Shown here piece after piece: positions 1 to 64,000 of a stretch of DNA of 64,000 nucleotides (position 1 is its first letter; each line of letters starts with the position of its first letter). The stretch is taken from NCBI RefSeq assembly GCF_025460835.1, contig NZ_JAMXAY010000006.1:1-64000 (forward strand), given 5' to 3'. The notes beneath the pieces were generated by a model. It had not been told where the DNA came from. It made no database searches and saw nothing but the letters and a program-made list of their open reading frames with translations. This DNA comes from Parapedobacter soli (GTDB lineage Bacteria; Bacteroidota; Bacteroidia; Sphingobacteriales; Sphingobacteriaceae). A program made the translations under genes and the position numbers.

Positions 1-632
1 ACCCGTGGTCAGTGCAGCATCAGCCGCCAATGGCGTGCCGCCCGTGGCTGTTGTGTACCAAACCACATCACCCGTAGCACCGTCCGTAATCAGGTCGGCA
101 ACCGTAGGCCCGTCGATCTCGCAGAAAACCTGATCGCGGTTCGTCAGGTCAGGCGCAGGTGTCTCGGTGATGGTCACCTCAACTTCCGTGCGGTCAACGC
201 TCTCGCAGTTATCGCCGATCTGCGCAGCATAGTATGTCCCCGTGGTCAGTGCAGCGTCAGCCGCCAATGGCGTACCGCCTGTAGCAACAGTGTACCAAAC
301 CACATCACCCGTAGCACCGTCCGGAATCAGGTCGGCAACCGTAGGCAGTTCGATCTCACAGAACACCTGATCGCGGTTCGTCAGGTCAGGCGCAGGTGTC
401 TCGGTGATGGTCACCTCAACCTCAGTGCGCTCAACGCTCTCGCAATTATCGCCGATCTGCGCAGCATAGTATGTGCCCGTGGTCAGTGCAGCGTCAGCCG
501 CCAATGGCGTACCGCCTGTAGCAACAGTGTACCAAACCACATCACCCGTAGCACCGTCATCGTTCAGGTCGGCAACCGTAGGCCCGTCGATCTCACAGAA
601 TACCTGATCGCGGTTCGTCAATGCAGGAGGCA
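1..632 (-). repeat. Tandem 237-bp (79-codon) repeats inside the giant adhesin gene
   Basis: The same motif (cccgtggtcagtgcagc) starts at 2, 239 and 476, an exact 237-bp period that keeps the reading frame. The encoded unit contains LTNRDQVFCEID, GATGDVVWYT, GGTPLAADAALTTGTYYAAQ and ESVDRTEVEVTITETPAPD. Differences between units are few, for example an LPTVADLIPD versus GPTVADLITD version. The array continues beyond the left edge, so copy number is unknown. High identity next to strongly diverged modules upstream points to recent amplification or gene conversion. Confidence 0.95.
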
Positions 633-3600
633 AGGTTCCTACCACTTCGATAGTTACCGCTACACGCGGCCCTTCACAACCGGTAACCGTATTTACTTGG
701 CTTACATACACCGTATAAAGCCCCACTGTTGCGCTGTTTACAACCGGAACATCCGTCAACGGAGTTGAAGCCGTTGCGCTTTCATAATACCTAAGCTCAT
801 GATCAGCATCTACAACCGACACGTCATAAAATACCTCTCCAGCAAGAGGTGTCTCGCAGACCTCCAAATTATTCGCAACCGGTAAACCGGGAAGTGCGTT
901 CACCGTAATCTCAACTGGAGTACGTTCGCCGACTTCGCATGAGCCGAACCGGATCGCCTGCACATAATATGTATAAGGCGAACCAGCACTTGTCAAATTA
1001 GTAACATCAACGACGTTACCGTCCGTCGGGGCGTCATATAGTCGGTAAATCGTACAATCATCAGGTCCCGTAAGATCGATATCTTCGCCTTCACAGATCA
1101 CAAACTTGTTATCATTCCCCGGTCCAAGTTCCGGTGTCGGTAATGTCCTTGATATTTCGAGCACTTCCAACGACGACAACACGGATGCAACGCCGCCATA
1201 AAGAATCTTAATCCGATCGAAGGGGCGGTCTGCGACAAAAGAAACTTCCGCTTCTTGTCCGCCCGTAAGGATGTTCACCTCCAACAGCCTATTTTCATCA
1301 ATTGCATCCCCTACCGGTGTCGTACCCATGTAAGGTTGGATGGTAAACCACTTCAACACATTTGCTTCAACCAGTGCGGCTGTGTGCCGGATCTTCATCG
1401 TGATCCGATCACCAGCAATCACCGGGGTGTTGTATAAGATCTCTAACCTCGTCTGTGCGTTCACCCCCACGGCATTGTTCAGGGTGGCCACTGCACTTTC
1501 GTCACCATCCACAGCATTCCACGGGTTGTCTACGCCCACCAACGCCGAAAGTGTATTTACACCGCTAATCGGGTTTTCCACGCCGTGCAGTACATCACGG
1601 ACATCGTTCTCATCACAGTCAGGCGTGCCGACTTCATGGTAATAGGCATTGTAGATACGGAACGTCTGCAATGCGCCGAGCAACGACTGCATATACACTT
1701 TAACGCCTTGATAGGCGACTACTTCATTATTATCGTCGACGGGGACAAACGTATATTCAAATACATTCACGCTACCGGCGGCATAAGCAATGTTGCTCTC
1801 CACCGCCATGGGTCGACTCACGGGGTTACCTGCGCCATCGACGGCCACTACATGCAGTCCGCCGACAACTTGGGCCAACGTGAATTGCTTACCTAACTTG
1901 ACAGAGACCGCTGTACCAGCTGGAACCTGCTCGCTCCAACTTAATGTTTGCGAAGTCTGGCCTGTGAGGCCCAACAGACTAGTTCCCAGCGTTTCGCTCA
2001 ATTGCGAATACGTGGTTACATCGTCTGACGCGGCATTCGTCGCCCCGGTGATGTTTCCGATAGGAATACCCAGTAATCTAGCGACTGTACCTGCGTTTGC
2101 CGCATCATTGTACACCCGGTTATACACCGGCGGACAATCCCCTGGATTATACACATTGATGATTACTGTTACGCTGGATTCACATCCTGTTGCATTTACA
2201 GCAGCTACCAACGTATAGACGTACGTTCCTGCTTCTGCAAACGGCCCAAACACGGAGCCTGAAAATCCAGTGCCGTCACTGTTATACCACGAATAGGTTA
2301 CACCAGTTTCTTCCACAAACGTCGGAATATCAACTTCAACGCCGGTTTCTACCGCGTGGGTCAACGAACCACTGGTGATTTCGATTTCAGGTGCTGGGTT
2401 AATAGTTACCAATACCGGCAACGAAGCGACACTCTCACAACCTGACGCGTTGGCTACCACAACCGTGTACTCCCCACTTTGTGCAGCTACCAAATGCCGC
2501 TGAGTTTCACCCGTCAATAACTGCGGACCGCTCGTACCATCGTCCAGGTACCACGCGTAACTACTGCCCGCACCAGCATCCGAACTTTCCAAGATAACAT
2601 ACCCGCCCGCACACAACGTCGTTGGTCCGTCAGGTGTAATAGTCGGTTGTGCCGGTACCGGATTAACGGTGATTTCAACCGGCAGTGAAGCTGAGCTTTC
2701 ACAACCATTGGTCGTTAATGCCCTAACAGTATAAACACCTGCATCCACCATTACCGCACCCGTTACCACCAACGTATTCGCTGTTTCACCAGTAAGCACA
2801 GCTCCGTCTTTATACCACTGGTAAGTTGCGCCTGTGCCGCTGGCTGTCAAGGTTACATCATCACCTTCACAAACCTCATCCGATGTTGCCGTTACCGTTG
2901 GTGCTGTTGGAATAGCTTCAACATCTACGGTAATAAACCTACCCGGCGTTTGGAAACAGGCATCATCACCTTCTAAGAATATCTCTACCTGGGTTGAACC
3001 AGCCTGGGTAAACGTATAATTAATCGAGGCCGTACCCGCCCCGTCCGCATCAGCACGACCGATTTCATTGCCATCGACATACCAGATAAAGTGGGCATTC
3101 GTAATGGAAAGAGTGGCTGGGTCGTAGCTTGCGGTAAGTGTCACCTCTTCTCCGAGACAGGCATCTATGTCACTAGCTGTTATATCAGTTGCGACAACTG
3201 GCGTACAGCTTACCGGCAGGTTGTCTGTCGCCGTTTGAGGCGGCAGCGGAGCATTGTTTTCATCTTCAAATGTGAGCGTAGCGGTATTGGAAATGGTTGT
3301 TTCTCCTATATCAACTAATGGATTCGCTATATCAACTACCAACGTTGCTGTCGCGGTAGCGCCTACGGCAAGATTACCGGCAGGAAACTCCCATGTGGTT
3401 CCATTCAACGCCCCATCACTTCCACTAGGTTGGAATGTTACATTATCAGACAGAAGTGGATCGGTAATAACTAAACTTTGTAGATCTTTATTACCCGTAT
3501 TTTTAACCGTGAACGTGTAGGTAACCACATCGCCAGGTGCCGCTTGACGAAGATCATCTTGGTTGCGCCCCACCTTGGTAAACGTCACCGTTCGTACCGC

Positions 3601-6600
3601 AGCGACGTCGATATCCGTTCCCGGAGGAGCCGTTTCATCCGGCTGCGTGGGCGTCGTCGTATTGTCTACCGGCGGATACGATTGCACTGTAGGCTCGCCC
3701 GGCACCGTTACTTCGGCAACGTTCGATATAACGGTAACCGTTGTTAAGTTATCGTCAACCTGAACTCTGAACGTGAACGTTTTCGTTTGACCAAATGCCA
3801 GATCGAACGGACCAAACTCTACGTTCGATCCGACAAGCGTACCGCCACCAACATGTGTCGTACCTGCAGGAACAGGATCGGCGATGGTTAACCCGGTCAG
3901 ATCCTGGTTGCCATCGTTGCGTACATGGATTGTATATTCAACCTCTTCACCTCCGGTCACACTGGTTATGGTGGCATCTCCACCAACCTTATAACTCTTC
4001 CATGCCACAATCGATTTATCCGGGCTGACAGGTATGATGGTTTCATTCGGCCCACTTTCGTCGGGACCATCATTCGTTGCATTTGGCGGCCACGATTTCA
4101 TATCCGCCGCCGTCGGCGACGTACGAATCAACGCCATGTTAGCAATCTCGGGCACGTCCGTCAAGTCCTCATCGACATGCACTTTAAAAATAAGCGTAGT
4201 TGTACTGTTAGCCGCAACATCAATATCATTCCAGAACACAGCCGCCCCACTTAACGTACCCCCCGCATCAGCCGATCCGTCAACATAGGTAGTATGCGCA
4301 GGAATATCATCCCTTACCATCAGTCCCGTAATCGGAACGGTTGTATTATTCCTTATGTGAATAGAATAGGTAATTTCTTCACCTCCACTCACAACGGTCT
4401 GGTCGGCTGACTTCCAAATATCGACATCAAGCAGGGTCAAACGCACGGCATCGCTCAACGGCGAGGCACATACGCCGAAGGCCTGTACCGTATAATTACC
4501 GATATCGGATACCGTAAAGTTCGAAACTGTCAGACTTGCTCCCGTTTCGCCGGTGACCTCTGTGCCGTCCTTAAACCACTTATAGGTGGTTCCGGCGGGA
4601 TATGTGTTCGTGATCTCTAGGGTAGCCGCATCACCCTCTTCGATGACCACGGTACCAGTCGGATCCAAAATGGGTGCCGCCAGCGGTTCCGTGACCGTAA
4701 CAGTCAGGATACCGCGGGCCAGCGATTCGCAACCGTAACGCACCGGTTGGATCCAAAGCGTATGCGTACCCACGCCCAATGCCGTGATTGCGGCACCATC
4801 CAACAAGTTACCACCAAACGGTGCGTCGTATATTACATACGCCGTACCGCAGTCGTCAGGAAGCCCACTCAAGTCGATCAACTCACCTTGGCAAATTTCC
4901 AGGGAATTCAATTCGGGATTGGGCGTACCCGGCAGCTCTGTGGCCGCTTTACGGGAAACCTCAAATACGTTTAATTCCGTGACTACATTGGCTACACCGC
5001 CATAGGTTATTTTGACCCGATCGTACGGAACCGTAGTGGGTACCATCAGAACGGAATAAGAAGCGCCACCCGATAATAATCTTAAACGCAGTAAATTTTC
5101 GTCAATTACCAGGGGAGCCTCAACGGGCACGTTACCAAAGAACCGCTGGATCCGCAATTCATCGAGCAGGCCGACATCGAGGAGTGACCCCGGCTCGCCG
5201 AGGACGATCTGCAAGCTATCCCCTTCTATAGACGGCGTATTGAATACGACTTCTAGCTTACTTAAAGCCGCAACTCCTGCGATGTTCCGCATGATTGTTG
5301 CTGTCGATAAATCACGGTCAACTGCATTCCCCGCATCGATCACTCCGATTAAACCGGACGCTAAATTCAGGTTCAACAACGGTGCCTCATAGCCACCGAA
5401 CACGTCGACCACATCGCCACCGGAACAGTCTGCCGCTCCCGTATTATGGTAATAAGCATCGTACACCCGAATGCTCTGCAATGCATTCACCGCAGATTCC
5501 ATAATGACCTTCACACCCCGATAGGCTGTTGCAGCTCCAGTGGGTCCGGTAGGTATAAAGGTGTGTTCAAACACATTGAGTCCATTGACTGCTGCAGCTA
5601 GGTTGGGGTCAACAGACACCCGGGGTCCGATCTCGGCACCCGTGCCATCGACCGGGGCAACGTAAATCCCACCGATAACCGAGGCAACTCCATAATCCCT
5701 GGCCAATTTCACCGTAACCGGTGTCCCAGCGTTGACGTCGGTATCCCATGTCAGGGTTTGCGACGACTCGCCGGTCAGGCCGAGCAGGTTAAGGGTTTCA
5801 TTGATGGTCGAATAACTCGATATATCGCCATCTGCCGCGTTGCCAGCGTCAACCACCGATCCAAGATTAATTCCCAGTAAACTCGTGGTGGTAAACGACT
5901 GGTTAGTGGCGTATGTCCTCGAAAATGCCGGCGGACAACCATCGCTGTTAACGATAACCACCACCGTGGCTGCCGATTGGCAACCCGCATCCGAGGTGGC
6001 TACAACGTAGTAAATATATACCCCCGCGGTGGGAAAATTAATGGCTCCCGTGGGTGAAAATGCGTTCCCGTTATAGTCATACCACTGTATACTACTGGTT
6101 GTCACGTTTGACACGGTCGGTGTCGGTAACGTGACGCTCCCGCCCGGTGCAATGACAAAAGTCGTCTGCGCAGGGCTGAAATTGATTTCCGGGTACGCAT
6201 TCACGGTAGCATTAACGGGCACCCTGGGCGATATACAACCGGTCACCTTGTCTACAGCCTCGATATAATACGTACCGCTGGCACCAACGGTAGATGACGG
6301 CAATGCGGTTCCACCCGACGGAGCGGTATAATAATGATAATCGTAATAATCGGGCTGATAATTTGCAATGGCTGCCAACAAATTCACCGACCCGCAGCCT
6401 GTGAGTGCCGCGGCTAATTCGGTGGGATCTTCGATTACCATCACCCGTGGCAAGCGACTGACTTCATAAACCCGGAGCGACGTCAGGGCGGTTACTGTGT
6501 TGTCGAACCTCAACTCAACGCGGTCGAACGGAACGTCCACTTTAAATGCAAGTTCGTATTTTTGGGTACCGGGGAGTAAGCGAGCACTGATTAGTGCACC

Positions 6601-7593
6601 GTTCGCCGCGATCGGCGGTCCCACAGCCGCATCTCGATTAAATGGTTGTATCGAAAATGAAGATAAAACGCTCAGATTAAGCAATGCCCCCGGTTCTTCG
6701 ACCACGACGCGGACAACCTGTCCCGGATCAGACGGCGTTGGGAATATCGTATTTAAATAAATCGTATTCAGCGCACCGACTCCGACGTTCATCGTCGCAT
6801 AGTCGGTATAATCGGCATTGATAACGTTATAGGGATTGGTAACTCCACCGAGTGAGGTCAAAGCACCGATGGCTGCCGATCGCGTACCAGATAATACATC
6901 TATTGGTTGATGCTTTTCTTCACAATCCGCATACGTATAATCCTCATAAATATAAGCATGGAATAGCTGATTCGACAACAAAACGCTTAAACCATTTCCA
7001 CTTAATTTGACAAATATCCCCTGGTAATCTTCATCCGGTGTAAATGTGACCTCGAATTGCCCTGTTCCATTAAGAAGATTCAATAAGGCTGCACCTGAAT
7101 ATTCGACCGTCAGATTGTTTGTATTATAACCGGCTCGATTCAGCAAACCAGCATTAACAGGCTCCAAATCATTAAAGTAGCCAATCTCAACATTGCTCAA
7201 CAAACCCAACACCTCAGCGGGGAAAGACGACTTCACTGTAACAGGAGTATTTGCGGGTATTGTCCTAACATTCGAGTGGTTTCCGTCCGTCGTGAATTCC
7301 AAATATTGCGTGGCCGAGAGCAACCCCAGAACTCCTACCGGAACACTCAATGTAGAATGCGTTGTAACGTTCCCATCGATTGCATTTCCCGCGTCAGATA
7401 CTTCGCCAGTCAGTAACCCTAAGAGATTGACCCCCGCTTCATATGTCCCCTGAAAATTAGCATAAGTCCGCTTTTGATCCTGCCCCCTCACCTCCCCAAT
7501 CCAACCGGGGGAGACAAGCAACAATGGAACAAGCACAAGTGTGTAGATAAAACGCAAAAAAGAAAATTTCGGATAAGTAGATGATGTTTCCAT
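1..7593 (-). CDS. Giant secreted multidomain adhesin-like protein (C-terminus outside window)
   Basis: The frame is open without a stop from an ATG at 7593 to the left edge, giving at least 2531 residues; the C-terminus is missing. Residues 1 to about 38 form a signal peptide (basic start, hydrophobic FIYTLVLVPLLLVSP, then VRGQDQ). Three diverged copies of one roughly 330-350 residue module start near residues 42, 553 (CPPAFSRTYA) and 1822 (CPPVYNRVYN). Each has DAGNAxDG-like segments and LLGLTG or LLGL motifs. Residues about 1052-1451 hold three DUF11-type repeats (YTIHVRNDGNQDLTGLTI and relatives). About 1462-1811 are Ig-like domains of the CHU_C-associated type (VCEGDDVTLTASGTGATYQW). From about residue 2318 near-identical 79-residue repeats begin. 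Such proteins are usually exported by the type IX system and act at the cell surface in adhesion or gliding, but the sorting domain lies outside the window, so that is inference. Confidence 0.9.
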   Translation of the reverse strand, partial: METSSTYPKFSFLRFIYTLVLVPLLLVSPGWIGEVRGQDQKRTYANFQGTYEAGVNLLGLLTGEVSDAGNAIDGNVTTHSTLSVPVGVLGLLSATQYLEFTTDGNHSNVRTIPANTPVTVKSSFPAEVLGLLSNVEIGYFNDLEPVNAGLLNRAGYNTNNLTVEYSGAALLNLLNGTGQFEVTFTPDEDYQGIFVKLSGNGLSVLLSNQLFHAYIYEDYTYADCEEKHQPIDVLSGTRSAAIGALTSLGGVTNPYNVINADYTDYATMNVGVGALNTIYLNTIFPTPSDPGQVVRVVVEEPGALLNLSVLSSFSIQPFNRDAAVGPPIAANGALISARLLPGTQKYELAFKVDVPFDRVELRFDNTVTALTSLRVYEVSRLPRVMVIEDPTELAAALTGCGSVNLLAAIANYQPDYYDYHYYTAPSGGTALPSSTVGASGTYYIEAVDKVTGCISPRVPVNATVNAYPEINFSPAQTTFVIAPGGSVTLPTPTVSNVTTSSIQWYDYNGNAFSPTGAINFPTAGVYIYYVVATSDAGCQSAATVVVIVNSDGCPPAFSRTYATNQSFTTTSLLGINLGSVVDAGNAADGDISSYSTINETLNLLGLTGESSQTLTWDTDVNAGTPVTVKLARDYGVASVIGGIYVAPVDGTGAEIGPRVSVDPNLAAAVNGLNVFEHTFIPTGPTGAATAYRGVKVIMESAVNALQSIRVYDAYYHNTGAADCSGGDVVDVFGGYEAPLLNLNLASGLIGVIDAGNAVDRDLSTATIMRNIAGVAALSKLEVVFNTPSIEGDSLQIVLGEPGSLLDVGLLDELRIQRFFGNVPVEAPLVIDENLLRLRLLSGGASYSVLMVPTTVPYDRVKITYGGVANVVTELNVFEVSRKAATELPGTPNPELNSLEICQGELIDLSGLPDDCGTAYVIYDAPFGGNLLDGAAITALGVGTHTLWIQPVRYGCESLARGILTVTVTEPLAAPILDPTGTVVIEEGDAATLEITNTYPAGTTYKWFKDGTEVTGETGASLTVSNFTVSDIGNYTVQAFGVCASPLSDAVRLTLLDVDIWKSADQTVVSGGEEITYSIHIRNNTTVPITGLMVRDDIPAHTTYVDGSADAGGTLSGAAVFWNDIDVAANSTTTLIFKVHVDEDLTDVPEIANMALIRTSPTAADMKSWPPNATNDGPDESGPNETIIPVSPDKSIVAWKSYKVGGDATITSVTGGEEVEYTIHVRNDGNQDLTGLTIADPVPAGTTHVGGGTLVGSNVEFGPFDLAFGQTKTFTFRVQVDDNLTTVTVISNVAEVTVPGEPTVQSYPPVDNTTTPTQPDETAPPGTDIDVAAVRTVTFTKVGRNQDDLRQAAPGDVVTYTFTVKNTGNKDLQSLVITDPLLSDNVTFQPSGSDGALNGTTWEFPAGNLAVGATATATLVVDIANPLVDIGETTISNTATLTFEDENNAPLPPQTATDNLPVSCTPVVATDITASDIDACLGEEVTLTASYDPATLSITNAHFIWYVDGNEIGRADADGAGTASINYTFTQAGSTQVEIFLEGDDACFQTPGRFITVDVEAIPTAPTVTATSDEVCEGDDVTLTASGTGATYQWYKDGAVLTGETANTLVVTGAVMVDAGVYTVRALTTNGCESSASLPVEITVNPVPAQPTITPDGPTTLCAGGYVILESSDAGAGSSYAWYLDDGTSGPQLLTGETQRHLVAAQSGEYTVVVANASGCESVASLPVLVTINPAPEIEITSGSLTHAVETGVEVDIPTFVEETGVTYSWYNSDGTGFSGSVFGPFAEAGTYVYTLVAAVNATGCESSVTVIINVYNPGDCPPVYNRVYNDAANAGTVARLLGIPIGNITGATNAASDDVTTYSQLSETLGTSLLGLTGQTSQTLSWSEQVPAGTAVSVKLGKQFTLAQVVGGLHVVAVDGAGNPVSRPMAVESNIAYAAGSVNVFEYTFVPVDDNNEVVAYQGVKVYMQSLLGALQTFRIYNAYYHEVGTPDCDENDVRDVLHGVENPISGVNTLSALVGVDNPWNAVDGDESAVATLNNAVGVNAQTRLEILYNTPVIAGDRITMKIRHTAALVEANVLKWFTIQPYMGTTPVGDAIDENRLLEVNILTGGQEAEVSFVADRPFDRIKILYGGVASVLSSLEVLEISRTLPTPELGPGNDNKFVICEGEDIDLTGPDDCTIYRLYDAPTDGNVVDVTNLTSAGSPYTYYVQAIRFGSCEVGERTPVEITVNALPGLPVANNLEVCETPLAGEVFYDVSVVDADHELRYYESATASTPLTDVPVVNSATVGLYTVYVSQVNTVTGCEGPRVAVTIEVVGTLPPALTNRDQVFCEIDGPTVADLNDDGATGDVVWYTVATGGTPLAADAALTTGTYYAAQIGDNCESVERTEVEVTITETPAPDLTNRDQVFCEIELPTVADLIPDGATGDVVWYTVATGGTPLAADAALTTGTYYAAQIGDNCESVDRTEVEVTITETPAPDLTNRDQVFCEIDGPTVADLITDGATGDVVWYTTATGGTPLAADAALTTG

Positions 7594-7905
7594 TTAGCTA
7601 TGGGATTATAACCGTAAAATTATTTATCAATAGATGCTATCTGTTGGGCCAACGCTCGTAACTCCACGGTCCTCGCAGTGAACCCTATGTTTTTCTTAGT
7701 AGGTAATGAAGCAGGCCATAAACAAGGTACCCTTCATCAATTGCTGTCCGGCAATAAATCACAAAAAATTATTGTCCAAACAAAAACGGTACGGTTATTG
7801 TAATTAACTTCTACGGTAGATGTTTTGACATTTCTGGAGAGCGGCCTCGCTCTTCGGAAGTGTCTATTTTCTCCCCATCTACAACCAAACCTCCCGTTTT
7901 ATACG

Positions 7906-7913
7906 CAAATATA
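7906..7913 (-). promoter_or_regulatory. Candidate -7 box for the giant adhesin
   Basis: On the minus strand this reads TATATTTG, matching the Bacteroidota -7 consensus TAnnTTTG. It is about 310 nt upstream of the adhesin ATG, which would leave a long leader. The nearest TTTG for a -33 element sits closer (about 15 nt) than usual, so support is moderate. Confidence 0.35.
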
Positions 7914-8195
7914 GGCTGGCACCTACACCAAACCCTTGTTCACTTTGTTCATTTTACCTGAATGCTGTTCGTTTCATTCACTTATCAATATACACCATGT
8001 TTTTCCACCTATTCTTCCTATATTTGGCACTGAAAGCCTTTTGAAATGTTTAAGTTTTCGCCCGTATGGGGAGTTATAGTGCTGGCAATCGTGGGAAGAA
8101 AGCCATCGCCATATTATCAAGTTCTAATATGTATTGAACGAAGAATATTCAAATTATTCAATGCAATAGTTACTTCGAAGGCAGTAGAAATATGA

Positions 8196-8203
8196 TATTT
8201 TTG
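8196..8203 (+). promoter_or_regulatory. Candidate -7 box for the ATPase regulator
   Basis: TATTTTTG matches TAnnTTTG and lies about 190 nt upstream of the chosen ATG at 8396. No clear TTG was found at the usual -33 distance. Confidence 0.35.
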
Positions 8204-8395
8204 CGAAACCCCGGCTTGCAAAAAAAGGTAAAATCGACCGTGGGACTTCAGCTAGCGCTTCGAAAAACAAGATTCTAACGAAACACATAATGCTTATGCA
8301 ACGTTTTTATAGACCGGCGATCTGAATAACGAAATCAACGTTTGAATCGAATCCGTAATTTAAGGGGTCGTTGCCTTAAACATCTACTATCTTTT

Positions 8396-10906
8396 ATGAA
8401 AACATATCTACACACTTATTTTGATAAGTTAAAAAAAATCGTATTAACTAAAGCCGCCATTAACCAGATAGTTCCTGCAGATTGCTACCGGCTGGCATTG
8501 GAAATCAAAGATGCTACCAATAAAAGTGTAAGCGAAACAACGCTCAAGCGGGTATTTGGCTTCGCTTCATCCGCCCATCAACCGTCCATTTATACGCTGA
8601 ATGCACTTGCGCAATACTGCGGATTCGAAAGCTGGGATAGTTTTTATACCGATCTGGAACAGAACAAGCTGCAAACCATGCAACAGCGAACATGGGGGAA
8701 AATTTCATTGAATGCAACAAAAATCAGCCTTTTCAACATCCAAAGCAATAAATATAAGTGCGGTATCCCGTACCATCTGACCATTGACCGAGAATACATC
8801 AATCACTTCGTTGAGCGTTTTGCAAAAAGCGGTGCAACCACAGGCATCCTTCACGGACCCGTGGGCTGTGGAAAAACAATAGGCATTTCCCGCTGGGTCG
8901 AAAAACAAATCAGCCAGGTATCCGTCGGTTCGTCCAACGATATTTACCTGTTCACAAATGGCCTGTCGTTGTTGCAAGGCACAGCATTCGGTTACCATAG
9001 CCATCGCTGGCTCGCTCACCTCCTGGGGTTTGAAACCACCGAGCACCTCGATACGTTTATGGAAGAGCACCGTAATGGGGCACCGGGAAATTTCTACCTG
9101 GTCGTCGATGAATTGCACAACGACTCAGTGTCCGATCGGCAGTTTTATATGGTAATCTGCCAGTTCATGGACATGGTCAACCATTTCGCCCAATTTAGCT
9201 GGTTCCGTATGGTGCTGATCCTACGAACCACGTCGTTGCTGAAGTACGAGAGCTTATTCAAAAAGACGGTTATCAATCCACAGTGGTTTTCCATGCAATA
9301 TGGTGGCCGACCAAGGGAGGCTGCTAGTATGCCGCCATTCTCACAAACCGAACTCCAACAATTGGCTCAAAACATCAATGGCTCATTCAAGGCCTACCCC
9401 TTACAAAAAGTTCGCAATGCACAACTTATCCATACGCCCCTGTTTTTCCAATACTATTATAAATTGGTGGGCGACCGTCTAGACCCTTATCAGATTACAC
9501 CCTTTGAAGAGTACCTGGCTATCACACAATACCTGAAAAAGAAAGTATTTAATGGTGTGAATACATTGAGCAAACAGTCGCTTTTGGAAGAGCTATCATC
9601 CGCGATTGAACAGCAAGATGGCCGGCTGCAGGTCAACTGGAAACAAGCTTACCCCGCCATCAGGCGACACCGCGTAGCCTACAACGACCTGCTCTATTCG
9701 GGGCTGTTGAACGAAACAAATGGCGACCTCGACATGCGCCAGCAAACTATCGTGCAATTTCAATCAGACACCATTGCGAATTACTTTATCGCCCTCGAAC
9801 TATTCAACATGTATAAGGAGGCGACCGAAATCATCGACGCTTTACATAGATCACCATTCGATGACCGCTCGAAAACAGAACAGCTGAAATGGCTGCTGTT
9901 GTTCCAAATGGAATCGGCTGACTTGCAGCTGATCAACCAACTGGAAAACATATCCTTCATACACGAGGAGACGTTTGAAGTTATCACTTTCATCTGCGAC
10001 GGCCTTCACAAGCTTGCCAAAGATGACACAGCTACGCGAGACAAAATAAATGAGGCGATTCAGCAAACACCGTTCATAGACTACATGCTTCGTCACATGA
10101 GCTTCCAAGTCGAATTTGAATCCTGCCTGGAAAAATTGCTCTATTTCAACCTAACAGAAATGCATGAAATTTACGCGCGTGGCAAGCTCGCTACTATCGC
10201 GTTGCTGAAATGGGACGAAGAAGCGCTACTCGAACAACTCGAGCACTTGGCTGCCTTGCCCCCGGAAGCATATACGGCGTTTGCAATCAACCCGATTCTT
10301 TTGTTAACTTATCTCTACCAGCACTTCAAAGGGGGAGGCATCGATCAACAGGTCTTAGTCGAACTAAACACCCTGTCTACTCGCCTGCCATTGGCAAAAA
10401 CGCTGGCGGCACCCTTCTTTATCGACGTGTTGCTATACTTATACATCAAGATATCCGGAAATACTGCGATCGCATTCCCCTATCTGGAACTCTTCGACAC
10501 ACGATTTAAGAAAATAAAACAAACAAATCGTTTCGAAGTCGATGTTGAGACGCTTATCCGTGCGTTTTATCGTTGGGAGAGTGGCGATGTTGAACAGGCG
10601 ATATCGGACGTCAGGAAGCTGTCGATATACAAGTATGATAACCCTACTTACCGCCTCATGCATGCTGTCTTCCAATTGCAAACGGGCAATTGCGACAAAG
10701 AAAAAGACCTGGTAGAAATCGGCCGACGTGCCATTGCCCTGTGTGAAGCCCGCGACTTGAAATTGGTTGAGGCATACTGCCGAATCCTTATCCTGGAGCG
10801 TGTACCGAAAGAAGAGCGCCTCGGTCATATCAACAACCTCAAATTCCAGTTTACGGCCTATGGATATAAGGCAGGATTGGGTGCCTTATCCCAGCGATAT
10901 GGGTAA
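8396..10906 (+). CDS. STAND-like P-loop ATPase with DNA-binding-like N-terminus
   Basis: 836 residues from the ATG at 8396 (MKTYLHTYFDKLKK); a TTG at 8342 is possible but gives an unlikely N-terminal extension. Residues about 20-90 (SETTLKRVFGFASS, YTLNALAQYCGFESWDSF) resemble the short helix-turn-helix-like domain that heads many large Bacteroidota regulators. A Walker A motif GPVGCGKT lies at about 154-161 and a Walker B-like strand LVVDE at about 235-239. The remaining 550 residues are alpha-helical without recognised motifs, consistent with TPR-like sensor repeats. There is no transmembrane segment, so it should be cytoplasmic. The family resemblance suggests a signal-responsive regulator. 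Its divergent position next to the giant adhesin makes the adhesin a plausible target, but that is inference. Confidence 0.7.
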   Translation: MKTYLHTYFDKLKKIVLTKAAINQIVPADCYRLALEIKDATNKSVSETTLKRVFGFASSAHQPSIYTLNALAQYCGFESWDSFYTDLEQNKLQTMQQRTWGKISLNATKISLFNIQSNKYKCGIPYHLTIDREYINHFVERFAKSGATTGILHGPVGCGKTIGISRWVEKQISQVSVGSSNDIYLFTNGLSLLQGTAFGYHSHRWLAHLLGFETTEHLDTFMEEHRNGAPGNFYLVVDELHNDSVSDRQFYMVICQFMDMVNHFAQFSWFRMVLILRTTSLLKYESLFKKTVINPQWFSMQYGGRPREAASMPPFSQTELQQLAQNINGSFKAYPLQKVRNAQLIHTPLFFQYYYKLVGDRLDPYQITPFEEYLAITQYLKKKVFNGVNTLSKQSLLEELSSAIEQQDGRLQVNWKQAYPAIRRHRVAYNDLLYSGLLNETNGDLDMRQQTIVQFQSDTIANYFIALELFNMYKEATEIIDALHRSPFDDRSKTEQLKWLLLFQMESADLQLINQLENISFIHEETFEVITFICDGLHKLAKDDTATRDKINEAIQQTPFIDYMLRHMSFQVEFESCLEKLLYFNLTEMHEIYARGKLATIALLKWDEEALLEQLEHLAALPPEAYTAFAINPILLLTYLYQHFKGGGIDQQVLVELNTLSTRLPLAKTLAAPFFIDVLLYLYIKISGNTAIAFPYLELFDTRFKKIKQTNRFEVDVETLIRAFYRWESGDVEQAISDVRKLSIYKYDNPTYRLMHAVFQLQTGNCDKEKDLVEIGRRAIALCEARDLKLVEAYCRILILERVPKEERLGHINNLKFQFTAYGYKAGLGALSQRYG

Positions 10907-10929
10907 TCGGTGGTTAGTAACCGAGATAA

Positions 10930-11529
10930 TCAGTAAGGTATCCTCAATTTCTGGAATACAAAATGCCAGAGCCAAATAGGTCCCAGCAACAGCAGTTTGA
11001 GGAAGCTACGGAACGGTACTGCAACTTTTTCCATATTCTTGCCAAGGTATAACGCCAGCAACGAAGCCATCAACAGGCAGGCACATACCGACCATACCGC
11101 GGGGCCGCCGCCCTGTTCCACGTACTCCAATTGGACGATTAAAAAGCTATATACCCCAATGGTAACAAACATGGCATAAGATAAGGTCGGCGCCAAACGC
11201 AGGTAGTAATACACCACACCGGCAATAAAAAACGAGCCCCAATTGAGGAATGTATCATAACCATACTTCTTCAGGAGCGCAATTTCGGGAAAGGGCACCA
11301 TCCATACCAACCCCAAGATCGAAAACGCGAAAACAGGGATAGCTATCCATTGGATTACCCGGTTTACCGGGTGCCGGTATTGCTGGTTGAAGGCATCGAA
11401 ATAAACCTCCACCGGCCGTTTGGGCACTTCCTGTCCCTTCTTTTTCTTCTTTACTCCTGACTTACGACTCACGCTTACCACTAACCATTGACAATTAACA
11501 ATTAACCATTGACAATTAACCATTAACAA
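10930..11529 (-). CDS. Mpo1-like (YGL010w/DUF962) membrane protein
   Basis: Up to 199 residues. The conserved start of the family, a helix followed by YRHPVNRVIQWIAIPVF, lies near residue 50. It is followed by four to five hydrophobic segments (VFAFSILGLVWMVPF, FIAGVVYYYL, AMFVTIGVYSFLIV, LLMASLLALYLG) and a WLWHFVF C-terminus. Yeast Mpo1 is an iron-dependent dioxygenase of 2-hydroxy fatty acids; bacterial members are mostly uncharacterised. The N-terminal 20 residues of the longest frame are encoded by a 7-bp repeat tract (MLMVNCQWLIVNCQWL), so the true start may be a GTG at 11481 or 11472, just outside the tract. It is downstream of rny on the same strand. Confidence 0.75.
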   Translation of the reverse strand: MLMVNCQWLIVNCQWLVVSVSRKSGVKKKKKGQEVPKRPVEVYFDAFNQQYRHPVNRVIQWIAIPVFAFSILGLVWMVPFPEIALLKKYGYDTFLNWGSFFIAGVVYYYLRLAPTLSYAMFVTIGVYSFLIVQLEYVEQGGGPAVWSVCACLLMASLLALYLGKNMEKVAVPFRSFLKLLLLGPIWLWHFVFQKLRIPY

Positions 11530-11597
11530 TTAACAATTAACCATTAACAATTAACCATTAACAATTAACCATTAACCATTAACCATTAACCATTAAC
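11481..11597. repeat. 7-bp tandem repeat tract (TTAACCA/TTAACAA words)
   Basis: About 16 units of 7 bp built from TTAACCA, TTAACAA and TTGACAA words in mixed order with strict 7-bp phase. The tract lies between the rny stop codon and the Mpo1-like gene and runs into the 5' end of the latter's longest frame. Confidence 0.9.
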
Positions 11598-11601
11598 TTA
11601 A

Positions 11602-13152
11602 CTACTTTGCATAAGAGACCGAACGCGTCTCCCGGATCACGGTCACTTTAATCTGCCCGGGATAAGTCATCTCCGTTTGGATACGGGTGGATATATCGGC
11701 TGCAAGCAGCTCGGCCTGCTGGTCGGAGACCCGCTCGCTCTCCACTACCACGCGCAATTCGCGGCCTGCCTGGATGGCAAAGGTCTTCTCTACACCAGGG
11801 TAAGAGAGAGCCAGTTCTTCCAACTCTTTGAGCCGTTTGATATAGTTCTCTACTACCTCCCTGCGGGCGCCCGGCCGTGCACCTGAAATGGCATCACAGG
11901 CCTGGACAACCGGCGATATCAAAGATGTCATCTCAATCTCGTCGTGGTGCGCACCGATGGCATTGCATACTTCGGGGTGCTCCTTGTACTTCTCGGCCAG
12001 TTGCATACCCAGGATGGCGTGTGGCAATTCGGGGTTATCGTCAGGCACCTTACCGATGTCGTGCAGCAATCCGGCCCGCTTGGCCAATTTCACATTGAGC
12101 CCCAGTTCAGAGGCCATGGTAGCAGCAAAATTGGCCACTTCACGTGAGTGTTGCAAGAGGTTCTGCCCATACGATGAGCGGTAGCGCATCCGCCCCACCA
12201 TCCGTATCAGTTCCGGGTGAAGCCCATGGATACCGAGGTCGATAACCGTCCGTTCGCCGATCTCCACAATCTCATCCTCTATCTGTCTCTTGGTCTTAGC
12301 CACCACCTCTTCGATACGCGCGGGGTGTATACGCCCATCTGTTACCAAGCGGTGCAATGCCAACCGTGCAATTTCCCGCCGTACGGGGTCAAATCCCGAT
12401 AGGATAATGGCTTCTGGTGTATCGTCAACGATAATTTCTACCCCCGTGGCGGCCTCCAGTGCACGGATATTGCGTCCTTCACGGCCTATGATGCGTCCTT
12501 TGATCTCGTCATTTTCTATATTGAAAATAGAAACCGTATTTTCAATGGCACTCTCGGTAGCCGTGCGCTGTATCGTTTGGATGACTACCTTTTTTGCTTC
12601 TTTAGTAGCGGTGAGTTTGGCTTCGTCTACAATGTCTTTAATCTGTATAATGGCCTTGGAGCGTGCTTCTTCTTTGAGGTTCTCAATGAGCTGCGCTCTT
12701 GCATCTTCAGCCGACAGGCCAGCTATGGTTTCCAATTGCTTGATGTGCTGGGCTTTGAGTTGCTCCACTTCTGTCTGCTTCTTCTCGTTGATTTCAGTAA
12801 GCCGCTCCAGGTTTTTGCGTTGGTTTTCCACCTCCTGTTTTTCGCGATTCAGGTTTTCCAGCTTTTGATTAAGCGATTGTTCCTTTTGCCGGATACTGTT
12901 TTCACGCTGATTGAGGGTATTATTTTTCTGATTGGTTTCTTTCTCATGCTCCGCTTTCAGCTGCAAGAATTTTTCCTTTGCCTCCAGCTGGCGCTGCTTC
13001 TTCAGGTGTTCACCGGCCTGCTCGGCTTCCTTGAGTATCTTCTTGGCCTTGTTTTGGGCAGCCACCTCTTGCCGCTTAAACAGCATGCGCAGTGCGAAGC
13101 GGCCAACAACCACCCCCACTGCAAAGGCTATAATGATATATATGATTTCCAT
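11602..13152 (-). CDS. rny: Ribonuclease Y
   Basis: 516 residues, the normal family length. It has an N-terminal membrane anchor ([19 protein letters not shown]), a long coiled coil rich in K, E and Q to about residue 190, a KH domain ([19 protein letters not shown] at about 220) and an HD domain with the metal-binding pair HDIGKVPDD near 365. RNase Y is the membrane-bound endoribonuclease that starts mRNA decay. The gene follows zapA and the 6S RNA candidate on the same strand. Its leader contains a 7-bp repeat tract ending about 24 nt before the ATG. Confidence 0.97.
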
Positions 13153-13176
13153 CTTTTGCTTGTTTGTGTTTCTATG

Positions 13177-13297
13177 CTACTCTTTAATTGCTACTCTTTA
13201 ATCTTTAATCCTTACTCTTTGATCTTTAATCCTTGCTCCTCAATCCTTACTCCTTGCTCCTCAATCCTTACTCCTCAATCCTTACTCCTTGCTCTTA
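13177..13297. repeat. 7-bp tandem repeat tract (TTAATCC/TTACTCC words) in the rny leader
   Basis: About 17 seven-base words in phase: CTACTCT, TTAATTG, TTAATCT, TTAATCC, TTACTCC, TTGCTCC, TCAATCC. It sits directly upstream of rny and downstream of the 6S RNA candidate, so it would be in the rny leader if the two are co-transcribed. Confidence 0.9.
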
Positions 13298-13327
13298 CCC
13301 TATAGCCGACCTCATAAATTTTGGCAC

Positions 13328-13501
13328 AAAAAAACCGCAATTAAATGAATCGGGTCTCATGTATCATAAACTTCATCTACACAGGTTTAGCGTATTGATC
13401 CTGACCAGATGGCTTTCGCAAAATGGCCTACATCTCATTTACGCTTTGCATATTGAAGCGTTAAGTTTAAAATAGTGAAACCCGAATTTAACTGCGGTTA
13501 A
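13328..13501 (-). ncRNA. ssrS: 6S RNA candidate
   Basis: Between zapA and rny the minus strand carries about 174 nt bounded by a long closing stem. AACCGCAGTTAAAT..TCGGGTTTCA (about 13499-13474) pairs with TGAGACCCGA..ATTTAATTGCGGTT (13359-13333) with few mismatches. A 7-T run follows at 13334-13328. In the middle is an apical hairpin (AGATG..GGC / GCC-ATCT). A long closing stem, internal bubble and apical hairpin are the hallmarks of 6S RNA, which binds and sequesters RNA polymerase holoenzyme. A location beside zapA also fits what I recall of 6S loci in this phylum. Not confirmed by a covariance model. Confidence 0.7.
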
Positions 13502-13537
13502 ATCGTTGTTTAAAGCTCTATTCTATTAATAAGAACG

Positions 13538-13828
13538 TTATTTGTTAAAAAATTCAGTCAACATGCCATCCAATTCATCCACCGCTTTCGCGATCCCCGC
13601 TCCATCTGCGCTTGTCTTCCGTTCAGCTTTCAGCATACCAGTGGCATAATGGAGCACACACATCGATAGTAAATCCTGCTTATCTCTTACAGCGTAATTT
13701 TCCTGAAATTCTTTAATCCTGTCGTTTATCAATTTTGCCGCTCGCCGGATCACCTCCTCTTCGGCCATATCCACCCGCAAGGGGTAAATCCGGTCTGCGA
13801 TGTTTATTTTTATGGAAATTTCTCCCAT
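13538..13828 (-). CDS. zapA: Cell division protein ZapA
   Basis: 96 residues (MGEISIKINIADRIYPLRV, then EEVIRRAAKLINDRIKEF and a C-terminal helix). Length and pattern fit ZapA, a small protein that binds FtsZ filaments and stabilises the Z-ring. It is followed by the 6S RNA candidate and rny, and preceded by a coiled-coil protein gene 36 bp upstream, an arrangement common in this phylum. Confidence 0.9.
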   Translation of the reverse strand: MGEISIKINIADRIYPLRVDMAEEEVIRRAAKLINDRIKEFQENYAVRDKQDLLSMCVLHYATGMLKAERKTSADGAGIAKAVDELDGMLTEFFNK

Positions 13829-13864
13829 GTTTGAGCTAATTCACTACACTTCACGCATCGCACG

Positions 13865-14173
13865 TTACCTGAGCAACTCGATACACTTATCTATTTCTCG
13901 CACAAAATCGTTAATTTTTTGTTTTGTGTCAAGTATTTTTTCATTTATACCAGCCTGATCCACCTCCACATCGTCCAACGAACGGGCCACCGCAAGGGCT
14001 TTCACTTTCTCTTCCAGTTGCTTATTCTTGTCGGTACCGGTATCCACCGCTACTTTCAACGACTGTACTTCTAGTTTCAACAAATCATTCTCCGCCCGCA
14101 GAGACTCGCATAAATCCAATAATCTACGCGTATTCTGCACCACCCCTGCCAATTGTTCGACTAATGATGACAT
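13865..14173 (-). CDS. Coiled-coil protein upstream of zapA
   Basis: 102 residues, almost wholly predicted helix with heptad spacing (LDLCESLRAENDLLKLEVQS, DKNKQLEEKVKAL). No signal peptide or membrane segment. Its place between pheT and zapA, and its size, resemble ZapB-like coiled-coil proteins of the divisome, but the sequence alone does not prove that role. Confidence 0.75.
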   Translation of the reverse strand: MSSLVEQLAGVVQNTRRLLDLCESLRAENDLLKLEVQSLKVAVDTGTDKNKQLEEKVKALAVARSLDDVEVDQAGINEKILDTKQKINDFVREIDKCIELLR

Positions 14174-14233
14174 TGTTGTCTCTTTGCTGTTGTCTCTTTG
14201 CTATTTGCTTATTTGCTAAACCTAGCTTCCAAC

Positions 14234-16630
14234 TCAGCTCCGCACCTCTGCTCCCGCTTCTTTTTCAAAATTAGCAATTAATTTCTTAACAATGGCATCA
14301 ATTTGTTTGTCATTTAGGGTTCCCTCTTCATCTTGCAGCACAAAATGCAGCGCGTACGATTTCTTACCTTCAGGCAATTTGTCTCCCTTATAGACATCAA
14401 ACACAGAAATGCCTTTAAGTAGTTTACGCTCGGTACGCTCGGCAATCCGTTTGAGTGTGCTGAAGGTTACGTCAGCATCAATCAAGAGTGAAAGATCACG
14501 CCGCACAGCCGGATACTTAGCTATCCCACTGAAGGTAATCTTATTTTTACGTATGGCTCTGAGAATAGCCTCCCAGTCGAAATCTGCATAATATACGTCG
14601 CCCGAAACATCGGCTTTCGAGAGGGCCTTTTGATCGACCGCACCGAACGACACCAGCACCTTTCCGCCCCGCTCATAGCTTACCCCGTAAGCAAAATGCG
14701 CCTCCGGTGCATCGGCTTCCTGCCAGCCTAAGACATTGAGCCGCCCTAAAATACCGTCGACCGCTGCTTTAATATCGTAAAAAGAGGTCTGCTTAGCTGC
14801 ATGGTTCCACTGTTGGGGCAAACGGCTCCCCGTTACCGCCAGTGCAAGGTGTTGCCGCTCGTTGTACCCATCGCCATCAACGCGGTATGTTGTGCCGAAT
14901 TCGAAGAACTTCAAGTCGGGGTGCTTACGTTTCTGATTGTAGGCAACGGCTTCCAACATGGAAAACAGCAGGTTCTGCCGCATCGTGTCCAAATCGGTGC
15001 TCAGCGGGTTCAGGATACGTACCGCCACCGCCGGGTCATCGACATAATCCAGCCTGGTCAACGAGTTGGATAAGATTTCTCTGAACCCATTACCAATCAG
15101 GAGATCAGCGACCTGGTTCTGCACCACTTCTTTATCAGGTTTGGTCGATGTATTGAGGGAAGCCCGGATTTCATTGCCGATTTCGACGTTGTTATAGCCG
15201 TAGATACGGAGCACCTCTTCGATGATATCAACTTCGCGTGTCACATCCACCTTATAAGGTGGTACCTCAACGGTCAATACGCCGTCAACTTCATCTACCA
15301 CCTTGATACCCAATGCCTCGATAATCGTTCTGATCTCGCCATCGGGTATGGTCTTTCCGACGAGCCGGCATACTTCGGCATATCTTACACCGAACGTAAA
15401 TGGCTGGATGGGCTTGGGGTATATATCAGACACGGCGGTAACTATCTTTCCGCCCGTCAGCTCTGCAATCAGCAATGCAGCCCTTTTCAACGCCACCACG
15501 GTTATGTCGGGATCGGTACCGCGCTCGAACCTGAAGGACGCATCGGTTTTCAATGCGTGCCGCTTTGATGTTTTGCGGACCGACACCGGGTTGAAATAAG
15601 CGCTCTCTAAAAATACGCGGGTAGTGCCCTCCGTTACACCCGAATGAAGCCCACCGAACACACCTGCGATACACAACGGCTTTTCAGCGTCACAGATCAT
15701 CAGATCCTCCGTATGCAACTTGCGTTCCACGCCATCCAGGGTAATGAACGGCTCATCAGGCTTGGCTTGCCGGACAGTCACCCGGCCCCCTGCCAATTGA
15801 TCGGCGTCGAATGCGTGCAGCGGCTGCCCCAATTCATGGAGCACATAATTCGTTACGTCAACGACATTGTTTATCGGGCGCACACCAATGGCTTGCAGCC
15901 GCTCCCGGAGCCACTGGGGTGATTCGCCCACCTGTACGCCGCTAATGGTCGCCGACGTATACCTCGGGCAGGCGTCTGCATTTTCCACCGTAACGGGGAT
16001 CGGCGGCTCCTCCCCTTCCGCGAAAGCGGATACGTCCGGCATACGGTAACGGCTGCGAAAGAAAGCTGCCACATCCCGGGCCACCCCCAAATGCGATGCG
16101 GCATCCGAGCGGTTCGGGGTTAGGCCTATTTCAAAAACATAATCGTCTTCCAACCCGAAATACGTTTTGGCCGACGTACCTATGGGGGCATCATCAGCCA
16201 GCACCATAATACCGTCGTGCGCCGTCCCGAGGCCCACTTCGTCTTCGCCGCAAATCATCCCTTCTGAAACCTCACCACGTATTTTCGATTTATTGATTTT
16301 GAACGGGTCGCCACTAATCGGATATACTGTGGTACCCACGGTAGCCACCACCACCCGTTGGCCTGCAGCCACATTGGGTGCTCCGCAGACAATATGCAAC
16401 GGCTCTCCAGCTCCGACATCCACCGTGGTTACCTTCAGGCGATCAGCGTTGGGGTGCTGTTCGCACGTTTTCACTTCACCGACCACCAACCCTTCCAGCC
16501 CTCCGGGTATGCGTTGTACTACATCCAGTGCTTCTACCTCGAGCCCGATGTCCGTAAGAATCGCCGATAGCTCCTCCGGTGTGCGGTCGGTCTGTATAAA
16601 GTCTTTGAGCCAACTATATGATATGTTCAT
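14234..16630 (-). CDS. pheT: Phenylalanyl-tRNA synthetase beta subunit
   Basis: 798 residues, the full family length. It begins MNISYSWLKDFI, has the tRNA-binding OB-like domain near residues 40-150 (GLVVGEVKTCEQHPNADRLK), the B3/B4 editing region (FFRSRYRMPDV; INNVVDVTNYVLHELGQPLH), the B5 domain and a C-terminal ferredoxin-like anticodon-binding domain (KYPAVRRDLSLLIDADV). With PheS, encoded elsewhere, it charges tRNA-Phe. A TAAGTTTG box lies 20 nt upstream of the ATG. Confidence 0.98.
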   Translation of the reverse strand: MNISYSWLKDFIQTDRTPEELSAILTDIGLEVEALDVVQRIPGGLEGLVVGEVKTCEQHPNADRLKVTTVDVGAGEPLHIVCGAPNVAAGQRVVVATVGTTVYPISGDPFKINKSKIRGEVSEGMICGEDEVGLGTAHDGIMVLADDAPIGTSAKTYFGLEDDYVFEIGLTPNRSDAASHLGVARDVAAFFRSRYRMPDVSAFAEGEEPPIPVTVENADACPRYTSATISGVQVGESPQWLRERLQAIGVRPINNVVDVTNYVLHELGQPLHAFDADQLAGGRVTVRQAKPDEPFITLDGVERKLHTEDLMICDAEKPLCIAGVFGGLHSGVTEGTTRVFLESAYFNPVSVRKTSKRHALKTDASFRFERGTDPDITVVALKRAALLIAELTGGKIVTAVSDIYPKPIQPFTFGVRYAEVCRLVGKTIPDGEIRTIIEALGIKVVDEVDGVLTVEVPPYKVDVTREVDIIEEVLRIYGYNNVEIGNEIRASLNTSTKPDKEVVQNQVADLLIGNGFREILSNSLTRLDYVDDPAVAVRILNPLSTDLDTMRQNLLFSMLEAVAYNQKRKHPDLKFFEFGTTYRVDGDGYNERQHLALAVTGSRLPQQWNHAAKQTSFYDIKAAVDGILGRLNVLGWQEADAPEAHFAYGVSYERGGKVLVSFGAVDQKALSKADVSGDVYYADFDWEAILRAIRKNKITFSGIAKYPAVRRDLSLLIDADVTFSTLKRIAERTERKLLKGISVFDVYKGDKLPEGKKSYALHFVLQDEEGTLNDKQIDAIVKKLIANFEKEAGAEVRS

Positions 16631-16649
16631 CCTGATTTCGGAATTTGTG

Positions 16650-16657
16650 CAAACTTA
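16650..16657 (-). promoter_or_regulatory. pheT -7 promoter box
   Basis: Minus-strand TAAGTTTG, a full match to TAnnTTTG, 20 nt from the pheT start codon, predicting a leader of about 15 nt. Confidence 0.6.
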
Positions 16658-16710
16658 GATTTTTTTTCTTGTTTCTCAAATTCGCTGGAATGCGACACCG
16701 GATCAAAATA

Positions 16711-17406
16711 TCACAGCAACCCATCATCGCGGAAGCTGTAATAACCGGCATCGGTAAAAATGAGATGGTCATTGATGGAAAGATCAAACAGTTTGCCGGC
16801 TTCCGCCAGCTTCTTGGTCAACTGGACATCCATGGTGCTGGGTTTGAGCGACCCCGACGGATGATTATGTGTAAGGACGATCGACGTAGCCCTGTATTCC
16901 AATGCTAGGCGCAGTACCTGCTTGACATCTACCGGGGTAAAATCGTTACCTCCCTTCCCTATCAATTGCTTGGCAATAAGCTTGCATCCGCCACTAAGGT
17001 ACAACACCCAAAACTCTTCGTAGGGCAGATCATAGTACAAATGGGCGATATGGTCGTAGACCCGCTTGCTACTGTTGAGAACCGGGCGCTCTTCTTCCTT
17101 TTGTTCCTTACGGCGTCTGCCAAGCTCGAGTGCGGCAACGATGCTGATTGCCTTGGCTTCACCGACACCCTTATAGCGGCAGAGCTCGGCCACTGAAAGC
17201 CGCGACAGCTCATTGAGGTCGTTCCCCTGGTCGTACAGGATACGCCGGCAGAGCTCCACTGCCGACTCATCGCGCGAGCCGCTGCCGATGAGTATCGCCA
17301 ACAACTCAGCATCGGAAAGTGCACGCCGCCCCCGCTCCAATAATTTCTCCCTGGGCCGGTCTGCTTCCGCCCAGGCTTTGATGGAAACACGCGATAGATT
17401 ATCCAT
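16711..17406 (-). CDS. radC: RadC-family JAB/MPN protein
   Basis: 231 residues from the ATG at 17406 (MDNLSRVSIKAWAEADRPRE); an upstream in-frame ATG at 17532 would add an unrelated basic extension and is rejected. The N-terminal helix-hairpin-helix part (LSVAELCRYKGVGEAKAISI) precedes a JAB domain with the metal motif LTHNHPSGSLKPSTMD. The biochemical role of RadC is unresolved; the old DNA-repair link is not supported by later work. Divergent from the cyclophilin gene. Confidence 0.93.
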   Translation of the reverse strand: MDNLSRVSIKAWAEADRPREKLLERGRRALSDAELLAILIGSGSRDESAVELCRRILYDQGNDLNELSRLSVAELCRYKGVGEAKAISIVAALELGRRRKEQKEEERPVLNSSKRVYDHIAHLYYDLPYEEFWVLYLSGGCKLIAKQLIGKGGNDFTPVDVKQVLRLALEYRATSIVLTHNHPSGSLKPSTMDVQLTKKLAEAGKLFDLSINDHLIFTDAGYYSFRDDGLL

Positions 17407-17516
17407 AGGTATAAAAAAATGTAAGTTTATTATATCGGCACCCAAACATAGCCAAAGTTCGGCAGGTTTCAAAACCCGGGCAGCTTTTCCTGAAGCACAT
17501 AAAGAGCCTGCCAAAC

Positions 17517-17547
17517 TTGTTTTTATTAACATGCTTTCCTAAGTTTG
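17517..17547 (+). promoter_or_regulatory. Cyclophilin operon promoter
   Basis: TTG at 17517-17519 and TAAGTTTG at 17540-17547, with 20 nt between them, match the Bacteroidota TTG-N19-21-TAnnTTTG promoter. The ATG is 18 nt downstream. Confidence 0.65.
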
Positions 17548-17565
17548 CGGTCCAAAAATAAAAAG

Positions 17566-18015
17566 ATGAGCAAAGCGATTATCAAAACCGAAAAAGGTGA
17601 CCTGACGGTTCAATTTTACGATGCGGATGCCCCGGGTACGGTGGCTAACTTTTTGAAGCTGGCTAAGTCGGGTTATTACGATGGCGTAACATTTCACCGT
17701 GTTATCCCCGATTTCGTCATCCAGGGTGGCGATCCTACGGGTACCGGTGCCGGCGGGCCGGGCTATTCCATCAAATGTGAATTGGATGGCGATAACCAAT
17801 ACCACGACCGGGGCGTACTTTCCATGGCTCACCGTGGCCGCGACACGGGTGGTTCGCAGTTTTTCATCTGCCACAGCCGTAACAATACGGCGCACCTCGA
17901 CAGGAACCACACCTGCTTCGGCAAAGTCGTTGAAAACATCGATGTAATCGACGAAATCCGACAGGGCGATAAGATATTGGGCGTCGATATCATCGAGGAG
18001 GATACTGTATCATGA
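17566..18015 (+). CDS. Peptidyl-prolyl cis-trans isomerase, cyclophilin type
   Basis: 149 residues from ATG 17566, a compact cytosolic cyclophilin without signal peptide. Visible hallmarks are FHRVIPDFVIQGGDPTGTG, the active-site arginine in FHRV, and LSMAHRGRDTGGSQFFI. It catalyses proline isomerisation in protein folding. The stop codon overlaps the start of the next gene in an ATGA arrangement, so the two are translationally coupled. Confidence 0.95.
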   Translation: MSKAIIKTEKGDLTVQFYDADAPGTVANFLKLAKSGYYDGVTFHRVIPDFVIQGGDPTGTGAGGPGYSIKCELDGDNQYHDRGVLSMAHRGRDTGGSQFFICHSRNNTAHLDRNHTCFGKVVENIDVIDEIRQGDKILGVDIIEEDTVS

Positions 18016-18431
18016 ATTTAAAAGCGCTGGTATCGGTTACAGGCAAGCCCGGCTTGTTTAAACTAGTTGACCAGAACAAAAGCGGCTTCGTCCTGGAAAC
18101 CCTTGATGAGCAGAAGATAAAGTCCGTCGTCAATCTAGCTACCACCAAGATGGCTACCTTAGAAGACATCACCATTTATGGTGATGACGAGGATATGAAA
18201 CTCTTGGACATCCTGGAGCGCATGAAAGCAAAGGGTGACGTGCCCGATAGCAAGTCAGACGGAAAGACGTTGCGCGAATTTTTCCGGGAGGTAGCGCCAG
18301 GGCACGACGAAGGCCGCGTGTACAGCTCAGACATCAAGAAAATTATCACTTGGTACGGGATTATCAAGGAATTACCGCTCTTTGATGAAGAGCCCGAGCC
18401 GGGCGCCGGTAGCCAGGACGGCTCCGAATAG
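18012..18431 (+). CDS. DUF5606 protein
   Basis: 139 residues (MNLKALVSVTGKPGLFKLVD). The N-terminal half (KSGFVLETLDEQKIKSVVN, TIYGDDEDM) and the central LREFFREVAPGHDEGRVYSSD match the Bacteroidota-specific DUF5606 family. Function unknown. The start overlaps the cyclophilin stop by 4 nt. The last 12 residues are acidic and low complexity. Confidence 0.9.
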   Translation: MNLKALVSVTGKPGLFKLVDQNKSGFVLETLDEQKIKSVVNLATTKMATLEDITIYGDDEDMKLLDILERMKAKGDVPDSKSDGKTLREFFREVAPGHDEGRVYSSDIKKIITWYGIIKELPLFDEEPEPGAGSQDGSE

Positions 18432-18521
18432 CATCCTATCCATACGTTGCCGCTGGTTGCCTAGGTGCTGTGAGCTTGCTGTAAGGGTGCCGCAGACAGC
18501 CGATTATCCGTGGATTTTCCG

Positions 18522-18529
18522 TACATTTG
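18522..18529 (+). promoter_or_regulatory. Promoter box of the intact AraC regulator
   Basis: TACATTTG matches TAnnTTTG. Just upstream, CGATTATCCGT and GGATTTTCCGT form an imperfect 11-bp direct repeat (about 18500-18521) that could be an operator, perhaps for autoregulation. Confidence 0.45.
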
Positions 18530-18563
18530 ACTGAGTCAAGCTGTGAACCATGGTCACTCAGAA

Positions 18564-19475
18564 ATGTCCAAACGCCAATTACTCATGGAAAGCCCGAAAA
18601 TAAAAGACGGATTTGACGGCGAAAAGCTGATTAGCCTGCCACCCAGTGTCTACCGGAATGCGTCGGTGGACAATCCGCTGTTGAGCCAGCTTTTTATCAC
18701 CCATATCGGCTATTTTCCCAATGCATCCTTCCATTACCGCGAACGCCAAAATGGCTGCCCGGATAATATCCTCATTTATTGCCTCAACGGGAAAGGCTGG
18801 TTTGAAATCGGCAATCGGCGATACATCATCCGGCCAAACCAGTTTTTCCATGTTCCCGCCTGTACCGAATACATGCGCTATGGTGCCGATAAGGACGACC
18901 CCTGGACTATCTATTGGGTGCATTATTCCGGCCGGGACATGGACACCTTCAACAAGTCATTGAATATCAATAAAGAAAACGGACCGATAGACATCGTCTT
19001 CAACGAAAAGGCACTGGCGATATGGGAAAACATGTACGAAAGCCTTGAACTGGGATACAGTAGAGATAACCTCTGCAATGCCAACCTCTGCCTGTACCAT
19101 TTCCTGGCTACCTTTTTTTATCCCGAAAAGCACATGAAGTCGGAGGCCGAACCCGATTTCATTACGAAAACGACCCAATACATGCGCGCCAATATCGAAA
19201 ACCGGCTGACCGTGGACAACTTCGCAGCCATCCACAACCTCTCGGCGTCTCATTTTTCGTCGCTATTCCGTAAATCCACGGGCATGTCGCCCATGGACTA
19301 TTTCATCCAAATGAAAATGCAGCGTGCGTGCCAGCTGCTCTACAATGAAAAATATCGGATCAAAGAAGTGGCACATGCGGTAGGATACGGAGACCAGTAT
19401 TTCTTTTCACGCATCTTCAAGCAGCTCATGGGCGTGTCGCCAGTACAGTACCGGGCACAGCGGCAAAAGAAATGA
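18564..19475 (+). CDS. AraC-family transcriptional regulator
   Basis: 303 residues from ATG 18564 (MSKRQLLMESPKI); a GTG at 18543 is possible but only 13 nt after the promoter box. The N-terminal cupin-like sensor (FHYRERQNGCPDNILIYCLN, GNRRYIIRPNQFFHVPACTE) precedes two helix-turn-helix motifs at the C-terminus (TVDNFAAIHNLSASHFSSLF and IKEVAHAVGYGDQYFFSRIF). Such regulators usually sense a sugar. It lies beside two phosphoesterase genes on the opposite strand and about 6 kb from the fucose region, and is the only intact AraC gene in the window. Confidence 0.92.
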   Translation: MSKRQLLMESPKIKDGFDGEKLISLPPSVYRNASVDNPLLSQLFITHIGYFPNASFHYRERQNGCPDNILIYCLNGKGWFEIGNRRYIIRPNQFFHVPACTEYMRYGADKDDPWTIYWVHYSGRDMDTFNKSLNINKENGPIDIVFNEKALAIWENMYESLELGYSRDNLCNANLCLYHFLATFFYPEKHMKSEAEPDFITKTTQYMRANIENRLTVDNFAAIHNLSASHFSSLFRKSTGMSPMDYFIQMKMQRACQLLYNEKYRIKEVAHAVGYGDQYFFSRIFKQLMGVSPVQYRAQRQKK

Positions 19476-19476
19476 T

Positions 19477-20472
19477 TCAGAACTGCACGCCTTCAAAAGC
19501 AAACTGCTGGTCGGCAGCGGTCTTGTAGGCGTCTATATACGGTGAATACGCCTTCACGGATATCGTCTTCGCACCGGGGTCGATAGTGACGATGCGCAAG
19601 AAGCCATTGCCCCCGTTTTCCGAACCCTCCACTCCCGATTGGTAATTGCCAAGCATCTGGTACACCGTGTTACCGTGTACGCCAGTGCTGGCCAGCCTGC
19701 CTGTGCCGTCGTGGAGCACGTGGCCACTGAACGTCATCAAAATATTGCCGTACTGGCTCACCAGCTTCTGCCACATCATCTCCCCGTCGTTGACCGCGTC
19801 ATCGCCCGTATCCTTTCCCACACCGTAGTGCTGCGGCACCCAGGAGTGGCCGCTGTCGATGTTCATACGCGTATCGTCCGAATACATATAATCGTGGGTA
19901 TTGATGATCACCTTGTGGTCCGGATGTGCCTCGATGACCTCTCCAGCCCATTGCAACACGCCGTTACGGGTACCGAATTCGAGCGACAGGATCAGCCAAT
20001 CCAGTCCGCCGGCATGGAAGGTATGGTACGTATTCTCCATACTTCCCCGCTCAAACGCACCGCCGAAATTGGGCGTTTTGCTATATTTATCGTACGGGAG
20101 GTACGTGTTCAAATACGTCGCATCCCGTTCGCTGGCGCTCCCTTTCGGACCGAGGTCGTGGTTGCCCGGTACAAAGGTATACGGCACTTTGCCATCCATC
20201 ACGGCCAGTGCCGCCGACGCATTCTGCCACTCCGCCTCCGAATTGTGGTCCGTGATGTCGCCCTGGTGCAGCACGAACGCGATGCTATCGGCGTTCTCCG
20301 CAATCCACTCCGTCTGCGCACGGAATATCTCGGGGTAAGAATGGGAATAGACCTGCGTATCGGGCAGCAGCACGAGTTTGAATGGTTTCGGTTGTTCCGT
20401 ACAGGCTGCCAGCACGCAGACAGATACCGCCAGCATGGCGATTAACGATGGTTGTTTCTTACGAATGTTCAT
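19477..20472 (-). CDS. Calcineurin-like phosphoesterase, lipoprotein
   Basis: 331 residues with a lipoprotein signal (VSVCVLAACTEQ, lipidated Cys near 24). Metallophosphoesterase motifs are in order: LVLLPDTQVYSHS, VLHQGDITDHNSE, FVPGNHD, and later INTHDY and FSGHVLHDG. It should hydrolyse a phosphoester in the periplasm or at the outer membrane; the substrate is unknown. Its 3' end faces the AraC gene 1 nt away. Confidence 0.9.
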   Translation of the reverse strand: MNIRKKQPSLIAMLAVSVCVLAACTEQPKPFKLVLLPDTQVYSHSYPEIFRAQTEWIAENADSIAFVLHQGDITDHNSEAEWQNASAALAVMDGKVPYTFVPGNHDLGPKGSASERDATYLNTYLPYDKYSKTPNFGGAFERGSMENTYHTFHAGGLDWLILSLEFGTRNGVLQWAGEVIEAHPDHKVIINTHDYMYSDDTRMNIDSGHSWVPQHYGVGKDTGDDAVNDGEMMWQKLVSQYGNILMTFSGHVLHDGTGRLASTGVHGNTVYQMLGNYQSGVEGSENGGNGFLRIVTIDPGAKTISVKAYSPYIDAYKTAADQQFAFEGVQF

Positions 20473-20628
20473 GATTTAACTGTTTATGATTTAACTGTGT
20501 AATGTCGATAACCTCAAGGCAATGTAGGGTAAGTTACGAATCATCTCCCAAAAACTCAAAGCCGCTGCCGCAACGCCAATTCCGCTGTTGAGTCAAAATC
20601 AACGCACAACCACCGATTACCAAGTTCC

Positions 20629-21603
20629 TTACACCAACTCCAAATGAATATACCCACCCGAAGCATTGGGAGACGCAACCACCTGCGGGATACCCCGGAA
20701 AAGGTCGAGCGAAGCAGTATGGGTATGTCCGGCAAGGATGCCCAGCAAATTGGGGGTATCAAAGACGGCCTCGTGGAAAGCCAGGGTCGTGGACGTGTGG
20801 CCGCCCTCGGGCCAGCGCTCGCGGCGTTCGATTTCATGGTTGCGGTCGCTCGCCGCCCCCCATTCGGGATGCCCGCAGCCAAAGCTGACCGGCCGGCCAG
20901 GCGTATACAGCGGGATGTGGACCACAAGGAAACAGGGTCCGCCCGATCGGACGTGGATTCGGAAAAACTCCAGCTGCTCGGGTGTGATTTCATACGTCGA
21001 ATTATCCAGCACAATAAAGCGGACACCGTTGACATCCCGATAGCTCATCAACGGGTCATCACCCCGATAGAGCGGGCGAAGGCGTCGTGCGGACCATTTC
21101 TCCCGCAATTCGGCAACCGGGCTCGCCATCCCCTCATAGTGCCAATCGTGGTTGCCCGCCGTATATACATAAGGCAACCCTGCAGCCTCCAACCGGGCAA
21201 CGGTCCATTCAATGGCCGCCTCGGAGGGGAAACTGAAGATATCGCCCCCTAGTACGACGAGATCTACCCCCTTCTCGCGGCCATAGGCCAAGCTCGCCTC
21301 GAATGATTCCTCCGGGGTGGTATGTTCGTGGGTTATCACATGCTGCGTCTGGTTATACGCGCCAGCCATCCGATCACTATACTGGCGGTAAGCATCTTCC
21401 CGTTCATCGGTCCGCCAGAGGTGGGTATCCGAGATGAAGAGCACGTTGCCCGGACGGGCAAGCCCCGGTACGGTATAGCGAAACCGTGGCCCGGTCAACG
21501 AAAAATCCCGCTGAATGACCTTCGCATTGTTGCCGGAAGAGGGAAAGCGGCCAATGGCTAAGGCGCCTAATGAAGCGCTGGTAATAAACGTTCTTCTATC
21601 CAT
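20629..21603 (-). CDS. Calcineurin-like phosphoesterase with Tat-type signal
   Basis: 324 residues. The N-terminus MDRRTFITSASLGALAIGRF has a twin-arginine motif and hydrophobic stretch, suggesting folded export. Metal-binding motifs are VLFISDTHLW, LVVLGGDIFSF, YTAGNHDWHYEG, LVVHIPLY and LAGHTHTASLD. It is not closely similar to the neighbouring phosphoesterase, so it looks recruited rather than duplicated. Substrate unknown. Confidence 0.9.
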   Translation of the reverse strand: MDRRTFITSASLGALAIGRFPSSGNNAKVIQRDFSLTGPRFRYTVPGLARPGNVLFISDTHLWRTDEREDAYRQYSDRMAGAYNQTQHVITHEHTTPEESFEASLAYGREKGVDLVVLGGDIFSFPSEAAIEWTVARLEAAGLPYVYTAGNHDWHYEGMASPVAELREKWSARRLRPLYRGDDPLMSYRDVNGVRFIVLDNSTYEITPEQLEFFRIHVRSGGPCFLVVHIPLYTPGRPVSFGCGHPEWGAASDRNHEIERRERWPEGGHTSTTLAFHEAVFDTPNLLGILAGHTHTASLDLFRGIPQVVASPNASGGYIHLELV

Positions 21604-21629
21604 GGTTTAAACCTGGTCTTATTGCATCA

Positions 21630-22040
21630 TTAAAATTGTATCAAAAAATCAGCAGCCGACAAAATAGAGATGTTTCTGAAAGGATGTAATATAAGTAAGT
21701 CTTTGTCACCCGTGATAATTGCCGATGCGCCAGCAGACACAGCTAATTCCAAATATTTATCATCGTTAGGGTCACGGCAGGCTTGAATGGCTTCTGTTGT
21801 TTCGCGATTTTCGAAGTGGACGATAAACCTGTCAGCTATTTGCCGGCGAGCTGCTACCGTAAAATACCGGTCAAACTTCTTTCGAAACAACACTTCTAGG
21901 AATTCTGTCCACGTAGCCCGCGAATATACGATCTTGCCAAGAGATAGCGCTTTTTTTAAAGCATCGGCGTTGGTCGAATAGGGAGACAAAGCCGCGCTTA
22001 CTAGCACATTGGCATCCACAACGAAAACCTTATCCGTCAT
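21630..22040 (-). CDS. PIN-domain toxin (COG1569 type)
   Basis: 136 residues with the acidic PIN residues in place: FVVDANVL near the start, TEFLEVL, CRDPNDDKYLELAV and IITGDKDLL. PIN toxins are RNases. The ATG overlaps the 3' end of the upstream small gene by 11 nt, the normal antitoxin-toxin layout. Confidence 0.88.
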   Translation of the reverse strand: MTDKVFVVDANVLVSAALSPYSTNADALKKALSLGKIVYSRATWTEFLEVLFRKKFDRYFTVAARRQIADRFIVHFENRETTEAIQACRDPNDDKYLELAVSAGASAIITGDKDLLILHPFRNISILSAADFLIQF

Positions 22041-22254
22041 TCACTATTTCATCGAGGATGGCGTCATTGAACCCTTTTCTGTCGGCATCAGCACGCAATT
22101 TTTCCAGAAAAGGCCACAAATCATCAGGTTGTTTCTCAAGAATCACATTCAGAAAACGGTCAACCTCCTCATAAATCCGTTGCTTCGCCTTCGGCGCTAC
22201 GTGTTGCCATTTTTTGGCAGTATTCTCTCTGACTTCCAATACAATTCGTTCCAT
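22030..22254 (-). CDS. Antitoxin partner of the PIN toxin
   Basis: 74 residues from ATG 22254 (MERIVLEVRENTAKKWQHV), mostly helical and charged, ending DEIVNDG. The position, small size and overlap with the PIN gene support an antitoxin role; no DNA-binding fold is recognised by eye. The TTG at 22263 is excluded because it falls inside the promoter box. The real start is only 6 nt beyond that box, so the mRNA is probably leaderless. Confidence 0.8.
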   Translation of the reverse strand: MERIVLEVRENTAKKWQHVAPKAKQRIYEEVDRFLNVILEKQPDDLWPFLEKLRADADRKGFNDAILDEIVNDG

Positions 22255-22260
22255 AACACA

Positions 22261-22268
22261 CAAACTTA
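22261..22268 (-). promoter_or_regulatory. Promoter box of the PIN toxin-antitoxin operon
   Basis: TAAGTTTG on the minus strand, ending 6 nt before the antitoxin ATG. Transcription would begin at or within a few bases of the start codon. Confidence 0.55.
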
Positions 22269-22361
22269 GATAAATTGTCGTTCATATGCAAGCGTGTAAA
22301 CGGCCCTGCCATCCGATCAACATACTGACAGCAAGGAAATCTATCCATCCGATAAAACCAA

Positions 22362-23465
22362 CTAACCTGGTAGCCCAAAAGGATTCGTAAACGTGCGGTA
22401 AACAACGCCACCCTCCATACGTATCAACTCTGCCCTGACGTACTTTTTTATGGATGGATGACTTCGAGTAGCTATCGTATCCTGCGCGCCGACTACAACA
22501 CCCAATTCCCACGGGCGGTCACTTGTTCGATAGTCTTCAATTGGCGAAAGATTCTCAGGTGCCGATATCCATTTTATTTCATCATAATTAGAAGCAACAA
22601 CCCTTATGGTATGCTGTTCACAATCAACAATTATACGATCAATTTTAGGAAAGCAGCTTACATCGTCTTCCTGAAGATTAATTCGTTTACTGGATTTACA
22701 AAAATAAAACTGCCCATCTAACATGGCTTGCCGAACTGATTCTTCCGTAGGACTGTCTAACATGAACACCGTAAAACTGTCAACAGCATCATCGAGTCTG
22801 TGCATATCATCCGTTCCAAAACCCCAAATCGGCCTATTTGGCATAAATCTGGCTAACAGCTGATCCCACAACCCCTCCTGAAATAGTTCTTCGCCATCAT
22901 TTGGCGGAGCATTCGTTACCTCAATTCCAATCAAATAGTCGCTCCCATGTAATTTGTAACACTCAACATACCAATCTAACGATTTTCGATCCCACCATCC
23001 TTTGTCATTGGAAATGCCGGGGTGATTCAAGAATGCAAGGCCATTTTTTTCGCGGATATCATGGAGTTGATCGTCTTCCGTGACAATGTTCCCGTTTTCG
23101 TCGACAATCCCTTCATACGGAGCTCCATTTCCAGTGCGCTCATACCAAACGCCATAATCGGAGAAGTAGCTATTGATATGATCCTGAATGTCAATTCATT
23201 ACCCTGTATACCCACCAAGTCCATCGCCGCTGGCGTACGCGCTCCGTAATCCGTCCACGGCCACGTTGGATTTGCAGGGAAATTATCCGGCCTTGGATCT
23301 ATCGGATATGGGCTCGCCCTATCCCGAGGGACCTCACCCCACTTTACCCTTGCATTCGGATAATTCCAATCGTGATCCGTGACGGAAATAATGGAAAAGC
23401 CTCTTTTTTTATAGGTATCCAAAATCTGGCAGATCGGGCTGAGCGGTCTTCTCCCTCTGCATTGA
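22362..23465 (-). pseudogene. Frameshifted PHP-domain metal-dependent hydrolase
   Basis: The upstream frame encodes KKRGFSIISVTDHDW (PHP motif TDHD) to VGIQGNELTF. The other frame carries on with DHINSYFSDYGVWYERTGN, FLNHPGISNDKGWW and IWGFGTDDMHRLDD to NPFGLPG. One frame change near 23176-23182 joins them into one PHP/CehA-type protein. The start is also unclear: the normal DGxxSP segment before TYKKRGF is degraded near 23430-23465. Members of this family hydrolyse phosphoesters or related bonds. This copy appears dead, or carries an assembly error. Confidence 0.75.
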
Positions 23466-23654
23466 CAACAATTGCTTCGTTCTGGTGATTCTCACGCCCA
23501 TCAAACCATTGGTGTAGCAGCCGATAAACTGCTCACCGTTGCTGGCCGTGCAGGTAAGATCGAAAATGACCCCGCCGATTTTTTCGGTGTTGCCCGCATG
23601 CTCGTTTTTGTTGTATTCCAGACCGACGATTTCCTTATGCCCCCCTGAAAACAC
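23409..23654 (-). pseudogene. Remnant of an Rpn-family nuclease/putative transposase
   Basis: The fragment contains KEIVGLEYNKNEHAGNTEK followed by GGVIFDLTCTASNGEQFI. This matches the conserved stretch of Rpn (PD-(D/E)XK) recombination-promoting nucleases, which read NEHLG..DRKAVFDLYC..GERFI. Both ends of the family are missing and the downstream residues are unrelated, so only about 60 residues survive. Confidence 0.55.
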
Positions 23655-23698
23655 CGTTCAATAAAGCAATCAAAAGGTTTTTGTTAGGGTCTGTACTC

Positions 23699-23820
23699 TT
23701 CGACAGTTGTTCGACTGCTGTTCGACTGCTGTTCGAGACTTGTTCGACAATCCTTCGAGAGCGCTTCGACAAGTGTTCGACTGGCCTTCGAGAAACCTTC
23801 GGCAACGCTTCGGCATTTTC
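23699..23820. repeat. 11-bp tandem repeat array (TTCGA core)
   Basis: Eleven consecutive 11-bp units each begin TTCGA or TTCGG (for example TTCGACTGCTG twice, TTCGAGACTTG, TTCGACAATCC). The six bases after the core vary while phase stays strict. The array ends in the hairpin described next. Confidence 0.9.
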
Positions 23821-23836
23821 CCGAAGCGTTGCCGAA
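23798..23836. repeat. Perfect 16-bp inverted repeat closing the 11-bp array
   Basis: TTCGGCAACGCTTCGG at 23798-23813 is exactly complementary to 23821-23836, with a 7-nt loop (CATTTTC). The left arm is made of the last array units, so the right arm is an inverted copy of array sequence. There is no T-run on either side, so it is not a standard terminator. Confidence 0.9.
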
Positions 23837-24322
23837 CAACTGCCGGACCAATGACCTGCTACATTTGAACCAATCCCGATCGGCTAATGGACGCCTCGCG
23901 CTCCCTCTTCTTACCGGATCGCCTTCGGGATGGCTTGGGTACCTGGTTTGGACTTCGACCGGGTTTATATTGCGCTCAGACTGGACTCCGTTTGGCGCCG
24001 CCAGTCTAAGCGCAGTACAAGGCAGCATGGAGTACAAACTCACCACCGAAGCCGACCCGAAGCGGTCTCCAGCACGACCCCGTTCCGGTTCTCGAGCTAT
24101 CCTTTGCCTCTCCGAATATGCGTTTTTCCCGTAGGTTTGTCGTATACTCCTCGGTAAAGTGCCGTCTTTCGGCCTTTTTTCCAAGATATATACGGGTATC
24201 ATAGGAAGTATTGCTCGGCCGGTGTAAACACGTTGCCCGCTACGGTTCGCCGTTGGGGTACGCCGGGCAGCGTTTTGCGTAGCCTATCGAAGATCCGTCC
24301 GTAGGGGTAGGACTATCTTTTC
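23837..24322. other. Non-coding or decayed DNA after the hairpin
   Basis: About 490 bp. A minus-strand frame (23684-24202, 172 codons) spans this DNA and the 11-bp array. Its residues are low complexity and arginine-rich with no recognisable domain, so I do not call a gene. I see no RNA gene or transposon end here. It may be part of a dispersed intergenic element. Confidence 0.45.
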
Positions 24323-25344
24323 TTAAACGGCACCGCCTATCAGCTCCTTTCCTGATGAAATATTCATGTACCCAGTTGGGGTGCAACGAAAGTACGTTTT
24401 AAAAACTGTTGCAAAATACTGGAAGCTTGAAAAGCCGCAGTCGTAACAAACTTTGGTAACGTTGACGATATCTTGTTTACTTAATAATTCAGCCGCTGCC
24501 TCCAATCTAACCTTTATCAAATAGTTTATAGGAGACATGTTGGTCAATTGTCTGCAGTATTTTGATAAACTGGTCTTTCCAAGGCCGCAATATTCAGCCA
24601 TACTTTCTAAACTCCAGTATTTATCAAAACTAGTTTGCAAGTAGTCCAGAAAGAGCCTTACTGTCCTTAAATGTTCAATAAGTGACTCATCCAATTCCAC
24701 ATGCCCTCTTTTAAAGAGACAAAGTATTTCCAACAAAAGGTTGTTGATCAAAATGTTAAGCTTTGACTGCGGGATCTCCTGCTCAACATCATTCAAACAC
24801 TTTCCTATTTCCATAAAGCATTCTCGCAGTTTCCTATCCGAATTCCATACCTGAACATCGTTCTGCCTCAACATCTTGGTCAGGCAATCAATGTCTTCCT
24901 TAGATAGAATAATCCAATCAGGCCAGTCCCAACTTTGATGCGGCTGGGTAACACCAACATCAATAATCAGCCAATGCAACTTTCCTATTGTAACGTTCGG
25001 ATTCCCCACCTTATGAGGCTGCCACGGTCTCGTGATGGTAAGGCTCCCCGGCTCAAGATTAAATTGCTCTTTTTTAGTAGAAAAATATAAGTTTCCAAAT
25101 TCTAAAAATGTAAACTCCACTCCTTCATTCCTGTGCCAGTCCAACCCCAGTCCTGCGCGGTTTTGGCATCCCAATAACCCATACTGCAAACGCCGGGCAA
25201 AACGAAATCGGGCAAATCCACTCCCGGGTAATCATACCTGCGGAGGCCTTTCATACAAAGCTGTCCTGTGCTTGCCGCCTGAATCAGGGGGTCGCACCGG
25301 TCCGGGGTATATATCTTCTTAAAATCCTGCTGTTGTCTTTTCAT
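24323..25344 (-). pseudogene. AraC-family regulator broken by a one-base deletion
   Basis: The first frame encodes MKRQQQDFKKIYTPDRCDPL to MGYWDAKTAQDWG. The second frame continues LDWHRNEGVEFTFLEFGNLY and keeps the cupin sensor and a two-HTH C-terminus (SLESMAEYCGLGKTSLSKYC; VTKVCYDCGFSSFQYFATVF). The family reads WDAK..QxWGLDWHRNEGIE, so one G is missing from a G-run now 4 long (complement at 25145-25148). The downstream frame alone (24323-25189, 288 aa) still contains the DNA-binding domain. It could be a true null, a phase-variable site or a sequencing error. Confidence 0.8.
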
Positions 25345-25355
25345 CTGCTATGTTG

Positions 25356-25690
25356 CTATGGCATCTCTAATTTCTTCAGATACTCGAAACTTCCCCTCAC
25401 CGCACGTTCACCAGCCACTTCCAATGTGCTATAGCCATCAAATCCAATCCTTACTAGTTCATGGTATATCTTATCGATGCCAACAACGCCAGTTCCTAAG
25501 GGAATCAAAGACATTCCACAACCAAATATTTTTCCTCTTTTTTTCAATATACTCAGCCGGTAAATCTTTCCAATGCACATGTTCAATTTTTTCACCTAAT
25601 TTAGTAATCATTTCTAAAGAATCCCCCCGCCCAGCCATAAATTTCCGGTGTCAAGATTTATCCCTAAAGCATCGGAATTACATTCGCCGA
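25356..25690 (-). pseudogene. Truncated, frameshifted sugar-phosphate isomerase/epimerase
   Basis: One frame gives DALGINLDTGNLWLGGGDSL and KIEHVHWKDLPAEYIEKKR. The other continues GKIFGCGMSLIPLGTGVVGI to EVAGERAVRGSFEYLKKLE. Together these are the C-terminal third of a xylose-isomerase-like TIM barrel protein. The switch is at an A7 run (complement 25538-25544). The N-terminal two thirds are absent. It sits immediately upstream of the broken AraC gene. Confidence 0.75.
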
Positions 25691-25799
25691 TACAGGAGCA
25701 GCCACAAACTTAATAGGCAATAGTTACTGGGATATACCATGATCTTACGATTGGTTTAATGGGTTCGAATTCCGGTCTCCATAACATCAAAAAGGCACA

Positions 25800-28139
25800 C
25801 TAGTTAAATACAACGGCCCACCCGACCTCTTTTGAATCGGGAGACTCCAACGTGATGGTTTTATAATCCGCTCCCGCAGGGTGATCCGTTAGTTGGATGG
25901 TCCCCCCTTCGGCCGTTGCTTTCGCTATTTTTCTGCCGTTGGTGGCAATTACGATTTTAAAGGCTTCCCCACCGGTAACGGACGCTTTGCCCGAAAGCGT
26001 TTTCTTCTTCCAGGTTACGTCTTTGGTATCCATCCACCCCTGGAGGATGTGCCGGTTGGTGGAAATGAGCTGCGGGTTGGCTTCCACTTTCCGTACGGAA
26101 TACAACGCATGTTCCATGGGTTCAACGTAGGTGTCAAATCGGGCGGAGCCCGCAAGCTTACCGATCAATCTGTCATTCCAGAAATCATAGACATAATAGT
26201 GGGCATCGGGATCCAGCTCCATCCCCCCCGCTACCATCGGCTTCCCTAAGTGAAGCGTAATGGCAGTGGCGTTCTCCCCGCCATTGAAGAGCGCGACCTG
26301 GTGCCAGTCTTCGGTAAGGGGCAGGTCATAAATCTGCGGGTGCGAAGGGTGCGTAAACGCGTCGAGGGGGCGCGGGCTTTTGATGCCGTCATAAGCGGGG
26401 TATGTGCGCGAGATCTCATGTACCATTTCCGGCGTCAGCATGCCGAACCGCGTGGATAGCTCCAGCCGGCCACTTGTCAGGGCCAGCAGGGTGAGCAGGG
26501 ACTTCCGCACCTCCGGGGTATAGATATGCAAAGCCTTACCATCCGGATAATATAGGAATACGGAGCGGTGTTTGTACCAGCGCAGGCCTGCCGTGGTCAC
26601 ATACTCGGAAAGGAATCTGTTGTCGTCACCGGCGGTGCGCTGGAGGTCCACAATGCCGGCGGTCACATCGGTGATGGGGCGGCCGCTTTCCCCCAGGTGC
26701 CGTTCATGCAACCAGGCTTCCGGGCCCAGGCCCTGCCGGGCCAGCTGGAACACCCCCCGGTATACCGAAGTGGTTGAGGCAAGCCCATCGTCAAAACCAC
26801 CATAGTTCCAAAGGGTTTCCGGGTAGTCGAACTTGATGCCAATCACGCCATCCCTGCGCATGCGCTTCCACATATCCAGCACATACGCCCTGAACCCGGT
26901 GTCGGTATAATCGTACCGCACCAAGGGCTGGTGGTGCCGGTGGTGGACATGCAGCTGGCTGATGTCGTTGTGCAGCATCCAATGGGGATGGGCTTTCGCG
27001 AAATCATCGGACGGCATGCCCGGCTGGTAGTAGGTAAACGGGATGCCGTTACGTTCCCTTACCGCTGCGGCCCATTTCGCGTAGGTGTCATAAGGGGCGG
27101 TCAGAAAGCCGTATTTACGCACGTGCTCGTCATCCCACCAGCCACCTACCGTATTGCCGCCGTCCTGCTGCCAGTAGGTGTCGGGCTCCAGGCGGACGGC
27201 GATCGGCGTGTATCGGGTCAGGCCGACTGTGTTGGCGTCATCCAGTTCGTTGACCAGCTCCACGGCATTGTTGATGTTCTTTCCGCCGCTCAGCGCCGCT
27301 ACCGACCAGCCGCAAAGTGTGGGAAAGCTGTACGCATTGGGATCCGCATGGTTGGCTTCCCGGAGCGCCAGTCCGTAGCCTTCCATGGCCAGGAAAGGGT
27401 TGGAGACACCCGCGTTTAAATAATACGTATCCGGTGCCCACCATTCTTCATCCATGGCGATTTTACGCCCGACCGGGTCCTGCATCCGCAACGTGATGGT
27501 CCTGCCCTTTTCTCCCGATCGGTATTCCGTGGATACATAGTAGTTTTCATAGCGTAAGCCACCCCATACCACCGTACGGCGCTGGCCGTCCACCAAGCCG
27601 GTGAACAGCATGGCATTGTGCGAATGGCGGGTAGCATCCCCCTGCACGGCCGGTATGTCGAAACCAGCAGGGCTGTCCAGCGTCTTTATATCGGTGAGGG
27701 TGGCCCCCGGAAAAAGCGCAGCGTTGGAAATAATGGCTGCGTTCATATAACGCACATCGTAGGGCACGGTGTTCTTAAGCCCGGTTTTCATGATGACGGT
27801 CGGATCATTGTCCGCCAGTTCGAAGGCAAGGCGGTATTCAGGCAGGTCCTTCTGGGTGCTGTTGTAATACAGCTCCAACCGTATTCCCGCTCCGTCAGCA
27901 AGCGGCACTTTCTTCCAGGTAACCGTCATATACCCGGATTCCCACCCGTCGGGCACGAACGTGGCATCCGTTAAGATGGTCACATTGTCACGTCTGTCGT
28001 GCACGCTAAAGGCTTTTGACGCGGCATCGAATCGGATAGCCAGGTGGTTATTAGCGATTTCCACATCGGATTGCTGGCCAGAAAGATTGAGGCTCCAGGC
28101 CAAAAAAAACAAGAAAGGGAGTCTTTTAAAAGAAACCAT
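25800..28139 (-). CDS. Clan GH-D (GH36/GH27-like) glycoside hydrolase
   Basis: 779 residues with an N-terminal signal peptide (LPFLFFLAWSLNLSGQQ). An N-terminal beta-sandwich precedes a TIM barrel with GVIGIKFDYPETLW, where the Asp of KFDY is the expected nucleophile of the alpha-galactosidase clan, and WLHERHLGESGRPITD further on. A C-terminal beta domain follows (YYVYDFWNDRLIGKL). The substrate is probably an alpha-linked sugar; galactose is likely but not shown. It is the last gene of the susCD operon, 36 bp after the GH29 gene. A decayed copy of its 3' end lies at 30168-30283. Confidence 0.8.
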   Translation of the reverse strand: MVSFKRLPFLFFLAWSLNLSGQQSDVEIANNHLAIRFDAASKAFSVHDRRDNVTILTDATFVPDGWESGYMTVTWKKVPLADGAGIRLELYYNSTQKDLPEYRLAFELADNDPTVIMKTGLKNTVPYDVRYMNAAIISNAALFPGATLTDIKTLDSPAGFDIPAVQGDATRHSHNAMLFTGLVDGQRRTVVWGGLRYENYYVSTEYRSGEKGRTITLRMQDPVGRKIAMDEEWWAPDTYYLNAGVSNPFLAMEGYGLALREANHADPNAYSFPTLCGWSVAALSGGKNINNAVELVNELDDANTVGLTRYTPIAVRLEPDTYWQQDGGNTVGGWWDDEHVRKYGFLTAPYDTYAKWAAAVRERNGIPFTYYQPGMPSDDFAKAHPHWMLHNDISQLHVHHRHHQPLVRYDYTDTGFRAYVLDMWKRMRRDGVIGIKFDYPETLWNYGGFDDGLASTTSVYRGVFQLARQGLGPEAWLHERHLGESGRPITDVTAGIVDLQRTAGDDNRFLSEYVTTAGLRWYKHRSVFLYYPDGKALHIYTPEVRKSLLTLLALTSGRLELSTRFGMLTPEMVHEISRTYPAYDGIKSPRPLDAFTHPSHPQIYDLPLTEDWHQVALFNGGENATAITLHLGKPMVAGGMELDPDAHYYVYDFWNDRLIGKLAGSARFDTYVEPMEHALYSVRKVEANPQLISTNRHILQGWMDTKDVTWKKKTLSGKASVTGGEAFKIVIATNGRKIAKATAEGGTIQLTDHPAGADYKTITLESPDSKEVGWAVVFN

Positions 28140-28175
28140 GTTTATATTGTTTTATAAGCAGATGTATTCCAACAA

Positions 28176-30131
28176 TCAGTTACCAAAAACATCAAACTCA
28201 GCAATGGAAATCACCGAAGGACCTCCATCCGCACCCGCCAGGGCAACGGCCGTTAGCCGCAGGTACCGTGCTAGTACCGGCTGGTCTAACCGGATTTCCT
28301 GTGCAATCGGGTTGGCCGCGATATTGGAAAACTCGCCTTCCGAGGCCTGTTGCCAATCGCTTCCATCTGTGCTGTACGCCAGAACATACCGGCTCACCAG
28401 CCCTTCCTTGCCACCATCCTGCCGCGGCAGGTAGGAAAAACCCGTCACGGCCTGTGTCGCGCCCAGATCGATGATTATTTCGGCAGGCAGGTCAGTTTCG
28501 TCCGTTAGCCAAAACGTCGTCTCATCGCCGTCCATTGCCCGCGCAGGGTCGCCGCCTTGCACACCGCTTGAAACCAACGTCCACGCCGAGCGGTCGAGCA
28601 CGTTCCGCTCCGCCTGTACCGTTTCATGAACCACTTCGGCTTCTTTGAACAGGCCGAAATCGCTCAATGCCACCGCCACCGGAGCGAAGAGGCGCAACCG
28701 CAGGCGGCTGGCGCGGATAGGCTCATCCAGCTGGATAAGCCGGCTCGACCCGATGCTGGTAGCCGAAGCCAGAGGCTGCCACGTCTCTTCTGCCCATACA
28801 TCTACCCACACCGAGTCGAGGCGCTGGCCAAGCTTGATATTCTCCCGCAGGCGGATGATGTCGAAGGTCGGTTCACCTTTTAAGTCAATGACCAGTTCCG
28901 GCGACGTAACCCCGTCATCGGTCGCCCAATAGGAATACCGGTCGTCGTCCAGCAGGTTCTCCGGACCGAAGTGGCGCGATTGCCCGTCCCGGATATTGGA
29001 AGCGGCGAACCCGGCGCCTTCCGCCAGGTTCGTTGCAAACGTCTGCTTTACTTTGTTGCTGAAGCCTTTCAGGGCGGCAACATCATTAGGATGCAGTATA
29101 CCCTCTGGCATGGGCGCCAAGCCTAGGTTGAAGGCCCCACCGCGTCCCACACTTTGGAGATACAAGTTAAACAACTCATCGGGCGTTTTCACCTGCTGGT
29201 CTTGCTCGGGGTGGTAGAACCAACCCGGCCGGAGGGGTACATCACACTCCGCTGGAATCCAAAAATTACCGTCACGCTGGCCGCTTTCCTGGAAACGGAG
29301 ATCCACATGGCCGACACCGGCCTTGCCGCCATCCGGTCCCACGGGTGTAAACGTCGACCACGAGGTCTCGGGTGCCACACCGCTCTCATTGCCCACCCAG
29401 CGTACATCGGGGCCAATATCGCTAAAAATAACGGCTGTTGGCTGCATCTGGCGGGTAATGGGCCAGGTCTTCCCTTCCCACTCGTAATAGGTCGTGCGGT
29501 CAATCTTGCGGGTCTCGTTCGCGCCGCCGTAATACCCATCGCCGCCGTTGGCACCGTCATGCCAGCTGATGAACAACGCCCCGTACCCGCTGTATAGCTC
29601 ACGCAATTGTTCACGGTAGGCATCCGCATACACTTCCGAACCGTAGTCGGGATAGTTGCGGTCCCACGCCGACACATACACGCCGAACTGCATCCCTTGT
29701 TTGCGGGTGGCTTCCTCAAACTCCTTGACCATATCGCCCTCGCCACCCCGCCATGGGCTATTGGAAATGTTGTAATCCGTGGTCGTGGTGGGCCACAGGC
29801 AGTAGCCATCGTGGTGTTTGGCTACAGACACCAACCCGTTGAAACCTGCCGATTTTGCCGCCGCCGCGATCTGGTCCGCATCGAAGTTAACCGGATTGAA
29901 CAGATTTGCCGGTGCATCCCCGAAACCCCATTCCTTATTCTGGAAGGTAGTGGGGGTGAAATGGATCAGGCAATACATCTCCAGTTCATGCCAGTTCAGC
30001 TGGGCGGCAGATGGTGTTGGACCATAGGGAGCGGGCTCATTGTCGAGGTGGCCGGTCCCAGTCGTGCAACCCAACAGGGCTGCCTGGATGAACAACAACG
30101 CAAAACTTGCGGATTTTACACCTATGTGCAT
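28176..30131 (-). CDS. Alpha-L-fucosidase GH29 with two F5/8-type domains, lipoprotein
   Basis: 651 residues from ATG 30131 (MHIGVKSASFALLF) with lipobox AALLGC; the ATG at 30173 adds a poor extension. The GH29 barrel shows MYCLIHFTPTTFQNKEWGFG, SVAKHHDGYCLWPT and the putative nucleophile in FISWHDGANGG. Two discoidin-like domains follow: FGPENLLDDDRYSYWATDDG at about 395-525 and ARAMDGDETTFWLTDE at about 525-650. It should release L-fucose at the cell surface. It lies between the SusE-like genes and the clan GH-D gene in the same orientation. Confidence 0.93.
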   Translation of the reverse strand: MHIGVKSASFALLFIQAALLGCTTGTGHLDNEPAPYGPTPSAAQLNWHELEMYCLIHFTPTTFQNKEWGFGDAPANLFNPVNFDADQIAAAAKSAGFNGLVSVAKHHDGYCLWPTTTTDYNISNSPWRGGEGDMVKEFEEATRKQGMQFGVYVSAWDRNYPDYGSEVYADAYREQLRELYSGYGALFISWHDGANGGDGYYGGANETRKIDRTTYYEWEGKTWPITRQMQPTAVIFSDIGPDVRWVGNESGVAPETSWSTFTPVGPDGGKAGVGHVDLRFQESGQRDGNFWIPAECDVPLRPGWFYHPEQDQQVKTPDELFNLYLQSVGRGGAFNLGLAPMPEGILHPNDVAALKGFSNKVKQTFATNLAEGAGFAASNIRDGQSRHFGPENLLDDDRYSYWATDDGVTSPELVIDLKGEPTFDIIRLRENIKLGQRLDSVWVDVWAEETWQPLASATSIGSSRLIQLDEPIRASRLRLRLFAPVAVALSDFGLFKEAEVVHETVQAERNVLDRSAWTLVSSGVQGGDPARAMDGDETTFWLTDETDLPAEIIIDLGATQAVTGFSYLPRQDGGKEGLVSRYVLAYSTDGSDWQQASEGEFSNIAANPIAQEIRLDQPVLARYLRLTAVALAGADGGPSVISIAEFDVFGN

Positions 30132-30167
30132 TTTAACTCGTAACGTCCGTATTATTTGAATAAAATA

Positions 30168-30283
30168 ATCCAACCGACCTCTTTAGAATTGGGGACTCCA
30201 ACCTGATGATTTTATAATCAGCTCCCCGGGGTGATCGGTTAGTTGAATGGTTAACTTTCTGGTATCCATCCACCCCTGGAGAA
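30168..30283 (-). pseudogene. 3'-end remnant of a lost copy of the clan GH-D gene
   Basis: This intergenic stretch aligns with the 3' end of the 25800-28139 gene. Shared segments include accgacctctttagaattgg (cacccgacctcttttgaatc), gactccaacstgatg, ttttataatc and gtgatcsgttagttg. The copy then jumps to ggtatccatccacccctgga, which in the intact gene lies about 115 bp further in. It is therefore a duplicated tail with an internal deletion, between the DUF4998 gene and the GH29 gene. Confidence 0.85.
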
Positions 30284-30322
30284 GCCCCCGTTGTTCTAAA
30301 CTTTTTTACATATCGTAAACAG

Positions 30323-31531
30323 TTACTGGTACCACAGCGTCATCTCGGACAACGCGGCGTAAGGCTCACCGTTCCAGTTGTTGATGATCCGGTAGCGGAT
30401 ATATCGAACCTTGCTATTGTCAGTGATCTCGGTACGATAAGCTTGATCGGATCCGTTCCAACTAGTAGGGGTTTCATGATCCAACAATTTTACCCAACCT
30501 TTTTCTACCATTTCTTGCTCCCAATTCGGATCGTTTGAGCTTAACGTCGTTTCCGCTCCCGTTAGGTCCGAGATTCCCCAAATTTGGAATTGCTTAGGGT
30601 TCCGTCCTTGGCAACATCCCTCTCTAGGGTGCAATTGAACGTCAGCCAAATTGACTTCCACACCTAAATCTATTGTAAAATGATGGGGGATAAGATCATC
30701 TAGCCCCCCCGTACAACCACTATGGTAATAATCGTTGGTTCGGTCATTCCAAAGGTTGCTAATACTCCCTCCGAAGCAGTCGCCAGGAACGTCGGTGGGA
30801 AGTCGGACCAATGCCCAGGTGTCTTTTTTAAGTTGGAACGCTATCCTTGGTTGGACCTTTACATCGGCCGATGCAAATTCGTCTATCGAATTTTGTTGGG
30901 GCATATAGATGGTGGTGTAACTAAACCCTGATCGGATGTCGATTCCGTTAATTTCTGTTTCCGTTTCGGACATTGAAACCCGTAAAACCTTTTCGTCGCC
31001 ATCAGGGTCTAAATAACTTATATCACAAAAATACCCGTCATTTACCACTCCATTCCATATGATCCTAACATTGTATTCGTCTATCAGTTCTACGGTCTGG
31101 ATCGGCCTCACCGTACGAACAGCCAGGTATTGATTACCATAAACTTTACCTGGAACACTAAAGGGCAAAGATCTGTTACCGTGTTGATCGATGGTAACGA
31201 GCTGAAAAACGTAGTCTTTTTCCGGGAGGTCACCCAATATTTTGGAAAAAACGCCCGTTTGGCTATCGAGACGAACATCTGTCGAATCCGAAAAATCATT
31301 CCAGTAAATACGCACCGCGTCGAGATTCTGTACACTAACCGAAATATCGAACTGAATACGGTTGTACCCTGTTCTTACCGAAACACTATCCACCTTTCCG
31401 GCAAAAATGGTTTTTTCCCTTTCCAAATAGCGTTTGAAATTTTCTTCCATCTTTGTGCATGATACGACGAATCCGAGTATCAAAAGCGCACTTAAATATA
31501 TATATCTCATTTTGATCTTTTTATTAGTCAA
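30323..31531 (-). CDS. DUF4998 SusE-like surface lipoprotein
   Basis: 402 residues (start at 31531 overlapping the upstream stop by 8 nt, or Met at 31510) with lipobox LGFVVSCTKME. The N-terminal repeated fibronectin-like region (DSVSVRTGYNRIQFDISV) matches DUF4998. The C-terminal discoidin-like domain contains FTIDLGVEVNLADVQLHPRE and RYIRYRIINNWNGEPYAALS. Such proteins sit with SusCD on the cell surface and bind glycan. Confidence 0.85.
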   Translation of the reverse strand: MTNKKIKMRYIYLSALLILGFVVSCTKMEENFKRYLEREKTIFAGKVDSVSVRTGYNRIQFDISVSVQNLDAVRIYWNDFSDSTDVRLDSQTGVFSKILGDLPEKDYVFQLVTIDQHGNRSLPFSVPGKVYGNQYLAVRTVRPIQTVELIDEYNVRIIWNGVVNDGYFCDISYLDPDGDEKVLRVSMSETETEINGIDIRSGFSYTTIYMPQQNSIDEFASADVKVQPRIAFQLKKDTWALVRLPTDVPGDCFGGSISNLWNDRTNDYYHSGCTGGLDDLIPHHFTIDLGVEVNLADVQLHPREGCCQGRNPKQFQIWGISDLTGAETTLSSNDPNWEQEMVEKGWVKLLDHETPTSWNGSDQAYRTEITDNSKVRYIRYRIINNWNGEPYAALSEMTLWYQ

Positions 31532-32783
31532 CTATAACTCCCCAAAGCATAAGTTCACCAAAGTGAGCCATGGTACCTTGAGACCAATTTTCGTCAATCG
31601 CGAATCGGATATATCTCACGGGGGTATCCGTTGCTTCTATATCGATAAAATAATCTAAGCCCGCCTGTGAAGCATCTATGTCCCCCTGTGTCGTTACACT
31701 TTCTCCGGAAGGCCTAGTCATCTCATAAGTGCCTAAGAGTTTCCAAGCCGGGTCGTCGATACAAGGTTCCTTCGTTAGGGAGCCATAGACTCTCCATCTT
31801 TTTATGGTGTTATGCAGGAATGAAAATTCAGGTCCTCGTCGTTGATAATACCTAAACCGACTTAAATTGGCCATAACGCCGAGGTCGAACGTAAACGTAA
31901 ACGGAGGTACGCCGTCGCCGGTTTCATAATAGGTGTTAATGTTTCCGTCGAAAAGATGGCTAAACTGGGTCTGCGGGTTTCTGAAGTTCGGCCCCACGTC
32001 TACGCAAGGCCCTTCTGCAATATCGGTCGTATTTGGCATTGCCCAATCTCTGACTGGCGACATAAGTTTATGGTCCAATTGTTCGTCAAACTTTGGAGCG
32101 AGAGTCAACCATGTGGTATCGGAAGCGTGCCCCCAGCGATTTTGTATGGCCAGCCCGAACGGCCGCTCATCATAACCATACGAGGGGTCGGTAGAAAGAA
32201 AACTCCCAGCTTCAAAGTCCGTATAGTAGTCATCCAATACGACGACTTCATTATGCTCGTTATAACCCAGTAGCTGTAATATCAAATCGTCTTTCATGGC
32301 ATTTTCCTCCCAGGTCACATACACACCGGAGAACGTCGGCACCATTGAAATACTTTTTGCCGCTAATATGTAAGATGGTGTGGTGGGCGAGACGTTCACC
32401 GTGATGCCACTGGACATGTTTTCATTTCTATCCACAGCCTTGATAACCACATCGAAATCTCCCGCATGCGGAAACCCGTCGATATGGAGCTTGGAATCAT
32501 AAAATGATGTTTTCACCGTCTTTCGGACTCCATTCAGTGTGATCTCCGCCATCAAATAGAGAACGTCTTGCTCGTCCGGGGGTGAACAGGAAATGGTCAC
32601 GCTTCCAGGGAGATTCATTACTTCAATTACTTGAGGGTTCGAAGGAGCTTCATTATCACCTGCACTGAGCTCTCTCATATCGAGTTCGCTTCCACAAGAA
32701 AACAATAGGCTCACTACAATGCTAACACATCCGTAAAGGATCAATCGCCCGATATCTTGGGGTTTTTCTGAAAATATCTTCAT
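31524..32783 (-). CDS. DUF4959/DUF5000-type surface glycan-binding lipoprotein
   Basis: 419 residues, lipobox SLLFSCGSELDMRE. The domain order is a DUF4959 Ig-like N-terminus (GDNEAPSNPQVIEVMNLPGS), a middle DUF5126-like Ig domain (SISMVPTFSGVYVTWEENAM), and a C-terminal discoidin-like domain (FSHLFDGNINTYYETGDG, FTFDLGVMANLSRFRYYQRR). It is placed directly after susD, the usual SusE/F position. The two discoidin-bearing lipoproteins here are related in architecture but not near-identical. Confidence 0.87.
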   Translation of the reverse strand: MKIFSEKPQDIGRLILYGCVSIVVSLLFSCGSELDMRELSAGDNEAPSNPQVIEVMNLPGSVTISCSPPDEQDVLYLMAEITLNGVRKTVKTSFYDSKLHIDGFPHAGDFDVVIKAVDRNENMSSGITVNVSPTTPSYILAAKSISMVPTFSGVYVTWEENAMKDDLILQLLGYNEHNEVVVLDDYYTDFEAGSFLSTDPSYGYDERPFGLAIQNRWGHASDTTWLTLAPKFDEQLDHKLMSPVRDWAMPNTTDIAEGPCVDVGPNFRNPQTQFSHLFDGNINTYYETGDGVPPFTFTFDLGVMANLSRFRYYQRRGPEFSFLHNTIKRWRVYGSLTKEPCIDDPAWKLLGTYEMTRPSGESVTTQGDIDASQAGLDYFIDIEATDTPVRYIRFAIDENWSQGTMAHFGELMLWGVIVD

Positions 32784-32823
32784 AACTAATGTATTATTGA
32801 TCGCGTTTGAGAAATTAATTGGT

Positions 32824-34737
32824 TTACCATCCGGGATTTTGCACTAAATTATTGTTGACATCTATAGAACTTAACCGTATGGGCCAGAAGTAATCTCGAG
32901 GCTGAAATGTCCTGAATTCTAAAGCTATTCTACTAAAATAGTCGGTTACGCTCTCCTCATAAATGCTCCAGCGCCATATTGGGTTGTTCATTTGATCGCT
33001 TAATTTCTTCCATCGGCGCAAATCCCAATACCGTTCTCCTTCAAGGGCGAATTCAATCAAACGTTCTTGATGGATGATTTCCCTTCTACCTTGCTGGGAA
33101 GTGAATTTGGCGGGATTTATGGAATGATTGGACCACGATTCGACCACCCCTTTTAGCCCAGCCCTTTCTCTCACCTTGTCGACATACTCAAACACCTCCG
33201 CTTCTGTTGCACCCTCCTCGTTAAGCACCTCGGCGTAAAGAAGATACAAGTCAGCCAAGCGGATACGTGGGAACGAGTATTGTTCGGTTATTATTCCATA
33301 AGGTTCCTCAGGTTTGGTATAGATACTAACCAGTTTTTTTGAATAGTATCCCGTCGGCGAGAAATCTTCGTTTTGGTAAGGACCGGCATTTCCGCTTACC
33401 AATCCATTCAAAATGTATGGCGCTTCGTCCGCTCTTTCCCATAGACCGTTATGAAACCCTAAGGTTCCATAAAACCTTGCTTCTCTGTTGAAATGCAACA
33501 AGGGGGAATAATCGTTTGTTTTTAGATAATGTTGATGGTTGTCTTCAGGCGTTGCTAACTTACTTGTGTGCCGGTTGCCGTACCATCCGTTTTCAACCCA
33601 ATCCCTATCTTCGTCGATCGGCACCCCGTTGCTCGAATAAAATTGCTCTGCAATCCGCATAGTGGGGCTGTGAAATTGTGCGAAGCTCCCGTTTCTTCGC
33701 TCCGATGTTGTCAATTTCGCGGCGGCATTTATTTGAATTTGTCTGGTTGACTCGGTACTTCCCCAAATTATTTCCGAATTCCACTTTTCAGTAACTACTT
33801 GTCTGCTATTGAGCGCCTGCAGTATGGGTTCAGCAAAATCTTGCCGGCTCAGTAAGTTATCATCTTGGTAACGGTACAATTCTGCATTCGAATACTGATG
33901 CGCAGCATCAATGGCTGCCTTAATTGCTACTTTTGCACTGGTCCATTTATCCGCGCTCTCGTCGGGAAAGAGTTGAATGCCTCGGTTATCCGTTAAATGT
34001 ATTACATCGGGATTCCCGTTAAAAAGCGGGCTGGCAGCCAGTGTCAACACTTTAGCCTTTAGTGCTAAAGCGATAGGCTTTGTTATCCGCCCCATCTCAT
34101 TAATCGTACTGGTAATATTATTGGGTAAATCTTCCATCGATTCGTCGATTGTACGCACAATATAATTCACCACCTCATCGACCGGTTCTCGATGGACCCT
34201 CACTTCTTCCGTGCTTGCGTTTAGGGATAAGTTAGCGTCCATGATGGGGATCGGACCATACAATTGGAAAAGATAATAATGATAATAGGCTTTAAGAAAT
34301 GTCACTTCCGCTATCCAACGTCTTTTTTCGCCTTCTTCCAAGTCGGTAGGGGTATCAACATATTCCAAAAATGTATTGCAGGTGCGGATCGCTTCCCATA
34401 AATTACGGCCGCCAGATTGTCCGTCCCAATAGTTCGAATAGGGAGAAGTACTATTCTGCTGACCGCTTGCTATTTTTTGCGGGTTTACATTTCCAGAATA
34501 TTTTACCCGAACCGCTTGGTTGTCATAAAATATCTCGTCTCCTGCAACTAAAGCAGGATTTTGGTCTGGATTAGCTACCTCTGGCAAATAACTATAACAG
34601 GTGTAAAGGTAGTTTTTTGTGTAATTTCTATTTTGAAACGCATCCGCTATGGTCGTAACGTTATCGGGTACTACATCCAAGTATTGCGTACAGGACATCA
34701 CTAGGACGGAGCCGATTATGACAAATATTTTTTTCAT
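32824..34737 (-). CDS. SusD/RagB-family outer-membrane lipoprotein
   Basis: 637 residues with lipobox VLVMSCTQYLDVVPDN. Typical SusD segments are NLWEAIRTCNTFLEYVD, AEVTFLKAYYHYYLFQLYGP, ALALKAKVLTLAASPLFN and the C-terminal RREIIHQERLIEFALEGERY followed by WDLRRW. SusD caps the SusC transporter and captures oligosaccharides. Encoded 11 bp downstream of susC. Confidence 0.96.
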   Translation of the reverse strand: MKKIFVIIGSVLVMSCTQYLDVVPDNVTTIADAFQNRNYTKNYLYTCYSYLPEVANPDQNPALVAGDEIFYDNQAVRVKYSGNVNPQKIASGQQNSTSPYSNYWDGQSGGRNLWEAIRTCNTFLEYVDTPTDLEEGEKRRWIAEVTFLKAYYHYYLFQLYGPIPIMDANLSLNASTEEVRVHREPVDEVVNYIVRTIDESMEDLPNNITSTINEMGRITKPIALALKAKVLTLAASPLFNGNPDVIHLTDNRGIQLFPDESADKWTSAKVAIKAAIDAAHQYSNAELYRYQDDNLLSRQDFAEPILQALNSRQVVTEKWNSEIIWGSTESTRQIQINAAAKLTTSERRNGSFAQFHSPTMRIAEQFYSSNGVPIDEDRDWVENGWYGNRHTSKLATPEDNHQHYLKTNDYSPLLHFNREARFYGTLGFHNGLWERADEAPYILNGLVSGNAGPYQNEDFSPTGYYSKKLVSIYTKPEEPYGIITEQYSFPRIRLADLYLLYAEVLNEEGATEAEVFEYVDKVRERAGLKGVVESWSNHSINPAKFTSQQGRREIIHQERLIEFALEGERYWDLRRWKKLSDQMNNPIWRWSIYEESVTDYFSRIALEFRTFQPRDYFWPIRLSSIDVNNNLVQNPGW

Positions 34738-34748
34738 AACGTTAGAGA

Positions 34749-37700
34749 TTATATGTTTATGTTAATGCCAAAATTGATGACACGCTGTATGGGGTAATTG
34801 AGTGCATTCCCTCCCATTTCGACATCCCACAATTTAAACGTAGAAAACGTAAGCAGGTTCAGGCCGCTGCAATAAACCCGGGTCTTCCATGGAATAAGCC
34901 GCTCGGGGATGGTATAACCCAGTTCAGCCGACTTTAGCCGCAAGAACCCACCATTTCTCAAAAACCAAGTATTTAGCTGACCGTTATTACTCCCTACCAG
35001 ATTGGTAGTGGCTGCTAGACGGGGCCAGGTGGCGTATAAATTCCGGTTGTCTTCAGACCAGTGGTCGTCTGCTATGAATTGTGAAAGTGCTGTATTGCCT
35101 CTCGCACCCTCGATGGTTTCTTCCTTAAAGGGAGACATGGCATTGTAATCAATCCAAAAACTCGACCGTGCCGATCCTTGGAAGAAAAAAGAGACGTCAA
35201 AGTTCCGATATCCAAACGAACCCCCAAACCCATATATAATTTCGGGGGTAGTCGGAAACCCGATAAAGGTCTGGTCATAAAAATTAATGACACCATCCTT
35301 ATTCAAATCCACGTATTTGATATCCCCGCCTTTTACCGGCAGGCCGGGAAACATCTGTGTGGGTGAATTCCGCACTTCCAGATCATCGACAAAAAGCCGT
35401 TCAGCTACGTATCCCAACTGCATACCAATGGGTTGACCTTTATGGGAGAGCCAGGGCGCATCGGGATAGTTTGGTTCCTCATAATTCAGGTATTTACTCG
35501 TGGAGTAGGTTAGGTTAGCCCGCACAGTTGCCCAAAACCGGTCATTCGCCACGAAATTATAATCGGTCGATAAGTCAAAACCCTTGTTGGAGGCTATACC
35601 TACGTTCGATTTGGGCGTATATGTCAGCCCCATCGTCGTCGGAATATCCGCTCGCGGCATCAAAATATCTGTCCGCTTTTGATGGTAAAGGTCTAGCCTT
35701 ATATCAATATTATGGAACAATCCGATTTCAATCCCCGCATCGGATTTGTAAGCCTTTTCCCAGGTGATCTCATCATTGCTATATCTGTTGATGCGGGTGG
35801 TAGGGGTACTTTCAATAAAGTTTGTTCCGAACCGGCCGGCCGAGCTTCCGTTCAGGCTTACATCCGATAGATAGAAAAAGCGTTCGGTCTCATCTCCAAT
35901 TCGATCATTCCCCACGATTCCATAAGAACCTCTCAACATGAGTTTGGTCACAACATTACTGATTTTGGATTTCTCCCAGAATTTCTCGTTCGAGACATTC
36001 CAACCTATGCCCGCCGATGGGAAGAAGCCGTATCTGTGCCTATTGCTGAATCGCTCCGATCCGTTGTAGCCAAAGCTCAGGTTCAGGTTGTATCGTTCTG
36101 CAAAGCCGTAGGTAAACCGACCCGCGAGGCCTACGTTTCGGAAAGGAAGTGATGACTGAAAGTCTGTTGCAGAGCCCGACAATTCCTCTTTCTGGGTATA
36201 GACCAAAACGCCACCCAATGCATGTTTACTGTTAAGGACTCTGTTGTAATTGAGGGCGCCTTCCATATACACCAGGTTTCTTGCGTCTGTCCAAGTTCCT
36301 TCCAGATCCAGTGTTTGGCGACCAGACGCGGGATTTATTTCCCGTAACGAGTATTGGTCAAGCTGCCGGTTATAAAGATTGACTTCGTAATATAAAGGGT
36401 TGTAAGAACGGGTTATTGAGAAATCAGATTTTGTAGACGAATTTATCAAAAATCTAAAATCCAAACCCGGTGTCACGACATCTAATTTCTGTGTTAATTC
36501 CAAAATCGCAAGAACGGTGGATGAGCGGCTGTCGCGGTATCCCCTAAGTAAGTCAGCATAGGGATTGTAATACTGCGGTGCATCATTGCCTACGTTTCCA
36601 AATAATATATGGTTTGCCGAAGAAAACGCTACATCTGGTTCGTAAATCGCAGGAAATAACGCACCATTCGCGTTTAAGCTGCTCTTGTAAACGTCATCGC
36701 CCGACGGTATCGGGCCTCGGTAGTTATCAAACTGTGCGCTGACCTTTATCTTAGCTAAGGTAGTGGGAGTCAAGTTTACGTTTATGTTCGAACGGATGCC
36801 GTATTTTTTTAAACTTATATTATTGTCAAACCCGTTACTCTTAGGGACGTTGAGAATTCCTTGATCGTTGGTCATGGTTCCCGCAATATAATAAGTGGCT
36901 ATCTTACCCCCGCCGGATAAATTGATACTGGTTCGATCGTTCAAAGCTTGGTCCTTGGTCATCAACTTCAGCCAATTTACGGAAGGGTAAACATAAGGGT
37001 TGGCACCGCTTCTGGTCTTATCTATTTTTTCCAAGGTGTAAGGGCGGTGCATTAAAGGATCTCTCGTCGCTACTGCTTCGTTATTCAATTCCATGAAAGT
37101 AACCGGATCGGACATTTCAAATTTTCGTGTAGGTGATGAAACAGACCTTTCATGCCGCACGTTTATGTTCAATTTGCTTTCTCGCCCTTCCTTGGTCGTG
37201 ACAAGGACGATCCCATTCGCCGCCTTGGCACCATACAACGCCGTTGCCGTTGCATCTTTTAGAATAGAGAAACTGGCAATGTCGTCCGGGTTCAGATTGG
37301 CTAGGTCACGCGAAGTCAGTTCCACGTTGTCTATTAGAATAAGCGGGTCGGGGACACCTGACCCGAAAGTGGTAATTCCTCGGATGAAAAAGCGGGCGTT
37401 ATCGTCTCCCGGTGCACCACTTTGTTGATAAGATATCAGGCCTGCCAGTCTCCCGGCAAGGGTCGTGGTTAGGTTGCTCGACGGGATGCGAAGTTCCTCG
37501 GGCCGAATTGTGGTTATGGCGGAGACAATACTTCCTTTTTTCTGTTTCCCGAACGCCACCACGGTGACCTCGTCAACTTGTTGGGAGGTAGCTAACAGCG
37601 TCACGTCCAAGACCAACTTATCTCCCACGGCCAGCTCTTGGCTCTCATATCCCATCATAGAGAATACCAAGACCGCGCCGTCAGGTACGGACAAGGAATA

Positions 37701-37925
37701 CCTACCTTCCTGATTGGTACTTGTTCCGCTGATAGTCTGATCTTTAACCGCTACGGTGGCACCTGCAAGCGGCTCGCCGGCCACATTGGTAACGCTGCCA
37801 TTGATAACACGGTCCTGGGATGGGGTGTCTTCTGCCAAAAGTGGTTGGCCTAAGCACACCAACAACAGGCCCCAGATGATAGATCCGAGACCTGACAAAC
37901 AATTTTTAGGCTTCATTCTTTTCAT
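34749..37925 (-). CDS. SusC/RagA-family TonB-linked outer-membrane transporter
   Basis: 1058 residues: signal peptide (GLLLVCLGQPLLAED), a carboxypeptidase-regulatory-like domain (NGSVTNVAGEPLAGATVAVK), plug domain with FFIRGITTFGSGVPDPLILI and ILKDATATALYGAKAANGIV, then a beta-barrel ending GGNALNYPIQRVINFGININ. It imports oligosaccharides released at the surface using TonB energy. The order SusC-SusD-lipoprotein-lipoprotein-GH29-GH36-like on one strand marks a polysaccharide utilisation operon. Confidence 0.96.
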   Translation of the reverse strand: MKRMKPKNCLSGLGSIIWGLLLVCLGQPLLAEDTPSQDRVINGSVTNVAGEPLAGATVAVKDQTISGTSTNQEGRYSLSVPDGAVLVFSMMGYESQELAVGDKLVLDVTLLATSQQVDEVTVVAFGKQKKGSIVSAITTIRPEELRIPSSNLTTTLAGRLAGLISYQQSGAPGDDNARFFIRGITTFGSGVPDPLILIDNVELTSRDLANLNPDDIASFSILKDATATALYGAKAANGIVLVTTKEGRESKLNINVRHERSVSSPTRKFEMSDPVTFMELNNEAVATRDPLMHRPYTLEKIDKTRSGANPYVYPSVNWLKLMTKDQALNDRTSINLSGGGKIATYYIAGTMTNDQGILNVPKSNGFDNNISLKKYGIRSNINVNLTPTTLAKIKVSAQFDNYRGPIPSGDDVYKSSLNANGALFPAIYEPDVAFSSANHILFGNVGNDAPQYYNPYADLLRGYRDSRSSTVLAILELTQKLDVVTPGLDFRFLINSSTKSDFSITRSYNPLYYEVNLYNRQLDQYSLREINPASGRQTLDLEGTWTDARNLVYMEGALNYNRVLNSKHALGGVLVYTQKEELSGSATDFQSSLPFRNVGLAGRFTYGFAERYNLNLSFGYNGSERFSNRHRYGFFPSAGIGWNVSNEKFWEKSKISNVVTKLMLRGSYGIVGNDRIGDETERFFYLSDVSLNGSSAGRFGTNFIESTPTTRINRYSNDEITWEKAYKSDAGIEIGLFHNIDIRLDLYHQKRTDILMPRADIPTTMGLTYTPKSNVGIASNKGFDLSTDYNFVANDRFWATVRANLTYSTSKYLNYEEPNYPDAPWLSHKGQPIGMQLGYVAERLFVDDLEVRNSPTQMFPGLPVKGGDIKYVDLNKDGVINFYDQTFIGFPTTPEIIYGFGGSFGYRNFDVSFFFQGSARSSFWIDYNAMSPFKEETIEGARGNTALSQFIADDHWSEDNRNLYATWPRLAATTNLVGSNNGQLNTWFLRNGGFLRLKSAELGYTIPERLIPWKTRVYCSGLNLLTFSTFKLWDVEMGGNALNYPIQRVINFGININI

Positions 37926-37997
37926 GTATAAGGAGTTAATTAATTAGTTATATAATCGATCAATTCACGCAATTGATAGTAATCATCAGTATTCGGA

Positions 37998-40562
37998 TTA
38001 CCTCCGTCTACGTCTTTCGGTCTTCATACGATCCGGAAACCCGTCGTCCCAGCCACTAAGTTTTCCAAGCATCCGGTTACCCAATATTTTTGGAAATTCG
38101 TTCGGACTACTATCGAAAACGGCGTGGACGTTGATCGGCTTGTTACGCGCGAGACAAACGATATATTCCGCATCCGTGTTGGTTTTAAAGGAAATGATAT
38201 CATCCGAAGCCGACGTGGTTACCTTCGTTGTACCTCGGTCCGTAATTTTATACACGGATACAGGCTGACGCGGCCAGGGGTTTTGCAGTTTGCACGTATT
38301 ACCCAATATGCTTTTGACGCCAACTTGTAGGGTTGTCCCGCCTTCCATTCTCGCAGACACCAAAAAACCGTTCCGTGCTAAAAGCGTAAACGCCAGCGTT
38401 GAATCCTGCCAGCTGCTGGGTATGGCGGGGAACACCCTGATTTTACCCTCGTTGCTTTGAAGCATCATTTCATTGATTGTCGTCGCATAGTTGCTTATCG
38501 CTTCCATGCCTCCTTGGAAAAACGCAGCTGATCGGATTTTATGCCCATTGATCAAATCGTGTACGGATTGCAGGTCGTAGATATTGTCTGGGTAGCCTGT
38601 GACGTTGCTGAATAGCCCTTGTGGATATATTTGATTCGTTTTCACGCCATTAATCAAATAAGACAACGCCTTATCTCCCAACCCCATGCGCGCGGCGATG
38701 ATCGAAACGGGATGATGCGCGTTCGCATCATCGCGGCAGTTGACAAAATGCTCGACGGCTTTACCCAAACGTTCCTCGCGTTGGTCAATACCGATAAGCC
38801 CCCCGGGAAAGGCGATGGCCCCACCGATTGCCCAATGATAAGGGGTATGCGTCTCATCGCCAAGGTATTCTCCGGCCGGTGAAATCATTTCACCGCATCC
38901 GGGCATGTCGACAAACTTCCGTTCCCAGAGGTGGTCCAGTACAAAACGCCATTTTTTCACCTTATCCTTGTCCTTTCCCAACAGGCCCGCCGCGGTGATA
39001 CAGTTCCTTAGCAACGCTTCTAGGGCATTTCGGTCACTCTCACTGTTTTTGATTACCCCGACGGATTCCGACTCGTAAAGCGTGGAATGTAAAAAGTACG
39101 TTTCGGCCTGCTCGTCCCATTCGAGTTTGTCTAAGTAGAAGTTCAACGCTTTTTCCATGAACACATAAGCCGTATCTCGTAGGAAGCGTTTGTCGCCCGT
39201 AAACGCATAATAGTCCCAAAACAACGCGGCGACCTGCGCGGCGGGTGACAAATTCTGCGCCATGGGACCCCATGATGCACTCACCTGCCGGCCATCAAAA
39301 TCATGTGCTTCCGTAATCCAAATAGCATCGCTGGTTGCCCCCTTCCTTTTAGCTGCCTGTTGGGCATAGGGGATCATCTTAAAATAGGTGTCCAGATAAG
39401 GACGCATCAGGTACGTGTCATTTTGCGCGGCAATGCCCCAGTATTGCTGTTGCGTATTCCAGTGGTGAGGGGTGACCCAATTAAGCACATCCCGGTTCCA
39501 ACGCCAGAGGCCGCCATTGAACGCTATCGGGTATTGTCCCTGTGATCCCGCAGCCATCAGATACCGTCTCATGTAATAGATGTTTTCCAGATAGTCGTGG
39601 CCTATCTTCACAAAGGAGTTCGACCAAAATCGCTGGTACCAATCATCTTTTTCCTGTTTGGCCTTTGCAAGGGTTTGCTCTTCCACTTCATCAAGCAAGG
39701 CAATAGCTGCCTGTTCAGGCGTTTCGCTCTCTTTACCGGTTACCACGCTAATCAAAAGGGTCGTTTTCGTAGCATCCGTACGTAGCTCGCCACGGCGTGC
39801 GTTCATCACAGATAACGTGCTTCCAGGCTCTAGCACCCGGCAAACTACAGCGAAATCCAGTCCGTCGCTTTTTTCGACAAGTACCATATCTCGGCCTGAA
39901 ACTTTTACCGCAGCCTGTCCCATGCTGGCGGCAGGGTCTTTCGGGAACGCTCCGCCATACCAGCCCGCGAATGCCCGGCTGCCTATCCGCTCCAGGGTAA
40001 TGGTCGAGGTAACATCACCGGGCATAACCGTTTTGTTCAGTCGGTTGTCAAATGTTATCACCCAGACATTTTTTCCCTGTACAATCCAAGACTCCACACG
40101 CGAGTTGGCAAACGGACTCTCGGCTTCGTAGTTTACCTGCCCCTTTGCCAAGGAAAGCCTGCCCGTGAACGATTTTAAATGGATCCAGTTATAGACGGGT
40201 ATCCCAAAATCAATCTTCACCCGTGCGGCATGCTTCAAAATGCTTTTGCCGTCTTCCTCTTCAACGGGTGCGGTCCAGAGGTCGTTCTTATTGATTTGCA
40301 GCTCCACTCCATAGTCGTGGTTCCAAATCATACCTCCGAGATCGCCATTCCCCAATGGAAAGCCTTCTGCTTCTAAATCGGTTGGCGATTTAAAGACAAT
40401 ATCATGCTTAGCTAAATACGATTCAGCGACTGAAAAAGGGGCTGATTTCAAGTGAGTTGCAGCGTATTGACTAAAAGCCGATTCGCTTCCTATGGACAGT
40501 GACAAAAATAACAGTACACATAGGCATTTGGGTGTATGTTGGAAAAGGTAATTCGACATCAT
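37998..40562 (-). CDS. GH95-like glycoside hydrolase (putative alpha-L-fucosidase)
   Basis: 854 residues with signal peptide (CVLLFLSLSIGSESAFSQ). The N-terminal beta-sandwich contains GFPLGNGDLGGMIWNHDYGV, the N-terminal motif of GH95/DUF5703 enzymes. A central six-hairpin helical barrel (YPIAFNGGLWRWNRDVLNWV, NTQQQYWGIAAQND, YHWAIGGAIAFPGGLIG) and a C-terminal beta domain follow. GH95 enzymes invert alpha-1,2-fucosyl or galactosyl links; family assignment here is by pattern only. It is the first gene behind operator A and probably heads the susCD operon. The C-terminus is strikingly basic (TERRRRR). Confidence 0.75.
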   Translation of the reverse strand: MMSNYLFQHTPKCLCVLLFLSLSIGSESAFSQYAATHLKSAPFSVAESYLAKHDIVFKSPTDLEAEGFPLGNGDLGGMIWNHDYGVELQINKNDLWTAPVEEEDGKSILKHAARVKIDFGIPVYNWIHLKSFTGRLSLAKGQVNYEAESPFANSRVESWIVQGKNVWVITFDNRLNKTVMPGDVTSTITLERIGSRAFAGWYGGAFPKDPAASMGQAAVKVSGRDMVLVEKSDGLDFAVVCRVLEPGSTLSVMNARRGELRTDATKTTLLISVVTGKESETPEQAAIALLDEVEEQTLAKAKQEKDDWYQRFWSNSFVKIGHDYLENIYYMRRYLMAAGSQGQYPIAFNGGLWRWNRDVLNWVTPHHWNTQQQYWGIAAQNDTYLMRPYLDTYFKMIPYAQQAAKRKGATSDAIWITEAHDFDGRQVSASWGPMAQNLSPAAQVAALFWDYYAFTGDKRFLRDTAYVFMEKALNFYLDKLEWDEQAETYFLHSTLYESESVGVIKNSESDRNALEALLRNCITAAGLLGKDKDKVKKWRFVLDHLWERKFVDMPGCGEMISPAGEYLGDETHTPYHWAIGGAIAFPGGLIGIDQREERLGKAVEHFVNCRDDANAHHPVSIIAARMGLGDKALSYLINGVKTNQIYPQGLFSNVTGYPDNIYDLQSVHDLINGHKIRSAAFFQGGMEAISNYATTINEMMLQSNEGKIRVFPAIPSSWQDSTLAFTLLARNGFLVSARMEGGTTLQVGVKSILGNTCKLQNPWPRQPVSVYKITDRGTTKVTTSASDDIISFKTNTDAEYIVCLARNKPINVHAVFDSSPNEFPKILGNRMLGKLSGWDDGFPDRMKTERRRRR

Positions 40563-40665
40563 ATTTAATCTTTTTAACTATACAGGTACAGCGAATTATA
40601 TAATCGGCATTATCGTAAACAATGAAGTGTCTGGCTTCTGACACCGGTTTCTTCCATTAACATAA

Positions 40666-40732
40666 CAAAAGTATACTTCAAACCGTCAGCACACCATAGA
40701 TTATCTGCCTGATTGGATAGATTATTCGATTA
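40666..40732 (-). promoter_or_regulatory. Operator-promoter A (GH95-susCD operon)
   Basis: On the minus strand, two direct repeats ATAATCTAT start exactly 21 nt apart (distal inside CGAATAATCTATCCA, proximal inside GGCAGATAATCTATGG). They lie upstream of TACTTTTG (40666-40673), a TAnnTTTG box 47 nt from the distal repeat. The site shares nearly all of this with site B and the repeats with site C. It directly abuts the stop codon of the GH16 gene. The leader holds aattatataatcggcattat (40594-40613), also present in leader B. Confidence 0.7.
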
Positions 40733-40734
40733 TT

Positions 40735-41559
40735 TCACCGTTCATCGGACCGCTGATTAAATGGAACGATCCGAACCCAATCGATCAACATATATTCGGT
40801 GTCGAAGTCGGCCTGGGCGATCCATGTGGGAAACCATATTCCCAACCAGAACGATGAGGCATGGGTAGGGATATGCTCGTAGGAGCGATGCATGAGCTTA
40901 TTGTCGTAATACCATTCAATGCTAGCAGGCTGGTCTTCATCGCCGGTATACCAGTCGAACCGATATAGGTGGTATTCGCCATCATTTTGGTAACCGAAAA
41001 ACTTATCGACAGTAACCCGCTGGTGATCATGCACGCCGCGCCAGTTTGACATCAGCCCCCAGGTAATATCGGAGTCAGCCCCTTTGAACGGATGTTGGTT
41101 ACGACCGGGAAATTCAAAATCAATTTCGTGGTTATAATCGTCATTCTCATAATAGTAAGTCCAGAATGCCGATAGGGCTCCGGGATGGGGACATATCTTG
41201 GCCCGAACCTCAAAACTACCTGAGGCATATTTTTCCTTTGTATAAAGGGCACCTCCCACCCGGGTATCGCTACCATGCCCCTCCAGCGGGCCTTTATAAT
41301 GCTCACCCAATGCGCGGATCACCAGGTTGCCGTCGCGGATGAATACGTTTTCCCTGATGACACCACCGTGCGTGACTTTTCCGGTCGGCTCGCCCCATTT
41401 CTGGTGTGCCACCGACCACCGTGAGGTGTCCAGCTGCTCTCGGTCAAAGTCATCGAAAAAGACCTGTGCATGGGTTGCATGGTTAAAACTTAATATGCTG
41501 CCTAAAAGGCACAGTACCGCACGATATACGTTCATCATCGTCCTGTAATTTTGTATCAT
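40735..41559 (-). CDS. GH16-family glycan endo-hydrolase
   Basis: 274 residues with a signal peptide (LCLLGSILSFNHATHAQ). The catalytic motif HEIDFEFPG fits the GH16 pattern E-I-D-x-E, and the surrounding TYYYENDDYNHEIDFEF is typical. GH16 enzymes cut beta-1,3/1,4 glucans or galactans such as agar, carrageenan and porphyran; the subfamily cannot be read by eye. It lies 70 bp downstream of the PA14 phosphoesterase gene in operon B. Confidence 0.88.
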   Translation of the reverse strand: MIQNYRTMMNVYRAVLCLLGSILSFNHATHAQVFFDDFDREQLDTSRWSVAHQKWGEPTGKVTHGGVIRENVFIRDGNLVIRALGEHYKGPLEGHGSDTRVGGALYTKEKYASGSFEVRAKICPHPGALSAFWTYYYENDDYNHEIDFEFPGRNQHPFKGADSDITWGLMSNWRGVHDHQRVTVDKFFGYQNDGEYHLYRFDWYTGDEDQPASIEWYYDNKLMHRSYEHIPTHASSFWLGIWFPTWIAQADFDTEYMLIDWVRIVPFNQRSDER

Positions 41560-41629
41560 TATTGTCCGATTAAAAGTCGGCGTTGCTAACGCCTCTGCAA
41601 TTATTCACTCCTAAGTACCTGTGGAAGAC

Positions 41630-43105
41630 TTAGTCATCCGCCGGTATAAAAAACAGGGGTTCTCGCAAGACCTGCTCGGGGATGGAGCCACTCGCGTAAC
41701 CCACTTCCAAGACTTCGCCCATATAATTATCAAAATAGGCCAGTTCAAACTCATGCAGCCCCGCGTCAAGGGCAATCTGCCCGTCCCTCCGGCGCGCACC
41801 GTGGGAGTTGTCGTTATCAACCACTACACGCCCGCCAATCGAGAGTTTGGACCCGTCGTCCGAATACGTATAAAAACGGTAAACGTCCCGCTTCGGGATG
41901 TTGATCAGCCCTTTGAACACCAACGCAAAGGAATCCCTTACGTCCGCAATGTCCAACGTAATACGCTGCGTCGTCCCCACGCGCACCAACGTGGCCTGGG
42001 CGGTATCGGCCAGCTGCCTCAACCGGCCACCCTCGTAATACCGATAATGCAACCCCGGTTTTGACGAAGTACGCGTCCGGGCGGGGAGGTAGTCCGTATG
42101 GCTCCCCGCCTCGGCAGTGCGTCCAGAAGGATAATAATAGACGTGCTCTACCCCTTCCGGCGTACGTATCCACGTGTCGAAATAGCGCTCACCTTCATGT
42201 AATACGATGATTCGTCCCCCCCGTTGCAAATCACCATAGGCATCGGCGCCGGTTGTCCGGCCGTAAGCCAACGCGATGTCGTAATGCGTTCCGATATAAT
42301 CGTTGTTGTGGTCATGTCCCACAAAGGCACCCATAACGTCGCCCATTTCGAGGAACGATGCGAACAGTCCCGAATTGATATCAGACGACGCAACATCTTC
42401 GTTAGCCGTGCCCACGATATCCGGCTGTCGCTGCACTTCTTCAAACTCTTTGATGGGAATATGGAAAAATGCCAACGCGGGCAGAAAGCTGCTTTTTTCG
42501 GGGTTTATATAGGCACGACTTTGCTCCCGACACCAGTTCACCTGGTCGAAATGCACCCAGTCGTAGCGTCCATATTTATGGGCTGGCGGCCGGTTGTGGC
42601 TGTCGAGGCAATACAGCAGCGCCTCCACTTCATCGCCTTCATAACCATGGATGGGCAACACGTAATTTCCGCTACCGCCGATGGGAGGACCGGCCTCACC
42701 AACGAAATAAGGGGTTCCCACCAGTAACTCCATTATTTCGGCCCCGGTCATACCGGCCTCATCATCGTGATTGCCCAATGTCAATGCCCAAGGCGTTTTT
42801 GCGTCAATGAAAATCTGCGCAATGGATTGCCACCCTTCGGTGCCGGGCTGCGCCGTGACCACATCGCCGGTCAACATGGCCAGATCCGGCTGCTCCGTTT
42901 GCAGGATGTGCTGTATCACCGCTTTCGTCTGGGCACTACGGGGAGATGTGGGATTCCAGTGCAGATCTGTAAACTGAGCGATCTTAAACAGCCCTCCGCT
43001 ATCGAACGCGAGCATGGGCGTTGCGGTTTGCTTGCCTTCAGGCCTGCTACAGCTGAATACCAGCGATATCAGCACCATCGGCAATAAAATAATCCATTTA
43101 TTCAT
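41630..43105 (-). CDS. Calcineurin-like phosphoesterase with C-terminal PA14-like domain, lipoprotein
   Basis: 491 residues, lipobox ISLVFSCSRPEG. The phosphoesterase half has IAQFTDLHWNPTSP, LAMLTGDVVTAQPG, LTLGNHDDEAG, ALAFFHIPIKEF and GAFVGHDHNNDYIG. From about residue 345 a PA14-like beta domain follows (GLHYRYYEGGRLRQLADTAQ, FYTYSDDGSKLSIGGRVVVD). PA14 domains commonly bind carbohydrate, so the protein may act on a phosphorylated or glycan-bound substrate at the surface. It is the first gene behind operator B. Confidence 0.85.
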   Translation of the reverse strand: MNKWIILLPMVLISLVFSCSRPEGKQTATPMLAFDSGGLFKIAQFTDLHWNPTSPRSAQTKAVIQHILQTEQPDLAMLTGDVVTAQPGTEGWQSIAQIFIDAKTPWALTLGNHDDEAGMTGAEIMELLVGTPYFVGEAGPPIGGSGNYVLPIHGYEGDEVEALLYCLDSHNRPPAHKYGRYDWVHFDQVNWCREQSRAYINPEKSSFLPALAFFHIPIKEFEEVQRQPDIVGTANEDVASSDINSGLFASFLEMGDVMGAFVGHDHNNDYIGTHYDIALAYGRTTGADAYGDLQRGGRIIVLHEGERYFDTWIRTPEGVEHVYYYPSGRTAEAGSHTDYLPARTRTSSKPGLHYRYYEGGRLRQLADTAQATLVRVGTTQRITLDIADVRDSFALVFKGLINIPKRDVYRFYTYSDDGSKLSIGGRVVVDNDNSHGARRRDGQIALDAGLHEFELAYFDNYMGEVLEVGYASGSIPEQVLREPLFFIPADD

Positions 43106-43280
43106 GGTTGTTACATATACTTACCCGTTCGTTGGACCTCCAACCAAAGGAGGCTGATCTTTTCTGATTATGCAGGTTTTGCAAATTATATAATCGGCAT
43201 TATTGTTAATTAAGTTTCTGACACTTTTTAGTGTGGCGTTCTTTGCTTTATGTGGCTAACTGATGCTTTCATCAACATAT

Positions 43281-43347
43281 CAAATGTACACTTCAATCCG
43301 TCAGCACACCATAGACTATCTGCCTAAATGGATAGATTATTCGATTA
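43281..43347 (-). promoter_or_regulatory. Operator-promoter B (phosphoesterase-GH16 operon)
   Basis: The minus strand has ATAATCTAT and ATAGTCTAT starting 21 nt apart, then TACATTTG (43281-43288) 47 nt from the distal repeat. The stretch between repeats and box (CTATGGTGTGCTGACGG) is identical to site A. The leader repeats aattatataatcggcattat at 43184-43203. Confidence 0.7.
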
Positions 43348-43371
43348 CAGTGAACTTAGCGAGCGGAATAG

Positions 43372-43387
43372 CCTCCGTTAATGGAGG
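43372..43387 (-). terminator. Hairpin after the GH29 gene
   Basis: CCTCC-GTTAAT-GGAGG immediately follows the stop codon of the 43393 gene on the minus strand. There is no T-run, so termination is uncertain; it may insulate operator B. Confidence 0.35.
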
Positions 43388-43392
43388 AAACG

Positions 43393-44457
43393 CTATCGGT
43401 TTTTAGCATCAATAGCAATGGCTTTTTTCAATGCCATCAAAAGGTCAATGTCACGTTGCCTGAGATTCCCCTTTCGATCGGGGGGTGCGTTCAAAATCAA
43501 TATGTTATCCTGTGCGGTCGCAATTTTATAGTCGCGGAGCAGCTCATCAACCTTCTTATACACCGTATCTTGTGTGTTATAAAACCATTTTGAACTGATG
43601 CAGATAGTGGATTCCCACGGCATGTAATAACTTTTGTTGTTATGGGTAAATATCTTGGGGTCGGGGTCTGCGGGTAAATAAGGATCGCCCAACCGAAAGT
43701 CACTTGGGAAATACCGAATTGGATAGCCTTCCCGCTGATCTGCCGGAAATACCGGGTGTTTCTCAGGGTTGTCTGGCAATCCTATACTCCAGTTTACGCC
43801 GATCTGACATCGAGGCTCTTTAGTCTTAATCGCTTCATAAATTTCAGCTAGCGGCCACCTTGTATTTTCTTTTACCCAGCCTCCATCAAACCAAAACTCC
43901 ACAATCTTCACCTTATTTCGCCTTGTAATAGCCATCAACTCATTAAGCTGGCCGATCATGTATCGGTTGTATGCTTTGTCTAGGGAGGCGTTGTCCGTGT
44001 CTGCATTTTCGTGACGATCCCATAGCGAGTAATAAAGCCCCAAGCCTATGCCGTATTTCTTGCATGCTTTGGCAACTGCATCGATTACATCGGTTGTGTT
44101 CCCCGAATTGGCAACATCATACGTGGTATATTGACTGTCCCACAGACAAAAACCATCATGATGTTTTGAAACTAAGATCACGTATTTCATTCCCGCATCT
44201 TTTGCAGTCTTAATCCACTGATCAGCATTAATTTGGGTCGGTCTGTAAGTTGCCGCCGACAGCGTGCCATCTGTCCACTCTTGATCATGGAAGGTATTGA
44301 TCCCGAAATGGATAAACATGCCGTATTTACGTTTAATTTGTTCCTTCTGGTACTTGCTAGGCACGAGAGAAGGAACCGGTGCTTTGACTCCTTTCTGGGC
44401 AACCACTACCAGGGGGATAGCAATTAATGCAACAAAACTTATCGCAATGGTTTTCAT
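43393..44457 (-). CDS. Alpha-L-fucosidase GH29, single domain
   Basis: 354 residues from ATG 44457 (MKTIAISFVALIAIPLVVVAQ), a clear signal peptide; the ATG at 44502 is rejected. GH29 motifs: YGMFIHFGINTFHDQEWTDG, LVSKHHDGFCLWDSQYTTYD and the putative nucleophile Asp in VEFWFDGGWV. The last part (LNAPPDRKGNLRQRDIDLL) is also typical. No discoidin domains, unlike the other GH29, so it may act in the periplasm. It is the last gene of operon C. Confidence 0.93.
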   Translation of the reverse strand: MKTIAISFVALIAIPLVVVAQKGVKAPVPSLVPSKYQKEQIKRKYGMFIHFGINTFHDQEWTDGTLSAATYRPTQINADQWIKTAKDAGMKYVILVSKHHDGFCLWDSQYTTYDVANSGNTTDVIDAVAKACKKYGIGLGLYYSLWDRHENADTDNASLDKAYNRYMIGQLNELMAITRRNKVKIVEFWFDGGWVKENTRWPLAEIYEAIKTKEPRCQIGVNWSIGLPDNPEKHPVFPADQREGYPIRYFPSDFRLGDPYLPADPDPKIFTHNNKSYYMPWESTICISSKWFYNTQDTVYKKVDELLRDYKIATAQDNILILNAPPDRKGNLRQRDIDLLMALKKAIAIDAKNR

Positions 44458-44555
44458 TGGAGCCCTCCGTCCTTTAATTATTGATGAAATTACCGTATAC
44501 ATAATCGCTGATGTTTTATTCCGACAGTTACCGTCTCGTTCACTAGCTAATGTAT

Positions 44556-45326
44556 TTAGAAATTCCGGCGATACCCCAGTTCCGCCCCGCCGCTTACCGG
44601 CAAGTTCGCTCCCGTTATGAAGCGGGCCTTATCCGACAACAAGAAAACACATGCATCTGCGATTTCATCGCCCTCGGGGCAATAACCCAAGGGATGGATA
44701 TCTTTCAGATAATTATTGATGGCGCCTGAATTGGGTTGGTCAGCCCCCCACTTCCTCAACGTATCGGTCCACACTCCCGCCGGCAGCACCGCATTGACGC
44801 GGATTTTGAACGCCGCGTAATCCAGCGCCATGGATTTGGTGAGCGCATTGATTGCCCCCTTGGTGGCGGTATAGGCAGCATGGTTACTTTGCCCGATTTC
44901 ACCCACGAGGCTACTGGTGTTTAAAATGGTGCCCTGGGTTTTCTTCAATGCTTCAATCCCGAAACGTGTGGTAAACAATAAACTCCTCAGGTTCACGTCC
45001 ATCAGTTCCTGCCATTCGTCATCGGTGGTCTCATCCAGGGGTTTCGAGGGTGAGGCAATGCCGGCATTATTGTGTATGGCGTCGAGCTGCCCGTAGGTAC
45101 GGATGGTTTCCTCCATAGCCCGCTTCACGTCTTCCACCTTGGACACATCGCCTACGATACCCAGGTGTTGCGGGCCCAACTGATTGATAGCCCCGGCTAC
45201 CGAGCCGGCATCCGGCGCCACGATCACCACACGTGCGCCCTCCGCCGCATAGGCCTTCGCACATTCCAGCCCAATGCCCATGGACCCGCCCGTAAGGAAA
45301 ACAACTTTATTCGTTAATAACTGCAT
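44556..45326 (-). CDS. SDR-family dehydrogenase (putative L-fucose or keto-deoxyfuconate dehydrogenase)
   Basis: 256 residues with the NAD(P) motif TGGSMGIGLECAKAYAAEG, HNNAGIA, and the catalytic set NTSSL..YTATK. No signal peptide, so cytoplasmic. In a cluster with L-fuconate dehydratase, a mutarotase and fucosidases, the likely substrate is L-fucose or 2-keto-3-deoxy-L-fuconate; the sequence cannot tell which. Confidence 0.88.
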   Translation of the reverse strand: MQLLTNKVVFLTGGSMGIGLECAKAYAAEGARVVIVAPDAGSVAGAINQLGPQHLGIVGDVSKVEDVKRAMEETIRTYGQLDAIHNNAGIASPSKPLDETTDDEWQELMDVNLRSLLFTTRFGIEALKKTQGTILNTSSLVGEIGQSNHAAYTATKGAINALTKSMALDYAAFKIRVNAVLPAGVWTDTLRKWGADQPNSGAINNYLKDIHPLGYCPEGDEIADACVFLLSDKARFITGANLPVSGGAELGYRRNF

Positions 45327-45360
45327 CGTTCAATTTAATGTTAGGTATTCTGATTATCTG

Positions 45361-45765
45361 TCAATCCGTATGGAAAACTTCCTCCATCGTTGTCCATACT
45401 CCGTCGTCATCAAGCGGAAGCTGGCACGGGTCCGTTTCTTTCCACCACCGCTGCGTATCGGGATCGTCCGCCATGCGCTTCATATCCGCTTCAAAATCAT
45501 CCCCCGTATATTCGAAATAGCTGAACAGGTAATATTCGTCGCCAAGCTGTTGCAGGTAAATGGAATAATTTTGAATGTTGCACTCCCGGATGGTTTCCAG
45601 CACGGCGGGCCACGCATCGGCGTGGAGTTCTTTGTAATAGTCCAGTTTCTCGGGCTTCAGGCCGGTAACCGAACCGAACCGCTGCACCCGGATTTCGGGT
45701 TTGTCTGCCGTGCATCCTCCAACAAGGGCGCTGATCACAACCAAAAATGAAATGTACTTTCTCAT
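45361..45765 (-). CDS. RhaM-type mutarotase (COG3254) with a lipoprotein signal
   Basis: 134 residues. The mature part (RFGSVTGLKPEKLDYYKELH, IQNYSIYLQQLGDEYYLFSY, WWKETDPCQLPL) matches L-rhamnose/L-fucose mutarotases, which interconvert sugar anomers. Unusually, it starts MRKYISFLVVISALVGGCTA, a lipoprotein signal; most relatives are cytoplasmic. It should be anchored in the cell envelope, where it could present the right anomer to the permease encoded 14 bp upstream. Confidence 0.85.
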   Translation of the reverse strand: MRKYISFLVVISALVGGCTADKPEIRVQRFGSVTGLKPEKLDYYKELHADAWPAVLETIRECNIQNYSIYLQQLGDEYYLFSYFEYTGDDFEADMKRMADDPDTQRWWKETDPCQLPLDDDGVWTTMEEVFHTD

Positions 45766-45779
45766 ACGACTTCTACTTT

Positions 45780-47423
45780 CTATCTAAACACATAAAACAA
45801 GACCGCCATGACGAGCAGCAGCAGTCCAGACCAAACTTTATAGTTCCCCGCCCCTTCGCTCGCCGGACCCCGCAGGGCCTCCAACGGCGATTTCCAGTAC
45901 AATCGCGCACTTATTGCGGTATGCTGAACGGGGTAAATGACGGAGAAAACGACTTGGAGAATGACGCACGTGCAGAACAGGTAAAACGCCATCATCATGA
46001 AAGGTGTCTGCCCGATGAAGGTGTCGGGGTACAATTTATTGATTATAAACACAATCACACCCAGCAGCGAACCGATCCACAGCGTCAGTTTGGCCGATAC
46101 GGCGGAAGCACCTTTCCAGAAGATGCCCAATAGAAAAACACAGGTGATGGGGGGCGCAATGTGTGCAATCACATCATTCAGGCCGATAAATATGCTTTCG
46201 TACCGGTTGAGCAGGGGCAATAGCGCCAGCGAAAAAAGCAGCGCCACCCCGGCGGCCAGTTTGCCCACCCAAATCAACTGCTTATCGGTAGCCGTGGGAC
46301 GAAAGCGCTGGTACATGTCGTAACTGACCATGGTGGATATGGAGTTCAGCGCCCCCGCCACCTGGCTCATCAAACCGGACAAGAGCGCAGCGACCAGCAA
46401 GCCGATCAGTCCCGATGGCAACAACTGGGTAATCATCAATGTATAGATGCCTTTTGAATTCACATTCCCTTCGGCATCGACCCCCAGGCTGGTCACGTCC
46501 AGCGCCCCCGATTGGAACAGGGTATACGCGAACAACCCCGGCATAACAAAAATAAAAACGGGCAGGATTTTGATGAACCCGCAGAACAGTGCGCCCAGCC
46601 GCGCCTGGTTTTCGTCGCGCGCGCCGAGCACCCGCTGCACGATGGTCTGGTCGGCACACCAATACCAGATCCCGATGATGGGATATCCCAGAAAAACAGC
46701 GTACCACGGCATGCCGCTCGGATCGCCGTGGGGCCGCAGCATGGAGAGTTTGTCCACGTCGCCCGTGCTGTGGAGCATCTGTACCATGGGTTCCCAGCCG
46801 CCCATCTTGTCAAACGCGGCGTAGCTGATGATAAACGCACCGACAACCAGCACCACCGTCTGGATGGACTCGGTCACCACCACCGCTTTCAACCCGCCGA
46901 TGATCGTATAAACCGCGGTTATCAAGCAGATCACGATTACGCTGACATACATATTTAACCCGAATAGCGTTTTCAGCACGATGCCGCCCGCCAGCATGGA
47001 AAACGCGATATGGATGATGACCGCCGAAATAACCGAGATGACAGCCAGCCAATCCCGGCTGGCGCGGTCGTACCGCTGTTCCAGGAAATCGGGCAGCGTA
47101 GCCACGCCCGATTTGATATAGAACGGCACAAAGAACACGGCCAGTAAAATCAGGGTGAATGCAGCCATCCACTCGAAATTGCCGTTCAATAGTCCGGTAT
47201 CAAAGCCGCTTTGCGCCAGGCTCACCAGGTGCACGGTGGAGATGTTGGTGGCGAAGAGCGCCAGCCCGATCGCAGGCCACCGCAGCGTCTTGCCCGCCAG
47301 GAAATAGGTACGCGCATGGTCTGTATGTTGTGCCCGTTTATGGGCCACGCCGCTCCATAAGCCGATGCACAGGATGAGGAGTACATACGAGGCGCTGATG
47401 ATTAAATCGATGGATTGCAACAT
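45780..47423 (-). CDS. Sodium:solute symporter (SSS family)
   Basis: 547 residues with about 14 hydrophobic segments (IDLIISASYVLLILCIGLWS, VISVISAVIIHIAFSMLAGG, LIGLLVAALLSGLMSQVAGA). SSS sugar-transporter features include RWPAIGLALFATNISTVHLV and WYWCADQTIVQRVLGARDEN. It probably imports free L-fucose across the inner membrane with sodium. Located between fuconate dehydratase and the mutarotase on one strand. Confidence 0.92.
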   Translation of the reverse strand: MLQSIDLIISASYVLLILCIGLWSGVAHKRAQHTDHARTYFLAGKTLRWPAIGLALFATNISTVHLVSLAQSGFDTGLLNGNFEWMAAFTLILLAVFFVPFYIKSGVATLPDFLEQRYDRASRDWLAVISVISAVIIHIAFSMLAGGIVLKTLFGLNMYVSVIVICLITAVYTIIGGLKAVVVTESIQTVVLVVGAFIISYAAFDKMGGWEPMVQMLHSTGDVDKLSMLRPHGDPSGMPWYAVFLGYPIIGIWYWCADQTIVQRVLGARDENQARLGALFCGFIKILPVFIFVMPGLFAYTLFQSGALDVTSLGVDAEGNVNSKGIYTLMITQLLPSGLIGLLVAALLSGLMSQVAGALNSISTMVSYDMYQRFRPTATDKQLIWVGKLAAGVALLFSLALLPLLNRYESIFIGLNDVIAHIAPPITCVFLLGIFWKGASAVSAKLTLWIGSLLGVIVFIINKLYPDTFIGQTPFMMMAFYLFCTCVILQVVFSVIYPVQHTAISARLYWKSPLEALRGPASEGAGNYKVWSGLLLLVMAVLFYVFR

Positions 47424-47445
47424 GGTAGGTGTATATTGACTGTTA

Positions 47446-48669
47446 TCATGACTTTAAATCGCAGCTGCTACCGGGGTTCATTGGCGTTTTATAAAAACCG
47501 TCTTCAACGGCAGCAGGTTCGGCAAACACTTGCTTCAGATGGGGAATATGTTCAAGGAAGAGCGCTTCGTGGCCGAGCGCGATGTGGTTGAACAGCACGA
47601 GGTGCTGGTGCAGTTGCCCCATATCCCCTACATGCGGCACCACAGGCACGCCATATTTGCGGCACAGCAGGCTCACCGCGATGAATTCGCTGACCCCGCC
47701 CACCCGGAGGGCATCCACCTGGATGAAGCTGGCACACTTGGCCTGAAGGTAATTTTTGAAGACGACGCGGTTGGGTACATGCTCACCCAAGGCGAGCTTG
47801 CACGGTGCAATGGCCGCGGCCAGCGTTTGGTGCGCAAACACATCATCGGGATGGGTGGGCTCTTCAATCCAATAGGGGTTCATGGCCTGTAGCTGCGGGC
47901 ATACCGTCAGCGCCTGCGGCAGGGTCCATTGTTGGTTGGCGTCGAGCATGACGTCTACATCCGCACCCACCACCTCACGCACGAGATTCGCACGCCGGAT
48001 ATCCCTCGCTGCATCGGGGCTCCCCACTTTTAGTTTCAACGCCGAAAAACCACGGTCCAACGCCTGCCGGCAGTTTTCGCGGACCTGCTCGTCGCTATAA
48101 CCAAACCACCCCACGGATGTGTCGTAGCACCGGTATCCCTGGTCGATGATCGCCAACCGAGCCTCGTGGTCCTGCCGTTGGCTGGCCAGCATCGCCAGCG
48201 CCTGCTCTGCCGTCAGGACGTCTTCCAGGTACGACAGGTCGAGCGTATCGACAAGCTGCTGGGGCTCCAGGTCGATCAATAGTTTCCACAGCGGTACGCC
48301 GCGTTTTTTTGCCCAGAGGTCGAAACAGGCATTGGTCACGGACGCCAGCGCCAGCTGCACCACACCTTTATGGGGCCCCAGCCACCGCAGCTGGGGATCG
48401 TTGGAAAATGCCCGTGAACGGGATCCGAACGACAACATGATTTCCTCGATCGGTTTGTTTTTCAATTGCTCCGCATAATAGCGGGCAACGCGGCAAACCA
48501 GGTCGTTTCCCTCTCCAAGTGTAAAAGCCAGTCCTGTGCCTTCGGTGCCTGCATCGTCAACCAAGCGCGTTACCGCAAAGGAGTAAACCGGCTCGTGATG
48601 CACAGCATCACTCCCGCTTCCACCGGATAGTGGAAAGCGTTTATCGGCTATCGTGATCTGTCGAATCAT
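47446..48669 (-). CDS. L-fuconate dehydratase (enolase superfamily)
   Basis: 407 residues. Features of the fuconate dehydratase group: GTGLAFTLGEGNDLV near the start, CYDTSVGWFGYSDEQVRENC, the catalytic lysine motif SALKLKVGS, metal ligands in VMLDANQQW, WIEEPTHPDD and ALGEHVPNRV, and the histidine region VPVVPHVGDMGQ. It converts L-fuconate to 2-keto-3-deoxy-L-fuconate. First gene behind operator C, 22 bp upstream of the permease gene. Confidence 0.87.
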   Translation of the reverse strand: MIRQITIADKRFPLSGGSGSDAVHHEPVYSFAVTRLVDDAGTEGTGLAFTLGEGNDLVCRVARYYAEQLKNKPIEEIMLSFGSRSRAFSNDPQLRWLGPHKGVVQLALASVTNACFDLWAKKRGVPLWKLLIDLEPQQLVDTLDLSYLEDVLTAEQALAMLASQRQDHEARLAIIDQGYRCYDTSVGWFGYSDEQVRENCRQALDRGFSALKLKVGSPDAARDIRRANLVREVVGADVDVMLDANQQWTLPQALTVCPQLQAMNPYWIEEPTHPDDVFAHQTLAAAIAPCKLALGEHVPNRVVFKNYLQAKCASFIQVDALRVGGVSEFIAVSLLCRKYGVPVVPHVGDMGQLHQHLVLFNHIALGHEALFLEHIPHLKQVFAEPAAVEDGFYKTPMNPGSSCDLKS

Positions 48670-48700
48670 CGCGTATATTCTTATGTGTTGATTGCGTTGT

Positions 48701-48761
48701 CAAAAATACGATTACACAACGCATACGCGATATACTATCCGGTCGTTATGATGGATTATTC
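48701..48761 (-). promoter_or_regulatory. Operator-promoter C (fucose catabolism operon)
   Basis: Minus strand ATAATCCAT and ATAGTATAT start 21 nt apart, as at sites A and B. The box TATTTTTG (48701-48708) lies 46 nt from the distal repeat. The repeats are less conserved than in A and B but spacing is preserved. The start codon is about 30 nt downstream. Confidence 0.6.
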
Positions 48762-48774
48762 AATGGAACGGATT

Positions 48775-48794
48775 ATAAAAGGCTCCTCAGAGCC
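48775..48794 (-). terminator. Rho-independent terminator of the 40-aa ORF
   Basis: Minus strand GGCTC-TGAG-GAGCC followed by TTTTAT. The stem includes the stop codon of the small ORF and lies just upstream of operator C, separating the two units. Confidence 0.65.
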
Positions 48795-48909
48795 AGAAGA
48801 TAATGGCAGCTACGATGGCAAGGCCAATAATCGTCATGATCCAAAACATCCGGTTTTCACTGCTGGTATCTGCACCTTTGTAATGATATTTACGTTTATG
48901 TTGAAGCAT
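48787..48909 (-). CDS. 40-residue single-span membrane protein
   Basis: ATG at 48909, TGA at 48789-48787. A charged head (MLQHKRKYHYKGADTSSENR) precedes one hydrophobic helix (MFWIMTIIGLAIVAAIIFWL). The stop codon lies in a terminator hairpin, which argues for a real short gene. Similar tiny membrane ORFs are common and uncharacterised in this phylum. It could act alone or belong to an upstream unit; nothing is encoded on this strand between it and rlmH. Confidence 0.55.
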   Translation of the reverse strand: MLQHKRKYHYKGADTSSENRMFWIMTIIGLAIVAAIIFWL

Positions 48910-48982
48910 AATATAATCGTGTTAACAGTTATAACCCCGTTATTGTTTGGATGCCGAAACACCACGATTTCCATATAGCTGG

Positions 48983-49047
48983 ATATGAGACAATAGATAT
49001 GAGACAATAGACATCAGACAATAGACAACAGATATGAGACAGCAGAC
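48983..49047. repeat. 7-bp tandem repeat tract (GACAATA/GACATCA words)
   Basis: About nine 7-bp words in phase: GAGACAA, TAGATAT, GAGACAA, TAGACAT, CAGACAA, TAGACAA, CAGATAT, GAGACAG. Located just downstream of the rlmH stop codon. Confidence 0.8.
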
Positions 49048-49079
49048 CGGACCGACCCTTAGCTAACGGGTTCACAATT

Positions 49080-49553
49080 TCACTCATGGTGGTATGGTTC
49101 CCCTTTCAAGATGGTGAATGCCCGGTATAATTGCTCCACAAAAAACAACCGCACCATCTGGTGCGAGAAGGTCATCTTGGAAAGCGAAATACGGCTATTG
49201 GCGCGCTGGTAAAGCACATCGTCAAAACCATAAGGTCCACCTACAACGAACACCAAGTGCTGTACGCTGCCAACCATCAGCTTATTGAGGTAGTCGGCGA
49301 ACCCCACCGATCGGTATTCCTTCCCGCGTTCATCCAGCAACACCACATGGTCGCCGGGCGACAGTTGCTTGAGAATGGCTTCCGCTTCCCTGGCCTTCTG
49401 CTGATCGGTGCTTAGGTGTTTCGTATTTTTAACATCGGGGATGGTAACCAACTGGAAAGGGATATAGTGTTTCAGCCGCTGCTGAAATTTTTCGATAAGC
49501 GCCGTATAGTAAGTATCATCGGTCTTCCCTACGCACAACAATATTATCCGCAT
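49080..49553 (-). CDS. rlmH: 23S rRNA pseudouridine-1915 N3-methyltransferase
   Basis: 157 residues (MRIILLCVGKTDDTYYTALI). SPOUT-family knot motifs are present: HVVLLDERGKEYRSVGFADY, LVFVVGGPYGFDD and SKMTFSHQMVRLFFVEQLYR. It methylates pseudouridine 1915 in helix 69 of 23S rRNA using SAM. The first codons overlap the 3' end of hepT by 10 nt, so it is probably co-expressed with the toxin-antitoxin pair. Confidence 0.95.
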   Translation of the reverse strand: MRIILLCVGKTDDTYYTALIEKFQQRLKHYIPFQLVTIPDVKNTKHLSTDQQKAREAEAILKQLSPGDHVVLLDERGKEYRSVGFADYLNKLMVGSVQHLVFVVGGPYGFDDVLYQRANSRISLSKMTFSHQMVRLFFVEQLYRAFTILKGEPYHHE

Positions 49554-49891
49554 GTCTTCAATATCTCTTCGAGCACCGCCTTCATTGGCGGAAGATCGTA
49601 TTGCGCGATATCCAAAACGATCCGTGTGTTTACACCAAAGTACTCATGGATGGAAATGTTTCGGAAGCCTTTGATAGCTGCCCAGGGAATTTCTTGGTTT
49701 GCGTCTTTTGTCTCCGGAGTAATAGCATTGCATGCCTCTCCAATGATTTCAATCTGCTTAATGGTTGCAAACCGTTTTTCGGAATTAGAAGCGAAAGATT
49801 CATAATCTACTCGATCGAGGTAATTTTCAATCTCGGTGATAGCATCAAGAATATGTTGAATCCTCACTTTATCCCCGAGCGGACTTCTCAT
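49544..49891 (-). CDS. hepT: HepT-like ribonuclease toxin
   Basis: 115 residues, all helical. The HEPN catalytic motif RX4HXY is intact as RNISIHEYF. The rest (IQHILDAITEIENYL, AWAAIKGF-like IPWAAIKGFRN) matches the DUF86/HepT family, an RNase toxin whose partner MntA inactivates it by adding AMP to the tyrosine. It overlaps mntA by 23 nt upstream and rlmH by 10 nt downstream. Confidence 0.9.
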   Translation of the reverse strand: MRSPLGDKVRIQHILDAITEIENYLDRVDYESFASNSEKRFATIKQIEIIGEACNAITPETKDANQEIPWAAIKGFRNISIHEYFGVNTRIVLDIAQYDLPPMKAVLEEILKTCG

Positions 49892-50174
49892 AGATTAGAA
49901 TCTTATCATGCTCTATATAAGGGCGTACATATTTCGAAAGCCCTTCTTCGGTGACTAAGTCAACTCCTTTTTTCAGGAGAACAGCTAGGTCGTTTTGAAA
50001 AGTAAAAAAACGGAGGCCAATGGGTTGACTGTGGTCCAGTTCGACCAAGATATCCACATCACTGTCCGCATCGGCTTCGTTTCTAGCGAATGATCCGAAA
50101 ACATAGGCTCTTTTCACAGGGGTTCCTGTAAAATAGTTCCCGATTGCATCAATATCTTCTTTATTGAGTTTCAT
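49869..50174 (-). CDS. mntA: MNT-domain nucleotidyltransferase antitoxin
   Basis: 101 residues from ATG 50174 (MKLNKEDIDAIGNYF); an upstream ATG at 50231 would lie before the promoter box. The nucleotidyltransferase motif GSFARNEADADSDVDILVEL carries GSx10DxD. MntA-type enzymes AMPylate the HepT catalytic tyrosine, neutralising it. The start is only 8 nt downstream of a TAAGTTTG box. Confidence 0.9.
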   Translation of the reverse strand: MKLNKEDIDAIGNYFTGTPVKRAYVFGSFARNEADADSDVDILVELDHSQPIGLRFFTFQNDLAVLLKKGVDLVTEEGLSKYVRPYIEHDKILIYEKSARG

Positions 50175-50182
50175 CAATACTA

Positions 50183-50190
50183 CAAACTTA
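50183..50190 (-). promoter_or_regulatory. mntA-hepT(-rlmH) promoter box
   Basis: Minus-strand TAAGTTTG, 8 nt before the mntA ATG, implying a leader of only a few nucleotides. Confidence 0.55.
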
Positions 50191-50358
50191 GCTAAATCAT
50201 CATTTACATGCAAATCACAAAAGCGCCCCATCTGTTTATGTGCTTAGACATCAGCCAGCATCGACGCCGCCAAAACGCTGACACCATCGCCACATTGGTG
50301 TTTTGGCATCGCTTTTGCATTCGTTAGGCTTTTTAAACAAAATCATCAAATCATAATC

Positions 50359-51255
50359 ATGAAGAAAACACTATCCTTGCTTTGCGTAGCACTGGCTACG
50401 ACTTGGTACGCACGGGCCCAAGAAACCGAAGCCGACACCGCCTGGAAGGTTTCGGGCGAAAATACGTTGCTGCTCAACCAGAGCTCCTTCTCCAATTGGG
50501 CAGCCGGCGGTATCAACTCTTTTGCTGCCAACCTCATCTTCAACTACGATTTCAACTACAAGAAAAACAAGTGGAGCTGGGACAACAAGGTGATTGCGGC
50601 TTATGGCCTTACCAAACAGAAATCGATCGGCTGGCGCAAAAACGACGACCGCTTTGTGCTCAACAGCCTCCTCGGCTATGAGGCTACCGAGCATTGGTTG
50701 TATACGTTCTACCTCAATTTCAACACCCAGTTTGCCGACGGCTTCCAATACGATGCCGACAACAACCGTACACTGATTTCAACGGCATTCGCACCCGCAT
50801 ACCTGAGCTTCGGCCCTGGTTTTGCCTACAAAAAGTCCGACAATTTCCGGTTTAACCTCTCCCCTGCCGCTGCTCGCTTCATTTTCGTGACCAACGACGA
50901 GCTATCAGCACAGGGTGCCTTCGGCGTTGACCCGGGCGCGACTTCCCGCTTCGAATTCGGTGCTTCGTTCGACGCCTATTACAAAGCTGACCTGATGGAA
51001 AATGTGAGTGTGGAGAACATCCTGAAATTGTATTCCAATTACTTGGAAGACCCACAGAATGTAGACGTGGATTATACCCTCAACCTGTTCATGAAGGTAA
51101 ATGACTACATCTCGGTAAATGGCGGACTGCAACTGATATACGATGATAATACGCTCATCCCGCGCCAAGAAAACGGGGTACTCGTCCCGGGTTCAGAGCG
51201 CCCTACGCTACAGGTACGCCAGGTATTCGGAGCAGGGATTACGTATAAGTTTTAA
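50359..51255 (+). CDS. DUF3078 outer-membrane protein
   Basis: 298 residues with signal peptide (MKKTLSLLCVALATTWYARAQ). The family core is seen in LLLNQSSFSNWAAGGINSFA, NYKKNKWSWDNKVIAAYGLT and RKNDDRFVLNSLLGYEATEH. Alternating hydrophobic residues and a C-terminal RQVFGAGITYKF fit a beta-barrel. Function unknown. The spacer before it has an inverted repeat (ccaaaac..caccA / TGGTGttttgg, about 50269-50306) of unclear role. Confidence 0.9.
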   Translation: MKKTLSLLCVALATTWYARAQETEADTAWKVSGENTLLLNQSSFSNWAAGGINSFAANLIFNYDFNYKKNKWSWDNKVIAAYGLTKQKSIGWRKNDDRFVLNSLLGYEATEHWLYTFYLNFNTQFADGFQYDADNNRTLISTAFAPAYLSFGPGFAYKKSDNFRFNLSPAAARFIFVTNDELSAQGAFGVDPGATSRFEFGASFDAYYKADLMENVSVENILKLYSNYLEDPQNVDVDYTLNLFMKVNDYISVNGGLQLIYDDNTLIPRQENGVLVPGSERPTLQVRQVFGAGITYKF

Positions 51256-51284
51256 GTTATTCAGTCGTAAGGCGCAAGCGTCTT

Positions 51285-51584
51285 TTACTCGGCTTCTTCC
51301 TTTTCAAGGATCACGAAAACATCTTCGTTATCTTTTTTCATCTGATAGCGCTCGCGGGCTACACGCTGCTGCTCCTGCGGGTCGGTGTTCAGGTCATGGA
51401 TGGCTTTGGTTATACGCGCTATTTCCGTCGTGTAAAATGCTTTTTCGCTCTTAAGGTCCCTCAGCTGGCTGTAATAGCTGTATTGGGTGGCCATATCGTG
51501 CCGATCGAAAAACAACATCCACACGGCGAATGCGACGATGGCAATGAGGTACTTATTGCGTATAGCAATGAGGAAACGTTCCAT
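51285..51584 (-). CDS. divIC: FtsB/DivIC-type septum formation protein
   Basis: 99 residues from ATG 51584 (MERFLIAIRNKYLIAIVAF); longer starts lie upstream of the promoter box and are rejected. One membrane span (YLIAIVAFAVWMLFF) is followed by a coiled coil (LRDLKSEKAFYTTEIARITK) and EQQRVARERYQMKKDNEDVF, the conserved DivIC/FtsB end. It takes part in the FtsQ-FtsL-FtsB divisome complex. The gene normally follows eno; here a 1.2-kb repeat field separates them. Confidence 0.9.
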   Translation of the reverse strand: MERFLIAIRNKYLIAIVAFAVWMLFFDRHDMATQYSYYSQLRDLKSEKAFYTTEIARITKAIHDLNTDPQEQQRVARERYQMKKDNEDVFVILEKEEAE

Positions 51585-51589
51585 GAATA

Positions 51590-51597
51590 CAAACTTA
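51590..51597 (-). promoter_or_regulatory. divIC promoter box
   Basis: Minus-strand TAAGTTTG ends 5 nt before the divIC ATG, so the transcript should be leaderless or nearly so. The repeat field begins about 50 bp upstream. Confidence 0.55.
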
Positions 51598-51649
51598 GGT
51601 AAATTTCTTTTATATGCAAAATGGGGGTGCATTCCAAATTCCTGCACCG

Positions 51650-52870
51650 GTCAAGACGCATCCAAGCCATGCCAACACAATCACGTGTTACACCGAAACC
51701 GTGTCGTCTTGCCTCAATACAAGGCTGTGGCTAGTCGCTACAATACTGTAGCGACTCGGAATAACGTTGTGTTGCCTCAATACAAGGCTGTCGCGAGTCG
51801 AAACGATGCTAGGTCAAGTCGAGACAGTATCGTCTCTTATCAACACAAGGCTGTGGCTAGTCGAAACGATGCCAGGTCAAGTCAAGACAGCATCGTCTCT
51901 TATCAACACAAGGCTGTGGCTAGTCGAAACGATGCCAGGTCAAGTCAAGACAGCATCGTCTCTTATCAACACAAGGCTGTGGCTAGTCGAAACGATGCCA
52001 GGTCAAGTCAAGACAGCATCGTCTCTTATCAACACAAGGCTGTGGCTAGTCGAAACGATGCCAGGTCAAGTCAAGACAGCATCGTCTCTTATCAACACAA
52101 GGCTGTGGCTAGTCGAAACGATGCCAGGTCAAGTCAAGACAGCATCGTCTCTTATCAACACAAGGCTGTGGCTAGTCGAAACGATGCCAGGTCAAGTCAA
52201 GACAGCATCGTCTCTTATCAACACAAGGCTGTGGCTAGTCGAAACGATGCCAGGTCAAGTCAAGACAGCATCGTCTCTTATCAACACAAGGCTGTGGCTA
52301 GTCGAAACGATGCCAGGTCAAGTCAAGACAGCATCGTCTCTTATCAACACAAGGCTGTGGCTAGTCGAAACGATGCCAGGTCAAGTCAAGACAGCATCGT
52401 CTCTTATCAACACAAGGCTGTGGCTAGTCGAAACGATGCCAGGTCAAGTCAAGACAGCATCGTCTCTTATCAACACAAGGCTGTGGCTAGTCGAAACGAT
52501 GCCAGGTCAAGTCAAGACAGCATCGTCTCTTATCAACACAAGGCTGTGGCTAGTCGAAACGATGCCAGGTCAAGTCAAGACAGCATCGTCTCTTATCAAC
52601 ACAAGGCTGTGGCTAGTCGCCACAATACCGTAGCGACGCGTAACAACGTTGTGTTGCGTCACCACAGCCCTTGGATGCGGCAAGACAAGCACGGGCTGAC
52701 TCGGCACGGTGTTGTGTCGGTTCGATAGGGTATTGGTTCAAGCCGGAGCAATGCCGGGTCGCCTCCACACAGCGTTGTGTACACTCAGAACGATGTTGTG
52801 ATGGGGTGAGCGTATGCTGTGTCGGTATGGGACAGTATTGTTTTGACATGGGACAACATTGTCTCGGGCA
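51650..52870. repeat. 21-bp degenerate repeat field with amplified 63-bp core
   Basis: The whole stretch between the divIC promoter and the eno terminator follows a 21-bp period. Units are centred on ACA..GTTGTGT-like words, for example at 52640-52870 acaacgttgtg, acagcgttgtg, acgatgttgtg, acagtattgtt, acaacattgtc. In the middle (51881-52637) three 21-bp units have fused into a 63-bp unit repeated 12 times almost perfectly, preceded by one variant copy at 51818. Each 63-bp unit holds a 7-bp inverted repeat (ACGATGC / GCATCGT). There are no unique spacers, so it is not CRISPR. Confidence 0.95.
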
Positions 52871-52911
52871 GCTTTCGCAGTGCAAGCGGCTCCTTACCGT
52901 GGTAAAACGGA

Positions 52912-52952
52912 ACATAAAGAAGGCCGCCCCAATTTATCATTGAAACGGCCTT
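52912..52952 (-). terminator. eno terminator
   Basis: Minus strand AAGGCCG (52952-52946) pairs with CGGCCTT (52926-52920), loop about 19 nt, followed by CTTTATG. It begins 23 nt after the eno stop codon. Confidence 0.6.
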
Positions 52953-52974
52953 GTTTATGTTAATGGATGGTACG

Positions 52975-54366
<1,392 letters not shown>

Positions 54367-54427
54367 AGTCTCCAATTCTTAACAAGCTACTCTTAGTGTG
54401 AATACTACACTATTAGTAATGATATGG

Positions 54428-54459
54428 CAAATATAGCTTTTTCTACCTTAATTGCCAAA
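54428..54459 (-). promoter_or_regulatory. eno promoter
   Basis: Minus strand TTTG (54459-54456), 20 nt, then TATATTTG (54435-54428): a full Bacteroidota promoter. Predicted leader about 155 nt, including the 7-bp repeat tract. Confidence 0.65.
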
Positions 54460-54462
54460 CGT

Positions 54463-55584
54463 TTAGCTAACCAACACCGGTTTGCTGCTTTCCATCAGCT
54501 GCACGAATTCGTCGAATAAATAACGGGAATCGTGCGGACCGGGTGACGACTCGGGGTGATATTGCACCGAAAATGCCTTCTTGCCTTTCACACGTATGCC
54601 CTCGATCGACTGATCGTTGAGGTTTACATGTGTAATTTCCACCTTATCCGATTTCTCGACATCTTCGGCCACCACGCCGAAGCCGTGGTTCTGGCTCGTG
54701 ATCTCGCATCGGTTTTCGATAATGTTTTTCACGGGATGGTTGATGCCCCGGTGCCCGTTGAACATCTTCACCGTACGTATTCCGTGAGCCAACGCCAGGA
54801 GCTGGTGACCCAAGCAGATGCCAAACAACGGTTTATCGGAAGCCAGGATAGCCTTCACAGTCTCCAGGGCGTAGTCCATTGCTGCCGGATCACCCGGCCC
54901 GTTAGACACAAAGTAACCGTCTGCCCCCCAAGCCTCCATTTCGGCAAAGGTCGTTTTGGCCGGGAATACTTTTGCATACACCTTACGTGCATCAAAATTG
55001 CGCAGTATATTGCGCTTGATGCCCAAATCAAGTATCGCCAAGCGCAGGGGTGCGTGCTCATCACCATAGTAATAAGGTTCCTTTGCGGTAACCACGGATG
55101 AGAGTTCTAAGCCGGCCATAGACGGCACGCTGTCAAGCCGCTTTTTCAGCTCCGCCACATCCAACAACTCGGAAGAGATGATGGCATTCATAGCACCCTT
55201 GTTGCGGATATGGCGTACAAGCGAGCGGGTATCAATATCGGATATACCCACCAGGTTGCCTTTTTCGAAATACGTCTGGATAGATGAGTCGGCCAATTGG
55301 CGGCTATAATTCACACTGTAGTTTTTGCATACGAGCCCGGCGATTTGAATCTGGTCGGACTCCGACTCGTCATCGGCAATGCCGTAATTGCCGATGTGCG
55401 CATTAGTGGTTACCATGATCTGACCGTGGTAGGAAGGATCGGTAAAAATTTCCTGGTAGCCCGTGGTACCGGTGTTGAAACAGATTTCACCGGTGGTGGT
55501 GCCAATCTTTCCGGCTGCCTTACCGTGGTAAACGGTTCCGTCTTCCAGTAACAAGATGGCCGGTAGCTTGCTGTAGTTAGTCAT
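54463..55584 (-). CDS. carA: Carbamoyl-phosphate synthase small subunit
   Basis: 373 residues. The N-terminal half (LLLEDGTVYHGKAAG, FNTGTTGYQEIFTDPSYHGQ) and the class I glutamine amidotransferase half are complete. The catalytic Cys is in PLFGICLGHQLLALAHG and the His in SVQYHPESSPGP. It supplies ammonia to CarB for pyrimidine and arginine synthesis. carB is not in the window. A hairpin with a T-run lies in the leader. Confidence 0.98.
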   Translation of the reverse strand: MTNYSKLPAILLLEDGTVYHGKAAGKIGTTTGEICFNTGTTGYQEIFTDPSYHGQIMVTTNAHIGNYGIADDESESDQIQIAGLVCKNYSVNYSRQLADSSIQTYFEKGNLVGISDIDTRSLVRHIRNKGAMNAIISSELLDVAELKKRLDSVPSMAGLELSSVVTAKEPYYYGDEHAPLRLAILDLGIKRNILRNFDARKVYAKVFPAKTTFAEMEAWGADGYFVSNGPGDPAAMDYALETVKAILASDKPLFGICLGHQLLALAHGIRTVKMFNGHRGINHPVKNIIENRCEITSQNHGFGVVAEDVEKSDKVEITHVNLNDQSIEGIRVKGKKAFSVQYHPESSPGPHDSRYLFDEFVQLMESSKPVLVS

Positions 55585-55640
55585 TCGTTTGTTAATGTAT
55601 TGTTTTGAAGTGTTCGTTCGTCATCTAGCCATAATGCCAT

Positions 55641-55660
55641 AAAAAAAGCCCTCTACGGGC
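55641..55660 (-). terminator. Terminator-like hairpin in the carA leader (possible attenuator)
   Basis: Minus strand GCCC-GTAGA-GGGC followed by seven T. It lies about 57 nt before carA and downstream of a TACCTTTG promoter box, so it could stop transcription before carA. The stem is short (4-5 bp). Confidence 0.5.
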
Positions 55661-55688
55661 CAAATACAATTAGAAATGCGACATACAT
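55653..55688 (-). CDS. Possible 11-residue carA leader peptide
   Basis: ATG at 55688 encodes MYVAFLIVFGP and stops with TAG in the loop of the attenuator-like hairpin. A ribosome finishing this peptide would cover the 5' arm of the hairpin. Too short to judge by sequence alone and no strong ribosome site is seen; listed because of its exact overlap with the hairpin. Confidence 0.25.
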   Translation of the reverse strand: MYVAFLIVFGP

Positions 55689-55752
55689 CGGAAAGGTTTC
55701 CGGGTTTTGGGGATTTCGTTTGATAGCAGTGTACGCTAAACTTCACGAGGGA

Positions 55753-55760
55753 CAAAGGTA
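55753..55760 (-). promoter_or_regulatory. carA promoter box
   Basis: Minus-strand TACCTTTG matches TAnnTTTG, about 165 nt upstream of carA. No TTG at the ideal -33 distance, so it is a weaker match than at eno. Confidence 0.45.
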
Positions 55761-55831
55761 AGGTTTTTTCTGCTTCTGTAAAGACATTTTTTTATTTTTC
55801 ACAGTGGGAGCGGCTACCCCCAGCGGGGTGT

Positions 55832-56239
55832 TTACCGCGACAATCCCACCCTCGTCACATTCCCCACGCCATCCTCGCCTTTGGTATAGACCGCAACCGG
55901 GCGGAACTGCAGCGTATCGAAATGGGGCGGATCAAGCTGGATTTCATGCGGCATGGCTTTGCCGGCTTCGAAGAAAAACGCTTTGGTTATACTGCCGTAG
56001 TCGTTATGGGGCAGCAGCTCACCGCAGCCGAGGTAGTCGGCTCCCGCCGTGTCCGTTACACTGAAAGCGTATATCCGCACGATACCACCCTTGTTTTGCC
56101 CGTTCCGGACGAATGCTATCTCTTCGAAACCGCCATCCAGGCCGCTAGGGCCGCGGTGCTGGAGCGCGTCCCACACCACCAATGCTGCGAAAATAACAAT
56201 CGCTGATACGATATACAACTTGCGGTACCGTTTACCCAT
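55832..56239 (-). CDS. Membrane-anchored protein of unknown function
   Basis: 135 residues from ATG 56239 (MGKRYRKLYIVSAIVIFAAL); the ATG at 56284 overlaps the upstream gene region and gives a poor start. One N-terminal membrane anchor, then a soluble part (GGFEEIAFVRNGQNKGGIVR, CGELLPHNDYGSITKAFFFE). I do not recognise the family. It is the fourth gene of the TonB-receptor cluster. Confidence 0.7.
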   Translation of the reverse strand: MGKRYRKLYIVSAIVIFAALVVWDALQHRGPSGLDGGFEEIAFVRNGQNKGGIVRIYAFSVTDTAGADYLGCGELLPHNDYGSITKAFFFEAGKAMPHEIQLDPPHFDTLQFRPVAVYTKGEDGVGNVTRVGLSR

Positions 56240-56291
56240 GATTGTGCAAATGTACGAAATTACATTCGGGGCAACGGTACGCAAACGCTAT

Positions 56292-57530
56292 CTACCCGTC
56301 AATCGCGTTCACATCCTGTTGGACATAAAAGACCTTCCCATTATCGGTCCAGGCGACGATGACATCCTGATTTCCCAGGGGCTGCACAACCGGATACGAT
56401 GCACGGGAGTCCGGCAGGTGTATTTCGTGCTCAAAGAATCCCTTTTCATCTATCCTGCATACCTTGATTTTGCTTTGCATCGCGTCACCTTCCCGATAGG
56501 GCACGTCGTAAACCGCTACCCGTACCCCATCGGGCATCATGCATAGCTGTGCAAAGCGCCCTCCCTGATTGAGCTGCCGCTTGGCTACCACGTTGTTTTC
56601 TCCGTCCAGCTCGGCGTAGAACACACCGCTTTTTGCTGAGCCGGTAAACCAGGTGATGTAGGTCTTGCCGCCGCCGCGTACGATCGATGGCCCATTATGC
56701 GGGCATCCGTCGACTTGCCAGTTGTCACCACTGAAAGCAGTAGCCGCAGCGAATGTTTGCCCACCATCGGGAGAGCTGCTGATGGAGATATCGCGGATAG
56801 GTCCGGCGTGGAGATCGCGGAATGCGATCGTTATATGGCCGTTGCCGTCGCTGCCGATAGCCGTGCGGCAACATTCGCAGGCGGCAGAATCTACCAAGAC
56901 GCTTGGTTCAAAACCGATACCCCCACCCGTCTTCGCAAACCGTACCGGCCGCCCCCGATGCACTCCGGTGGTGTCGGTATCGAGCCAGGCTATCCCTATT
57001 TCACCATCGTCCAGCCGGCATAGGTTGCTGAAAGAGCGTGAGCCGCTATTGGGGGTCACCTCTTGGATAGACTTCGGATCCGTCCACGTCTCTCCCCTGT
57101 CGAAAGACATGACATAGCGGATATCGCTCAGCCCGAACCTGTTTTTTTCCGAAGGTACCGAGGTCTCGTAGGTGGCAAGGAGTGCACCATCGCCCCTGAT
57201 GGCGATTTTCGGCATCCCCTCTTCGTGGAAACTGGCATGCTGCTCTATCGGTATCGCCCTGCCCGGGGCGAACGCCCGGGATGCGGCATCCCAATATGAA
57301 AAATAGAAATATTTGGTACCCTGGCTATCGGTTTCAACCCAGCTGGCTACCGGGCGCCCTTCTTCATCAGTGGTGAGGAATACGCAGGATGCCTTGTTCT
57401 GTATGTCTGAAAGGCGCACTACCGGCGCCTGTATTGTACCATTACTATTCTCCCCGTTGTTGCACGACTGCAGCACGACGAGGAAAACAAGGCTATAAAT
57501 GAGTGGTTTTACCAAAGAAAATTTTTCCAT
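56292..57530 (-). CDS. BNR/Asp-box beta-propeller lipoprotein with a CxCC motif
   Basis: 412 residues, lipobox VVLQSCNN. Two Asp-boxes are visible (SFDRGETWTDP and SSPDGGQTFAA), giving a sialidase-like six-bladed propeller. I do not see the arginine triad expected of a true sialidase. Instead a cysteine motif AACECCRTAIG and GCPHNGPS are conserved-looking, suggesting metal or heme binding. It is encoded 18 bp downstream of the TonB receptor, so it may be a surface partner of that receptor. Confidence 0.75.
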   Translation of the reverse strand: MEKFSLVKPLIYSLVFLVVLQSCNNGENSNGTIQAPVVRLSDIQNKASCVFLTTDEEGRPVASWVETDSQGTKYFYFSYWDAASRAFAPGRAIPIEQHASFHEEGMPKIAIRGDGALLATYETSVPSEKNRFGLSDIRYVMSFDRGETWTDPKSIQEVTPNSGSRSFSNLCRLDDGEIGIAWLDTDTTGVHRGRPVRFAKTGGGIGFEPSVLVDSAACECCRTAIGSDGNGHITIAFRDLHAGPIRDISISSSPDGGQTFAAATAFSGDNWQVDGCPHNGPSIVRGGGKTYITWFTGSAKSGVFYAELDGENNVVAKRQLNQGGRFAQLCMMPDGVRVAVYDVPYREGDAMQSKIKVCRIDEKGFFEHEIHLPDSRASYPVVQPLGNQDVIVAWTDNGKVFYVQQDVNAIDG

Positions 57531-57548
57531 AACGTTAAATCTGGGCGA

Positions 57549-59843
57549 TTAAAAAATATATTTGACAGCCAAGCCACCGTACCCGTTCCTTGCGGGGGAT
57601 GGACTGAAGTAGGCCGGCGATCCGCCGCCGTATGCCGCGGCATTCAGGGAAGTGTGTGAACTATAGCGCCTATTCGCAATATTGTCGAGGCCTGCATAAA
57701 CATCTACCGCGAGATGCCGTAACAGGTTCTTCTTGAAACCTATCTTCGCGTTCAACACGTGATAGGCCGGGTTGTATGCGGTATTCCCATCGTCCAACGG
57801 GACACGGTCGTTGAAGAAGTAACTGCCGTAAACGTATATCCCTACCCTGGTTTCGGCATTGAGCCCCGCGCTCACCACCCAGGGTGCGACACCTACGAGG
57901 TCATTCCCGTCGTAAACAGCCCGGACCTCGCCGCCACCATCGAGGATTTTGTAATCCTCAAACTTGAAATGGGAATACGTTACCGCTGCATACGGTCTCA
58001 GCAGCGTGATTTGCCTATCGCCATCGTTATTGATCAGGAGGTATGAGAGTGCCAATTCGGCACCGTTGTGGCTGGTGCGGCCCGAGTTATTATAAACCGT
58101 GATACCTTGCTGAACGGACTGTGCAATCAGCTCCCCCTTCATGTCCATTTTAAACAAGGCCAGATCGTACGCTAAGCGGCTGCGCACTAAATTACCTTTG
58201 GCGTTGATTTCATAGTTGATGCCCTTTTCTGCTTGCAGCCGGGTATTGATGGAACCGTCTTCATTTTTTATTTCCGAGCCCGAGGGCGGCGAGAACCCTG
58301 AACTGACACTGCCGTGCAGCGAGAGTAGCTCGCCGAAGTGGTGGCTTAGCGCAATGCGGGGGGAGGCTTGCACGTTGAACCGTTTGATGCCGCTCCGCTC
58401 AGGGAGCAGGTAATCGTTCACATCGTAGGTAAGGCCATTGAAGCTGATGCCGAGTGCCAGGGTAGTTTTGGATGTGATTGCCGTTTCAGACTGATAGAAA
58501 AGGGAGTACAATGTGTTTTTGTAATCCGTGTTCCCATTCATTGCACCTTCTTTGCCACCTTCATTCACATATTGGGCCCCTTTGGTGTTGGCTTGGTTGA
58601 ACTCTGCACCAACCGTAAATGTAGTTGGAAGCACACTGAAGCCGGGCTCGTACGTAAACCGTGTCCGGCCGCCATAGCTTTGGTAATAGTTCCGGATATA
58701 TGCATAGGCCAACGGATGGTCCAAATCATAGAAGTAGGTAAAGATACTGGTCGAATTGGATAGCCTATCGTTGAAAAGGTACTGTTGGCCCATACCGATG
58801 CGGGTCCAGTTCTGGTATCTTCCGGCTTGCTTTTCCAGGTTACCGGGCGCAGCCTGCCTGGGGTTTTCTTCCACCTGTTGCCTGCTGAGTGCCCCCGGGA
58901 TCTGGGAGTGCTGGGTGGTTCGGTTCAACAGTACGGTAATGGACCGCTTGTCGGACGGGAAGAACTGGAAGTTGCCCGCGAGGAAGCGCCGCATGTCATT
59001 ACTATGGTCGCGGTACCCGTCGAACTGCTGCCAGCCATAAGAAACGTAACTATTCATCCGTTCGCCGCCATTACGATAGGTCGTAGCGATACGGCCCAAC
59101 CCATACGCACCTACCAGCCCGGATACTTCCAAACTTTGCTGGGCGTAGGGTGCGCGTTGCAGCCTGAAGTTGATCACACCTCCTGTGCCGGCGCCGTAGA
59201 TACTGGAAGCCGGCCCTTTTATGATCTCCACCTGCCCGATGTCGTTTACATCCAGCGCCTCCATCCGCGAGGTGCCGTCGGCCTCGGTAACCGGGATATC
59301 GTTTACATAAATCTTTATATTACGGATTCCCCATTGTGCCCTTACACCGTTTCCGCGGATGGAAATACGCGATTCAGAAAGCGTACTCTGATCCATCTTG
59401 ACACCCGGCACCCCGTTGAGTGCAGGCTGGAGCGACACGCCGTTTCCCTGCTGTATCTGCGCACGGTGGATAACGGCAATGGACCCGGCCGTTTCTTTAT
59501 TCGTTTTATGGACGCCGAAGGCAGTCACCCGCACTTCATTCAACGAAACCGCATCAGCTTGAAGCTGGATATTGAAGGTCTGGTCCACTACCGCTGGCTG
59601 CACCATCTGGGTGCGGTAACCGACCATCGATATGCGGAGCTTTTCATCGGGCCGGTGCGTTCTTAGTTCAAAATAACCCGTCTCATCAGACACTGTCTTT
59701 GCCTCGGTGCCGATTGCTTCGATGGTGGCTCCCACCAGCGCTTGGTGCTCTTGGAGGTCATAAACATGTCCTTTAACGGTATATGGCTGCGCATTCAGGT
59801 GGAGTGCGGCCACGATAGCAACGATTGCTAGAAAATACTTCAT
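57549..59843 (-). CDS. TonB-dependent outer-membrane receptor
   Basis: 764 residues from ATG 59843 (MKYFLAIVAIVAALHLNAQ, signal peptide). A carboxypeptidase-regulatory-like domain (YTVKGHVYDLQEHQALVGAT) precedes the plug (SRISIRGNGVRAQWGIRNIK, VEIIKGPASSIYGAGTGGVI) and a barrel ending ARNGYGGLAVKYIF. It resembles FecA-type metal-chelate receptors, not SusC (no SusD gene, shorter). The cluster around it hints at a metal ligand. Confidence 0.92.
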   Translation of the reverse strand: MKYFLAIVAIVAALHLNAQPYTVKGHVYDLQEHQALVGATIEAIGTEAKTVSDETGYFELRTHRPDEKLRISMVGYRTQMVQPAVVDQTFNIQLQADAVSLNEVRVTAFGVHKTNKETAGSIAVIHRAQIQQGNGVSLQPALNGVPGVKMDQSTLSESRISIRGNGVRAQWGIRNIKIYVNDIPVTEADGTSRMEALDVNDIGQVEIIKGPASSIYGAGTGGVINFRLQRAPYAQQSLEVSGLVGAYGLGRIATTYRNGGERMNSYVSYGWQQFDGYRDHSNDMRRFLAGNFQFFPSDKRSITVLLNRTTQHSQIPGALSRQQVEENPRQAAPGNLEKQAGRYQNWTRIGMGQQYLFNDRLSNSTSIFTYFYDLDHPLAYAYIRNYYQSYGGRTRFTYEPGFSVLPTTFTVGAEFNQANTKGAQYVNEGGKEGAMNGNTDYKNTLYSLFYQSETAITSKTTLALGISFNGLTYDVNDYLLPERSGIKRFNVQASPRIALSHHFGELLSLHGSVSSGFSPPSGSEIKNEDGSINTRLQAEKGINYEINAKGNLVRSRLAYDLALFKMDMKGELIAQSVQQGITVYNNSGRTSHNGAELALSYLLINNDGDRQITLLRPYAAVTYSHFKFEDYKILDGGGEVRAVYDGNDLVGVAPWVVSAGLNAETRVGIYVYGSYFFNDRVPLDDGNTAYNPAYHVLNAKIGFKKNLLRHLAVDVYAGLDNIANRRYSSHTSLNAAAYGGGSPAYFSPSPARNGYGGLAVKYIF

Positions 59844-59871
59844 CAATAAATGTCTTTTACAAGGATGTGCA

Positions 59872-59888
59872 TACGTACTATGTACGTA
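59872..59888. promoter_or_regulatory. Perfect 7-bp inverted repeat before the TonB receptor gene
   Basis: TACGTAC-TAT-GTACGTA lies 29 bp upstream of the receptor ATG and downstream of the cysteine-motif gene. A dyad of this size is a plausible operator for a dimeric repressor, for instance a metal sensor. Confidence 0.5.
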
Positions 59889-59949
59889 CCTTACTATTGA
59901 ATACGAAATGCAATTACTGCCACTAAAAGTGTGGCACATCAATGAAAGA

Positions 59950-60339
59950 CTAGCCGATGGGCGGCTTGAAAACGAAATGGGGCCGATCTACTGTCGCGGG
60001 TTCAGGCAGGACCTGAAACTCTTTTTGCCGATTATCGTAAAAGGTTTGGACCGGCACGGCGTAGGCATTTAGTTTGAAAATGTAAAAGTCGTTGTGGCTC
60101 TCCGCTTTCCGCTCGGGGTTCTTCTGCTCCTTCTCCGCTACCTCCTTAAGCTTTTTTGCCATGAGGCATTGGCCATTACAGTGCAGTTCTACAAATGCCT
60201 TGTTTTCACATCTTGCTGCATAGCTTGCGGTGTTCAGGTAATAATCGCCTACGATGATCGCCTTACTGAATGACTGCAAGAGTACCATCCCCAACAAAAG
60301 GACAGCCCCTATTTTTTTGTATTTAGCAAAGCATGCCAT
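59950..60339 (-). CDS. Small exported protein with Cx10CxxxC-type motif
   Basis: 129 residues with an N-terminal signal or anchor (IGAVLLLGMVLLQSFSKA). The conserved-looking core is ARCENKAFVELHCNGQCLMA followed by a lysine and glutamate-rich helix. Small Bacteroidota proteins with CENK..hCNGxC often sit beside TonB receptors, and the cysteines could bind copper or another metal; function is unproven. First gene of the cluster leading to the TonB receptor. Confidence 0.7.
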   Translation of the reverse strand: MACFAKYKKIGAVLLLGMVLLQSFSKAIIVGDYYLNTASYAARCENKAFVELHCNGQCLMAKKLKEVAEKEQKNPERKAESHNDFYIFKLNAYAVPVQTFYDNRQKEFQVLPEPATVDRPHFVFKPPIG

Positions 60340-60421
60340 CGCTCGGCGAAGATAGTACTTATACGTTACAATTTAAAGCGCCGCTAACAGATTTTAGGGA
60401 AGTTTCCCGCAAGGCGTGTGA

Positions 60422-61366
60422 TTAACTGTGGGGTTTAATCGCACCAAGATGGGCGACTTCGGACAAATCGTATGGGGTTTCCTGATAAACGAAGTAGTTC
60501 AACCAGTTATTGAAGAGCAGGTTCGCGTGGCCGGCCCAGCGGACAACGGGTCCGTTTTCCGGGTCGTTTCCGGCATAATAATACTGTGGCATAGCGATCT
60601 CGGCTCCTTTTTCCAAATCCCTTACGTATTCCTCGTGGAGGTTCCACGGGGCATATTCCGAATGCCCGGTCAGGTAAAACTCCCGGCCTCCACGTGATGC
60701 AGCGATAGCTACCCCGGCCTCTTCCGATCTGGCGAGGATTTCGACTTCCGTTGCTGCCTCCAAATCGTCATCTGCAAGTGTGGTATGGCGGCTATGGGGG
60801 ATATAAAACTCATCGTCAAAGCCCCTGAACAACGGGTGTCTTTTGTCGAGTGCGGTATGCTTGAAAACGCCGAACAACTTCTTATCCAAAGGCACTTTCC
60901 TGATATCGTAAAAATGGTATAGTGCCGCCTGCGACGCCCAACAGATGTAGAGCGTAGAGGTAACATGTGTTCGGGCCCAGTCAAAAATCATCTTCATTTC
61001 ATCCCAATACGACACGTCGTCAAACGCCAATAGCTCTACCGGCGCACCCGTGATTATCATCCCATCGTAATAATTATCGGACACCTCCTTGAAACCCTTA
61101 TAAAACAACTCCAGATGTTCCATGGGGGTATTTTTGGGGGTATGGGTGTCTAAACGGAGGAACTCAATCTCTACCTGCAGCGGATTGTTAGACAGCAAGC
61201 GGATGAAGTCGGTCTCCGTTGAGATTTTCAGCGGCATCAGGTTGAGGATGATGACGCGCATGGGGCGGATATCCTGTGTGTTTGCCCGAAGGTCGTCCAT
61301 CACAAAAATATTCTCGCTCTTCAGTTGCGCTATCGCTGGGAGATTATCTGGTATCTTTACTGGCAT
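60422..61366 (-). CDS. metA: Homoserine O-acyltransferase (MetA family)
   Basis: 314 residues from ATG 61366 (MPVKIPDNLPAIAQLKSENI); the 61408 start lies too close to the promoter box. Catalytic Cys in TLYICWASQAALYHFY, with GHSEYAPWNL carrying His and Glu of the triad, and DYNLMPLK-type ILNLMPLKISTETDF. It acylates homoserine (succinyl or acetyl donor cannot be told by eye) in methionine synthesis. No SAM riboswitch was recognised upstream. Confidence 0.96.
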   Translation of the reverse strand: MPVKIPDNLPAIAQLKSENIFVMDDLRANTQDIRPMRVIILNLMPLKISTETDFIRLLSNNPLQVEIEFLRLDTHTPKNTPMEHLELFYKGFKEVSDNYYDGMIITGAPVELLAFDDVSYWDEMKMIFDWARTHVTSTLYICWASQAALYHFYDIRKVPLDKKLFGVFKHTALDKRHPLFRGFDDEFYIPHSRHTTLADDDLEAATEVEILARSEEAGVAIAASRGGREFYLTGHSEYAPWNLHEEYVRDLEKGAEIAMPQYYYAGNDPENGPVVRWAGHANLLFNNWLNYFVYQETPYDLSEVAHLGAIKPHS

Positions 61367-61395
61367 GCTTTTTTCCTTGCACCTTAATCGAGGTA

Positions 61396-61403
61396 CAAAT
61401 TTA
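61396..61403 (-). promoter_or_regulatory. metA promoter box
   Basis: Minus-strand TAAATTTG, 29 nt before the metA start. The leader is too short for a standard riboswitch. Confidence 0.5.
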
Positions 61404-61497
61404 GACAAATTCTTTGATATTTATCGATTCCCCTGCCGTTGAAAGCGCGCACCTTCAGCGGGAAACAAGGCATGCCTCCGGGAAATGGCAATCCGGA

Positions 61498-62280
61498 TCA
61501 GAGGAGCATGGCCTTCAATATGGACTGTGCGTGGTCGCCCCAGTTTTTCAGGCTAGACTCCAGTTGTTCCCTGAGCTCGCGGTAGTTTACCGCCTTGCCC
61601 TTGGTGGGGGCTGCTAACTCTTTGGCCGATACCGGACGGTCGTCTACCTTCGTAGCAAAATAGGTCACGTTCTCATGGGGAAGCGCTACCCCCAATATCA
61701 TACCGGGTAGACCAGTGAATGACTCCGGGCCACCGGAAACTGGAATCTGATCGGTGTAAAAGGCTACTACATAGATCGAATCGAGCACCAATGCATTCGC
61801 CCTGCGGCATTCGTAACCTGCTATCTCGCGCGATTCGTTGGTAAAACGCCATTGGATCTGGCGTAAGCTATCGGTAATCAAATAGGTTTCCTCATAGATG
61901 CTCTTCTGGCTGGTGCTTTGCTGGGCCAGCAGGTCGCTAACGATAGTGCTGCCTATGTCGATGGAGGGATCACCGCCAAAAAAGCCGCCGGAAGATGCTG
62001 CTTGGTTGTCTTGCGGCCAGAATTTTGTCTTGGCGCCATCGAATGCCAAGTTATATTTGAACGTCCTGAACTGGGGGTTTGTACGCTTGTATTGCTCGAA
62101 TGCCTGTTCCATGAAGCTGCTGCTGCCTACCCGGTTCTGGATCTTGGCATACATGTTTACGCGTTTTTCAAATTCGATTACCCCGCTTTCCACAAACCGG
62201 GCGTATTGTGCTTGTGCCGACTGGATACAAAACGCCAATGCAAACAAACAAGCGAATAACTGAAACGTCTTTATCTTCAT
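61498..62280 (-). CDS. GLPGLI-family exported protein
   Basis: 260 residues with signal peptide (LFACLFALAFCIQSAQAQ). The name motif appears as FTGLPGMILGVALP, preceded by IAGYECRRANA. GLPGLI proteins are periplasmic, specific to Bacteroidota, and nearly always follow an outer-membrane barrel gene, as here (5-nt gap). Function unknown. Confidence 0.92.
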   Translation of the reverse strand: MKIKTFQLFACLFALAFCIQSAQAQYARFVESGVIEFEKRVNMYAKIQNRVGSSSFMEQAFEQYKRTNPQFRTFKYNLAFDGAKTKFWPQDNQAASSGGFFGGDPSIDIGSTIVSDLLAQQSTSQKSIYEETYLITDSLRQIQWRFTNESREIAGYECRRANALVLDSIYVVAFYTDQIPVSGGPESFTGLPGMILGVALPHENVTYFATKVDDRPVSAKELAAPTKGKAVNYRELREQLESSLKNWGDHAQSILKAMLL

Positions 62281-62285
62281 GTTCT

Positions 62286-64000
62286 TTAGTTTTGGATGGA
62301 TGTGCCGCCACCCATTTTGTTAAAGTCCCACGTGAGGGAAAACATCAGGAAACGGGTAATGGTAGTATAGCGATTTTGGGTAATATATGTGCTGCTTGCT
62401 GAACGGCTAAAGCCCGTATTCTGTTTGAAAATATCATTAACTCCCACGGAAAACCGGAGTGTCTCATCTTTCAGGAACTTCTTGCTCACGGATGCATCAA
62501 CGGTAAATCGCTCGAAATCTTCATCGAACGATTGCGTGGCTGCCGTATACATGTAATTACCCTCTGAACTGATCTGGAATTTCCATGGCAGGTAAACGTT
62601 GAAAGAATAGCGGCCATTCATTCCCCAACCATTGTTATTCCTGTCGGGCTGAAGCGAAGACTGCCCCAAGTTATAGCTAGGCCCGAAGCTGATATTGAAA
62701 TCATATTTCTTTTGGATGTATTGGCGCAGGTAAACCGACCCGGAATAGCTTGAGCTCTTGGTTTTGTTCAGTTCACCGTTTGCCAGGTTATAATAAATAT
62801 TGCCGTTTGTGTTTAACCCAACACCCACGTTGAGATTCCACTTTTTGAGGTTTTTACTGAAATTAGAATAAAAGTAGTAGTTCATCGGTGTCTCATCGCC
62901 CAGATTTGCATACTGGAACGTATTACGCCCCACCGAATCGGTATAGGTATTGCTCACAATCGCATTGTTGGTGTTCGAAAAACTACCGGAGAAATAGATG
63001 TATTGATTGCCGAGCACTTTAAATGAATTGTACCACACGTTGAATCTATTGGTATATGATGGCTTGAGGTTGGGATTACCGAGAACGATGTTCATCGGGT
63101 CGTCGTTTACCAGCACCGGCTGTATCTGGTTTATCGTGGGCTGGGTATTGCTGCCGTTATAGGAAATGTTGAACGACTTCTGTTGCGAAAACCGGTATTG
63201 CCAGCGCAGTTGTGGATTGTAGTTGGTGAAACTCCGCTCAAACCGATCGTTGACATATCGGTCGGTCTGGTCGAACTGCACACGGCTTACGCGCGTGCCG
63301 AAATTGAGTGTCGATTTCCCTTTTTTGAAATTAAAGATCGCTCCCAATTGGTTGGCCATCTGGTTTAACTTGAAATCATTACTGTATAGCGAATCCAAAT
63401 CCGTATAGCTCCCGGTGCCGACCGGATTGAACGACTGGCGGAGCGATGTGCCGTTAGTGGCCGAAAGCCGGTAATTCAACACAAGTGAAAGTGTATTGGT
63501 GAACGGTTCGGAATACGTGATGTTCGAATTAAACACCGAGTTCCGCGTATCGTTGATCTTCATCTGATCGACCACCAGCAAGCTATCCACTCCGCCTCCA
63601 TCGTTATAAAACGAGTTTTCGGAATAGAGGAATCCGTTCGCTTTATTCTGGTTGATGGTTTCGTTGAGTTCCCATGAGACGGTGCGCCCGGCCTTCCGCA
63701 GCTTTTTCGTCCACAATGCAGACAGGTACACATCCTGCCCGTCGGTCTTATTATTGGTACGGCGTACCGATTCATTGAGTAGCTGCCCTGCTCCATTGGC
63801 ACCTTCCGATTCATTAAACTCGGTTGTTTCTCCGTTTCTGAGCGCCCCATTGAGCGTTACTTTTAAGTTGGAAGTCGAGTCAAACTGGGCTTCAAAGATG
63901 GCTCCGCCGCGTTGACGGAAAATCCGACGGTCGAACGTCTGGTCAGATTCAGTGTTAATGGTCCCCGTGGGCAAGTTGTTCTGGGTTATGGTATTGCCGG
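62286..64000 (-). CDS. TonB-receptor-like outer-membrane beta-barrel protein (N-terminus outside window)
   Basis: At least 571 residues; the frame stays open at the right edge (GNTITQNNLPTGTIN upstream of a TTG at 63974), so the signal peptide, regulatory domain and plug are outside. The visible part is barrel strands (FSVGVNDIFKQNTGFSRSAS, TRFLMFSLTWDFNKMGGGTS at the end) typical of the OMP_b-brl_3 family paired with GLPGLI proteins. Probable export or uptake partner of the next gene. Confidence 0.88.
   Translation of the reverse strand, partial: GNTITQNNLPTGTINTESDQTFDRRIFRQRGGAIFEAQFDSTSNLKVTLNGALRNGETTEFNESEGANGAGQLLNESVRRTNNKTDGQDVYLSALWTKKLRKAGRTVSWELNETINQNKANGFLYSENSFYNDGGGVDSLLVVDQMKINDTRNSVFNSNITYSEPFTNTLSLVLNYRLSATNGTSLRQSFNPVGTGSYTDLDSLYSNDFKLNQMANQLGAIFNFKKGKSTLNFGTRVSRVQFDQTDRYVNDRFERSFTNYNPQLRWQYRFSQQKSFNISYNGSNTQPTINQIQPVLVNDDPMNIVLGNPNLKPSYTNRFNVWYNSFKVLGNQYIYFSGSFSNTNNAIVSNTYTDSVGRNTFQYANLGDETPMNYYFYSNFSKNLKKWNLNVGVGLNTNGNIYYNLANGELNKTKSSSYSGSVYLRQYIQKKYDFNISFGPSYNLGQSSLQPDRNNNGWGMNGRYSFNVYLPWKFQISSEGNYMYTAATQSFDEDFERFTVDASVSKKFLKDETLRFSVGVNDIFKQNTGFSRSASSTYITQNRYTTITRFLMFSLTWDFNKMGGGTSIQN

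Follow-up and report, generated by a model that had tools for sequence, protein, structure and literature searches.

What is a tandem array of 21-bp units doing between eno and divIC on a bacterial chromosome? Such an array lies in a stretch of 64,000 nucleotides from Parapedobacter soli (positions 1 to 64,000 of contig NZ_JAMXAY010000006.1), hereafter the window. Bacterial tandem repeats with a constant size of 20-21 nt and a variable sequence have been described by Subirana and Messeguer (PMC8161180, PMC6749651). In the sections of the former paper considered here, the repeats are presented as non-coding and as forming several sequence families per genome, their length of two helix turns is noted, their role is left unexplained, and a protein needing a constant repeat size, nucleoid binding and small RNAs are discussed (PMC8161180).

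Anatomy of the array

The array consists of 58 tandem 21-bp units in a single register, with 25 distinct units among them (Table 1). A sequence-only reading of the locus had described diverged 21-bp units on both sides of a core in which a 63-bp block is repeated 12 times with almost no change, and direct reading, TRF and the identity at lag 21 all bear out this description. One diverged 63-mer precedes the 12 identical ones by direct reading, and TRF reports a 63-bp repeat at 51777-52619 with 13.4 copies and 99% matches. In the array edges, the self-identity at the control lags of 7, 14, 20, 22, 28 and 35 is 0.18-0.25, and none of the 58 units fits better at shifts within ±3 bases. The diverged edges and homogenised centre noted by that reading are present, and 21 bp fits two helical turns as it had remarked. 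The count of identical blocks may be wrong, because the genome is a draft of 177 contigs. The 21-bp units abut one another, with none of the unique spacers of a CRISPR.

Table 1. Features of the eno-divIC region (positions in the window)
Feature	Position	Strand	Basis and remarks
divIC-type septum formation initiator	51288-51584	-	Pfam; start codon ~70 bp from array
Whole array	51655-52872		58 units; majority unit AACAATGCTGTGTCGAGTCGA
Left edge	51655-51843		9 diverged units; lag-21 identity 0.49
Core	51844-52599		63-bp block (3 units) x12, all identical; direct reading and TRF
Right edge	52600-52872		13 units, mostly diverged; lag-21 identity 0.46
8 right-edge units pairing one by one with units of the C128 array	52705-52872		68% identity, ungapped
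Inverted repeat resembling a terminator, in the gap from the 3' end of eno to the array	52920-52952	-	direct reading
eno (enolase)	52975-54267	-	Pfam; gene end ~100 bp from array

The Pfam scan around the array took in eno, divIC and a neighbouring DUF3078 gene; the DivIC score of 28.8 bits is just below the cut-off of 28.9.

Could the array encode a heptapeptide-repeat protein? The unit length is a multiple of three, and a 413-aa frame that spans most of the array matches Pfam LbR_Ice_bind (E 3e-16), while a second plus-strand frame over the array matches GerPB above cut-off; the plus-strand frames with these matches lie at 51487-52728 and 51767-52633. However, stops occur in every frame over the full array, so that no open frame runs through it, related arrays have periods of 20, 22, 40 and 44, and the mismatches between the window array and its relative on contig C128 fall 17/16/21 over the codon positions, with no clear excess at the third. 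The coding reading was rejected for these stops, the non-triplet periods and the missing codon-position bias, and we give it practically no credence. The two Pfam matches look like false ones that arise from periodic sequence, and they could mislead annotation.

The window array fits the published, unexplained class of constant-size 20-21-nt repeats. It likewise has at least four regular repeats with no change of register, it is likewise non-coding, and the P. soli genome likewise holds several repeat families that agree in size and differ in sequence (at the loci L024, L080, L082, L083 and L135).

Linkage of related arrays to a gene family

Does the 21-bp word occur elsewhere in the genome, as the sequence-only reading had left to be seen? 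A fixed pattern search of the P. soli genome gave no match; a DNA search returned one further relative of the window array, on contig C128. A stretch of 168 bp within the right edge aligns without gaps with the C128 array at 68% identity in register, a value that drops to 0.42-0.49 at offsets of one or two units (21 or 42 bp), and the unit similarity of the two arrays is 0.90, compared with a background of 0.27 ± 0.09. The C128 array sits 3' of a gene for a 213-aa protein. A profile built from the two arrays recovers both of them and a third array, in the congener G008, which likewise lies 3' of a gene from this family, whose product is 71% identical. Out of several hundred first-look candidates in each genome this search scored 140-150, and therefore weaker relatives may be missed; across 300 genomes of the order, with stricter filters and 15 candidates scored per genome, the profile found the P. 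soli genome only. The window array has no DNA-similarity match among plasmids. Sampling of genome stretches turned up 21-bp-type arrays twice in 212 kb of the P. soli genome and once in 400 kb of G008, and not at all in 400 kb, one contig each, of three congeners that lack the 213-aa gene family.

The proteins of this family are about 205-215 aa long, with N-terminal helices followed by an FN3 fold. The AlphaFold2 model of the 213-aa protein is confident (pLDDT 91.6, pTM 0.55) and places helices at 16-30, 43-63, 66-94 and 98-103, then strands; the 50 matches that Foldseek listed per fold search look like FN3 or tail proteins. For two family members, Pfam gave only a weak fn3 match and one weak chance match, and for four members NCBIfam gave no family match. 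In PHROGs, three out of four members matched tail-protein families; the matches cover the linker and the FN3 part (best E 3e-7), except for one weak portal match.

Searching 41 genomes with the 213-aa protein gave six matches in the P. soli genome, 11 in G008 and four in three other genomes, some of those in the first two being partial or interrupted, and none in seven other congeners. A seventh P. soli match, on contig C171, came from a later profile search. A pattern-based search of 84,980 species gave 28 loci, one of them in Ignavibacteriota, one in Acidobacteriota and the others in Bacteroidota and Verrucomicrobiota, and in the taxonomic family of G354 there were matches in 23 of the 195 genomes, with up to 15 per genome. 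The FN3-type gene family is patchy and often multi-copy. Carriage by phages or plasmids was considered and rejected: the pattern scan found no viral contig with the gene, plasmids gave no match, and the phage search gave a single match confined to the FN3 part of the protein. A defence role was likewise set aside, as PADLOC had no match for two FN3-type proteins.

How regularly are these genes accompanied by arrays? We scanned 1.2 kb on the 5' side and 1.5 kb on the 3' side of each gene copy for periodicity at lags of 10-45, and called an array where the best lag was 20-22 or 40-44; the control segments were 1.2 kb each, taken from the same loci at least 2.5 kb from the gene. The 55 copies comprise the 21 loci of the 41-genome search, nine loci picked from the profile search, in which most of the remaining matches covered FN3 alone, and 25 of the 28 pattern-search loci, L155, L157 and L162 being left out as repeats of loci already counted; partial or interrupted copies such as L093 and L136 are included. 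At z of at least 6, an array of about 21-bp period lies beside 43 of the 55 copies (36 on the 5' side and seven on the 3' side) and in none of the 217 control segments; at a looser z of at least 5, the counts are 45/55 and 1/217. Among the 12 copies with no array at the fixed threshold, the array of L091 is outside the scanned span and that of L079 is weak.

It should be noted that the lag set and the threshold were fixed after the first loci had been seen. For this reason, a held-out set was chosen by protein profile alone and scanned with unchanged rules: 30 loci were returned out of 93 matches, and of these five, in G354, G443, G568 and G779, were left out as already used. Arrays were found at 19 of the remaining 25 copies, all on the 5' side. 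With L260 removed, since it repeats L164, the count is 18 of 24, again all 5', and six copies have no array at the threshold.

Other genes recur beside the pair. Among the 55 loci, a CHAP-domain protein recurs at nine, a membrane protein and a lipoprotein at eight each, a DUF5675 protein at seven and HTH proteins at six plus three. Since they recur mainly at Parapedobacter and Sphingobacterium loci, only the gene and the array are found at most loci. The HTH gene, found at nine of the 55 loci and mainly in these two genera, encodes a coiled-coil type protein just before some arrays; its Pfam match is below cut-off, and PADLOC gave one HTH protein a weak SoFic match (E 0.004). The membrane protein, CHAP protein and lipoprotein around the 213-aa gene at L055, L082, L085 and similar loci presumably resemble a lysis cassette, and the L055 neighbour is a CHAP protein by Pfam and an endolysin by PHROGs. 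LytTR-type binding sites were also considered: LytTR-like genes are visible by eye near L083, L085, L091 and L092 and not at most other listed loci, and the candidate was dropped. At L134, the frame of the FN3-type gene continues in frame through the upstream array (7265-8563, 433 aa).

We could not find a gene partner of 20-21-nt arrays in print. A survey of constant-size 20-21-nt repeats by Subirana and Messeguer reportedly appeared in J Bacteriol in 2020, being cited in their later paper; no description of the gene-array pair was found in the literature searched, most subscription journals and this survey lying outside its scope. A word search of PMC8161180 gave no instance of palindrom, upstream, Bacteroid or fibronectin. 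Compared with the repeats as presented there, the arrays here differ in being tied to one gene family and in the dyad symmetry of many of their units. Repeats of 20-21 nt have been reported in many bacteria with no known partner or role, and the linked gene family offers a first starting point for experiments on their function.

Symmetry and turnover of the units

The period of the arrays is mostly 21, with 20, 22 or 44 at some loci, and each locus usually has a unit sequence of its own. Against column shuffles, 22 of 44 arrays have a more palindromic unit profile at p ≤ 0.01 and 31 of 44 at p ≤ 0.05, so about half fall short of significance at 0.01; among the held-out arrays, 8/19 have dyad symmetry at p ≤ 0.01. 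The profile of the window array is dyad-symmetric against column shuffles (p = 0.001), while an earlier fit, in which the register was broken, gave p = 0.088.

Are these palindromes RNA hairpins? The array might be transcribed, with its units acting as hairpins or as repeated small RNAs. Two 63-bp blocks (126 nt) are predicted to fold better than shuffles on both strands (z of -3.1 on the plus and -4.6 on the minus strand), and this, together with the palindromic units, speaks for such a role; the hairpin ACGATGC/GCATCGT proposed by the sequence-only reading forms part of the predicted fold. Within the arrays, however, the paired arms do not covary: compensatory cells number 838 against 880 expected for 39 arrays on both axes, and a test of a single axis gave 582 against 610. 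An excess on one axis at p ≤ 0.01 is seen in three of the 39 arrays (L130, L160 and L164) and counts in favour of RNA. Rfam has no match in the window at gathering score. Covariation within the arrays does not support the hairpin as the functional form, and we regard an RNA function as improbable. The lack of arm covariation makes it more likely, without proving it, that the units are symmetric sites for a protein on the DNA than that they are hairpins of RNA. In tandem centromere or operator arrays of the sopC type, each direct repeat likewise contains an inverted repeat; the present arrays differ in that they are chromosomal and occupy many loci, and no partition genes were seen by eye.

How does the unit change as the protein diverges? 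The three pairs of proteins with an identity of 90% or more have a common unit. At 68-82% identity, some pairs keep it (L083/L092, 0.78; L024/L055, 0.78) and others have unrelated units, such as L150/L152 (76% identical, unit similarity 0.32), L084/L085 (77%, 0.33) and L024/L085 (69%, 0.32); for L083/L091, whose proteins are 82% identical, the similarity of 0.43 is weak. These values are to be read against the background given above and assume a fixed register, so that arrays with indels, such as L085, may look less alike because their profiles blur. In Sphingobacterium, the differing units of L150 versus L151-L153 can be read by eye, independently of this assumption. The unit sequence can apparently be replaced while the period and the gene linkage stay, and unrelated units beside proteins 69-77% identical argue against an FN3-type protein that reads base sequence. 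The arrays may be a bacterial case of selection on the length and symmetry of a repeat while its sequence turns over.

Taken together, the best explanation of the window array, to which we give about an even chance, is that it would be an orphan from a module of gene and array, with phased dyad sites for a DNA-binding protein. The module would consist of one gene for a protein of about 205-215 aa, with helices and then an FN3 fold, and a tandem array of about 21 bp, and would be widespread and chromosomal. Each unit at the gene-linked loci is a candidate dyad-symmetric DNA site, and the spacing of two helical turns would line up all candidate sites on the same side of the helix, which would let a protein load cooperatively next to the gene. 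The candidate binder is the FN3-type protein, the coiled-coil HTH protein or a host factor, and the loaded protein would probably control the adjoining gene.

Orphan arrays and the eno-divIC copy

No copy of the 213-aa gene family lies in the window, and whole-genome searches found none on contig C134. Judged by its units, the window array is an orphan member of the gene-linked class of ~21-bp arrays; it has no such gene beside it, whereas its C128 relative has. Other gene-less arrays with a match to a gene-linked array in their own genome are found on C120, C96, C90, C140, C13, C123 and C24 (at 100 kb), the matches of C123 and C24 being weak (64-68% identity). No orphan was found for the L083 family, and one of the four orphans compared, in G008, had no match among the gene-linked arrays tested. 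In the parent module of the orphans on C120 and C90, L082, an HTH gene stands before the array; both orphans retain the 3' end of this gene and look like modules that lost their genes. No remnant of an HTH gene was seen at the window array.

Could the array be the body of an element like a MITE or BIME that moves as a unit? Orphans of the same families occur at several sites, and three of the eight orphans, the window array included, follow closely on the 3' side of eno, gapA and frr; sites immediately 3' of highly used genes may be preferred. These three start about 80-100 bp past the gene (gapA, L237 at ~5414; frr, L239 at ~4683; eno, window 52872). A precedent is BrickBuilt of Porphyromonas gingivalis, described in the part of the paper considered as an intergenic MITE that holds a 23-bp minisatellite, a single family with a leader, a tail and inverted-repeat ends (PMC4596501). 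On that description the two are alike as intergenic tandem repeats of about two helix turns in members of Bacteroidota, and they differ in the unit, 23 nt there and 21 bp here, and in the ends, because no 8-mer, direct or inverted, is common to the 140-bp end stretches of the window array (51561-51700 and 52841-52980).

REP/BIME units, with the RAYT gene (REPtron), are palindromic and extragenic, with gene-linked copies and dispersed ones, and lie 3' of genes. Unlike these, the units here have no sequence in common between loci, and Pfam found neither a transposase domain nor a Y1 (HUH) transposase in two members of the linked FN3-type family and the module proteins scanned. RAYT-like genes were seen by eye beside L132 and L137 only. 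In addition, the module flanks retained at C120 and C90 fit gene loss better than mobility. A mobile element is, in our view, quite unlikely.

When did the array arrive at its site? The eno-divIC gap is about 1.39 kb in the window. In G005, the sole congener where the two genes were found adjacent, the last eno codon and the divIC start are 86 bp apart, with no array, and the genes are also adjacent with short gaps in two more genomes of the same family (L011 and L015). Within 1.5 kb of eno in 20 relatives, some cut by contig ends, TRF found no comparable array; a 21-bp period with about two copies only was seen near eno in three of them (L012, L018 and L021). Because the gap is short and array-free in G005, the array was most likely gained in the lineage of the window. 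The sequence-only reading had placed the array directly upstream of a divisome gene promoter; it does lie close to the divIC start codon, and no result ties it to divIC, since G005 lacks the array and the same unit family adjoins another gene elsewhere.

Is the eno-divIC copy, then, simply an inert satellite, that is, a leftover or selfish tandem repeat grown by slippage or unequal exchange with no role at its site? For this copy an inert relic is a strong rival: there is no gene copy nearby, the array is missing between eno and divIC in G005, the 12 identical blocks suggest recent expansion, and two other orphans look like decayed modules. However, an inert satellite leaves unexplained why a single gene family has arrays of this period beside it in several phyla, why 58 units, the diverged ones included, keep an exact register, and why the units are dyad-symmetric. 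We hold it to be a serious possibility that falls somewhat short of probable. On the preferred explanation of an orphaned module, the eno-divIC copy would have come from a module by copying or gene decay, its centre would owe its uniformity to recent unequal exchange or slippage, and the copy would now have a weak effect of its own or none; it may be a relic.

A wider proposal can be offered tentatively, as one that may well be wrong: that the helical-FN3 gene and the two-turn palindrome array form one undescribed chromosomal system in four phyla, which would read period and dyad rather than sequence, that its loci would renew their units at a kept spacing, and that dispersed copies, including the eno-divIC array, could be acted on in trans.

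Some other features of the window and of the related loci were seen. Near the array, two small overlapping minus-strand genes at 49544-50231 resemble what we take to be a HEPN and MNT pair, and at the window start (2-620) TRF reports a 237-bp repeat with 2.6 copies and 92% matches. A 7/14-bp tandem repeat (AGTATTC) occupies 54275-54369, immediately upstream of the eno start, and TRF found more 7-bp-based arrays in the window at 11477-11597, 13175-13296 and 48982-49047. Tandem repeats of 7/14 bp also occur 3' of the FN3-type gene at two Verrucomicrobiota loci, L140 and L159.
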